This document shows, in pieces, positions 1 to 35,650 of a DNA stretch of 35,650 nucleotides. Position 1 is the first letter of the stretch, and each line of letters opens with the position of its first letter. The notes beneath the pieces were generated by a model, which saw only the letters and a list, made by a program, of their open reading frames with translations, did no database searches and was not told the DNA's origin. The position numbers were made by a program, and so were the translations under genes. The DNA is from a virus, in the IMG/VR virus record IMGVR_UViG_3300050119_000068, positions 1 to 35,650 of that record. One strand, given 5' to 3'.

Positions 1-127
1 GGAGGCCAAGTCACGATCGACGCGGGCAACACGCGGGCGAATTGCCTCGTCATCAATAAGACATTCAATCTCTTTAATAATTTCATCATGACCGGGGCGA
101 CGACCCGTACCGTCGACTTTACCGCGG
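1..127. repeat. Terminal direct repeat, left copy (circular-contig overlap)
   Basis: Bases 1-127 are identical to 35524-35650. The repeat lies inside a coding sequence that reads through without interruption when the ends are joined, so the simplest reading is a circular assembly whose ends overlap by one assembly k-mer (127 is a common maximum k). The unit genome is then 35,523 bp. A genuine short terminal redundancy is less likely, because such an end would split a structural gene. Confidence 0.93.
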
Positions 128-888
128 CCGTTACGGCACGATTCACCAATTGCCAATTCCTTAAAGGGAGCGGTTCGGGAGCGCTCGGCATTGCGTCGTC
201 AAGTTTCAGTTCACATACCGAATTGATTATCGGTTGTTTCTTCAACGGCTTCTCGACCAACGCCATCACGGCCTTCGCGGGCTATTGCTACGATTGCGAA
301 TTTATCGGTTGCGGGCCGATCGCTTTCGGGTCTTTTACCGCGACGGGTGGCGTCTTCCGTTGCTTGATCCGAGGTGGAGTCGGGCCGGGAATCTTACTTC
401 AGTCGACAGATGCAAATATCATCATCGAATCGAATACGATCTACGGCAAAACGTCGGGGTCGGGTATCCAGATTACCGGAACGAGCTTCATTAATTGCCG
501 GATCACAAACAATATCCTCGCAGGCAACGCGGCATACGGAATCGACGGAATTATATCGGCCGGTATCTATATCAATGCGAACGCTTATTGGTCAAATACC
601 TCGGGAAGCCGTAACGTGATTCCGGCCGGGGCGAATGACGTGGTGATCTCCGGCACCGATCCGACCAACGATCCATTTGTGTCCAAGTCAACCGGAAACC
701 TCGCTCTCAATGCGACGGCTGGGGCAGGCTCGCTATTGCGAGGGGCCGGATTCCCGTCGAGCTATCCGGCCGGTCTCACGGCAAGCTCTCCCGACTTCGG
801 AGCCGCACAGCATCCTGATCCGGCTTCGGGAGGTGGATTCGTTGCACCGGGGATCATCTTCGCGGGAGGGCGACAAACCTACTACTAA
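1..888 (+). CDS. Right-handed beta-helix virion protein, 3' part (gene crosses the circular join)
   Basis: This is the C-terminal 295 residues of a 461-residue protein that starts at 35026 and crosses the join at 35523/1 in the same frame. It shows the irregular short-turn repeat of parallel beta-helix proteins: alternating hydrophobic strands with Asn, Cys and Gly at turns (for example TNCQF, IIGCFF, YDCEFIGC, IIIESNTIYG, INCRITNNI). It closes with the DPFV...LRGAG...PDFGAAQ ending typical of secreted or virion beta-helix proteins. Seen: the repeat pattern and frame continuity. Inferred: a surface or receptor- or glycan-binding virion protein, because it lies directly behind the capsid genes. 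It could be a head fibre or a tailspike; no catalytic residues can be assigned. Confidence 0.82.
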   Translation, partial: GGQVTIDAGNTRANCLVINKTFNLFNNFIMTGATTRTVDFTAAVTARFTNCQFLKGSGSGALGIASSSFSSHTELIIGCFFNGFSTNAITAFAGYCYDCEFIGCGPIAFGSFTATGGVFRCLIRGGVGPGILLQSTDANIIIESNTIYGKTSGSGIQITGTSFINCRITNNILAGNAAYGIDGIISAGIYINANAYWSNTSGSRNVIPAGANDVVISGTDPTNDPFVSKSTGNLALNATAGAGSLLRGAGFPSSYPAGLTASSPDFGAAQHPDPASGGGFVAPGIIFAGGRQTYY

Positions 889-931
889 TCGATTCACGTC
901 CATTCGTTCACCTCTCATCGGAGTCGCCCCC

Positions 932-1396
932 ATGGCCGGTTTGATCGCTTATCTCAATATCCCGAAAACAACCCTTGTCGCCGCGACCGCGAAAACGATC
1001 GCTCAATTGACCGCTCCGACGAATCAAAGATTGAAGATCCTCGAAATCGGGGTTTTCTTCGACAGCATCTCGACGACCCCCGGAAGCTCGCAGCTTCGGG
1101 TCATTAAGCAGACTTCGGCCGGAACCATGACGGCGCAAGCTCCCGTCGCGTCGGAGCCGGAGCTTACCGAGACGATCCAAGCGACCGGGGCCGTCAACGC
1201 TTCGGCTGAACCGACGAACGCCGGAGCGACAGCCGTCATCATGACCCCGGCCGTCCCGATCACTTCGGGATTGGTCTACCCGTTCCCGCCCGGGCAAGAG
1301 CTTTACGTCGGTGGAGCCGGTCGTCTCGGCTTCGAAGTGACGCTTCCCACCGGAGCCTCCGCATCGGCCTACGGTTATATCAAGTATGAAGAGTAA
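932..1396 (+). CDS. Small virion-associated beta-rich protein
   Basis: This encodes 154 residues. The ATG at 932 is chosen because the open frame upstream overlaps the beta-helix gene and has no ribosome site. The start itself also lacks a clear Shine-Dalgarno sequence. The sequence is Ala/Thr/Pro-rich with alternating hydrophobic strands (KTIAQLTAP, LKILEIGVFFD, LRVIKQTSAGTM, ELYVGGAGRLGFEVTLP) and no helical or membrane segments, consistent with a single beta-sandwich. It lies between the beta-helix protein and the connector genes, so a role as a head decoration or head-fibre-base protein is inferred. I recognise the general type from phage structural clusters but cannot name a family. Confidence 0.75.
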   Translation: MAGLIAYLNIPKTTLVAATAKTIAQLTAPTNQRLKILEIGVFFDSISTTPGSSQLRVIKQTSAGTMTAQAPVASEPELTETIQATGAVNASAEPTNAGATAVIMTPAVPITSGLVYPFPPGQELYVGGAGRLGFEVTLPTGASASAYGYIKYEE

Positions 1397-1430
1397 GCAG
1401 GCTTCGACGGCCCCGATCGGAGCTTGACGC

Positions 1431-1835
1431 ATGTCTGAGATTATCTTTCGGGGTCGTCGGCGTCGGCCTTATCTCTTGCCGAGCGGCTTTATCCCGCAAG
1501 GGGCCGCTCCGACCTTCCTGCCGGTCGTCTCCACCTTAATCGTCCAAGATGCTCCGGCCTTCCGCCGACGAGCGATCCGACGGCCGTTGATCCTGCCACC
1601 GCCATTTCTTCAAGGAAGCGTGCCGGTCATATCCGGGCCGGTTTATCCTGTCATCGTCGTCCGACGCTCTGGCAGGCGTCTAGCGGCCTTCCGGCGGACT
1701 TCCTTGCTCTACTCGTTTCCGTATCTCAATGGCGCGGTCGTAATCCTCGCGACGTGGCCCGACTGGCACTTTACGAAATCGGTCGTCGCCGCTCCGGCTG
1801 ATTGGCATTTCACGCAAACGATAAAACTTCCATAA
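1431..1835 (+). CDS. Hypothetical Arg/Pro-rich protein in structural cluster
   Basis: This encodes 134 residues from ATG 1431, with GGAG at 1419-1422 about eight bases upstream. The N-terminal half is Arg- and Pro-rich (FRGRRRRPYLLP, RRRAIRRPLILPPPF). The C-terminal part has two near copies of a short motif, PDWHFTKSVV and ADWHFTQTIK, about 18 residues apart. There is no membrane segment or recognisable domain. It sits in the same direction as the head genes with short gaps on both sides. The function is unknown; a minor virion or assembly protein is the most natural guess. Confidence 0.6.
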   Translation: MSEIIFRGRRRRPYLLPSGFIPQGAAPTFLPVVSTLIVQDAPAFRRRAIRRPLILPPPFLQGSVPVISGPVYPVIVVRRSGRRLAAFRRTSLLYSFPYLNGAVVILATWPDWHFTKSVVAAPADWHFTQTIKLP

Positions 1836-1847
1836 GGGTTTAATGAC

Positions 1848-2681
1848 ATGGCAAGCCCGACATTGGAAGCGATCCAAGGCTCTGATTCCAACTGGCAACA
1901 AACGCTCATCTCGCCGGACGGGATAACCCCGTATGGACTCTATCCAGGGTCCGCGACGTTCCTTTGCACTCTCTGGCCGGGTGGCAACCTGCCCGCGATC
2001 ACGCCGGGCCTGACGGCCGCATGGATCGACCCGACGCAAGGAACCTATTCGCTTTCGTTGCCACTCGCTTCGTCGTCGCTCTTGACGGTCGGGACATATC
2101 GCTATCTCGTCGAGATTATCAACGCGGGCGTCCAGACGAGCGTCAAGGTCGGATCGATCAAGGTCATCGGCCGGGCCGGAACGGGAAGCGCTATCCCGGT
2201 CTACGGCACGATGGCTGATATGAAAAAGATATTGCCATCAATCGAAAAGTTGATGGATACCGATTCCGACTCGGCCGGATTCGTCACCGAATGCGGGCTT
2301 GCACGTGAATGGATGGATTCATCGATTCTTCGGCATTACGACTTCGGGTCGATGGCGACGGCGATCTATCCGTGTGTCGGGTGGGGGTCGACCGCGTACA
2401 TGACCGGAGCGACCTCGAAATATCTCTCTGACCTGCTTGTCGCGAACCATCTCATCGTGACGCCGTCGGTCGTCAAATGCGTTTCGCTCTATGCGTTGTC
2501 GCTCGTCTGCCAAGCTCAAATCCTCGGTTCGGGAAATACCGATTACTTGATGCTTGGTGATTCATTCTTGCGTCGAGCACAGGACGCGATGATTTGCCTG
2601 ACGGCTGAGATCGACGTAAACGGAGACGGGATTGCGGAAATCACCGTCGAACTCGGAACCACTAGACCCTTGAGAGGATGA
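1848..2681 (+). CDS. Head-tail connector/adaptor-like protein with N-terminal Ig-like domain
   Basis: This encodes 277 residues and appears to have two parts. Residues 1-105 form a beta-rich Ig-like domain (GDGITPYGLYPGSATF-type strands ending VKVGSIKVIG) like those at the N-termini of baseplate or fibre proteins. Residues 120-277 are helical (MADMKKILPSIEKLM, LSDLLVANHLI, VVKCVSLYALSLVCQAQIL) and end in AEIDVNGDGIAE and TTRPLRG. That pattern is seen in DUF1320/gp6-like head-tail adaptors of siphophages. DVNGDG also looks like a calcium-binding loop. Its position before the gpG-like and tail-completion genes fits a connector. The domain call comes from pattern memory, and the adaptor role is inferred. 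Confidence 0.62.
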   Translation: MASPTLEAIQGSDSNWQQTLISPDGITPYGLYPGSATFLCTLWPGGNLPAITPGLTAAWIDPTQGTYSLSLPLASSSLLTVGTYRYLVEIINAGVQTSVKVGSIKVIGRAGTGSAIPVYGTMADMKKILPSIEKLMDTDSDSAGFVTECGLAREWMDSSILRHYDFGSMATAIYPCVGWGSTAYMTGATSKYLSDLLVANHLIVTPSVVKCVSLYALSLVCQAQILGSGNTDYLMLGDSFLRRAQDAMICLTAEIDVNGDGIAEITVELGTTRPLRG

Positions 2682-2685
2682 TGAT

Positions 2686-2970
2686 ATGACCCTTGACGAA
2701 CTATTGAAAGCCGTCCCGTCTGAAGTCGAGAAGGCGACGGGCCGCAAGCTCTCGACTCCCTACGCCGAAGAGATGCGTCGAGAGATCGGCGATCGACTCA
2801 AGGTCGGGCCGCTCGTCGGCGAACTCATGGTGCCGACGCATAAGTCGACCATTTGGATTCACGAGAAACCAGCCGGAACCTACACGATAAACGTCGTCGT
2901 CAATGACCCCGGCGAGATTCCCAAGCCGGAAGCCGTCCAGCCGACTCCGGCCCCACCGCCGAAGGGGTAA
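2686..2970 (+). CDS. Hypothetical small structural-region protein
   Basis: This encodes 94 residues starting at ATG 2686 behind a good ribosome site (GAGAGG at 2672-2677). Residues 1-45 are predicted helical (LDELLKAVPSEVEKATG, YAEEMRREIGDRLKVG), residues 48-75 are strand-rich (STIWIHEKPAGTYTINVVV), and the end is Pro-rich (PTPAPPPKG). Only a few bases separate it from both neighbours, so it is co-transcribed with the connector genes. No family is recognised. Confidence 0.62.
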   Translation: MTLDELLKAVPSEVEKATGRKLSTPYAEEMRREIGDRLKVGPLVGELMVPTHKSTIWIHEKPAGTYTINVVVNDPGEIPKPEAVQPTPAPPPKG

Positions 2971-2973
2971 GCT

Positions 2974-3669
2974 ATGTCCGATCCCTTGACCGACCCGAAC
3001 GCCTTCCGAGTCGAAAATATCGACCCGCCCGACGCCGATTTTCGGAAGGCGAGTCAGGCGACTCGGATGAAGTATTACACTCGGGTTGGTCACTTTGCCG
3101 CGACGGCCAAGGATCGCGACTTAGCGGCCGGTCTGGACAAAAATGGCCATCGGCTCCGGCCGATCACGGCCGAGACGAGGAAAGCCCGCCAGCGCTGGGA
3201 TTACTCGCCGATGGGTCAGGCTAGTCCGAATGCGCCGCCGCTCATGGCGACATATGACAAGAGCCGAACTCGGAGCTTGCTCCGATGGAAAGCTTATGAC
3301 GGATTCGTCCTGTTCTTTTGGGCTTATGACGTTCATACCGGACGGCCTTGGGGGGAGATCCTCAACTACCATCGTGAGGGGAAACGGCCGTTACCGAAGC
3401 GAGACGTGATCGGCCTTTCGGCGACTTCGCTCGCGACCGTGAAACGTCAAGCCTTCGGATGGTGGCGGGGAGTCGCAGGCGTCGACGAGGGGGCCGAGCG
3501 CGACCGGATACGCCGGGTCGTCGGGCCGGGCGGGGTCGTCGCTCCGAAGTCGGGCCGGATCGCCGATTTCCGCACCGGACATCAACAATTACGCGACGGT
3601 CGATTTCGGGGCATCACGCCGACACGTCATGTCGATTTTCTGGCAGGCGTCGGCTTCAAAGAGGAATGA
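2974..3669 (+). CDS. Phage virion morphogenesis (gpG-like) protein, copy 1
   Basis: This encodes 231 residues. It resembles the Mu gpG/virion morphogenesis type: AAGLDKNGHRLRPITAETRKARQ near residue 55, a central PPLMATYDKSRT segment, a hydrophobic strand pair (YDGFVLFFWAY), and HREGKRPLPKRDVIGLS, matching the H-x-G-x-x-x-P-x-R-x-x-x-G-L signature of these proteins. These families act in head completion or head-tail joining. The C-terminal 70 residues (after residue 160) are Arg/Gly-rich and unusual. The next gene shares the LDKDG...P element, so the two may be a duplicated or split pair. The family call is tentative. Confidence 0.55.
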   Translation: MSDPLTDPNAFRVENIDPPDADFRKASQATRMKYYTRVGHFAATAKDRDLAAGLDKNGHRLRPITAETRKARQRWDYSPMGQASPNAPPLMATYDKSRTRSLLRWKAYDGFVLFFWAYDVHTGRPWGEILNYHREGKRPLPKRDVIGLSATSLATVKRQAFGWWRGVAGVDEGAERDRIRRVVGPGGVVAPKSGRIADFRTGHQQLRDGRFRGITPTRHVDFLAGVGFKEE

Positions 3670-3673
3670 TCCC

Positions 3674-4225
3674 ATGCCGATTCGATTCGAGATGCAGGGG
3701 TCGATTACACGATACTTCGGTAAGTTCGTCGATCCTGATTTCACTTATTTGACTCGCCGAATCCAGGCGATCATGCAAGAGGATCACACTCGAGCCATCT
3801 TGGGTGGACTCGACAAAGACGGGACTCCGTTCGCTTCGGTCACATACCGAGGTGGGACGATCCTACCCGTCAAGCGAGGCGACAAGAGCGGGAAGGGAAT
3901 CGGTCCTGCCCTGCAAAACGAATTCGGCAACCTATCGTCGAGCCAGTATCGACGCCTGACCGGGCCACCGCTCGCCCCTCGTGGCCGGAATAGCCGGATC
4001 ATCGCCAACTATGCGACGGAGGCGGGAAAGAGCGGGAATCAATGGTTCGTCCAATCGTTCCTTGACGACATCGTTAGTCGCAAGGGCGTCCCGTTTATGC
4101 AGTATCACTTCACCGGGGCCGGTCGGAATCCGATCCGCGACGACCGGGGAATCCGGCCGTGGGGCCGAGAGCGAATCCTTGCGGCCGTTCGCGAGGAAGT
4201 CAGCAAGATCGCCAAGCAACCATAG
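3674..4225 (+). CDS. Phage virion morphogenesis-like protein, copy 2
   Basis: This encodes 183 residues from ATG 3674, chosen because GAGGA (3661-3665) lies about eight bases upstream. An in-frame ATG at 3629 inside the previous gene has no such site. The protein carries a GGLDKDGTPFASVTY element like LDKNGHRLRPIT in the preceding protein, a LTGPPLAPRG segment near residue 98, and a C-terminal QYHFTGAGRNPIRDDRGIRPWGRE motif. The C-terminal PWG plays the place of the P-x-R-x-x-x-G-L element of gpG proteins. It is probably involved in head-tail joining, inferred from position and these motifs. Confidence 0.55.
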   Translation: MPIRFEMQGSITRYFGKFVDPDFTYLTRRIQAIMQEDHTRAILGGLDKDGTPFASVTYRGGTILPVKRGDKSGKGIGPALQNEFGNLSSSQYRRLTGPPLAPRGRNSRIIANYATEAGKSGNQWFVQSFLDDIVSRKGVPFMQYHFTGAGRNPIRDDRGIRPWGRERILAAVREEVSKIAKQP

Positions 4226-4239
4226 GAGAATCAACGCAC

Positions 4240-4458
4240 ATGATGACGACCGGAATTGAAAAGTCGACTCTTGCCGCCGCCGGAGCAACCGCCGCAATCG
4301 ATGGAGATGACGATATGCGTATCATCATCTCGACGCGGTTCGGCACCACGTATAATCACGTCAGTCTTTCCGAGGCCGACGCGATTAAACTCGCCAACTC
4401 GATCAACCTTCAACTCGAATTGATCGAGCCAAGGTGGGCGATCAATGAATCAGCGTAA
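4240..4458 (+). CDS. Hypothetical small protein
   Basis: This encodes 72 residues. The start is one of two adjacent ATGs (4240, 4243) preceded by AGGAGA (4224-4229), which overlaps the stop codon of the previous gene. After a low-complexity Ala/Thr/Asp N-terminus comes one compact segment, MRIIISTRFGTTYNHVSL followed by a helix (DAIKLANSINLQLELI). The end overlaps the next gene by 14 bases, so the two are translationally coupled. The strand-then-helix pattern resembles that of the next small protein. The function is unknown. Confidence 0.6.
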   Translation: MMTTGIEKSTLAAAGATAAIDGDDDMRIIISTRFGTTYNHVSLSEADAIKLANSINLQLELIEPRWAINESA

Positions 4459-4678
4459 CGGCCACTCTCAAGAGCGACTCTCGACGCATGCCGCCCGGTT
4501 CCTTGGCGCGACCCCGATGGCCGACACGTCGACGATGAGGGTCGAGCGCTACATTGCCCTTAAGTTCGAAGTCGAGGGCCAGATAGCGACCGTCCTTTTG
4601 CCGCGATGGCAAGCCGCCCCGATGATTGAGGCCATCAACGTCGCCATCGTTAACAACTTCGATCATGGGGAGAACTGA
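4445..4678 (+). CDS. Hypothetical small protein
   Basis: This encodes 77 residues starting inside the end of the preceding gene. Residues 30-75 show strand-strand-helix organisation (MRVERYIALKFEVEGQIATVLLP, then MIEAINVAIVNNF). This is similar in order to the neighbour at 4240, hinting at ancient duplication, though identity is low. It stops two bases before the ATG of the tail-completion-like gene. The function is unknown. Confidence 0.58.
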   Translation: MNQRNGHSQERLSTHAARFLGATPMADTSTMRVERYIALKFEVEGQIATVLLPRWQAAPMIEAINVAIVNNFDHGEN

Positions 4679-4679
4679 T

Positions 4680-5162
4680 ATGGCAGGCCGACTTGGCGGG
4701 CCGGACGCTGAGGAGACACTGGCGTTTCGAGCCATCGACAAGGTGTTACGTACCGACCCGTTCCTTGCAACGAAGGGCGTTACGTTCTGTTCGCTCCAAG
4801 GCGACAACGGCGACATGGCCGAGCCGTCGACGGCGCAAATGCCCTACGTCTCCATCGCTCCGGCCGGAGACGGCACGGGATGGTGGTCTGAAAATCAGCA
4901 CAAGAGCGACATTATCACGCTCATTTACATCTACGTCGACGGAACTCATGCCGACGATATTATCAATATGTGGGGTTGGGTCCGTCGGGGGTTATTTCCG
5001 ACCGATCCGGCTCGACTCGCGATCGTCAAGGCGATCATGGGCGATCTCGTCGTCAACGGGGAATTGAATAAGCAAGCCTATTCGGGTTACGCACCGGACG
5101 CCAAGGCCAGTTGCCTCAAGGCCGAAGGCGCGATCAAGCTCCGAATCAACGTCAACACATAG
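4680..5162 (+). CDS. Tail completion/terminator-like protein
   Basis: This encodes 160 residues from ATG 4680, with GGGAG at 4668-4672 as ribosome site. It begins with a helix (AEETLAFRAIDKVLR) and then strands (VTFCSLQ, MPYVSIAP, IITLIYIYVDG). A WGWVRRGLF helix and a second alpha/beta half follow (AIVKAIMGDLVVNG, AIKLRINVN). Size, fold pattern and position immediately before the tail tube gene fit the tail-completion/minor tail proteins (lambda gpU/gpZ-like) that cap the tube at the head-proximal end. The assignment rests mainly on gene order. Confidence 0.5.
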   Translation: MAGRLGGPDAEETLAFRAIDKVLRTDPFLATKGVTFCSLQGDNGDMAEPSTAQMPYVSIAPAGDGTGWWSENQHKSDIITLIYIYVDGTHADDIINMWGWVRRGLFPTDPARLAIVKAIMGDLVVNGELNKQAYSGYAPDAKASCLKAEGAIKLRINVNT

Positions 5163-5174
5163 GCGGTTCAAGTT

Positions 5175-6074
5175 ATGGGATGGGGCGCTCAATCATGGGT
5201 CCGGGGCACTCCCGAACTGACCTATGGGGTTTTCGACACGACCAATATCACGCCGACTTGGTTCCGCCTCGTCGGCGATACTGCGTTTTCCGGCATGCCG
5301 GAGCCACAGCGCAAAGAGCTTATGTCGGCCGACGGAGGCAACCGTCCGGTCCAAAATATCTCGTCGCGGGTCAAAGCGGGCGGCAAGCTCCGCACGCCGT
5401 TTTATCCGACGCAAGCCGCCGCGCTTCTCGCGTTCGCGACGGCTCTGACGAGCAACGATTTGACCTCGTGGACATTCGACCATTTCGACTCGTTTGAGGC
5501 CGTCCGCTACCTGGGTGCAAAGGTCGAGACGCTCTCGCTTTCATGTGCCGCGACGACCGATGAAGGTATTTTGATGGCCGACTTCGGCCTCATCTTCCAG
5601 AAGCCGGACACCGTCGCCCCGACGTTGGCCCAACCGGCCTTCACCGTCTTCCCGACGGAAAATCCCTACGTCCATAAGGAATCCAAAACGGGTTTCACGG
5701 TCGGAGGGTCGGCTCGCTCTCGCTACAATAACTTCAAGTGGGACTTGAAGAATATCCTTGCGCAACCATTCGATGAGGATCAATACATCTCCGCATTGTC
5801 CTATTGCGGACGCACCAACGACTTTTCATCCAACTTCAATTACTCGGCCGCGACCGACCGGACGGCATACGAGGCACAGACCGCGTCAACGTGTTCGATT
5901 CTGTTCACGAAAGTCTCTCCGGCCCATACGTTAAAGCTGGACTTTTCAGCGTCGGGCCGAATCACCAAGCGAAGCCGAACGACTCCGCTTGGTGACTTGT
6001 CGCGTCAGGAATTCAACTTCCGTTCATTCTTCGACGGGACGGCCCTAACCGACTTCATCTCTACCGTGACTTGA
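5175..6074 (+). CDS. Major tail (tube) protein
   Basis: This encodes 299 residues, beta-rich with no membrane segment. It contains the strand-rich stretches expected of tail tube subunits (LTYGVFDTTNITPTWFRLVG, RVKAGGKLRTPFYPTQAAALLAF, LSLSCAATTDEGILMADFGLIF, ILFTKVSPAHTLKLDFSASGRITK) and ends with a short FRSFFDGTALTDFISTV segment. Tail tube proteins stack as hexamers around the tape measure to form the siphovirus tail. The order tail-completion, tube, tape measure supports the call. The stop overlaps the convergent minus-strand gene by 14 bases. Confidence 0.72.
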   Translation: MGWGAQSWVRGTPELTYGVFDTTNITPTWFRLVGDTAFSGMPEPQRKELMSADGGNRPVQNISSRVKAGGKLRTPFYPTQAAALLAFATALTSNDLTSWTFDHFDSFEAVRYLGAKVETLSLSCAATTDEGILMADFGLIFQKPDTVAPTLAQPAFTVFPTENPYVHKESKTGFTVGGSARSRYNNFKWDLKNILAQPFDEDQYISALSYCGRTNDFSSNFNYSAATDRTAYEAQTASTCSILFTKVSPAHTLKLDFSASGRITKRSRTTPLGDLSRQEFNFRSFFDGTALTDFISTVT

Positions 6075-6342
6075 TCGACCGCGACGGTTGCGGCTCGTCG
6101 ATCGGCAAGAGCGGCGACAAGGGGCGACTTCGGGAAACCGGAGTCGCCTCGGTTCGTTTCTCGACCGGAGTCGTCTCGGATCGGGTCGGGAGCAACGCCA
6201 GAACGATCACACCAAGGGGGCCGAACAGGAACGCCAGCGCCAAGCCTTCCTTCGGAGAGCGGCCTTTCTGATCCGCGACGTAGAAGCCAAGCCCCCAAAG
6301 GGCGATCCAAACAACGACCAAAGCAATCTGATACGTGTCCAT
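6061..6342 (-). CDS. Two-helix membrane protein, only minus-strand gene
   Basis: This encodes 93 residues, read right to left. The ATG (complement of 6340-6342) is preceded on its own strand by GGAG six bases upstream. Residues 5-22 (QIALVVVWIALWGLGFYV) and 33-52 (GLALAFLFGPLGVIVLALLP) are membrane helices separated by a charged ADQKGRSPKE loop. The C-terminal 40 residues are polar and basic. The helix-loop-helix with KGR and GPLG matches small bacterial inner-membrane proteins whose function is unknown. It fills the 330-bp gap between tail tube and tape measure, where tail assembly chaperones usually lie. Ribosome site, stop position and coherent membrane topology argue against a chance reading frame. 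Confidence 0.72.
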   Translation of the reverse strand: MDTYQIALVVVWIALWGLGFYVADQKGRSPKEGLALAFLFGPLGVIVLALLPTRSETTPVEKRTEATPVSRSRPLSPLLPIDEPQPSRSIKSR

Positions 6343-6401
6343 TCTGATCTCCGTCGATTCGGGTTCTGCAACGCCACGTCTTCATTATTCGAGAAATCAT
6401 C

Positions 6402-8324
6402 ATGGCGAGCAATGACGAATTGGTCAGATTGATCCTCGACGTTGAGGGCGGGGCCGCGATTGACGACCTAAACGAGCATATTGGTTATACGTCCGCATCT
6501 TTGGATCAGTTGAAAGCGGCTTACGACGCGGGGGACGTCGGCCTTTCCGAATACCTCAAAACCGGCAAGCAGCTTCAATCATCGCTCGATAAGCTCGTCG
6601 GGACGATGGCATCAGTTACGGCCGCTCAACACTCGCAAGTGAATGCTACCACCGAAGCGGCTCAAGCCTGGGCGGCAGAGGCCAATGCGGCCCTCGACGC
6701 CGCAATCGCGACTCGTGAAGCGGCGACGACAGCCGCTCAAGCGTGGGCAGCGGAGGCGAATGCGGCCCTCGACGTGGAGTCGGCCGCAAAGCGGCAAGCG
6801 ATAGCCGTCAAGGAAGCAGCCGAAGCGGAGCGGCTTGCGGCCCTAGCAGCGGCCGAAGCCGCAATCAAGACCTATGAGCTTGCCGATTCTTACAATTTAG
6901 AGGCTCATGCGAGCGACAACGTCACGTCCAATACCGGGCGTCAAGGCTCAATGTTGGAAGGTCTGTCCGCAAAGCAGACCGTCCGAAAACTCGGCATTCT
7001 TTCCTCTCTCGACGCTGAGAAAGAATACAACTCCGTTATCAATGCCGGAGCCGCTTATTCGACGAAGGGAGCCGCCGCGCTGGGATCGGCTGGAAAAGGC
7101 GCGAGCAAAGCCGCCTACCAGATGCAAATGCTGGGAAACACGATCGACGATCTTCAGTATGTTCCCGAGATGGGATTACGACCTATCTTAAATAACATCA
7201 TGATGATTAGTCCGGCAATCGGTATCGGACTCGTCGCTTTCGAGATGCTTCGCAAGGCGGTCGTCTCTTGGATCGGGGAAGCGGAGAAGGCTCAATCTCC
7301 GGTCGAAAAGCTCAAAGACAAGCTCGACGCGCTCAACGCCAAGCCGCTCAAGCTGGCAGTCGACCTGACGGAGATCGACACGCTTACGGCCCGGATCAAA
7401 ACCCTTGAGGAACGCAAATCGGCCCTCGAGTCGACGAAAAAAGGGAGTGCTCAAGACGAACTGGAGAAGGCGACCAAAGAGGCCGTCACCGACGCGGGTG
7501 GTGGATCGGGGGCGCTCTCCAAGTCGGTCTCGAAAGCCTTGGGGCCGCTCAAGGGATTCGTCGAGTCGGGGGATATCACCCGATATGACGAACTGTCCAA
7601 GGCGATCAGGGTGCAAGAAAAACTGTTCGGGGCAAACAAGGGATTCGAGAACCTCAACGTCGATCAACAGGCCAAATACAAGGATATCCGCAAGCGTGCC
7701 GAAGCCGCAAAGAAGAAAGAAGCTGACGACCTGGTTGCGGACGTAGTGCGAGGCGATCCGGCCGCGATCCGTCGGCTCAAGGGGCTTTCCGACGCGCTAC
7801 CGGAAGCGTTCCAACAAACGTCTTCCGAGGGGGAAACGGCCGCGACGGCGATCGACAAGCTACCCGGAAACGCGGCCGAAGCGGGGAAGCGGGTGGCCGA
7901 CGCCAAGTCGAAAAAGAAGCGATGGAAGGCGTTCGATGAGCAACAAAAGGAAGATGAGAAGGAAGGCCGAGAGAACGAGAAAGTTATCAAGAAACTGGCC
8001 GACGACAAGAAATCCGCCGACAAAAAGGCCGCCGCCGTGGACCAAAAGGCCGACGACGATCTTGTGCGGTCGACCGCGAAATGGAAGCGAGACAAGGCGA
8101 GTAAGTCTCGAAAGAAGGCAACCGCCGACAAGGCCGCGATGAAAGTAGCGAGGGAGGCCGTCAGCTTGCAGCAAGCCATGATGAACGCCTCTCAAGTGCT
8201 TGCCGAACAGAATCAACAAATCTTCGGTCAACAAGCAAGCTTGCGCCGACAAGCGAACATGCTTCAACAACAAATGCGACGCCAGCTTCCGAGCGGCGAT
8301 GGCAACTTCAACTCGGAACAATAA
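6402..8324 (+). CDS. Tape measure protein
   Basis: This encodes 640 residues, almost wholly helical. The N-terminus (LVRLILDVEGGAAIDDLNEHIGYT) and early YDAGDVGLSEYLKTGKQL segment are typical of phage tape measure proteins. Residues 85-150 are an Ala-rich coiled coil containing a 13-residue repeat (AQAWAAEANAALD, twice, 25 residues apart). Residues about 262-291 form a hydrophobic segment (IMMISPAIGIGLVAFEML). Residues 500-590 are a very charged Lys/Asp/Glu helix, and the end is Gln-rich. The protein sets tail length and is thought to travel with the DNA at injection. At roughly 0.15 nm per residue it would specify a tail near 95 nm (inference). It lies downstream of the tube gene and upstream of the hub. 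Confidence 0.85.
   Translation: MASNDELVRLILDVEGGAAIDDLNEHIGYTSASLDQLKAAYDAGDVGLSEYLKTGKQLQSSLDKLVGTMASVTAAQHSQVNATTEAAQAWAAEANAALDAAIATREAATTAAQAWAAEANAALDVESAAKRQAIAVKEAAEAERLAALAAAEAAIKTYELADSYNLEAHASDNVTSNTGRQGSMLEGLSAKQTVRKLGILSSLDAEKEYNSVINAGAAYSTKGAAALGSAGKGASKAAYQMQMLGNTIDDLQYVPEMGLRPILNNIMMISPAIGIGLVAFEMLRKAVVSWIGEAEKAQSPVEKLKDKLDALNAKPLKLAVDLTEIDTLTARIKTLEERKSALESTKKGSAQDELEKATKEAVTDAGGGSGALSKSVSKALGPLKGFVESGDITRYDELSKAIRVQEKLFGANKGFENLNVDQQAKYKDIRKRAEAAKKKEADDLVADVVRGDPAAIRRLKGLSDALPEAFQQTSSEGETAATAIDKLPGNAAEAGKRVADAKSKKKRWKAFDEQQKEDEKEGRENEKVIKKLADDKKSADKKAAAVDQKADDDLVRSTAKWKRDKASKSRKKATADKAAMKVAREAVSLQQAMMNASQVLAEQNQQIFGQQASLRRQANMLQQQMRRQLPSGDGNFNSEQ
6660..6774 (+). repeat. Tandem 75-bp-period repeat in tape measure gene
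   Basis: Two near-identical 40-base copies (6660-6699 and 6735-6774) encode AQAWAAEANAALD twice, 25 residues apart. The copies differ mostly at third codon positions, so the repeat is maintained at the protein level and is not a fresh duplication. Confidence 0.85.
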
Positions 8325-8333
8325 GGTCGGATC

Positions 8334-10526
8334 ATGTCGACAATCTTCAATCTCACGATTACCGTCGGCGGGACTCCGACCTCTTACGGCCCCGGATCGG
8401 CCGGGCGAGCATCGAACCGGATCAAGCTCGACCGCTTTACTCAGTCGATCGATGCTCCGCAAGTGTTGGAATTTCATCAATACGGCCGGGCGCTTCCCCC
8501 CTCATGGAAAGAGGGGGCGATCGTCGAGCTTGACTATCTCGGCACGCCGCTATTCTTGGGTGAAATCGTTTCGATCCAACCGAGCAAAGATCAGACCGGA
8601 TGGACGTTCGGTTATCAATGCAAGGGATTGAAATATGTCGGGAATAAGATTCCCGTTACCAATTCATTCGACTCGACGGGATTGGTTATCTACAACCTTC
8701 CGAGCGACGACCCCGACTATCTCCCGGCGAACTCCGGCCTTTCCGTAGCGACGATGTTGACGAATATGTTCACGATGCACGCAACGGCTCTTGCGGCCGT
8801 CGGTATCGCCGGGTTCGTGGCCGGAGACTTGACCCCGTTGACACTGGTTCCGACCGACCCCGTCACCTTCTCGGGCCCGGCGTTTTTCAACGCTATCGAT
8901 CAATTCTTGGACAAGTGGGCCGGTCTCTATTCGTGCTGGATTGAGTGGGTTGCGGCAACGTCGGATTGGCGAATCCGGGTCAAGAATTCCACGACCTTCA
9001 CCCCGACGACCTTGACCCTCGGAACCGATCCGATCGACTGGCCGAACTTCGCTCGCGATAGCTCCGGGAGCTATTCCAACGTCGTCATACGTGGTAAAGC
9101 GAATATCGAACCGCTCTACGGATCGGTGATCGACGGGACTCTGACACCGGCCTGGACCTCGGGCCAACAAACCTCGTGGACGTGGAATGACTTCATCCAA
9201 CCGGGCGGATCGACGGATTACGGGACGATCACGGCTCTCACATCGACGACCGTAACCGTCAAGTCGCATGATACGTCGGTCCACTGGGTAGCGAATTTCT
9301 GGTCAACCAATAAGGGGTCGCTTTGGTGTATCAACCCGGCGTCCACGGTTATCACCCAACAAGAGTATCGACAGATCATCTCATGTACGGCGATGGTGGC
9401 GGGGGGGACTTCGGTCCTTACCCTCGACCGACCGTTGGTCAACGGCGGGTACACCAACTATCGGGCCGTCTGTATCCCGGTCGACAGCTTGGGTGACGTG
9501 TGGCGACGATACAACGTCACGTCGTCGGTAGCGTTCGGCCACTTGGTTCACAAGTTCAATATTCCGGTCACATGGGGAGTCAACGGGGCCGTCGAGTCGA
9601 CCCTTTATCCCGTTGCGGCGATCGCCAACGGCGCAGCCTCATGGCCCGCGACGTTCCTCGTTGATCCGACCAATAATCAAATCGTGTTCACGGAACCCGT
9701 CGTCAAAGTCGGCAACTCTCAGTCGGTATTAAATGCGGGCGGGGGATTGGTCGTTGCGCCGACGGACGTGAATGCGTTGATCGCTTATTCGAGGGGAACC
9801 TTGACCGCAAGCGCGGGGCCGTCCGGGACGTTCCATTCGTTCGCGGGAATCACGAGGACTTGGTATCTCGACGATCCGGCTTGGATCAACGCCGGGGATC
9901 AGTCGAGCCGAGACGCCTTGGCGGCGCTCCGGCTGGCGACGGTTCAAGATACGGTCATCAATGGAGACGTGTCCTATAACGGTCTCTATGCTCCGGCCCT
10001 GGCGCTCGGGATGGCCCTCAACGTCGCGGGCAACGGCTATACGACCGGGTGGGAAGCCATCAACGGCCCCGTCCGGCAAATCGTGCTCAATTGGCCCGCG
10101 GACGGGGCGAGCAATTTCATGACGACGCTGGCCGTCAACAACCGGCGCAAACCCGCGACGGGGGAGAGCTACTATATCCATCCCGCATTCACCGGGGGGG
10201 CCGCTTGGGAACAATCCGGCCAAGGGTCGATTGGTCTCGGAGGCTACGGATCGGAGTCGATGGGCGACGAGGAATGGGGCCAAGGTGGCAACGAGGGCGG
10301 GTATGAGGGTGGCGACGAGGCCGGAGCGAACGAGGGGCAAGACGAGGCCGATGGAGGCGACGACGCGGAAGGTCCGGGTGGAGAAGGTGGGGGCGAGCTC
10401 GTCGGGCAGGATGATGAGGCCAAGGCCGCCTCGTCGCCAGCCGACGACGCCGCCGCTAACTCGGATTTCGTCGACGACGTCCTTGACAATACCGACCCGT
10501 CGCCGGAGCCATCTAATGACGAGTGA
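8334..10526 (+). CDS. Tail hub/baseplate protein with acidic C-terminus
   Basis: This encodes 730 residues with AAGGT eight bases before the ATG. The N-terminal half is beta-rich with LEFHQYGRALPPSWKEGAIVELDY and LFLGEIVSI, resembling the hub proteins (gp27/tail-associated-protein type) that follow the tape measure and cap the tube. A central insert (about residues 346-370, QIISCTAMVAGGTSVLTLDRP) matches a small beta-module also seen in the capsid and beta-helix proteins. Residues about 635-730 are disordered and strongly acidic, rich in Gly, Glu and Asp. The C-terminus overlaps the next gene by 11 bases. The hub call is inferred from position and strand pattern; no peptidase motif is apparent. 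Confidence 0.65.
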   Translation: MSTIFNLTITVGGTPTSYGPGSAGRASNRIKLDRFTQSIDAPQVLEFHQYGRALPPSWKEGAIVELDYLGTPLFLGEIVSIQPSKDQTGWTFGYQCKGLKYVGNKIPVTNSFDSTGLVIYNLPSDDPDYLPANSGLSVATMLTNMFTMHATALAAVGIAGFVAGDLTPLTLVPTDPVTFSGPAFFNAIDQFLDKWAGLYSCWIEWVAATSDWRIRVKNSTTFTPTTLTLGTDPIDWPNFARDSSGSYSNVVIRGKANIEPLYGSVIDGTLTPAWTSGQQTSWTWNDFIQPGGSTDYGTITALTSTTVTVKSHDTSVHWVANFWSTNKGSLWCINPASTVITQQEYRQIISCTAMVAGGTSVLTLDRPLVNGGYTNYRAVCIPVDSLGDVWRRYNVTSSVAFGHLVHKFNIPVTWGVNGAVESTLYPVAAIANGAASWPATFLVDPTNNQIVFTEPVVKVGNSQSVLNAGGGLVVAPTDVNALIAYSRGTLTASAGPSGTFHSFAGITRTWYLDDPAWINAGDQSSRDALAALRLATVQDTVINGDVSYNGLYAPALALGMALNVAGNGYTTGWEAINGPVRQIVLNWPADGASNFMTTLAVNNRRKPATGESYYIHPAFTGGAAWEQSGQGSIGLGGYGSESMGDEEWGQGGNEGGYEGGDEAGANEGQDEADGGDDAEGPGGEGGGELVGQDDEAKAASSPADDAAANSDFVDDVLDNTDPSPEPSNDE

Positions 10527-10929
10527 TTATGAGAGCCGAATCCGCCACCTCGAAATGCGGGTATCTGACCTCTTGCGCCGTCTCGCGAACGATGAATCGC
10601 AAATCGGGGCCTTGGCACTCGGCCAAGCGTCCGGCCGACAGAGTGCCCTCAACGCGACTCCGGGCGGAACGTCGGCTATCTTCTTTACGACATCGGCGAT
10701 CACGGCCGCGACGGTCTCCGGCTCTGGTCTGACTTCGGTCCTTACTTATGGATCGGGAACCGCACGCCATTGCGTCACCAACGGGACGGGGCAATCGAAG
10801 CCGGATACGACGGCTTCCGATATCACGATCTATTCACCGCTCAACGGTAGCTCGATACCGACCGCCCAATTCGTCGATTGCGACCTATGTGACGATGGAT
10901 CATGGCTCGTCGTCGTCGCATGGTGCTAA
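10516..10929 (+). CDS. Small tail-tip protein with N-terminal coiled coil
   Basis: This encodes 137 residues from ATG 10516, which lies within the last codons of the hub gene; the longer in-frame extension upstream is a shadow. Residues 4-34 form a coiled coil (YESRIRHLEMRVSDLLRRL), probably trimerising. The rest is a beta-rich domain (AIFFTTSAITAATV, IYSPLNGSSIPTAQFVDCDL) ending in DDGSWLVVVAWC. Coiled coil plus small C-terminal beta domain is the layout of minor fibres. A tail-tip or fibre role is inferred from this and from coupling to the hub gene. Confidence 0.62.
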   Translation: MTSDYESRIRHLEMRVSDLLRRLANDESQIGALALGQASGRQSALNATPGGTSAIFFTTSAITAATVSGSGLTSVLTYGSGTARHCVTNGTGQSKPDTTASDITIYSPLNGSSIPTAQFVDCDLCDDGSWLVVVAWC

Positions 10930-10941
10930 GGAGATACGACG

Positions 10942-11388
10942 ATGGCTCGAAAACGAGGGATGCCTTGCGCGCCGTGTTGCGGGGGAACCGCCGTATGCTC
11001 TATATGCGCGAGCACGCCGACGACGCTTTATGGATCGTGGACATACACGCCGATTGATTCAAGTTGCAACCCGTTGACCACGGTTACACTTAATTTCATT
11101 CTCACCTATGATATCACGAGCGGTTCTTGGATAAGCCCTTATCAGACGGCTACCGGCCTCGGAAGCGTGGCATGGGGAATCGCGTGCGGGACGACGTTGT
11201 CGGTCAAGATGCAGATGAATTGTTTTTCGAGCGGGACCACGGCTGTCGACGTCACTATTAGCAGAGCGAGTACCCTTATTTTCCAGCCATTAACTTTGGC
11301 CTCGATTTCATCCTGCACGCCGTTTTTTATCTCAGGATCACACGTCGACTCAAGGCAAGGGTTCATGTCAGCGACGGTAAGCGCATGA
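10942..11388 (+). CDS. Cysteine-rich tail-region protein
   Basis: This encodes 148 residues. The basic N-terminus is followed by a Cys cluster (C9, C12, C13, C19, C22, in CAPCCGG and CSIC), which could bind a metal or form disulphides. The remainder is a Thr/Ser-rich beta domain (TTVTLNFILTYDITSGSW, TLSVKMQMNCF) with four more Cys. The preceding GGAG and the 4-base ATGA overlap with the following gene show it belongs to the tail-tip operon. Probably a virion surface protein; the family is unknown. Confidence 0.6.
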   Translation: MARKRGMPCAPCCGGTAVCSICASTPTTLYGSWTYTPIDSSCNPLTTVTLNFILTYDITSGSWISPYQTATGLGSVAWGIACGTTLSVKMQMNCFSSGTTAVDVTISRASTLIFQPLTLASISSCTPFFISGSHVDSRQGFMSATVSA

Positions 11389-11717
11389 ATCAATGCGAAT
11401 CCTGCCCCGTCCCGATCGGCTCGACTTGCATCGCAGTCTCATCGAGGCACGTTCGCTTTTGTGCTTACCCGAGACTTGGCGGAACATTCCTCAGATTCAT
11501 CATTGAACAATCGACCGGAGTCGCTCCGTCCGATCCTGGAATCGTTCTCGACGCTATCGACTCATCGACGATCGCATCTATCGAGCTATGTGATTTCCGT
11601 CATTCCGATTGCGGGTGCCTCAAGGTCGATGCTCGTTGTCGTCTCGCCGGCTATGCCGTGATCGTCAACCTCGATTGGTGCGTCGGATGCGACGTGAGAA
11701 AAGAACTGCGAAAATAA
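11385..11717 (+). CDS. Cysteine-rich small protein, last of tail operon
   Basis: This encodes 110 residues with ten cysteines (4, 7, 15, 26, 69, 76, 78, 85, 99, 102), many as CxxC or CxC pairs, suggesting zinc binding or a disulphide-stabilised domain. It is coupled to the previous gene by an ATGA overlap, and it is the last gene before the early promoter at 11733. A virion role is inferred from position alone. Confidence 0.6.
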   Translation: MNQCESCPVPIGSTCIAVSSRHVRFCAYPRLGGTFLRFIIEQSTGVAPSDPGIVLDAIDSSTIASIELCDFRHSDCGCLKVDARCRLAGYAVIVNLDWCVGCDVRKELRK

Positions 11718-11732
11718 TTTACGAGACGGCCT

Positions 11733-11761
11733 TGACGACTGACCTGTCAGACCGTAGATTA
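11733..11761 (+). promoter_or_regulatory. Sigma-70-like promoter for the early operon
   Basis: TTGACG (11733-11738, 5/6 to consensus) and TAGATT (11756-11761, 4/6) are separated by exactly 17 bases. The site lies in the 92-bp gap between the last tail gene and the HTH gene at 11810, where a new transcription unit is expected. Confidence 0.5.
11740..11751. promoter_or_regulatory. Operator-like palindrome inside promoter spacer
   Basis: CTGACCTGTCAG has 5-base inverted arms around a 2-base centre and lies wholly between the -35 and -10 boxes of the candidate promoter. A bound dimer here would block RNA polymerase. The HTH product of the first gene downstream is the obvious candidate ligand (inference). 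Confidence 0.35.
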
Positions 11762-11809
11762 AGTGTGTCAAGCACAACCGCCGTGCATGACGGTCTCAAA
11801 GGTGGAGCG

Positions 11810-12052
11810 ATGGAAGATATAGACGATGACGGACCATCGGGAAAGAAGGGGGAACCAAAGCTGGTTACATTCGGTCGAGCAGCGCAAATCTTCGGAGTCA
11901 GGCCCACGACAATCTCGGAAGTCGCAACCCTGATGGGTATCAAACCCTATCCTTTCCCGATGAACGGGAGGGCAAAGGGACTTGATCAGAAGATGCTAAA
12001 TCGGATGGCTCGGGCCTTGGGCGTCGATCTTGACAAGGTCAAAATCGAATAA
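11810..12052 (+). CDS. Small HTH DNA-binding protein (MerR/excisionase-like)
   Basis: This encodes 80 residues from ATG 11810, with GGTGGAG just upstream; longer in-frame starts fall in the previous operon and before the promoter. After an acidic N-terminus, residues 20-45 (FGRAAQIFGVRPTTISEVATLMGI) form a helix-turn-helix like those of MerR/Xis-type regulators, followed by a basic wing and two helices (KMLNRMARALGVD). As the first gene behind the 11733 promoter it is likely an early regulator and possibly autoregulatory. It could also be a replication initiator accessory. The family assignment is approximate. Confidence 0.6.
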   Translation: MEDIDDDGPSGKKGEPKLVTFGRAAQIFGVRPTTISEVATLMGIKPYPFPMNGRAKGLDQKMLNRMARALGVDLDKVKIE

Positions 12053-12112
12053 GCCGCCGCGATGCAAACCGGGGATAACACGCCAGACTTCGAATAGAGA
12101 GCAGGTTCTTAT

Positions 12113-12793
12113 ATGACGGTTCCAAGCGGACGTGAAACCGCGATCGCAAGGGAGATCGGAATCCTGATCCAAGATCGGATTCGACTCAAGATCGTCGCCG
12201 ATGAGCATTTCCGTCAAGCGGCGGAATCTCAGGCGTCTGGCAAGGGAGCCAATCGGGAGATTGAGCAAATCGAGGCCATCTTGATCGAGCGATTCCATCT
12301 CTTGTCCGCGTCGGAATGGGTCGAGCATTACGATCCGAATACCGACAAGCTCTCCGCTTGGAGAGCGGCCCGATACACCTCGGGCCGGTCGCTGATCGAG
12401 TCTCACGACCTGGTCAGGCCCCTCGGGCTTGCGACGAGGATCGTCGAGGCCGAAGGGCCGCAAGCAGCCGACGAGGCCGAGCAAGCGGAGACGGACGGGA
12501 GCGATACGGGCGAATGGCCCGCACCGGCCGCGACGGCCTCCCCGCGATTCCTGGTCGAAGAGTCGCATGGAGCTTTCCGCGTCGTCGATATGGCGCGGTC
12601 GGGAGTTGTCTTCCGTCACCAGCTTCAAACATTCGCCGATGGGTTGGCAAGCCTGCTTAACGCCGATCCGGCCGACGTCATGACGATCTGGACGCGCATG
12701 GACCTGGCGATCCAATTCGCCTTGATCCGCTCGGGTTTCGAAGCATCCTCCCGTATGGTCGCTCGGATCGACGAAGCCCAGGACGAATTTTGA
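12113..12793 (+). CDS. Hypothetical early protein
   Basis: This encodes 226 residues. Residues 1-75 are helical and charged (REIGILIQDRIRLKIVADEHFRQAAE, REIEQIEAILIERFHLL). An acidic Ala/Glu-rich linker (residues 112-138) leads to a C-terminal alpha/beta domain (LVEESHGAFRVVDMARSGVVFRH, VMTIWTRMDLAIQFALI). No catalytic motif is recognised. It starts the early gene run after the HTH gene. Confidence 0.65.
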   Translation: MTVPSGRETAIAREIGILIQDRIRLKIVADEHFRQAAESQASGKGANREIEQIEAILIERFHLLSASEWVEHYDPNTDKLSAWRAARYTSGRSLIESHDLVRPLGLATRIVEAEGPQAADEAEQAETDGSDTGEWPAPAATASPRFLVEESHGAFRVVDMARSGVVFRHQLQTFADGLASLLNADPADVMTIWTRMDLAIQFALIRSGFEASSRMVARIDEAQDEF

Positions 12794-12821
12794 TCCCGCT
12801 CGACGGGGGAAGGGGGGACGT

Positions 12822-13055
12822 TTGAACCTGTCTGAATTCCTCGAATTCCTGGCGAAGCAAGCCCTGACCTTGCCGGGATCGAAGGGCGAGATTTACCGAG
12901 GAATCTACGCCGCAACCATGCTTTCGCTCGCTTCCGGCCCGGTCGATTTCGGCCTCGTGTCGGCCGAGATCACTCGATCGATCGAGCATTTCGAGAACGA
13001 CACGTTCGCGATTGGCGAACTCCAAGGCATCGATAGCACTACAATCCCTTACTGA
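12822..13055 (+). CDS. Hypothetical small helical protein (TTG start)
   Basis: This encodes 77 residues. The start is TTG at 12822, supported by the strong purine-rich site AGGGGGGA (12811-12818) four bases upstream; no ATG or GTG fits. The product is helical (LSEFLEFLAKQALTL, GIYAATMLSLASG, SAEITRSIEHFEN). The function is unknown. Confidence 0.55.
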   Translation: MNLSEFLEFLAKQALTLPGSKGEIYRGIYAATMLSLASGPVDFGLVSAEITRSIEHFENDTFAIGELQGIDSTTIPY

Positions 13056-13070
13056 TCAGGAAATCTTATC

Positions 13071-13358
13071 ATGTTTGAGCTTCGACCCGTTCTTGTCACG
13101 ACATCGAATCGTGGCGTCTTTTTCGGCTTCGCGACCGACACGACCGGCGACACGATCACCCTCGAACGCTGCCGCAACGCGATCTATTGGCCCTCCGACA
13201 CTCAAGGATTCCTCGGTCTCGCAGCTTTCGGACCTCGCAAGGGATGCCGGATCGGCGCAGCCGCCTCGAAGGTTGAACTCCGGGGAATCACCTCCGTCTC
13301 CGAGGTCACTGACCCCAAGGCCGTCGAAGCGTGGGAGTCCTACCCGTGGAGCCAGTAA
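13071..13358 (+). CDS. DUF6948-like small protein
   Basis: This encodes 95 residues. It shows a compact beta-barrel pattern: RPVLVTTSNRGVFFGFATD, then TITLERCRNAIYWPSD, GLAAFGPRKGCRIGAAASKVELRGIT, and a closing helix ending in WSQ. The V-x-V-x-T...G-V-x-F-G...R-N-x-x-x-W...G-P...S/R-I-G order matches what I remember of the DUF6948 family, found in phage and bacterial genomes and of unknown function. Its stop overlaps the start of the GGGTAC-repeat gene. In related loci, as I recall and cannot verify here, DUF6948 genes are linked to Gly-Tyr-Ser-Asp repeats. Confidence 0.6.
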   Translation: MFELRPVLVTTSNRGVFFGFATDTTGDTITLERCRNAIYWPSDTQGFLGLAAFGPRKGCRIGAAASKVELRGITSVSEVTDPKAVEAWESYPWSQ

Positions 13359-13720
13359 TCACCACCACACCCGCCGGGTACGGGTCCGGGTACGGGTCCG
13401 GGTCCGGGTCCGGGGACGGGTACGGGTACGGGTCCGGGGACGGGTACGGGTACGGGTCCGGGTACGGGTCCGGGTCCGGGGACGGGGACGGGGACGGGTA
13501 CGGGTCCGGGGACGGGTACGGGTACGGGTCCGGGTACGGGTCCGGGTACGGGTCCGGGGACGGGTACGGGGACGGGTACGGGTACGGGTACGCGTACGGG
13601 TCCGGGTACGGGTCCGGGGACGGGTACGGGTCCGGGTCCGGGTACGGGTACGGGTACGGGTACGGGTACGGGTACGGGTCCGGGTCCGGGTCCGGGGACG
13701 GGTACGGGTACGAAGAATAA
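13331..13720 (+). CDS. Gly-Tyr/Ser/Asp dipeptide-repeat protein
   Basis: This encodes 129 residues from GTG 13331 (an in-frame GTG at 13346 is an alternative), overlapping the DUF6948-like gene by 28 bases. After about 15 ordinary residues it consists of 56 dipeptides: 26 Gly-Tyr, 19 Gly-Ser, 10 Gly-Asp and one Ala-Tyr, then Glu-Glu. Glycine is always GGG, Tyr TAC, Ser TCC, Asp GAC, quite unlike the rest of the genome where Ser is mostly TCG. The product would be disordered, tyrosine-rich and possibly adhesive or prone to phase separation. Whether it is translated is not certain, because all six frames are open across the tract. Confidence 0.5.
13376..13711 (+). repeat. 336-bp hexamer tract (GGGTAC/GGGTCC/GGGGAC)
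   Basis: Fifty-six consecutive hexamers, in perfect phase with no indel, are GGGTAC (26), GGGTCC (19), GGGGAC (10) and one GCGTAC. Guanine triplets every six bases make the + strand a very strong G-quadruplex candidate. The order of the three unit types is irregular, so the tract is not a simple tandem copy of a longer unit. Confidence 0.95.
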
Positions 13721-13745
13721 CCTTCCTCTTATATAAGGACTTCTC

Positions 13746-15359
13746 ATGGGAAAGCTCGTCTCCGGCCTTGACTCTCCCGAGCCGGAGACGGCCCCGACAA
13801 CCCCGACAACCCCGACGCGACGACGATTCGTCCGCACTCCGGCCCTGGACGGGGGCGTCCCGTCCGCACCGTCCAGGCCGTCGGGCACCGACGAGCAAGA
13901 GGCATTCTGGCAAGCCCTCGTCGAGCAAAATTCGTCAGTCGCTCTCCAAGCGAGAGCAGGAACCGGCAAGAGCTTCTCTTGCCGGGAAGGTATCCACCGA
14001 ATCCGCAAGCATGACAGGGGGCTTATTTGTTCCTACGTGGCTTATAACCGAGCCATCGCAAATGACTTTCAGGAAGGTCTACCCGACGGGGCGAGCGCAA
14101 CCACGATGCACTCGGCCGGGTATGCCGCTCTCAGGATGGCTTACCCGAACTTAGGGGAACCGGAGAAGTTTAAAGCCTGGCGACATATGGATACGATCTT
14201 GCCTCGTCGCGACAAGCTCACAAAACAGGCGAAAGCCGTCGTCGTCAAGCTGGCCGCGCTTTGCAAAGGATTCCTTCTCGACGACCCGTCACCCGATACC
14301 CTCGAACGATTGGCCGCTTCCTTTGCGATCAACATCCCCCGGACGCTCCGAACCGTCGTGCATCGATCCGTTCCCCAACTGCTTGCGGCTTGCCTGGTGG
14401 ACCTGACGGCCGTCGATTTCGACGACATGGTTTGGCTTCCGGTCAAGCTCCATCTCGACTTCGATCCGCTCGACTTCCTTTTTATTGATGAAGCGCAAGA
14501 CCTCGACCCATGCCAGCATGCTTTCGTGAAACGTATGGCCGGTAAGTACGGCCGACTCGTTATCGTCGGCGATCCAAGGCAGGCCATCTACGGCTTCCGG
14601 GGGGCCGACTCTCAGTCGATGGATACACTCGCTGACAGCCTTCCGAGGCTGACACGACTTCCCCTGACGCTCTCTTTCCGGTGTCCCGTCAGTCACGTCA
14701 AGCTCGTGAATAACCTGGTTCCCGACTTCCGTCATAAGGAGGACGCAATCGAGGGTGTCATCGACGTTGATTTCGATATCAATGATATCAACGTTGGTAT
14801 GATGGTTTTATGCCGGACTAACGCTCCATTGGTTTCGCTGGCCTTCCGGCTGGCCGGGTCGGGCGTCCCGGTCGCTATCCAGGGCCGCGACTTAGGAGAC
14901 GGACTCGCGAAGCTCATCGAATCCTTCGATACCAATACCGCCAACGACCTTTGCTCAAAGGTCCAAGATTGGAGACTCTCAGAACTCCGGCGTCTCTCCG
15001 ACCTGGACAATTGCGAAGATGAAATGGTCAGGGTCAATGATACGTGTGAATGTATCATGGCCGCTTCCGAAGGATGTTGCCTCGCCGACGAGGTCCGCGA
15101 CAAGGTCAAGTCGATGTTCGTCGACAAGTCCAAGGCCGAGCAATCCAACTGCGTTCTGCTCTCGTCGATCCATCGTGCCAAGGGTCGAGAAGCCCGGCAT
15201 ATCGTGATCCTCCGGCCGGAGCTACTTCCCCACCCGATGAGTAAATCCCCGGCGTCACGCATGCAAGAATCGAATCTTGCCTATGTGGCCGCTACCCGTT
15301 CTCTCGATCGACTTTCGTTCGTTGGCCCCATTCCAGACATCTACCAATCGGAGACTTGA
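13746..15359 (+). CDS. UvrD/Rep-like superfamily 1 DNA helicase
   Basis: This encodes 537 residues with AAGGA before the ATG. The N-terminal 45 residues are a disordered Thr/Pro linker. Motif I is AGTGKSF at residues 71-77 (K75, S76), motif II is DEAQD at 248-252, and motif III is VGDPRQAIYGFRGA at 274-287. Motif IV is SFR at 310-312, motif V is SSIHRAKG at 473-480, and motif VI is YVAATRS at 513-519. All core residues for ATP binding and DNA translocation are present. It is shorter than bacterial UvrD, with small 1B/2B insertions, as in phage helicases. It begins the replication block and probably unwinds DNA with the SSB and primase-helicase that follow. Confidence 0.88.
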   Translation: MGKLVSGLDSPEPETAPTTPTTPTRRRFVRTPALDGGVPSAPSRPSGTDEQEAFWQALVEQNSSVALQARAGTGKSFSCREGIHRIRKHDRGLICSYVAYNRAIANDFQEGLPDGASATTMHSAGYAALRMAYPNLGEPEKFKAWRHMDTILPRRDKLTKQAKAVVVKLAALCKGFLLDDPSPDTLERLAASFAINIPRTLRTVVHRSVPQLLAACLVDLTAVDFDDMVWLPVKLHLDFDPLDFLFIDEAQDLDPCQHAFVKRMAGKYGRLVIVGDPRQAIYGFRGADSQSMDTLADSLPRLTRLPLTLSFRCPVSHVKLVNNLVPDFRHKEDAIEGVIDVDFDINDINVGMMVLCRTNAPLVSLAFRLAGSGVPVAIQGRDLGDGLAKLIESFDTNTANDLCSKVQDWRLSELRRLSDLDNCEDEMVRVNDTCECIMAASEGCCLADEVRDKVKSMFVDKSKAEQSNCVLLSSIHRAKGREARHIVILRPELLPHPMSKSPASRMQESNLAYVAATRSLDRLSFVGPIPDIYQSET

Positions 15360-15363
15360 AGAC

Positions 15364-16107
15364 ATGGGCAGGAAACTAACCGGATCAACCCCCCGCGATA
15401 TCATCCCGCCTCGGGTCTACGGCGCTCGCGTCGCGTGCGTCTATGAACTCGGGACGCAACCCCCAAGCACCGCGCAGTATGACGCCAAGCTGCAATACCT
15501 CGTTACCTTCGAACTCCATTCCGTCCGTCGCAACGTCCCGGCGCTCGACCCGCAAGGGGAAGTCTATCAGGTGTCCGGGTTCGTCCCGGCCTATCTCGGG
15601 TCGTCAAGCAAGCCGTCACATATGCTCGACTTGATCCAAGCGTGCGAGGGCCGCAAGTTCACGCAGGCCGAGATTGACGGGGGATACGACCCGGAAACGC
15701 TCATCGGGGCGCTTCTCCAAGTGAAAGTGACGACCGCAACGAAAGTCGCCGGGGGCGAATACTCCAAGGCCGAGAGCTATCTGGCGATCGACCCCGACGA
15801 CGTTTTCGACGAGTCCACCGGCAAGGGATTCGACCCGGAGCCGATCGTCTCCGACGTGTTCTTTGAGATCGATCCCAAGAATCCGACGGTTATTCCGGCC
15901 GACGTTCCCGAATGGGTCGGGAAGATGATTATGAAATCATCAGAGTACCAAGCGGGCCTGAAACGCAAGCCGGAGCCGGAAGCCGCTCCGGCCGGAGATG
16001 CCGGAGCGGCGGGCAACCGCCGACGCCGGACGGCCGGAGCCGCCGCACCGGCCCCGGCCGCAAGCACCGCGACGGCAACAGCCGACGACGAGGATATCCC
16101 GTTCTGA
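15364..16107 (+). CDS. Phage single-stranded DNA-binding-like protein with acidic SSB-type tip
   Basis: This encodes 247 residues from ATG 15364, five bases after the helicase stop. The core (residues 17-150) is strand-rich: YGARVACVYELGT, LQYLVTFELHSV, then SSKPSHMLDLIQACEGRKFTQAE and LIGALLQVKVT. This matches the phage SSB-like/DUF669 pattern, in which a short W/C-x-GR helix precedes the last strands. Residues 200-240 form an Ala/Pro/Arg-rich disordered linker, and the protein ends DDEDIPF, the classic acidic-PF tip used by bacterial SSBs to recruit partner proteins. Core and tip together make an ssDNA-binding role likely. Confidence 0.72.
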   Translation: MGRKLTGSTPRDIIPPRVYGARVACVYELGTQPPSTAQYDAKLQYLVTFELHSVRRNVPALDPQGEVYQVSGFVPAYLGSSSKPSHMLDLIQACEGRKFTQAEIDGGYDPETLIGALLQVKVTTATKVAGGEYSKAESYLAIDPDDVFDESTGKGFDPEPIVSDVFFEIDPKNPTVIPADVPEWVGKMIMKSSEYQAGLKRKPEPEAAPAGDAGAAGNRRRRTAGAAAPAPAASTATATADDEDIPF

Positions 16108-16154
16108 TCCGATCTCGCCGAACGGCCTTCACACCCTCTCTGAGTGGTTCTCGA

Positions 16155-16189
16155 CCTGGACTAGCGGATTACACCGCCGCTAGTCCAGG
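16155..16189. other. Perfect intergenic hairpin without T-tract
   Basis: The 13-base arms CCTGGACTAGCGG (16155-16167) and their exact complement (16177-16189) flank a 9-base loop. This lies in the 125-bp gap between the SSB-like and primase-helicase genes. No T-run follows, so it is more likely an RNA-processing, pausing or protein-binding element than an intrinsic terminator. Confidence 0.6.
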
Positions 16190-16232
16190 GAAGCCGCCAA
16201 GCTCCTACCTCGGATGATCGGACCTCTCCTCC

Positions 16233-18317
16233 ATGGGCAAGCTAATCAAAGGAAGCGCTGGCAGCGGATCGGATTCCGCGAAGGGGAAGATTGATTGGTC
16301 GAAGCTCAAAGCCGATATCATCTCGCATCTCGATATCAAAAAGGAGTATACCGAGCTTGGCGTCAAATTCGGCTCCGGCACGCCAAGCCCGAAGGGATTC
16401 CTCGAATGTCACGCGATGGGTCGTCCCGACCATAATCCGAGCGCGGCCATCAACCTCAAGACGGGAGTCTATGTCGACGCGGGTGGAGATCACTCGACCC
16501 TCGGTTTCCTCGAATTCGCCCTCCGCAACGGCAACCGAGGATCATGGCTCGAGACGGCCAAATATTACGCGGACAAGGCGGGCGTCCCGTTCGGACGGCC
16601 GGAATTCTCATCGAAAGGGAAGATACTTGAAGAGATACTAAAATACGTCGATGACAACGGCGATCTCCAATACGGAGTTTTCCGCTATCGGATGCCGAAC
16701 GGGGTCAAGGATTTCCGTCAGTGCCGATGGGATGGAAAGGAATGGCACAAAGAGAAAGGGAACATGGATGGGGTTCGACCTCTCCCGTACCAGCTTCCCG
16801 AACTCATCAGCGCCAGCAAAGATGAGACGATCTTTATCGCTGAAGGGGAAAAGGACGTCGATCGGCTCCGATCGGAGGGACTGACGGCGACGACGAACCA
16901 CCAAGGATCGAACTCGACCGACGTGACTTGGCCGCAACCGAGCTTCCTCCCTTGGTTCAAGGGCCGAGACTGCGTCGTGATCGCGGACAACGACGAGGCG
17001 GGACACAAGCACGCTCACAAGGTTTGCGGCCACCTCTTCAACACGGCCGGTCGAATCCGCTACCTCGAACTGCCCAACCTTCCCCAAAAAGGAGATGTGT
17101 CCGATTGGCTCGACGCGGGGAACTCGATTGAGGACCTCGGACGGCTGGCCTTTCGGGCGATCGACTGGACTCCTTCACTCGCCGAAGACGCGAAGGGCAA
17201 GCCGCTCAAGGGGACGATCCTTTACGATCTCCGGCATATCGAACCGGACGATATCCAACTGACTTGCTTCGAAGATATCGAGGCCAAAGAAGTCCAATGG
17301 TTGATCCCCAACAAGGTCGCGATTGGCAAGATGACTTTGTTCGTTGGCATTCCCGACGTCGGCAAGAGCTACATCACGACGGACTTGGTTGCCCGGGTAA
17401 CGAGGGGAGCCGAGATTCCCGGCGCTGGGGGACAGTGTTTCGAGCCGGGATCGGCCCTGATCTTCAGCGCGGAAGACGACCCTAACGATACGATCAAGCC
17501 CCGGCTGGTCAAATGCGGGGCCGATTGCTCCAAGGTCCACGTTCTTTCGTCAGTCAAGGATTCGACCGGAAGCTATACCCCGTTCAACCTCTCTTATATC
17601 GACCATCTTGAGCACGCCGTCATGAGGCTCAAGGATTGCAAGCTCATCATTATCGACCCCGTGTCGAGCTATATCGGGTCAGGAACCGACGAGCATCGGA
17701 ACGCCGAAATCCGGTCGATACTGAAGCCATTGAGCGACATGGCAGCGCGACAAGGGGTCGCGGTTATCATCGTCGTCCACCTGAATAGAAGCTCCGGGAC
17801 GTCGGTGATGGCACGGATCGGAGGCTCTTACGCCTACGTGCAAATGTGTCGTTCATCGTGGTTCATCAATAAGGATAAGGAAGATCCGGAGAAGTGCTTG
17901 ATTACCAAAGTCAAGAACAACACAGCCCCCCGCAACCAAGGAGGATTGGCCTATCGGATCGGCGATGACGGATTGGTCAATTGGCTCGATGAGGCAGTCA
18001 CAATGACCGCCGACGAGTCGCTTACACCCGACTCCAAGCCCACCTTCGCTAAGTCTACCAAGGCCGGATCACTCGACCTTGCGGTTGCTTGGCTCCGAGA
18101 GCACGCGGCCGGGAAGGGGATGATGGATAGTGTTGCTCTGATCGCCGAAGCTCGGAAAGCTGGCATCGCTCGTGATCCCATGTACAAGGCAAAAGAAGCT
18201 CTCGGGGGTAAAGCTCGGAAGGGCATGGGCGATGGCGCTCCTTGGTTTTGGGAGATTCCTGCCGACGCTCCCGAAGGGCCGGAAGTAACTTCCGGAGACG
18301 AAAATGTTCCGTTCTAA
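16233..18317 (+). CDS. TOPRIM primase - AAA (RepA-like) helicase fusion
   Basis: This encodes 694 residues. Residues 50-100 resemble the DnaG/T7-gp4 N-terminal ribbon (FLECHAMGRPDHNPSAAI, VYVDAGGDHSTLGFLEF), but the CxxC zinc ligands are lost. Residues 197-310 are a TOPRIM domain with EGEKD (204-208) and ADNDEAG (251-257), the metal-binding acids. Residues 360-560 are a RecA-like AAA_25 helicase with Walker A GIPDVGKS (372-379), Walker B LIIID (471-475) and the VVHLNRS and MARIGGSYAYVQMCRS segments. A C-terminal winged-helix-like domain ends GDENVPF, again an SSB-like tip. Such proteins make primers and unwind the fork. The candidate origin follows immediately. No Shine-Dalgarno sequence is seen. 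Confidence 0.88.
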   Translation: MGKLIKGSAGSGSDSAKGKIDWSKLKADIISHLDIKKEYTELGVKFGSGTPSPKGFLECHAMGRPDHNPSAAINLKTGVYVDAGGDHSTLGFLEFALRNGNRGSWLETAKYYADKAGVPFGRPEFSSKGKILEEILKYVDDNGDLQYGVFRYRMPNGVKDFRQCRWDGKEWHKEKGNMDGVRPLPYQLPELISASKDETIFIAEGEKDVDRLRSEGLTATTNHQGSNSTDVTWPQPSFLPWFKGRDCVVIADNDEAGHKHAHKVCGHLFNTAGRIRYLELPNLPQKGDVSDWLDAGNSIEDLGRLAFRAIDWTPSLAEDAKGKPLKGTILYDLRHIEPDDIQLTCFEDIEAKEVQWLIPNKVAIGKMTLFVGIPDVGKSYITTDLVARVTRGAEIPGAGGQCFEPGSALIFSAEDDPNDTIKPRLVKCGADCSKVHVLSSVKDSTGSYTPFNLSYIDHLEHAVMRLKDCKLIIIDPVSSYIGSGTDEHRNAEIRSILKPLSDMAARQGVAVIIVVHLNRSSGTSVMARIGGSYAYVQMCRSSWFINKDKEDPEKCLITKVKNNTAPRNQGGLAYRIGDDGLVNWLDEAVTMTADESLTPDSKPTFAKSTKAGSLDLAVAWLREHAAGKGMMDSVALIAEARKAGIARDPMYKAKEALGGKARKGMGDGAPWFWEIPADAPEGPEVTSGDENVPF

Positions 18318-18398
18318 AAACAGATTCCCCATATCACCTTATCCAGAAAGGAATTGCATCAAGAGTCGCGTTTTCAACTTTTAAACCGAGAGGTCTAT

Positions 18399-18621
18399 CC
18401 GTAAGTTAGTAAGTTACGGAAGTTACGGAAGTTGCCACCTCTGCAACGTCCGTAACTTGCGGAAGATTAACTCCTCTCTATCTCTTACGTGGCTTCCGTA
18501 AGTTACGTAAGTTAGTCTTCTGTACACTAGACCTCTGTCTACTAAGTGTATCTTCCGTAACTTACGGTCTTCCGTAACTTCCGTTCTACCTTTGACCCCT
18601 CTTTTTCTTCGTAAGTTACTT
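18399..18621. repeat. Cluster of 13-bp palindromic motifs (iteron/operator array), candidate origin
   Basis: The consensus is CCGTAASTTACGG, itself a palindrome. Sites begin at 18399, 18407, 18416, 18450, 18496, 18505, 18555 (perfect), 18572 and 18609, with 10-13 of 13 bases matching in most. Several sites overlap at 8-9-base spacing. The cluster sits in the longest non-coding gap of the genome, which is AT-richer than its surroundings and directly downstream of the primase-helicase gene. Iteron arrays of this form bind replication initiators, though a cooperative repressor array is the alternative. Bases 18318-18398 hold no recognised feature. Confidence 0.75.
18420..18458. repeat. 16-bp inverted repeat inside the iteron cluster
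   Basis: The arms at 18420-18435 and 18443-18458 match at 15 of 16 positions around a 7-base loop (CACCTCT). The arms contain motif copies in opposite orientation, so the DNA could extrude as a cruciform or fold as an RNA hairpin. Confidence 0.75.
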
Positions 18622-18640
18622 CGACCCTACCCCTCCCTCT

Positions 18641-18674
18641 CTATATATATAGCTTAGCTAAGCAGTATATATAG
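18641..18674. repeat. 34-bp AT-rich palindrome next to the iteron cluster
   Basis: CTATATATA (18641-18649) pairs with TATATATAG (18666-18674) around the perfect 12-base palindrome GCTTAGCTAAGC (18652-18663); 15 of 17 positions per arm pair. Its extreme AT content in a GC-rich genome suits a DNA-unwinding element, and TATATA could also serve as a promoter -10 for the gene at 18703. Confidence 0.65.
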
Positions 18675-18702
18675 ACGGAGCCTTGAGACGGATGTTAATA
18701 TC

Positions 18703-19104
18703 ATGAATCATCGGAGGACAAAGAATAACGCTCCGGCCGGGTTGCTCGAAACCGTCCCGTCCGTCTCGACCGCTCCGGCCCCTCGGAAGCCGGCTCCAAA
18801 TCCCGAACCGGCCTACGGCTCGACGACGATCTACGTTCTCCGTCTCACCGTCACCGGTATCTCAGGCGACTGGTTCCTTTCGTCCGGGGCGTCGATCGGA
18901 AATCTCATGCGGACCCCGTCACCTTTTAACGCGATGCCATTCGTTTCGATTGCGGCTATCAACAACTTCCTCAATGACTTGCCGGAGACCAACAAACATA
19001 AGATGAACGAATTCGCCCCATCAGCCGTCGTCGTCGAAGTTCTTGTTTCCAAACCCGTCCAGACCTTCCATTGCGTCGTCCTCCAAGAATCCCTTGACTC
19101 ATAA
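18703..19104 (+). CDS. Hypothetical protein following the candidate origin
   Basis: This encodes 133 residues with CGGAGG near the ATG region. The N-terminal 40 residues are Pro/Ala-rich and basic. Residues 42-130 form an alpha/beta domain (TTIYVLRLTVTGISGDWFLS, SIAAINNFLNDL, SAVVVEVLVSKPVQTFHCVVLQES). It is the first gene downstream of the iteron array, so its product could act on that site, but no DNA-binding motif is recognised. Together with the next gene (12-base gap) it forms an operon. Confidence 0.6.
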   Translation: MNHRRTKNNAPAGLLETVPSVSTAPAPRKPAPNPEPAYGSTTIYVLRLTVTGISGDWFLSSGASIGNLMRTPSPFNAMPFVSIAAINNFLNDLPETNKHKMNEFAPSAVVVEVLVSKPVQTFHCVVLQESLDS

Positions 19105-19116
19105 GAGAGAATCGCT

Positions 19117-20394
19117 ATGTCAGTTGGAACCGCCCCGACCTCGATCCGAAAGCGTAAGAGCAAAGTCGCTCCGGCCGCTGAATCCGAAGCCGTCCTGCTT
19201 CCTGACCCCCAACCCGCGCCGCCCCCTCCCGTCGAGCCGAAGGCCCCCAGCGGCCCCAAGGTGAAGCCGGAGACCGTCGAACCGTCCACCGAGTCGGGAA
19301 CCGCTCCGGTCGCCACAGAGGCCATCCAGGCCGACGAGGTCGAGCCGGAAACCGTCGAAGCGGTCGTCGATGCAATCGTTGAGATGGCCAGAAACGCGAC
19401 CCTTATTCCGGCCGTCAAGCCGGAGGCCGTCGAGCCGGAGCCGCAAGCATCGATCGTCGCTCTTGCCGACGACCTGGCGTCGGCGCGGGAAGCCGTCGAG
19501 CGGGCCGCACTTGCCTTCGGCGCAGGCGTCAAGGCCGGATCGTCACTCGCGATGGACCGTGCTCTTGAAGCCGTCGCCAAAAACGCGGACATCCGTCGCA
19601 AGACGATCTACGTCAACGAGCTTGAAGGTACCTGGCAGGACGCGAAGATCGAAGCAGCGGACGCCAAAAAGGCTTGGGAATCGGCCGCAAAAGCCCTGCA
19701 TTCGTTCATCATCCAGGGGGAGGAAACCCTTCCCCTCTTCGACTCGGCCAACGACGACGAGACGGAGACCGTCCAGGCCGTCCAGGCTCCGACCCCGGCC
19801 CCCTCGGTTGCTCCGGCCCCGAAGGCCGTCGAAGTCGTCGAGACGCTTCCCGACGGCGCGATCGACACCAAGCCCGGAGAGTCATGGCGACGGGTTGAGA
19901 TCGACGCACTCGATCTCTCCGATATCATCGTCGAGAAGCTTCGTGGGTATATCTCCAAGATCACCCCGAAGGGTATCAACACGGTTGGAGATATGACCGA
20001 CTTTCAGACGGCTTCCGGCCTCTGGAACGACATCCCCGGTATCGGGGCCGTCGCGGCCAACAAGATCGACGACGCACACGCCGCTTTCTGGAAGGGGTGG
20101 AAACAACGCAACAACACCCCATCACAAGAGAATGCGACTGCCATCAATACGTATGAACTCTCTTGCACTTCGACCGACGGGGTCAAGCGGGTTCTCACGA
20201 CGTTCAATGGGTCGTTGGCAGAGGCCGAAGCGAAGGCCGACGATATGGAGTCGGCACAGGGGATCGTCGTCAATATCTTGATGGATTGTCCCGACTGTGA
20301 GGGATCGGGCGACGTCCAGGGCGTTGAGTGTGCGTCGTGCGACGGAGTCGGACGGATCGACCCGTTCGACCAGTCTCCGACCGTCGCGGACTGA
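19117..20394 (+). CDS. HhH and zinc-knuckle protein with disordered N-terminus
   Basis: This encodes 425 residues with GAGAGA before the ATG. Residues 1-120 are low-complexity Pro/Glu/Val/Ala repeats (KPEAVEPE-type). Residues 120-205 are helical. Residues 300-317 (LWNDIPGIGAVAANKIDDA) form a helix-hairpin-helix, a non-specific DNA-backbone-binding element. Residues 391-408 hold a DnaJ-like CxxC...CxxC zinc knuckle (C391, C394, C405, C408) with the GxG spacing of that family. Both elements point to nucleic-acid binding, and its place behind the candidate origin suggests a replication or recombination accessory role (inference). The whole architecture is not one I recognise. Confidence 0.65.
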   Translation: MSVGTAPTSIRKRKSKVAPAAESEAVLLPDPQPAPPPPVEPKAPSGPKVKPETVEPSTESGTAPVATEAIQADEVEPETVEAVVDAIVEMARNATLIPAVKPEAVEPEPQASIVALADDLASAREAVERAALAFGAGVKAGSSLAMDRALEAVAKNADIRRKTIYVNELEGTWQDAKIEAADAKKAWESAAKALHSFIIQGEETLPLFDSANDDETETVQAVQAPTPAPSVAPAPKAVEVVETLPDGAIDTKPGESWRRVEIDALDLSDIIVEKLRGYISKITPKGINTVGDMTDFQTASGLWNDIPGIGAVAANKIDDAHAAFWKGWKQRNNTPSQENATAINTYELSCTSTDGVKRVLTTFNGSLAEAEAKADDMESAQGIVVNILMDCPDCEGSGDVQGVECASCDGVGRIDPFDQSPTVAD

Positions 20395-20447
20395 TTTCCA
20401 GCGGAGCCGGGTGGGTTCGATCGGTTCGGATTCGCTCGGCTCCGGCC

Positions 20448-20464
20448 GGGGGGTAGGGGGGGGG
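20448..20464 (+). promoter_or_regulatory. G-run leader acting as ribosome binding site
   Basis: GGGGGG-TA-GGGGGGGGG lies just upstream of ATG 20471. It supplies an unusually G-rich ribosome site and a possible two-tract G-quadruplex element in the mRNA leader. Confidence 0.45.
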
Positions 20465-20470
20465 ATTGCG

Positions 20471-20938
20471 ATGAGAGCCAAGGATCGATACGGGAAGATG
20501 CTTGCGTATGCACGTCTCAAGTGGGATCATGAACCGATCTCGGTTATGGACGTCTGCCGGGCGACGGGGCTTCATCGGGACATTGTCGCGAAGGCAATCC
20601 CGATCTTGCGACGGGACGGCCGTTGGCCGTGGCCCCGTCGAAAGACCTGGTCGCCGGGAAATCGGAAATCGATGATCACATGGGGCGAGAAGGCTATCAC
20701 GGCCGCGACTGCCCTTCGGATCATGCACCGGATTCGGGCCGGTCGGGCCGCTTTTCTGGCCCAGGACCATCTTTGCACCGGGGTTCCTTATTGCGATCGT
20801 CGGCCGATCACCTTCGCGGAAATTCGGCCATTCTGGCGACTCGTTTCCGAGCGGATGCGAGAAGAGCAAGCGACCGAAGTGAAGCGATATCGTGGCCAGT
20901 CGGTCCCGATCTTTCGAGTCAAGGGGCAGAGTCGATGA
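20471..20938 (+). CDS. Winged-HTH-like DNA-binding protein
   Basis: This encodes 155 residues from ATG 20471; the in-frame sequence upstream is a non-coding leader. Residues 20-55 (EPISVMDVCRATGLHRDIVAKAIPILRRDGRW) form a helix-turn-helix with a following wing, as in MarR/DnaD-like winged helices. The rest is basic, with helices (ITAATALRIMHRIRAGRAAFL, FAEIRPFWRLVSERMREEQ). It overlaps the DUF1064 gene by ATGA. A replication-initiation or regulatory role is inferred. Confidence 0.6.
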   Translation: MRAKDRYGKMLAYARLKWDHEPISVMDVCRATGLHRDIVAKAIPILRRDGRWPWPRRKTWSPGNRKSMITWGEKAITAATALRIMHRIRAGRAAFLAQDHLCTGVPYCDRRPITFAEIRPFWRLVSERMREEQATEVKRYRGQSVPIFRVKGQSR

Positions 20939-21477
20939 GATGCCCGATTACCTTCCCGCCGTGGATGGCGCTCGACGCGGACGGCTGGCCCCTCGGTACG
21001 GTTATCCGGTCGATCAACCTTGCGGCTCTGGATGCCAAGCCGGTCGCTCCGGCCGTCCAGGCCGAGAGGCCGAAGGGCCGCAAGCCGCCGCCGAAGGCGA
21101 GCAAGTATCACAATACCAAAACCACATATAATAAGGTCAAGTACGATAGTCGAGCCGAAGCGGATCGGGCGATCGCGTTGGATCAATGCGTCATTATGGG
21201 TACGATCAAGCGATGGATACCCAAGCCATCGGCTCTCAGGCTCGGGTGTCACGAGAACGTCTATCGACCCGATTACCATGTCATCGGCATTGATGGATCG
21301 GAGCGATATGAGGACGTGAAGGGGATGGAGACCCCGAAGTTCAAACGGGACGTGAAGCTCTGGCGTCAATACGGCCCTTGCGACCTATGGCTTATCAAGG
21401 GTAAGCGAATCGAGGCTATCGACGGGGCAGGGGGGTTGGCCTACCACCGGGCGCTAGTGGACAAGGGGGCCGACTGA
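20935..21477 (+). CDS. DUF1064 family nuclease-like protein
   Basis: This encodes 180 residues. The conserved DUF1064 features are visible: SKYHNTKTTYNKVKYDSRAEADRA at residues 60-83, a central helix-strand (ALDQCVIMGTIKRWIPKP), YRPDYHVIGIDGSERYEDVKG (PDY and EDVKG), and KFKRDVKLWRQYG. The E...PD...E-x-K arrangement (E80-region, D117-region, EDVK) is that of PD-(D/E)xK resolvase-like nucleases. Phage members are thought to act in recombination or branched-DNA resolution. The start ATG overlaps the previous stop. Confidence 0.78.
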   Translation: MRCPITFPPWMALDADGWPLGTVIRSINLAALDAKPVAPAVQAERPKGRKPPPKASKYHNTKTTYNKVKYDSRAEADRAIALDQCVIMGTIKRWIPKPSALRLGCHENVYRPDYHVIGIDGSERYEDVKGMETPKFKRDVKLWRQYGPCDLWLIKGKRIEAIDGAGGLAYHRALVDKGAD

Positions 21478-21494
21478 CCTCGTTTCCGAGGCCC

Positions 21495-21539
21495 GAAACA
21501 ACGTCCGATAATGGGTGTTATGTTCAATACGGTTGTTTC
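21495..21539. promoter_or_regulatory. Inverted repeat upstream of HNH gene
   Basis: GAAACAAC (21495-21502) and GTTGTTTC (21532-21539) are exact complements 29 bases apart, in the 106-bp gap before the HNH gene. The gap is AT-richer than the genome and could hold a promoter with a protein-binding site; no convincing -35/-10 pair is seen. Confidence 0.35.
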
Positions 21540-21583
21540 AGTTGATATCTGTCCAGGTATACAAGAGAGAGGAATACCCATCC

Positions 21584-22015
21584 ATGCCGATGAATGTCAA
21601 AGACTATCCGGCCGACTGGAAAGCGATCCGACAGCGGGTCGTGTTCGATCGGGCCGGGGGCAGGTGCGAGACGCCGGGTTGCGGCGCTCGACATGGTTCA
21701 ACGGTGATCCGCCAGGCCGACGGTAGTCTTTCAAGGATGGCCGATGGATCGATCGTCGAGCTATCGACCGTCAGTAGCTATCGTGTGGCCGACGTCGAGA
21801 AGGACGCCGGAGACCGATTCGTCAAGATCATTCTGACGACCGCTCATCTCTGCAACTGCTACCCGAAGTGTGGTATCGACGACCACCTTCGGGCGCTATG
21901 CCAGCGGTGCCACCTGGCATATGATCGTCCATCGAATCGAGCCAAAGCAGCTGAGACTCGTCGTCGTCGACGAGGCGTCTCGGTTCTCACCTTCCCGCCG
22001 GAGACGGACGAATGA
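21584..22015 (+). CDS. HNH endonuclease-like protein
   Basis: This encodes 143 residues from ATG 21584 (or 21590), behind GAGAGG at 21566-21571. Two zinc-ligand pairs are present: C28 and C33 (CETPGCG), and C106 and C109 (CQRCH). H88 (TTAHL), H101 and H110 (CHLAYDRP) give the beta-beta-alpha-metal pattern of HNH nucleases. A long insert (residues 41-80) separates the first Cys pair from the histidine. Phage HNH proteins act as packaging cofactors, homing enzymes or host-DNA degraders; since the terminase genes lie 7 kb away, the role here is open. Overlaps the next gene by ATGA. Confidence 0.75.
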   Translation: MPMNVKDYPADWKAIRQRVVFDRAGGRCETPGCGARHGSTVIRQADGSLSRMADGSIVELSTVSSYRVADVEKDAGDRFVKIILTTAHLCNCYPKCGIDDHLRALCQRCHLAYDRPSNRAKAAETRRRRRGVSVLTFPPETDE

Positions 22016-22311
22016 CACATGATGAATTCATCAAAGAAGTCGAATCAATCCCACTTGATTATCTGATTCGATGGGTCGAAGGATTCGTATCCACGTTTGA
22101 ACTTAGCTATTTAGGGCTGGATAGTCGATGGATGGCTCGTTTCCGAGGGGGCAATGCCATGTCGCATGGTGCGACCGGGCGACGTGCGATCGACGCGATT
22201 CTCGGCATGCTCCATCAGGCCGAGTTGCTTGCCTCGGTTCTCGACGACTATCGGAAGTCGATCCAGCCGGAGCCGCAAGCCCCCCCTGCCACGAAAGGCC
22301 GTCGAAAATAA
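22012..22311 (+). CDS. Hypothetical small helical protein
   Basis: This encodes 99 residues, coupled to the HNH gene by ATGA. It is mostly helical (DEFIKEVESIPLDYLIRWVEGFV, AIDAILGMLHQAELLASVLDDYRKS) with a Gly-rich middle and a basic Pro-rich end (PPATKGRRK). No family is recognised. Confidence 0.6.
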   Translation: MTHDEFIKEVESIPLDYLIRWVEGFVSTFELSYLGLDSRWMARFRGGNAMSHGATGRRAIDAILGMLHQAELLASVLDDYRKSIQPEPQAPPATKGRRK

Positions 22312-22320
22312 TTCCGAGAT

Positions 22321-22364
22321 TATTACCGTTTGCTACTTGACTCGCCAAGTAGCAAACGGTAATA
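22321..22364. promoter_or_regulatory. Perfect 19-bp inverted repeat (hairpin or operator)
   Basis: TATTACCGTTTGCTACTTG (22321-22339) is exactly complementary to 22346-22364 around a 6-base loop. It starts ten bases after a stop codon and precedes a very small gene. No T-run follows. Such long perfect symmetry is rare by chance and suits a terminator-like RNA hairpin or a strong dimer-binding site. Confidence 0.7.
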
Positions 22365-22406
22365 TACCCTCAGTGACGCAAACGACGACCCGAACGGAAG
22401 ACGACC

Positions 22407-22535
22407 ATGAAAGCCCTCCTCAAGCTGACCCTGACGCTCGCCGCTCTCTTCACCCCGGCCATCTACGTGATTGTCCCGGCCGTCGCGGTCTGCATGTTGA
22501 TGGACTCGATCATGCCCGTTCCGTCCGACGACTGA
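22407..22535 (+). CDS. 42-residue hydrophobic peptide
   Basis: The ATG at 22407 follows CGGAAG. The peptide is one membrane helix: a short basic start (MKALLKL), about 25 hydrophobic residues (LTLAALFTPAIYVIVPAVAV), and a polar MDSIMPVPSDD tail. It lies alone between the 19-bp inverted repeat and the gene at 22567. A small single-pass peptide could be a holin-like or host-modulating membrane protein, but size alone does not prove it. Confidence 0.5.
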   Translation: MKALLKLTLTLAALFTPAIYVIVPAVAVCMLMDSIMPVPSDD

Positions 22536-22566
22536 CCCATCCACCCCTGACGCAAGGACACGACCG

Positions 22567-22995
22567 ATGCGACTCAAATTTGAACACGTCCAAGGCTATT
22601 CTTCAGTCGATCACTTCGGCCCGGAAATCGTGTCGCTTTGCGAGTTGATCGCGGACGAGCGGCCCGAACCGGACGGTATTGTGCCCAATACCGACCACAT
22701 CCGAAGCAACTACAAGAAAATGGTCAAGCATGGCCATGCGATCATCCGCGAGGCATTCGAGCGATACTCCCCGTCTACCTCCTACTCCGGTCCCTCGTTC
22801 AATTCGATCAAAATCAAAGTGTACGTCGAGTCGCCGGGGTCCGGGTATCTCGTGCCTCCGCTCGTCGGGGAAGACAATCTCTCGGTCCTCGCTGAGTACA
22901 GTGGCGCGTATGCAGGGGTGTCGCCCAAAGACGCGACGGAGTGGCGCAAGCGGTGGGTCAAGTCGCATCCCGAATGCGGCATGATGGCTCGCTGA
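22567..22995 (+). CDS. Hypothetical protein
   Basis: This encodes 142 residues behind AAGGA. The N-terminal half is helical (VSLCELIADERPE, NYKKMVKHGHAIIREAFERYSP). The C-terminal half is strand-rich (FNSIKIKVYVESPGSGYLVPPLVG, LSVLAEYSGAYAGVS) and ends in a helix with WRKRWVKSHP. No motif is recognised. It is co-directional with the regulator gene that follows. Confidence 0.6.
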   Translation: MRLKFEHVQGYSSVDHFGPEIVSLCELIADERPEPDGIVPNTDHIRSNYKKMVKHGHAIIREAFERYSPSTSYSGPSFNSIKIKVYVESPGSGYLVPPLVGEDNLSVLAEYSGAYAGVSPKDATEWRKRWVKSHPECGMMAR

Positions 22996-23051
22996 CTCCC
23001 CCCCGGCCGGGTCGCGTGGCCCGGCCTTCCCTTCACCATCGGAGTCCACGC

Positions 23052-23309
23052 ATGACGACCCCCGATCGCTTCAAGGCCGCGCGAGCGAAGCGCGGCCTTA
23101 GCCAAGCCAAGCTGGCCAAGCTGCTTGAGATCGATCAATCAATGGTCGCTCAAATCGAGACCGGCCGTCGCAATCTATCGCTCGACCGGATTGCCGAATA
23201 TGCCGATCGTCTCGGCTGGCCTCGATCCGAGCTATCGCCGGAATTGGTCGATCGTCCGGCTGATCTCGTTTCCGTCGCGAAGCAAAGACGCAAGTCGCCG
23301 GGTCCGTAA
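23052..23309 (+). CDS. XRE-family (Cro/cI-like HTH) regulator
   Basis: This encodes 85 residues from ATG 23052. Residues 7-62 are a canonical HTH_3 domain (FKAARAKRGLSQAKLAKLLEI, then DQSMVAQIETGRRNLS), with the SQAxLA...QSxVxxxExGR core. The 20-residue tail is basic and there is no C-terminal peptidase or dimer domain, so it is Cro-sized. It likely represses phage transcription or acts as an antitoxin-like regulator. A perfect hairpin follows ten bases after the stop. Confidence 0.85.
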   Translation: MTTPDRFKAARAKRGLSQAKLAKLLEIDQSMVAQIETGRRNLSLDRIAEYADRLGWPRSELSPELVDRPADLVSVAKQRRKSPGP

Positions 23310-23318
23310 CGCCGAAAA

Positions 23319-23356
23319 CGAGGATAGCCGCCCCAACGCAGGGACGGCTATCCTCG
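23319..23356. other. Perfect intergenic hairpin after regulator gene
   Basis: CGAGGATAGCCG (23319-23330) pairs exactly with 23345-23356, and CCC/GGG extends the stem inwards. There is no T-run. It could be an RNA stabiliser or terminator between the XRE and ribbon-helix-helix genes. Confidence 0.6.
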
Positions 23357-23377
23357 GAACCGAATCGGAGCGGATCA

Positions 23378-23644
23378 ATGGCGAGCGACAAGCCGCAACG
23401 ACGCAAGTCAGCCGATGGACCTCTGCGTAAGACCGTCAAGACCTCTCTGATTATCGACGTAAATCTGCATATCAAGCTTTCCGCCTATGCGGCGATGCGA
23501 GGTATGGACCGCAACGCGATTGTGGTCGAGATTCTTGCGGACGCGCTCGGGTCGATCGTCTGTTTCGATCGGAGGGACCAGCGGGCAAAGTCTCCGGCTC
23601 CGGTCGACTCTGCTAGTGGAGTAGATCGGGAAGACGCCGCATGA
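23378..23644 (+). CDS. Ribbon-helix-helix (CopG/Arc-like) regulator
   Basis: This encodes 88 residues with GGAG before the ATG. After a basic tail, residues 18-57 have the RHH order: strand (KTVKTSLIID), helix (VNLHIKLSAYAAM), turn RGMDR, helix (NAIVVEILADAL). Two subunits would pair their strands to contact the DNA major groove. The C-terminal 25 residues are disordered. It is probably a partner regulator of the XRE gene next door; no toxin gene is recognised beside it. Confidence 0.78.
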   Translation: MASDKPQRRKSADGPLRKTVKTSLIIDVNLHIKLSAYAAMRGMDRNAIVVEILADALGSIVCFDRRDQRAKSPAPVDSASGVDREDAA

Positions 23645-23735
23645 TTCCGTAGGATTTCCGGCCAGCGGCCCGGCGATTGCGGCCGGTTATGACGGTCGTT
23701 CACGGCTTCCGGCTTACCGAGGGGCCGGAGTCATC

Positions 23736-23756
23736 GGGGCAGGGGAGGGGAGGGGG
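23736..23756 (+). promoter_or_regulatory. G-quadruplex-forming leader
   Basis: Four G-runs (GGGG-CA-GGGG-A-GGGG-A-GGGGG) lie 50 bases upstream of the gene at 23806. Loops of one or two bases give a very stable predicted quadruplex in DNA or mRNA. The surrounding 161-bp gap (23645-23805) has no other recognised feature. Confidence 0.5.
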
Positions 23757-23805
23757 CCGGTCGGTCGATCGGCTCCGAGATCATCATCTCTTGATAGGAG
23801 CAACA

Positions 23806-24363
23806 ATGGGAAGTATCGAGTATATGAAAAATTCGCAAGCGGCCTCGAATCTCATGGGCCGGGTCGACGAGCGGACCATCGATCACGAGCCCCGACCCGC
23901 CGGTTTCGCGGCCGTCGACCCGGCGAATCACTTCAAGGCTCTCAAGGAGTATCACGACGCGATCCAATGGCTTGCGACGGAGGCCGAGATCAACCGCCTC
24001 GGTTGGTCCGACTTGGAGATTATCCGAACCGTCGCCCGGAAACTCGCGATCCAATCTCGATCGATCGCGATCATGCACTCCGAGATCGAGGCCGGCGCCG
24101 CCGAGGCCGCTCGACTCCGGGAGCGACACGATATCGAGCTTGCCGAGGCCCGACGCGAGGCGGACGCCTACCTTGCGGCGGGGGCCGAGTCTTATCTTGC
24201 GGCTGCAGGCGAGGATGTAGGGCCGGATGAAGCCAACGAGGCAGTCAATCGCATCGTCGCATTATTCGATCGCGGCGACTTCGCGGGTGATTACGCGAAC
24301 TTCAAAACCTGCCGAGACGCCGTAAAGAGGCTTCGCGACAACACTGGCCAAACGTCCGCCTGA
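23806..24363 (+). CDS. Hypothetical helical protein
   Basis: This encodes 185 residues from ATG 23806 with a strong TAGGAG site (23795-23800); the upstream in-frame sequence is leader. The product is almost entirely helical and Ala/Glu/Arg-rich (AIQWLATEAEINRLGWSDLEIIRTV, MHSEIEAGAAEAARLRERHDIELAEARREADAY), suggesting a long coiled coil. The Rho-independent terminator at 24429 follows. The function is unknown. Confidence 0.65.
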   Translation: MGSIEYMKNSQAASNLMGRVDERTIDHEPRPAGFAAVDPANHFKALKEYHDAIQWLATEAEINRLGWSDLEIIRTVARKLAIQSRSIAIMHSEIEAGAAEAARLRERHDIELAEARREADAYLAAGAESYLAAAGEDVGPDEANEAVNRIVALFDRGDFAGDYANFKTCRDAVKRLRDNTGQTSA

Positions 24364-24428
24364 TTTCTCTTCTCTCCGACAGAGGCGGCATGATAGGCTG
24401 TTATCGCCTCTGTTCGAAGTCTGGCGGT

Positions 24429-24470
24429 CGGGGTCGGTCGGGATCGTTTCCCGGTCGACCCCGTTTTTTT
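24429..24470 (+). terminator. Intrinsic terminator
   Basis: A 15-pair GC-rich stem (24429-24443 with 24449-24463, including two G-T pairs) around a 5-base loop is followed by seven T (24464-24470). This is the strongest intrinsic terminator in the window and ends the early/accessory run that includes the gene at 23806. Confidence 0.85.
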
Positions 24471-24679
24471 ATGCGCCGATGGTCTAAACTTTCCGAAAAT
24501 ACCCTAAATCCATGCAATTCGAATGGCGTGCATATTGACCAAAAGTTGGTATCTGGAATATCGTTTAATATGGTGGCACATACGCATTTAAGTGATGCTG
24601 TTTTGGCCTCAAGTTGGTATTTGCGACCGTCCCTAAATGTATAGGGCCGAGACGAAAACTCTAATTCGGGTCATCTCAC
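24471..24679. promoter_or_regulatory. AT-rich control region with short repeats and candidate promoter
   Basis: This non-coding stretch follows the terminator. It holds a direct repeat AAGTTGGTAT[C/T]TG at 24543 and 24611, a repeat CCCTAAAT at 24502 and 24631, the palindrome ATTCGAAT (24517-24524) inside ATGCA/TGCAT arms, and CCCTA...TAGGG (24631-24646). TTGGTA (24546-24551), 17 bases, TATGGT (24569-24574) is a possible promoter (4/6 at each box). It probably drives the genes from 24680 onwards. The individual promoter call is weak. Confidence 0.45.
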
Positions 24680-24943
24680 ATGACGGGAGCAACGGCTTGC
24701 GGGAAAGCGGTAACAGTCAATCGCTCCGACGTGAGCCGTCGATTCATCGGCAAGCTGACACGAGAGCAAGTCTACCTGTTACGACAAGCCGGATCGCTTC
24801 AATTAAGAGCGGCCGGATTAACATATAGTCAAATTGCTCAATATTTCAGAGTGAGCGATACCGCTGTCATGAATTGGCTTAATCAAGTCGAAGGGTTGTC
24901 GGAATACGTCAATGACGACGAAACATCCAAAGATGGAATTTGA
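24680..24943 (+). CDS. Small helix-turn-helix protein
   Basis: This encodes 87 residues. Residues 27-68 (LTREQVYLLRQAG, then RAAGLTYSQIAQYFRVSDTAVMNWLN) contain a clear helix-turn-helix of the transposase/sigma-like type that recognises DNA through the second helix. The start lacks a Shine-Dalgarno sequence. It is the first gene after the control region, so it may regulate the late or host-interface genes downstream. It overlaps the next gene by 32 bases. Confidence 0.62.
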   Translation: MTGATACGKAVTVNRSDVSRRFIGKLTREQVYLLRQAGSLQLRAAGLTYSQIAQYFRVSDTAVMNWLNQVEGLSEYVNDDETSKDGI

Positions 24944-25283
24944 GCCGAAATTCGGCCTTCAACCACACACTATTGAGTCGATCGACGAGGCCCTCAAAAC
25001 CGGCAAATGTCGGAATTGCGGATCGGGGGCCGTGATCCCCGAAGGCTCCGATTTCGTCTGCATGACCTGCCATCGGGTCGCGCCGAATCGGGTCGCCGCT
25101 TGCCGACTCCACTTCCCGCCGAAGAAACCGCCAAGCCGTCGAGAGTTTGCGGCCCCCGGCGAGAAGGTCAAAAAGAAGGCCAAGAAAAAGAAGCTCTTAG
25201 CTAAGCTGGCCCGCTACCTTGCGGCCACGCCCGAGTATGCCAGCGACCCGGTAGCTACGGCTTGGGTCCAAGCCAACCGATAA
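24912..25283 (+). CDS. Zinc-ribbon protein with Lys-rich segment
   Basis: This encodes 123 residues. A zinc ribbon is formed by C33, C36, C50 and C53 (KCRNCGS, FVCMTCHRV). Residues 85-98 are nearly all lysine (EKVKKKAKKKKLL), and the C-terminus is helical. Zinc ribbon plus a polybasic patch suggests nucleic-acid or ribosome binding, possibly a modulator of host transcription. No family is recognised. Confidence 0.62.
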   Translation: MTTKHPKMEFEPKFGLQPHTIESIDEALKTGKCRNCGSGAVIPEGSDFVCMTCHRVAPNRVAACRLHFPPKKPPSRREFAAPGEKVKKKAKKKKLLAKLARYLAATPEYASDPVATAWVQANR

Positions 25284-25307
25284 GACGATCGGTTGACGTT
25301 GAAATTG

Positions 25308-25352
25308 ACGACCGCAATTCCGAGGGGACTGCCACCCTCGGTTTGCGGTCGT
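25308..25352. other. Long intergenic hairpin
   Basis: ACGACCGCA (25308-25316) pairs with 25344-25352 and CCGAGGG (25320-25326) pairs with 25335-25341, with a small internal bulge and an 8-base loop. No T-run follows. It lies in the 100-bp gap before the membrane protein gene. Confidence 0.6.
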
Positions 25353-25383
25353 AATCGTCTCGCGATCGAAGCAAGGAATACGG

Positions 25384-25710
25384 ATGCACGAATTATGGAT
25401 CGCCCTTACCCGTAGCTTCCTGACTCCCCCCGAAACCGCTCCGGCCCCTCAACTCCGAAACCTCAATCTACCCCGTCCGGCCCGACTGGTTCCCGGAGCG
25501 CAGGCCGCTTGGGATGGGGCCGTTTCCGCGTTCAATTCTCAGATATCGACATATTGCGACGAATTGAAGCAACTCGTCTTTGACGCCGGTGTCTTTGCGG
25601 GTGGGGTGATCTATGGGCCAGTTGGACTTGTGCTCGGCTTCATCCTCGGCTGGACCTTTTGTCGCCAGTGCCAAAAGATGCTCGTCGAGCACTCGATTCG
25701 CAAGAGCTAA
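25384..25710 (+). CDS. Single-pass membrane protein (lysis-region candidate)
   Basis: This encodes 108 residues with AAGGAA before the ATG. The N-terminal 45 residues are Pro-rich. One membrane helix is at about 71-91 (AGGVIYGPVGLVLGFILGW) with GxxxG-like spacing, followed by a short basic Cys-containing tail. The last 98 bases overlap the start of the secreted peptidase gene in another frame. Pairing with a secreted enzyme suggests a holin or spanin-like role, which is inferred and not shown. Confidence 0.58.
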   Translation: MHELWIALTRSFLTPPETAPAPQLRNLNLPRPARLVPGAQAAWDGAVSAFNSQISTYCDELKQLVFDAGVFAGGVIYGPVGLVLGFILGWTFCRQCQKMLVEHSIRKS

Positions 25711-26371
25711 GATCGTCGCCCTGGCGTTCGCGCTTGCCGTCTCGGCTCCGGCCGTGGCCGGAGAGTCGGAGGAAGCCAACGGGCCGGTGTGGCAGGGCGT
25801 GGCGGTCGAGATCGACTTGCCTGCCGCCGATCATCGCCAGAATGCGAGCGGCAAGCCCGATCGACCTGGACGGCCGGGGGCTGGGCTTTGCGTCTGGGCC
25901 GCGATCGACATGATTTCCAAATGGGAAGGTATCGAAGAACTCAACGACCTTTTCGAATGGATGAAAACGCAACCGGGTGGAGGCTGGCCGGAACGGGTCG
26001 AGCGGGTATTGAAGGAACGCGCGCCGGTTCTCGTCTCGGAAGGTGGATTCATCCAATACGAGGGAACCGATCCGAGCATCCTCGACGCGACGATAGCGAG
26101 GGGCCGTCCTATCGCCGTCACCTATGGATATGGTGATTGGTATCGTGATAAAGGCGTCACCTTGGACGCCAACGGCCTTCCTCGAATCGATCACATGGTC
26201 TTATTGGTGCATATCGACACCGATTGGGCCTGCATCATCGATAGCAACAACTCGACTTATTATACGTGGATGAGTCGAAAGGAATTCCTGAAACGATGGG
26301 TTTACCCGGACGATAGGGGATGGGCCGTCGCGTTATTCGGCCCTCCACCGCCGCCCGTTCCGACCAATTGA
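25613..26371 (+). CDS. Secreted C39-like cysteine peptidase (candidate endolysin)
   Basis: This encodes 252 residues. A signal peptide is evident: basic RFARAK, hydrophobic IVALAFALAV, cleavage after SAPAVA near residue 49. The mature part has a papain-like C39 pattern: C93 in GAGLCVWAAIDM, H194 in RIDHMVLLVH and D210 in CIIDSNNS, with a final strand (GWAVALFG). The start ATG 25613 lies inside the upstream membrane gene and gives a long n-region; no nearer ATG exists. C39-like enzymes cut peptides, so a peptidoglycan-peptide or host-protein target is inferred. No other lysin was recognised in the genome. Confidence 0.68.
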   Translation: MGQLDLCSASSSAGPFVASAKRCSSSTRFARAKIVALAFALAVSAPAVAGESEEANGPVWQGVAVEIDLPAADHRQNASGKPDRPGRPGAGLCVWAAIDMISKWEGIEELNDLFEWMKTQPGGGWPERVERVLKERAPVLVSEGGFIQYEGTDPSILDATIARGRPIAVTYGYGDWYRDKGVTLDANGLPRIDHMVLLVHIDTDWACIIDSNNSTYYTWMSRKEFLKRWVYPDDRGWAVALFGPPPPPVPTN

Positions 26372-26378
26372 GGCCAAG

Positions 26379-27128
26379 ATGATCGAGGGGTGTGAACTTA
26401 TTCACGCTGATTGCCTCGACGCGATGAGCCTGATCCCGGACGGGACGGTCGATCTCATCGCGGCGGATTTACCCTACGGGACGACGGCGTGCAAGTGGGA
26501 CGTCGTGATCCCGTTCGGACCGCTCTGGGCACACTACCGTCGGATACTTAAACCTCGTGGCGCGATCGTACTCACGGCATGCCAGCCCTTTACGTCGATG
26601 CTCGTGATGAGTAATCAAGAGTGGTTTAGGTATCGATGGGTGTGGGACAAAGTGAATCGTCCCACTGGATTCCTTGACGCAAAGACTCGCCCGCTTCGCA
26701 TTGCCGAAGACGTGCTGGTCTTTGGACCGAAACCAACCACTTATAACCCGCAAATGACCATAGGTGAGCCATACGTTGCCGCCCACGGGAAACACGGGAC
26801 TGTCTATGGCGATCAGCGACGAACTGTGACAGTGTGCAAAGGCGAGCGATACCCACGGGACATCATCAGGATCAAAGCCGATCGCCGGGGAACCGAGGGC
26901 CGAATCCACCCCACGCAAAAGCCCGTCGCCCTCTTCGAATACCTGATCCGCACCTACTCGAATCCCGGCGATCTCGTCCTCGATAACGCGATGGGATCGG
27001 GTACGACTGGCGAGGCTTGCATCAAGACAGGCCGACGATTCATCGGCATTGAACGCGATCCGAAGCACTTCGGGAATGCCCGTGCTCGGCTCAACTTTGT
27101 CCAACGTCCGCTTTTAATGAGTTCCTGA
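26379..27128 (+). CDS. DNA adenine/cytosine-N4 methyltransferase, beta class
   Basis: This encodes 249 residues. Motif IV DLPYG (residues 30-34) precedes HPTQKP (177-182), motif I LDNAMGSGTTGEA (201-213) and motif II IGIERD (222-227). This circular order is that of beta-class amino-methyltransferases. DLPY is compatible with N6-adenine or N4-cytosine. No restriction endonuclease gene lies alongside, so it is an orphan enzyme, probably protecting phage DNA from host restriction. The target site cannot be read from sequence. GAGG precedes the ATG. Confidence 0.9.
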   Translation: MIEGCELIHADCLDAMSLIPDGTVDLIAADLPYGTTACKWDVVIPFGPLWAHYRRILKPRGAIVLTACQPFTSMLVMSNQEWFRYRWVWDKVNRPTGFLDAKTRPLRIAEDVLVFGPKPTTYNPQMTIGEPYVAAHGKHGTVYGDQRRTVTVCKGERYPRDIIRIKADRRGTEGRIHPTQKPVALFEYLIRTYSNPGDLVLDNAMGSGTTGEACIKTGRRFIGIERDPKHFGNARARLNFVQRPLLMSS

Positions 27129-27158
27129 CACTCCTGACACAAAGGTAGGTTGGCACCG

Positions 27159-27599
27159 ATGGATGAACGCGAGACAGGTTTTCCGCAAGCCGCTGCGGCG
27201 TCGACCGCTTTTACGCAGTTGCAGGGCCATGCGTTGCCGCAAGAGCTTCTCCACCTGGCCCTGTTTTTCGCGGGTCTCATCGTCGCGATGGCGACGTTCG
27301 GGGGTGGATTCCTTCTCGGCCGCAACGACAAACCGATCATCGATCCGGTTCCGATCAAGGCCGCTCCGGCCTCGTCGGCTCCGGCCGTCGCTCCCTGTCG
27401 TTGCGGCCGTCCCGGCTTCAAGGGAGAACTTCCGTCCAGGCCGTCCGGAGAACTTCCGACGACTTCCGCCGTCCACTGGAAGCAAAACGAATCCGCGAAA
27501 TGGACTCGGATTTACGCAATGGACGGCGAATACGTATGCGTCATTCCTGACGTGAACAATCCTCGTTTCGAGTGGCGTCGTCGTGATCCGGAAGACTGA
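27159..27599 (+). CDS. Membrane protein with one helix and CxC motif
   Basis: This encodes 146 residues from ATG 27159, with GGTAGG at 27144-27149; an in-frame TTG at 27150 is too close to that site. Residues 31-52 (LLHLALFFAGLIVAMATFGGG) are a membrane helix. A CRCG element and a C-terminal extramembrane strand domain (WTRIYAMDGEYVCVIPD) follow. Topology is likely N-in. It begins the run of membrane and secreted proteins before the terminase genes; a lysis or host-surface role is possible. Confidence 0.6.
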   Translation: MDERETGFPQAAAASTAFTQLQGHALPQELLHLALFFAGLIVAMATFGGGFLLGRNDKPIIDPVPIKAAPASSAPAVAPCRCGRPGFKGELPSRPSGELPTTSAVHWKQNESAKWTRIYAMDGEYVCVIPDVNNPRFEWRRRDPED

Positions 27600-27657
27600 C
27601 GATGCAAACCCTTGCGTCGATTGAGAAGGAATGTCGGCGAGTCACGAGTAAACACCT

Positions 27658-28614
27658 ATGTTTCACAACATCATTCTTGTTCTGGCTACGGCCGGTCAAT
27701 GCGGCCCGTCCGGTTGCTTCCTTCCCGGACGCGAGATCGCTTATCCGTCGTCATTCGCCTCGGTACAATTTCGGCCAGTCGAGCAAGCCGTCGAGCGACC
27801 GACGTTGACGCGGCTTGCGGCGACCCTCAAGGGCCGTCGGATCGAGGTTGACGGGTGGTTGACCTCGTCGGGCAAGGTCGCATTTAACGAGCGCGATCAG
27901 CGGCCCGGCTGGACTCGGCCGCTCGACGATGCGAAGGAACGGCCTCCGATGGCGATCCTCGAGCCTGAACCCGGCCCGAAGTCGCCCGATCCTCCGAAGG
28001 CCGCGAAGCCCCCAGAACCGACGCCAGCGGCTCCGACTCCGATCCGAGAAGCCTCGTTTACGACCAACGGGGTTGATCGATCGAAGATGGACGCGACTGA
28101 GAAATGGACCGCCGAAGGGGTCGCGGGCCGCATCTTTATGGAGTCGCTCCGAGGCGGAACGGCCATCGCCGACGCCGAAGCCGACGCGATCAAGCCGCAC
28201 CTGACGGTCGTCGGCACCAAAGAAGACAGACAGGCCGTCCGGGACGCTCTCGCCTCGTCGCCGGAGCTTGCGGCCCTTCGGCCGTTGGTTCATTTCCGGG
28301 ACTTCGATCCGAAATCCCCTTATGTGATGGATATTGGCTTGGCGAGCGGACGGGGCAAGCCGGAAATCATCCTGCAGCGCCCGGGCGGGGCCGTCGTGTG
28401 GCGTCAATTCGACTTCAACGGCGGGGGCAAGCAGCTTGCGGCCGAGATTGTTCGATCCGGGGCCGTCCGCAAGCCGAATCCCGACTACAAGATCGACCGC
28501 GATCCGAATCCGTCCAGTCGAGACCCCCGTCCGTCCGTCAGTTGGATCGCTATTCTTGGAATCGTCGGAATCATCGCGGTTTTCATCGTGCCGTCAGGAC
28601 GTAAGCGACAATGA
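27658..28614 (+). CDS. Secreted or membrane-anchored protein with C-terminal membrane helix
   Basis: This encodes 318 residues. The N-terminus (MFHNIILVLATAGQCG) resembles a short signal sequence. Residues 98-128 are Pro/Glu-rich. Residues 140-280 form an alpha/beta domain (AIKPHLTVVGTKEDRQAVRDAL, LVHFRDFDP, YVMDIGLASGRGKPEIILQ). A membrane helix occupies about residues 296-312 (AILGIVGIIAVFIVP), followed by a basic end. The overall plan is an extracytoplasmic domain tethered at its C-terminus. No enzyme motif is recognised. Overlaps the next gene by ATGA. Confidence 0.6.
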   Translation: MFHNIILVLATAGQCGPSGCFLPGREIAYPSSFASVQFRPVEQAVERPTLTRLAATLKGRRIEVDGWLTSSGKVAFNERDQRPGWTRPLDDAKERPPMAILEPEPGPKSPDPPKAAKPPEPTPAAPTPIREASFTTNGVDRSKMDATEKWTAEGVAGRIFMESLRGGTAIADAEADAIKPHLTVVGTKEDRQAVRDALASSPELAALRPLVHFRDFDPKSPYVMDIGLASGRGKPEIILQRPGGAVVWRQFDFNGGGKQLAAEIVRSGAVRKPNPDYKIDRDPNPSSRDPRPSVSWIAILGIVGIIAVFIVPSGRKRQ

Positions 28615-28901
28615 CAATTACTGAAACACTTATTATTGTCGCTTTGGTTCTGGCGATCATCGTCAAGGCCGGATTCTGGGCACACTCGCGATTCTCGACC
28701 GTCGGGATTCTCGGGCGACTGGCCGGAGTCGCGGAAACCAACGTCGTCGAGCAAGGGTCGATGGTATCGGCCGATGTTGTCACATTGATGCGTCATTTGC
28801 TCGCCAAGCTGGACGCGAACGCGGCCGAAGCCAAGCAAGCCGCCGCAATTCAAGCCGCTCTCGACCGACTGAAAGCGCCGATCGAAGCCCCAAAACCGTA
28901 A
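28611..28901 (+). CDS. Small membrane protein with helical tail
   Basis: This encodes 96 residues. Residues 5-24 (ETLIIVALVLAIIVKAGFW) are a membrane helix. The remainder is amphipathic helix (VVTLMRHLLAKLDANAAEAKQAA). One membrane anchor plus a coiled-coil tail is the layout of spanin- or holin-like proteins, but is not specific. Coupled to the preceding gene by ATGA. A weak hairpin (28901-28924) lies at its end. Confidence 0.6.
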   Translation: MTITETLIIVALVLAIIVKAGFWAHSRFSTVGILGRLAGVAETNVVEQGSMVSADVVTLMRHLLAKLDANAAEAKQAAAIQAALDRLKAPIEAPKP

Positions 28902-28962
28902 GCCCGCCTGTCCTCGGGTGGGCTATCCAATTCCGCCGCAACCGTTCGGGAGTATGCTCCAA

Positions 28963-29352
28963 ATGTCGCGAGTTACATATCTAGGTATCAGAAGCAACGG
29001 TTCGAGAACGGGAAGTGGAGTCGCCGCGCCGCCCGCTCCGACCGGACTCGGCCAGCGGATTCCGGCGATGACGATTGCGAATCCGAACGCTGAACCGTTT
29101 GTTGCCACGTTCGTTCTCGATGCGCTCGACCCGGCTTACGAGCCGCTCCGCACGATTCATCTGACGGTCATTCCGGCCGCAACGTCGCCGGTTCCCGCCG
29201 ATGCGCCCGGTTGGGTGGCAATCCAGACTCCGGCTAACACGGCCTCGCTCGACGTGACGGGGATGGAAGGTAAGACGGTCACGATCCCTCTCCCCGGCCT
29301 GCCGGACGGCGACTTCATCGCCCAAAGCGTGATCGAAGCCGGGTCCGACTGA
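28963..29352 (+). CDS. Hypothetical beta-rich protein
   Basis: This encodes 129 residues from ATG 28963, ten bases behind GGGAG (28948-28952). A longer form from GTG 28918 or ATG 28954 is possible. The protein is beta-rich (PFVATFVLDALDP, RTIHLTVIPAAT, GKTVTIPLPGLPDGDFIAQSVIEAG), an Ig-like or jelly-roll pattern without cysteines. A terminator follows at 29407. It could be a virion decoration or a cell-surface protein. Confidence 0.55.
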   Translation: MSRVTYLGIRSNGSRTGSGVAAPPAPTGLGQRIPAMTIANPNAEPFVATFVLDALDPAYEPLRTIHLTVIPAATSPVPADAPGWVAIQTPANTASLDVTGMEGKTVTIPLPGLPDGDFIAQSVIEAGSD

Positions 29353-29406
29353 AGGAATGGAAGTCGCTGGATCAACTGAACATTTACCGATATCAAAATT
29401 AAGCCC

Positions 29407-29449
29407 TCCGGTCGCGAGTCTCGCCAGACTCTTGCGGCCGGACATTTTT
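29407..29449 (+). terminator. Intrinsic terminator upstream of terminase
   Basis: The stem 29407-29421 pairs with 29426-29442 (TCCGG...CCGGA, CGC/GCG, GAGTCT/AGACTC with a 2-base bulge) and is followed by five T (29445-29449). It separates the membrane-protein block from the packaging operon, ending ten bases before the small-terminase start, so it could also act as an attenuator. Confidence 0.7.
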
Positions 29450-29459
29450 CAGGTGACGC

Positions 29460-29852
29460 ATGGTCGAACCATCCGAGGCCGCAAAGAAGCGGGACGCCAT
29501 TTTCGCGGAGAATGCGAAGAAAAACGCATGGAAGAAAGGCCAGTCGGGCAACCCGGCCGGTCGACCGAAGAATGTACTTTCCGTCACCGCCGCGATGAAA
29601 AAGTTTCTCGAAAGCGGTACGGTCGGCAAGGATAAGAACAAAAGACGTGCTATTGATGCGTTAGTGAAGGCTCTGGTTATCCAGGCATGCCGGGGTAACG
29701 GCAAGATCGCCAAAGAGATATGGGATCGGATCGATGGCAAGCTTGCCGACGAGGTGAACGTCTCGGGATCGATGGCCGATATCGTCGCCTCCGCGCTGAA
29801 AGCGGTCGAAGAGTATGAACCCGAGCAAGCCCCGGAAAAGCAACCCGACTGA
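29460..29852 (+). CDS. terS: Small terminase-like protein (DUF5681)
   Basis: This encodes 130 residues with AGGTGA before the ATG. Residues 17-37 hold the KKNAWKKGQSGNPAGRPK signature of DUF5681, a family usually found next to large terminase genes and thought to be the small, DNA-recognising subunit. The rest is helical (AIDALVKALVIQACRGNGKIAKEIWDRIDG, MADIVASALKAVEEYE). The C-terminal 38 bases overlap the large terminase gene. Small terminases bind the packaging start site and load DNA into the motor. Confidence 0.8.
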   Translation: MVEPSEAAKKRDAIFAENAKKNAWKKGQSGNPAGRPKNVLSVTAAMKKFLESGTVGKDKNKRRAIDALVKALVIQACRGNGKIAKEIWDRIDGKLADEVNVSGSMADIVASALKAVEEYEPEQAPEKQPD

Positions 29853-31248
29853 TTCAGCGATTGCGGAATTATTGATCCGTTGTAAGGACGATCCGGGACT
29901 CTTCAACGTCGCGGTTCTGGGCCGTTCGCCCTATTGGTGGAGACAAGAGGAAATATGTCGCTCCGCCGTCCGTCACAAAACGACCGTCGTGGAAACCGGG
30001 AATATCGTCGGCAAGAGCTTTCTCGCGGCCGGGCTGATCGCATGGTGGCTCTGGACTCGACCGTACAGCCTCGTGGTCGTAACGGCCCCCTCTCAGACGC
30101 TCTTGGGAACCGTCGTGTTCAAGGAGCTACGGAAGGCCATCAAGGAAGCGAGATTCCCGCTTTGGAATGAATGTCGGATCACTGACTCCCCGCAAGTTTC
30201 GCCTCAACTCATGACGATCCGCGACGGTTGGGGCGCTATTGGAATCGCGACGACAGGCGTCGAGCGACTCTCAGGCCAGCACAACCCCCAACTGCTACAG
30301 ATTGTCGATGAGACCTCGGGCGTCAAGACAGAGATTCACGAGGCCCTCCAATCGCAAGGGGCCGAACGCAAGGTGTTTTTCGGCAATCCGCTTCGGTCGG
30401 AAGGGGAATTCGTCAACCTGGCCGTCCAAGCCGAGCAAGAAGCCGGGAACGCCTCGATACCCGACGACGAGCGAACGTATCTCATCAATATCCCTTCAAC
30501 CGACTCACCTGACATCCATCTTCGCAAGTCGAAACGAGGGCTTGCGGACGCATCATTCATCAACGATTCCAAGAATCGTTATGGCGAGAACTCGCTTTGG
30601 TATCGGACACATATCAAAGCGATCCGGCCGACGACGAGTCATGATATCTTGCTCGTCGCCGAATGGCTCGACAGGTGCGTCGGTCGAGCAAGATCGAACA
30701 ATCATGCGTGGGGCGTCACCCGCCTCGGTTGCGACCTGGGCGAAGGCGTCGGGCGGGACAAGTCGACCTTCCTCGTGAGAGACGACCTCGGAATTAAAGA
30801 GATCGTCGCGGGCAACGATATTGGGCTTTATGAGGCCGCTGGGGTAATTGCGAAGCTGATCCATAAGTGGCGGATCGAAGTTGAGAACGTCACATATGAC
30901 GCACTTGGCATCGGTCGCGACCTGCCATTGCAGCTTGAACGGCATGGAATCACCGGGGCCACCGGATACAAAGGATCATATTCGGGTGGGCCGAACTTCA
31001 CGAACTTGCGGGGTCTATCTGCATGGTCGCTCCGCAACTTCTTTGACCCGATGCGAACCGGGCATATCCCGTTTTCGATTCCCGATGGCGAGCATTGGCC
31101 CGCGATGCGCAAAGAACTGCTCGCGCTTCGGTATGACCTCGCCGGTCAAAAGACGAGGCTCGAATCGAAGGAAGACTTGATGAAGCGACTCGGCCATTCA
31201 CCTGACTATGCCGATTCGTTCATCCAAACGTTCTCAATGGTGGCCTGA
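29815..31248 (+). CDS. terL: Terminase large subunit
   Basis: This encodes 477 residues. Walker A-like ETGNIVGKSF is at 60-69 (K68, S69), Walker B QIVDE at 162-166, and a coupling segment FFGNP at 188-192. The C-terminal RNase H-like nuclease has D308 (GCDLGEGVGRDKS), D362 (VTYDALGIG) and D464/D467 (SPDYADSF). ATP hydrolysis by the N-terminal domain drives DNA into the procapsid, and the nuclease cuts concatemers. All key residues are present and the length is typical. It sits between the small terminase and the portal, four bases apart from the latter. Confidence 0.93.
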   Translation: MNPSKPRKSNPTDSAIAELLIRCKDDPGLFNVAVLGRSPYWWRQEEICRSAVRHKTTVVETGNIVGKSFLAAGLIAWWLWTRPYSLVVVTAPSQTLLGTVVFKELRKAIKEARFPLWNECRITDSPQVSPQLMTIRDGWGAIGIATTGVERLSGQHNPQLLQIVDETSGVKTEIHEALQSQGAERKVFFGNPLRSEGEFVNLAVQAEQEAGNASIPDDERTYLINIPSTDSPDIHLRKSKRGLADASFINDSKNRYGENSLWYRTHIKAIRPTTSHDILLVAEWLDRCVGRARSNNHAWGVTRLGCDLGEGVGRDKSTFLVRDDLGIKEIVAGNDIGLYEAAGVIAKLIHKWRIEVENVTYDALGIGRDLPLQLERHGITGATGYKGSYSGGPNFTNLRGLSAWSLRNFFDPMRTGHIPFSIPDGEHWPAMRKELLALRYDLAGQKTRLESKEDLMKRLGHSPDYADSFIQTFSMVA

Positions 31249-31251
31249 CAT

Positions 31252-32733
31252 ATGCCTATCGCCGATTTCTACTCGAATCAGGAATTGAAGCTATTCGGCC
31301 TGATTCGAGCCGAGATTGAATCGGGCATGGCGTCGAGTCGTCCCGTCCGCGACGAGGCGGCACGATGCAACCTGTTCTACGAGATGGAAAATCATCTCGC
31401 GATCGAACGCCGTCCAGCCGAGAGCGACGACGACTTTCGCCAGCGAACCAAGCGGGTTTGCTTCATTACTCGCCGGATCGTCGATGCGTTATGCGAGCAT
31501 CTCTACAATCCGGGGCCGTCCAGGCGGATCGCCGACGACCCCGATTGCGACGAATGGTTGCAGGGGGTCTATGAAGATAATCACGCGGATAGCTTGTGGC
31601 AGGAAGCGGACAGGTACGCTTGCCTGAATGGGGTAGCGGCCTTCCAATTTGCGGCCACCGGGAAGCCGGAGAAGCCGATCACGGTCCACTTGTGGGATCG
31701 GGCCGATTTCGAGGTCTGGTCGATTCCGGGAGAGCCGCTCGCCCCGTTCGCGGTTTGCGTTATTTCCAAGTATGACGAATCGACGACCTATGATCTCTGG
31801 ACACGTATCGATCATTGGACGTTCCAGACCGAGCAAGCCGGATCGCAAATGACCGTCGGTCGGGTGGCTGTTCTGATATCGAAAGAGCAGCATGAGTACG
31901 GGGTTCTTCCGTTCTCATTCGTCCACGATCGGACGCCGTGCAAGTCACTCGCGACGAGGGGAATCGGCCCTGCCGTTTCGAGGGCGAACGCGGGGCTGGA
32001 TCAAGAATTATCTGACGTTCTCGAATCGATCAAATACTACATGAGGCCGATCGGCTTCAGTCGCGGCGTCAACGAAAAATGGCGTCCGAAGTTCGCACCC
32101 GGCTCTTTTAACGAGATTCCGGGGCGGGACAAGCTGGCCGATAACCGGATGCCACCCGAAGTTTTCTACCTGCAAGCGGATCTCGATATCGCCAATTGTT
32201 GGGTCGACCTATCTAACTATAAAGACGAGACGATTGAAGAGATGGGCGTACCGCTCTCGGCCGTCCGCATGCAGCAATCGAATACGGCCAGCGGGGAAGC
32301 GTTAGAGGCCGAGCAATACCCCCTCGTCCGTCGCACCAAGGCGAGGCAACGGCCCTTCACTCGATACGAGCGGGACTTTGCCAAGGTCGCTCTTGCGGTC
32401 GGAGGGGCCTACTACGGCCGTCCCGACTTGGATACATGCTCGGAAGACGTGCATATGACGCTCGTGTGGCCCGAACCGAGGATCACGACCCCCGGAAAGG
32501 ATCGTGACGACGAGGATCAAACCGAGCTTGCGATGGGCTTGACTTCACAGATTGAAATCTTGATGCGTCGTCGTGGAATCACTCGAATCCAGGCGATTGA
32601 GCAACTTGAGCAACTCGCGAAGGATCGGATTGAGTACGAACGCATCACCGGGGGGCCGGAGCCGGTCGAACCGGAGACCGACCCCGCAACCACCCCACCC
32701 GACGCAAAAGTGAAGGTCGATAATGAGCCTTGA
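31252..32733 (+). CDS. Portal protein
   Basis: This encodes 493 residues. It is helical at both ends with a mixed wing domain. The stem/crown segment ASGEALEAEQYPLVRRTKARQRPFTRYERDFAKVALAV-type pattern near residues 340-380 is characteristic of portal proteins, as is ITRRIVDALCEHLYNPGP near residue 70. Twelve copies would form the ring through which DNA enters. The disordered Pro/Glu C-terminus overlaps the scaffold gene by 11 bases. Gene order and motif both support the call. Confidence 0.88.
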   Translation: MPIADFYSNQELKLFGLIRAEIESGMASSRPVRDEAARCNLFYEMENHLAIERRPAESDDDFRQRTKRVCFITRRIVDALCEHLYNPGPSRRIADDPDCDEWLQGVYEDNHADSLWQEADRYACLNGVAAFQFAATGKPEKPITVHLWDRADFEVWSIPGEPLAPFAVCVISKYDESTTYDLWTRIDHWTFQTEQAGSQMTVGRVAVLISKEQHEYGVLPFSFVHDRTPCKSLATRGIGPAVSRANAGLDQELSDVLESIKYYMRPIGFSRGVNEKWRPKFAPGSFNEIPGRDKLADNRMPPEVFYLQADLDIANCWVDLSNYKDETIEEMGVPLSAVRMQQSNTASGEALEAEQYPLVRRTKARQRPFTRYERDFAKVALAVGGAYYGRPDLDTCSEDVHMTLVWPEPRITTPGKDRDDEDQTELAMGLTSQIEILMRRRGITRIQAIEQLEQLAKDRIEYERITGGPEPVEPETDPATTPPDAKVKVDNEP

Positions 32734-33358
32734 AGAAACTGTAGCGGCCCAACTGAAACGGATCGAACAACTCACAGCCGAGAATACTCGCCGGAAGGAA
32801 ACCGGCCGCAAGGTCAAGGCCGAGAATGAGGCCCTCATCGGTCGCCTTGCCGTCGCCGAAGCGGGCAAAGCCGCTCCGGCCGAAGCTCCGGCTTCGAAGC
32901 CGGAAGCCAAGGCCAAGCCCGGCCAGACTGACGACCGGGACGCCAAAATCGCTCGCCTCGAAACTGAAATCCGAACCAATAAGCATCGGGACGCATTCCG
33001 ATCCGAGGCCGTCAAGGGGGGAGCCAAACCGACTTCGGTCGATCATCTCTGGCGACTCTCTGACTATACGGCCGAAGGCGATGAGATCGACCCGGCCAAA
33101 ATCACTGAAGTCGTCGAGCGTCTCCGGTCGGAGATTCCCGACTTCTTTACGCCGTCGCCGGACGCTACCGGCAAGCCGCCCGTCAAGCTCCCTCCGGGGC
33201 CCGGGGCGAACCGGGGAACTCCACCCAAGCCCGGCAACACTCCCGAAACGTTCGTCGTCACCAAGGCGAACGCTCGTGATTATGGCTGGATGTTAGCGAA
33301 CAAATCCAAGATTGCCGATGCACAAAAGGCCGGTACGCTCTCGGTAGAAGCCGACTGA
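32723..33358 (+). CDS. Capsid scaffolding protein
   Basis: This encodes 211 residues, hydrophilic. The N-terminal coiled coil (LKRIEQLTAENTRR, NEALIGRLAVAEAG) is followed by an Ala/Pro/Lys linker, a helical core (LWRLSDYTAEGDEIDPAKITEVVERL), a Pro-rich stretch, and a short helical capsid-binding-like end (ARDYGWMLANKSKIADAQKAG). Position between portal and capsid, charge and length are typical of scaffolds that guide procapsid assembly and leave before packaging. No protease is seen to remove it. Confidence 0.82.
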   Translation: MSLEETVAAQLKRIEQLTAENTRRKETGRKVKAENEALIGRLAVAEAGKAAPAEAPASKPEAKAKPGQTDDRDAKIARLETEIRTNKHRDAFRSEAVKGGAKPTSVDHLWRLSDYTAEGDEIDPAKITEVVERLRSEIPDFFTPSPDATGKPPVKLPPGPGANRGTPPKPGNTPETFVVTKANARDYGWMLANKSKIADAQKAGTLSVEAD

Positions 33359-33405
33359 CGAACCGACCGCATCAGGCGATAGCGTTATGAGAATCTCTCA
33401 GCGCC

Positions 33406-34542
33406 ATGGCCAACACTGTAGCATCGTTTTATCAAACGCTCGTCGCCGCCGCGTCCGAGGCGTCGGCTGTTCTCGTCGGGACCACCAAGTTCCTCGAGCG
33501 GGTCTACCGGGACTATGATACCGTCGCGGTGTCACCCGGGCAGACGATCAACATCGCCCTTCCCGCCTCTGCAACGGCTTCGGTTGCGGACGCTGGCGTT
33601 GCCGATTACACGCTGACGGATATCAGCTTCACGACGGCGACGCTCGTCTTCAACCAGCATCCCGGATTTGCCTATATCGTCAGGGATTTCGAGCAATTCA
33701 ACTCGCCGAGTCGGATTCGCGAAATCTTCCTTGATGGGGCGATCAAGGGGATGGCCGAGTATGTGAACGCGCAGCTTGCCGCGCTCGCGACTCCGGCCAA
33801 CTTCAACACGTATGCGACTCTGACTTCCAATCAAGTGAAGTCGATCGATCAGAATACCATCGCTACGGCGATGGGTAATCTTGCGACCGCGAAAGTTCCG
33901 GTCGATGACATGGGGAATTTCTTCCTCACGAGTCATCCTGCGCCATATTTCAACATGGCGACTCAGACTTTCTGGTCCGCGAATTCGCAAATCGGCTACC
34001 AGATGGCAGGGGATATCCGCAAGTCGGCCCTGCTTGGCGAGCAATTCGGTTTCATGTCTGGATATGACCAGCAGATGCCGGGTAGCTCCGTCGCGGTTAC
34101 CGGAACGTCGGTCGGAGTCACTTCGGCCAGCGCAAACGTCACCGGAGTCGCCACCGCGTTCACGACCCAGCTTGTGATCGGGAATTGGCTCTACTTCGCG
34201 TCCGATCCAACCGGAACCGCGTACCAGATTTTGAGCATCACGAGTAACACGGCCCTCGTGTTGACGGCCCCGTTCGTCGGCACCACCAATGCCGCAACTT
34301 CGGGTATCGTCGCACAGTACACGAACCTGCTCTACCACAGGCATGCGATTGCGTTGGCGGTTCGTCCGCTTCCGCAACCCGACGGACGGGTCGTCGACTG
34401 CATGTACATGGATTACAAGGGACTGCCGATTCGTATCCAGGTTGGTTACAACCAACTCAAGAATGGATACGTCGTCTCGCTCGACGCCGGTTATGCCCTC
34501 GGCGTGATCCGCAAGGACCACGGACAAATCATCAAGTCGTAA
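33406..34542 (+). CDS. Major capsid protein (HK97-fold, P22-coat-like)
   Basis: This encodes 378 residues. The N-terminal arm, a spine helix (REIFLDGAIKGMAEYVNAQLAAL at about 105-127) and the C-terminal axial domain (AIALAVRPLPQPDGRV, GLPIRIQVGYNQLKNGYVVSLDAGYALGVI) are those of P22/BPP-type coat proteins. Residues about 230-292 form an insert (SVGVTSASANVTGVATAF, IGNWLYFAS, LSITSNTALVLTAPFVG), a small beta-module exposed on the capsid surface in related phages. The start lacks a ribosome site but follows a short hairpin (33388-33400). A terminator follows the gene, as expected for the most highly expressed gene. Confidence 0.88.
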   Translation: MANTVASFYQTLVAAASEASAVLVGTTKFLERVYRDYDTVAVSPGQTINIALPASATASVADAGVADYTLTDISFTTATLVFNQHPGFAYIVRDFEQFNSPSRIREIFLDGAIKGMAEYVNAQLAALATPANFNTYATLTSNQVKSIDQNTIATAMGNLATAKVPVDDMGNFFLTSHPAPYFNMATQTFWSANSQIGYQMAGDIRKSALLGEQFGFMSGYDQQMPGSSVAVTGTSVGVTSASANVTGVATAFTTQLVIGNWLYFASDPTGTAYQILSITSNTALVLTAPFVGTTNAATSGIVAQYTNLLYHRHAIALAVRPLPQPDGRVVDCMYMDYKGLPIRIQVGYNQLKNGYVVSLDAGYALGVIRKDHGQIIKS

Positions 34543-34569
34543 GGACTTGACCAAACGGGGGTGGGGTCG

Positions 34570-34603
34570 CCCCGGCCGAGAATGCCGATCGGCCGGGGTT
34601 TTT
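34570..34603 (+). terminator. Intrinsic terminator after the capsid gene
   Basis: CCCCGGCCGA (34570-34579) pairs exactly with 34589-34598 around a 9-base loop, followed by five T. It probably ends most capsid transcripts, so genes downstream would be expressed by read-through or a separate promoter. Confidence 0.85.
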
Positions 34604-34633
34604 CTTCGCATTCAACCGAGGGGAGCGTGCCGA

Positions 34634-35005
34634 GTGGCCGCGATTACCGATCCAAGGGCAGTCGTATTCTCAAATAACTATCTAAGGCCGTTCGCCGACT
34701 TGATGAACTCGGTCTATTCGTCGGCCGTGATTATCCAGCAAGTCGGTAACACGCAGACGATGGAAAACCTGATCCCGTTCGTCACCGACGCTATCGCGGA
34801 TTCGGCTTCCCCGGACGGCCTTGACGCCGTCGGAGGCGACGGAAGGCCGATCATGATCGGGCAGGATTACACGCGATTGATTGCGGTCGCTTCGGCCATC
34901 CAAAGCTATTTCGAGCGGGGCACGGTCGACGGCTCCGGTGCCGTCAACAATGCAAATCTGAATTCGATTCAGGCGAAGCGGGTCAACGGCCGTCCGATCT
35001 TCTAA
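34634..35005 (+). CDS. Small head-region protein (GTG start)
   Basis: This encodes 123 residues from GTG 34634, preceded by GAGGGGAG at 34618-34625. A longer open frame from ATG 34547 would run through the terminator hairpin and is rejected. The protein is helical (LRPFADLMNSVYSSAVIIQQVGN, QDYTRLIAVASAIQSYFERG) with polar ends. It lies between capsid and beta-helix genes, the usual place of head-completion or decoration proteins. No family is named. Confidence 0.7.
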   Translation: MAAITDPRAVVFSNNYLRPFADLMNSVYSSAVIIQQVGNTQTMENLIPFVTDAIADSASPDGLDAVGGDGRPIMIGQDYTRLIAVASAIQSYFERGTVDGSGAVNNANLNSIQAKRVNGRPIF

Positions 35006-35025
35006 GAATAAGCGGAGATTGATTA

Positions 35026-35650
35026 ATGGCACTTCCGGCCGACACGACCTATGAAATCCGAGTGTCGACCGGATCGGACTCGGCTTGCTCGGGTGGGTTC
35101 TCGAATGCGAGCAAGGGAGCCACCGGTGTCGATTACACACAACAGGCCGGAGCACAATTCACGTTCGCTCCGACGCTTTCGGGAGTCGGCACGACGACGC
35201 TTACCGATAGCGCCAGCGGCTTCTCGAATGCGATGCTGGGCAACCTGATTCAAATCACCGGCCAAGGCGTCTATTGCATCGTCGCGTACCTGACTTCAGG
35301 AACCGTTACGCTTGATCGCGCATTAGGAACGTTCTCGACGACGGCCGGTTATATCGGCGGTGCCTTCGCGACCCTGACCAAAGCGGCGGGCTTGATCGTC
35401 GCGGGAAACTCGGCCTGGGCAAAGGCCGAGGCATCCTATCTTGAGACCTTGAGTACGACGACGACGGCCGGAACCGACGCGCTACCGATCACTTGGACCG
35501 GATACACGACGACGCGGGGAGACGGAGGCCAAGTCACGATCGACGCGGGCAACACGCGGGCGAATTGCCTCGTCATCAATAAGACATTCAATCTCTTTAA
35601 TAATTTCATCATGACCGGGGCGACGACCCGTACCGTCGACTTTACCGCGG
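35026..35650 (+). CDS. Right-handed beta-helix virion protein, 5' part (gene crosses the circular join)
   Basis: GGAG lies about ten bases before ATG 35026. Bases 35026-35523 encode residues 1-166; the remaining bases to 35650 duplicate 1-127, and the protein continues at position 1 to total 461 residues. Residues 45-105 (TFAPTLSGVGTTTLTD, LGNLIQITGQGVYCIVAY, SGTVTLDRALG) form a small beta-module related in pattern to the insert in the capsid protein. Residues 155-170 begin the helix-like strands (DALPITWTGYTTTR, then GQVTIDAGN). The layout is an N-terminal attachment domain and a C-terminal beta-helix, as in tailspikes and head fibres. Confidence 0.82.
   Translation, partial: MALPADTTYEIRVSTGSDSACSGGFSNASKGATGVDYTQQAGAQFTFAPTLSGVGTTTLTDSASGFSNAMLGNLIQITGQGVYCIVAYLTSGTVTLDRALGTFSTTAGYIGGAFATLTKAAGLIVAGNSAWAKAEASYLETLSTTTTAGTDALPITWTGYTTTRGDGGQVTIDAGNTRANCLVINKTFNLFNNFIMTGATTRTVDFTA
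35524..35650. repeat. Terminal direct repeat, right copy (circular-contig overlap)
   Basis: Identical to 1-127. Removing one copy gives the 35,523-bp circular unit. Confidence 0.93.

Follow-up and report, generated by a model that had tools for sequence, protein, structure and literature searches.

A reverse-strand gene for a predicted membrane hairpin between the tail tube and tape measure genes of a phage likely to infect Isosphaeraceae

The tail genes of the phage described here enclose one gene that runs against them. It is an open reading frame (ORF) of 93 aa on the minus strand (6061..6342), recovered by a profile match and by a gene caller, and AlphaFold2 models its product, referred to here as P0001, as a membrane hairpin. 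The ORF starts with an ATG at 6342, and six nucleotides before it a Shine-Dalgarno motif, GGAG (6349..6352, minus strand), can be read in the upstream sequence CGACGGAGATCAGAATG. Its final 14 bases are shared with the 3' end of the left neighbour, the major tail tube gene (5175..6074, + strand; Pfam PF18906, Phage_tube_2, E=1e-15). The right neighbour (6402..8324, + strand, 640 aa) is assigned as the tape measure gene from its position, its size and its syntenic homologues in related phages. Before the tube gene lies a tail terminator gene with a predicted lambda gpU-like fold (4680..5162, + strand; AlphaFold2 model, pLDDT 83). Two local signals may bear on transcription. A promoter-like TTGCTC-17-AATAAT lies on the minus strand across the tape measure start codon (6384..6412) and could be put forward as a hypothetical promoter of the P0001 gene; it is a weak candidate, with an equal score in 7.9% of 130-nt minus-strand windows. 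A GC-rich hairpin of 13 pairs (6121..6150) lies inside the minus gene, in its 3' part and 47 nt past the tail tube stop; it is a possible terminator or attenuator for + strand transcription, though statistically it does not stand out from chance in this region.

The window, meaning the whole stretch of DNA that was analysed, has 57% GC and covers a virus record 35,650 bases long. The same 127 bases stand at both of its ends (1-127 and 35524-35650), as in a closed circular assembly or a terminal repeat, and the record probably represents a closed genome, 35,523 bp in length. Gene calling by codon usage gives 46 genes, 45 of them on the + strand and only 6061-6342 on the minus strand, which bears out the original prediction of a lone minus-strand gene. 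Among the products of the genome are a terminase, one portal-like and one coat-like protein, the tail terminator, the tail tube, the tape measure and a large tail protein. Who is the host? Relatives of the tail tube occur in 9 of 45 genomes of Isosphaeraceae, the planctomycete family of Singulisphaera acidiphila, compared with 3 of 392 genomes sampled across the phylum and 23 of 398 genomes of the class at E<=1e-5. For this reason Isosphaeraceae are the likely hosts. Three repeats elsewhere in the genome deserve mention. An inverted repeat with perfect 19-bp arms around a 6-nt loop (22321-22364), far longer than those in shuffled sequences, sits between the genes 22159-22311 and 22407-22535; at 18400-18583 a cluster of repeats of the type CGTAAGTTAGTAAGTTACGGAAG, both direct and inverted, follows a helicase/primase-like gene and is a possible replication origin; and a 12-bp tandem repeat at 13346-13720 encodes a protein made almost entirely of Gly-Tyr/Ser/Asp repeats.

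Is the reverse frame a gene at all? Its length is no proof of coding, as minus-strand ORFs of at least 90 aa are common by chance in a window of this GC content. The family to which it belongs is more telling. A profile built from 22 relatives (bacterial chromosomal proteins and one from a prophage), with the window protein left out, was run against the 470 six-frame ORFs of the window, and its sole match was 6061-6342 on the minus strand (E = 4.7e-23). The best relative found by BLASTP is a Singulisphaera acidiphila protein with 62.5% identity over 48 aa. The GC content at codon positions 1, 2 and 3 of the minus frame (61, 49 and 74%) is like that of the adjoining genes. The profile match, the BLASTP identity, the codon-position GC and the call based on codon usage together confirm, at the level of sequence, that the ORF is a real gene.

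The AlphaFold2 model of P0001 has two hydrophobic helices, residues 3-25 and 30-50 (the latter with a break at 41), at a pLDDT of about 80-88, followed by a basic tail predicted to be disordered (residues 53-93). A membrane hairpin is therefore the predicted architecture, with both helices presumably inserted in the membrane, and the two-helix membrane protein with a proper ribosome binding site that had been proposed earlier stands in both its parts. The sequence carries the motif A-x2-KGRSPxEG...LFGPLG...ALLP. Since the profile matches across both helices as well as the KGRS..GPLG..LLP motif, P0001 is, by sequence, a member of an unnamed KGRS/GPLG family of predicted membrane hairpins of Isosphaeraceae. 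Family searches found relatives in 12 of 45 genomes of this bacterial family, with several paralogues per genome in Singulisphaera. P0001 is homologous to the chromosomal versions (S. acidiphila L006, L014 and L016 among them) over helix 1, the loop and helix 2, but these often carry zinc ribbons or long tails, some of them as fusions, whereas the tail of P0001 is short and basic. A cytoplasmic location of the tail is suggested by its basic character and by the zinc ribbons that several bacterial relatives carry in theirs. When 84,980 genomes were searched for GRSx3Gx7GPLGx5LLP with a degenerate DNA pattern, eight matches came up; three are homologous open frames with the same hairpin, all from Isosphaeraceae, and the other five (L004, L005, L007, L009 and L010) were discarded as chance matches in unrelated ORFs. 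Pfam, PHROG, NCBIfam and PADLOC gave no match for P0001, a scan of the family members at E<=10 gave no credible one, and neither direct tblastn against phages and plasmids nor pattern searches in IMG/VR returned a relative.

What occupies this position in related phages? The tail modules of the relatives were compared over the stretch from tube to tape measure (hereafter the slot), leaving aside L037 and L042, where no tape measure is recognisable, and L076. In four relatives (L038, L039, L048 and L075) the slot is empty, and about 2-25 bp separate the tube from the tape measure. Three others hold a reverse ORF. In the closest relative (L036, with 63% identity in the tube) a minus-strand ORF (6912-7220) for 102 aa lies in a gap of 449 bp; it encodes a zinc ribbon plus a single transmembrane (TM) helix, and the ribbon has homologues in many proteins of other Isosphaeraceae. 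L045 has a 468-bp gap with a minus-strand ORF (6857-7258) for 133 aa with one TM helix and a ribosome binding site (RBS); no relatives of it were found within Isosphaeraceae. Both were considered as diverged versions of P0001 and rejected, the first being not alignable with it and the second without similarity. In L041 a 2.6-kb gap holds two + strand genes and a minus-strand ORF of 307 aa, soluble and HNH-like by eye, without a Pfam match. With that of the window included, three of the four reverse ORFs seen in the slot are predicted membrane proteins. Unrelated membrane ORFs thus recur at one defined position, so that exclusion genes might be sought there from position alone. A further three relatives (L043, L044 and L077) have + strand tail-completion-like genes there, homologues of the window genes 2974 and/or 3674; with these homologues relocated, gene order at the slot appears fluid in this phage group.

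The P0001 family itself turns up elsewhere. In a related prophage, G035, a family member lies near an XRE repressor and a serine integrase, 9 kb before terL, so the family entered these phages at at least two places. Conservation of the minus frame, by which the original prediction was to be judged, therefore has a divided answer: the protein family is conserved, in bacteria and in one prophage homologue, and the same gene in the same place was found in none of the relatives. Reverse-oriented counterparts in prophages, for which a search had also been proposed at the outset, exist as the minus ORFs of L036, L045 and L041, but these are unrelated to P0001 and the one prophage member of its family sits at another site. 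The codon caller reported no minus-strand gene in the structural modules of nine relatives. This absence is weak evidence, because two minus-strand ORFs with support of their own escaped the same run, that of L036, backed by homology, and that of L045, backed by its RBS and TM helix. The caller was trained on phage genes, and its failure to call these two ORFs counts against the reading favoured below.

The P0001 gene lies between two genes that are adjacent in the four relatives with an empty slot, the position by which morons are classically defined. A deviating base composition, which is usual in morons but not obligatory, is not seen, as its GC resembles that of its neighbours. The empty slots, the other minus-strand genes in the slot and the family member elsewhere in a related prophage all strengthen the moron reading. 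The favoured interpretation, given about an even chance, is that P0001 is the product of a reverse moron, that this gene belongs to a noncontiguous late operon but is expressed separately from the tail genes, and that the protein acts in exclusion or anti-tail defence. Its parts differ in strength. The proposal of a late-inserted host-interaction gene holds as regards an accessory insertion, given the slots empty in relatives; an exclusion function is plausible, and separate timing of expression is likely. Both of these are inferred from precedents, namely phi80 Tai, the antisense operons of 80alpha and HK97 gp15, the last by analogy and not by homology.

How might this work? A membrane gene of the Isosphaeraceae family would have been inserted backwards between tube and tape measure, in a lineage without chaperones in the slot, and would form a noncontiguous operon with its + strand neighbours. 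While the late operon is silent, in the prophage or early in infection, the minus gene would be read from its own promoter, and the hairpin protein in the cytoplasmic membrane may interfere with the entry or the tail function of competing phages. When transcription passes through the late operon, it would run against the minus gene and presumably shut it off, sparing the phage's own progeny. A prophage stage fits L036, which is integrated in a 564-kb chromosomal contig and has a tyrosine integrase, for which reasons its lineage is considered temperate. In the window, Pfam found no integrase among the scanned genes and none is homologous to the integrases of the relatives, although these are integrated prophages, and this too counts against the favoured reading. 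So do the weakness of the promoter candidate, the lack of a certain separate terminator, and the absence of a functional label from Pfam, PHROG, NCBIfam or PADLOC; nor is the bacterial family known as a defence gene.

A broader version, tentative and on balance unlikely, would make the tube/tape measure junction of Isosphaeraceae phages a recurrent cassette site, where reverse membrane genes of unrelated sequence are exchanged along with their target, the tape measure, and turned off in the lytic cycle by opposing late transcription. If true, the junction would hold a variable exclusion module matched to the tape measure.

Could the gene be a reverse moron that has nothing to do with phage exclusion? 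P0001 might instead alter the host envelope, the stress response or the fitness of the lysogen, with whatever activity the bacterial paralogues have. This alternative is somewhat unlikely, yet it survives best among the rivals, since the family has close bacterial paralogues, some with zinc ribbons or long tails, in several copies per Singulisphaera genome, and PADLOC gives no link of the family to defence. Against it, the location between tube and tape measure and the unrelated membrane ORFs found there speak for a function connected with the tail, or at least for a site that tolerates any cargo.

Small holins cover a range of size and topology that includes proteins of 93 aa with two TM segments and a basic tail. 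With its two predicted TM helices P0001 falls in this range and could be a lysis-linked protein, like a holin or antiholin, or another membrane protein of the lytic cycle in an odd position. This is a decidedly improbable reading: the gene is reverse to the late operon, whose transcription would oppose expression at the time of lysis, the homologues are, as far as seen, chromosomal paralogues outside lysis cassettes, and no holin family of Pfam or PHROG matches.

The slot is also where tail assembly chaperones would be expected. The earlier observation that no + strand chaperone pair is visible is upheld, as Pfam and PHROG matches reveal none and in the slot of the window no two + frames overlap at a slip site. 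An apparent chaperone pair does occur there in distant planctomycete phages (L080, L082, L083 and L086), as two overlapping + frames: a gene of about 140-160 aa is followed by a continuation frame of about 140-155 aa, with an AAAAAAC or GGGAAAC slip site in the overlap. Cysteines abound in the second frame (CxxCQKY...KGTPENPKSL...CYEHY), and no phage family matched a representative pair of this group. Did the minus gene displace such a G/GT pair, as had been suggested? The distant phages that keep a pair where the window has none would agree with replacement. The much closer relatives with an empty slot, though, are equally without a pair there, so the insertion is not the cause of its absence, and in L043, L044 and L077 tail-completion genes take the place instead. 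Replacement is thus very improbable, and this part of the original prediction is not supported. The usual slot lacks the pair throughout the phage group, whereas the distant planctomycete phages have retained it with canonical slip sites. The upstream genes had been named as possible carriers of a chaperone fold. For gene 4680 this was rejected, since the best PDB matches of its model are tail terminators, lambda gpU (3FZB/8IYD) and T5 p142, at E of about 1e-8; genes 4240 and 4445 show no homology to chaperones and are candidates for an unrecognised chaperone function.

Practically nil is the chance that the minus frame is a by-product of + strand codon bias or of a chaperone gene, for which one could cite the frequency of chance ORFs and a GGGAAAC heptamer on the + strand at 6132: the family match in the P0001 frame alone refutes it, and the heptamer was rejected as a slip site because the + frames there have no ATG, RBS or recognised match and the slip would come about 20 codons past the frame opening, unlike known chaperones.

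How does the favoured reading, a reverse moron with an exclusion or anti-tail role, compare with known systems? HK97 gp15 and P0001 are both small predicted membrane proteins, gp15 reportedly with one TM helix and P0001 with two. In the HK97 annotation the gp15 moron immediately precedes the tape measure gene, but it shares the strand of the tail genes and comes after an intact frameshift chaperone pair, whereas the P0001 gene is on the minus strand and no pair is found. A BLASTP comparison of the two gave E=2.3, that is no sequence similarity, and membership of P0001 in the gp15 family was rejected on this ground. As described in PMC10883804, which cites Cumby et al. (2012), gp15 is a predicted inner-membrane superinfection exclusion protein whose effect depends on the tail tube/tape measure. 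HK97 offers a second parallel in gp23 (NC_002167), annotated as a ‘reverse moron’ and, like the P0001 gene, on the minus strand in the tail operon; it has a terminator annotation of its own and sits between tail genes I and J, beside a + strand moron, and not between tube and tape measure.

For the orientation, phage phi80 offers a precedent. Its Tai gene runs opposite to the Q-driven late operon, as does the P0001 gene to its own, and Tai is made in lysogeny and reduced when Q is made (PMC11364771). Tai blocks tail assembly and is paired with a + strand anti-Tai gene, while no such partner was recognised beside P0001. In the Tha/Ith system of S. aureus 80alpha, an antisense gene with its own promoter lies within a long operon, lysogenic and lytic expression are separated, and the arrangement is that of noncontiguous operons; the defence is triggered by tail proteins (PMC11087260). 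The layout of an antisense gene in an operon is shared with P0001, but there the antisense gene is the inhibitor and not the defence gene, and the system has a HEPN RNase and no membrane hairpin. Reverse morons in late operons have lately been shown to be anti-phage, with orientation mattering, in phi80 (Tai) and in the antisense layout of 80alpha (Tha/Ith), and with gp23 of HK97 the kind is already known. What goes beyond the original finding is that unrelated reverse ORFs, mostly for membrane proteins, occur at one and the same junction in other prophages, and the case of P0001 would place such a reverse-moron site in planctomycete phages.
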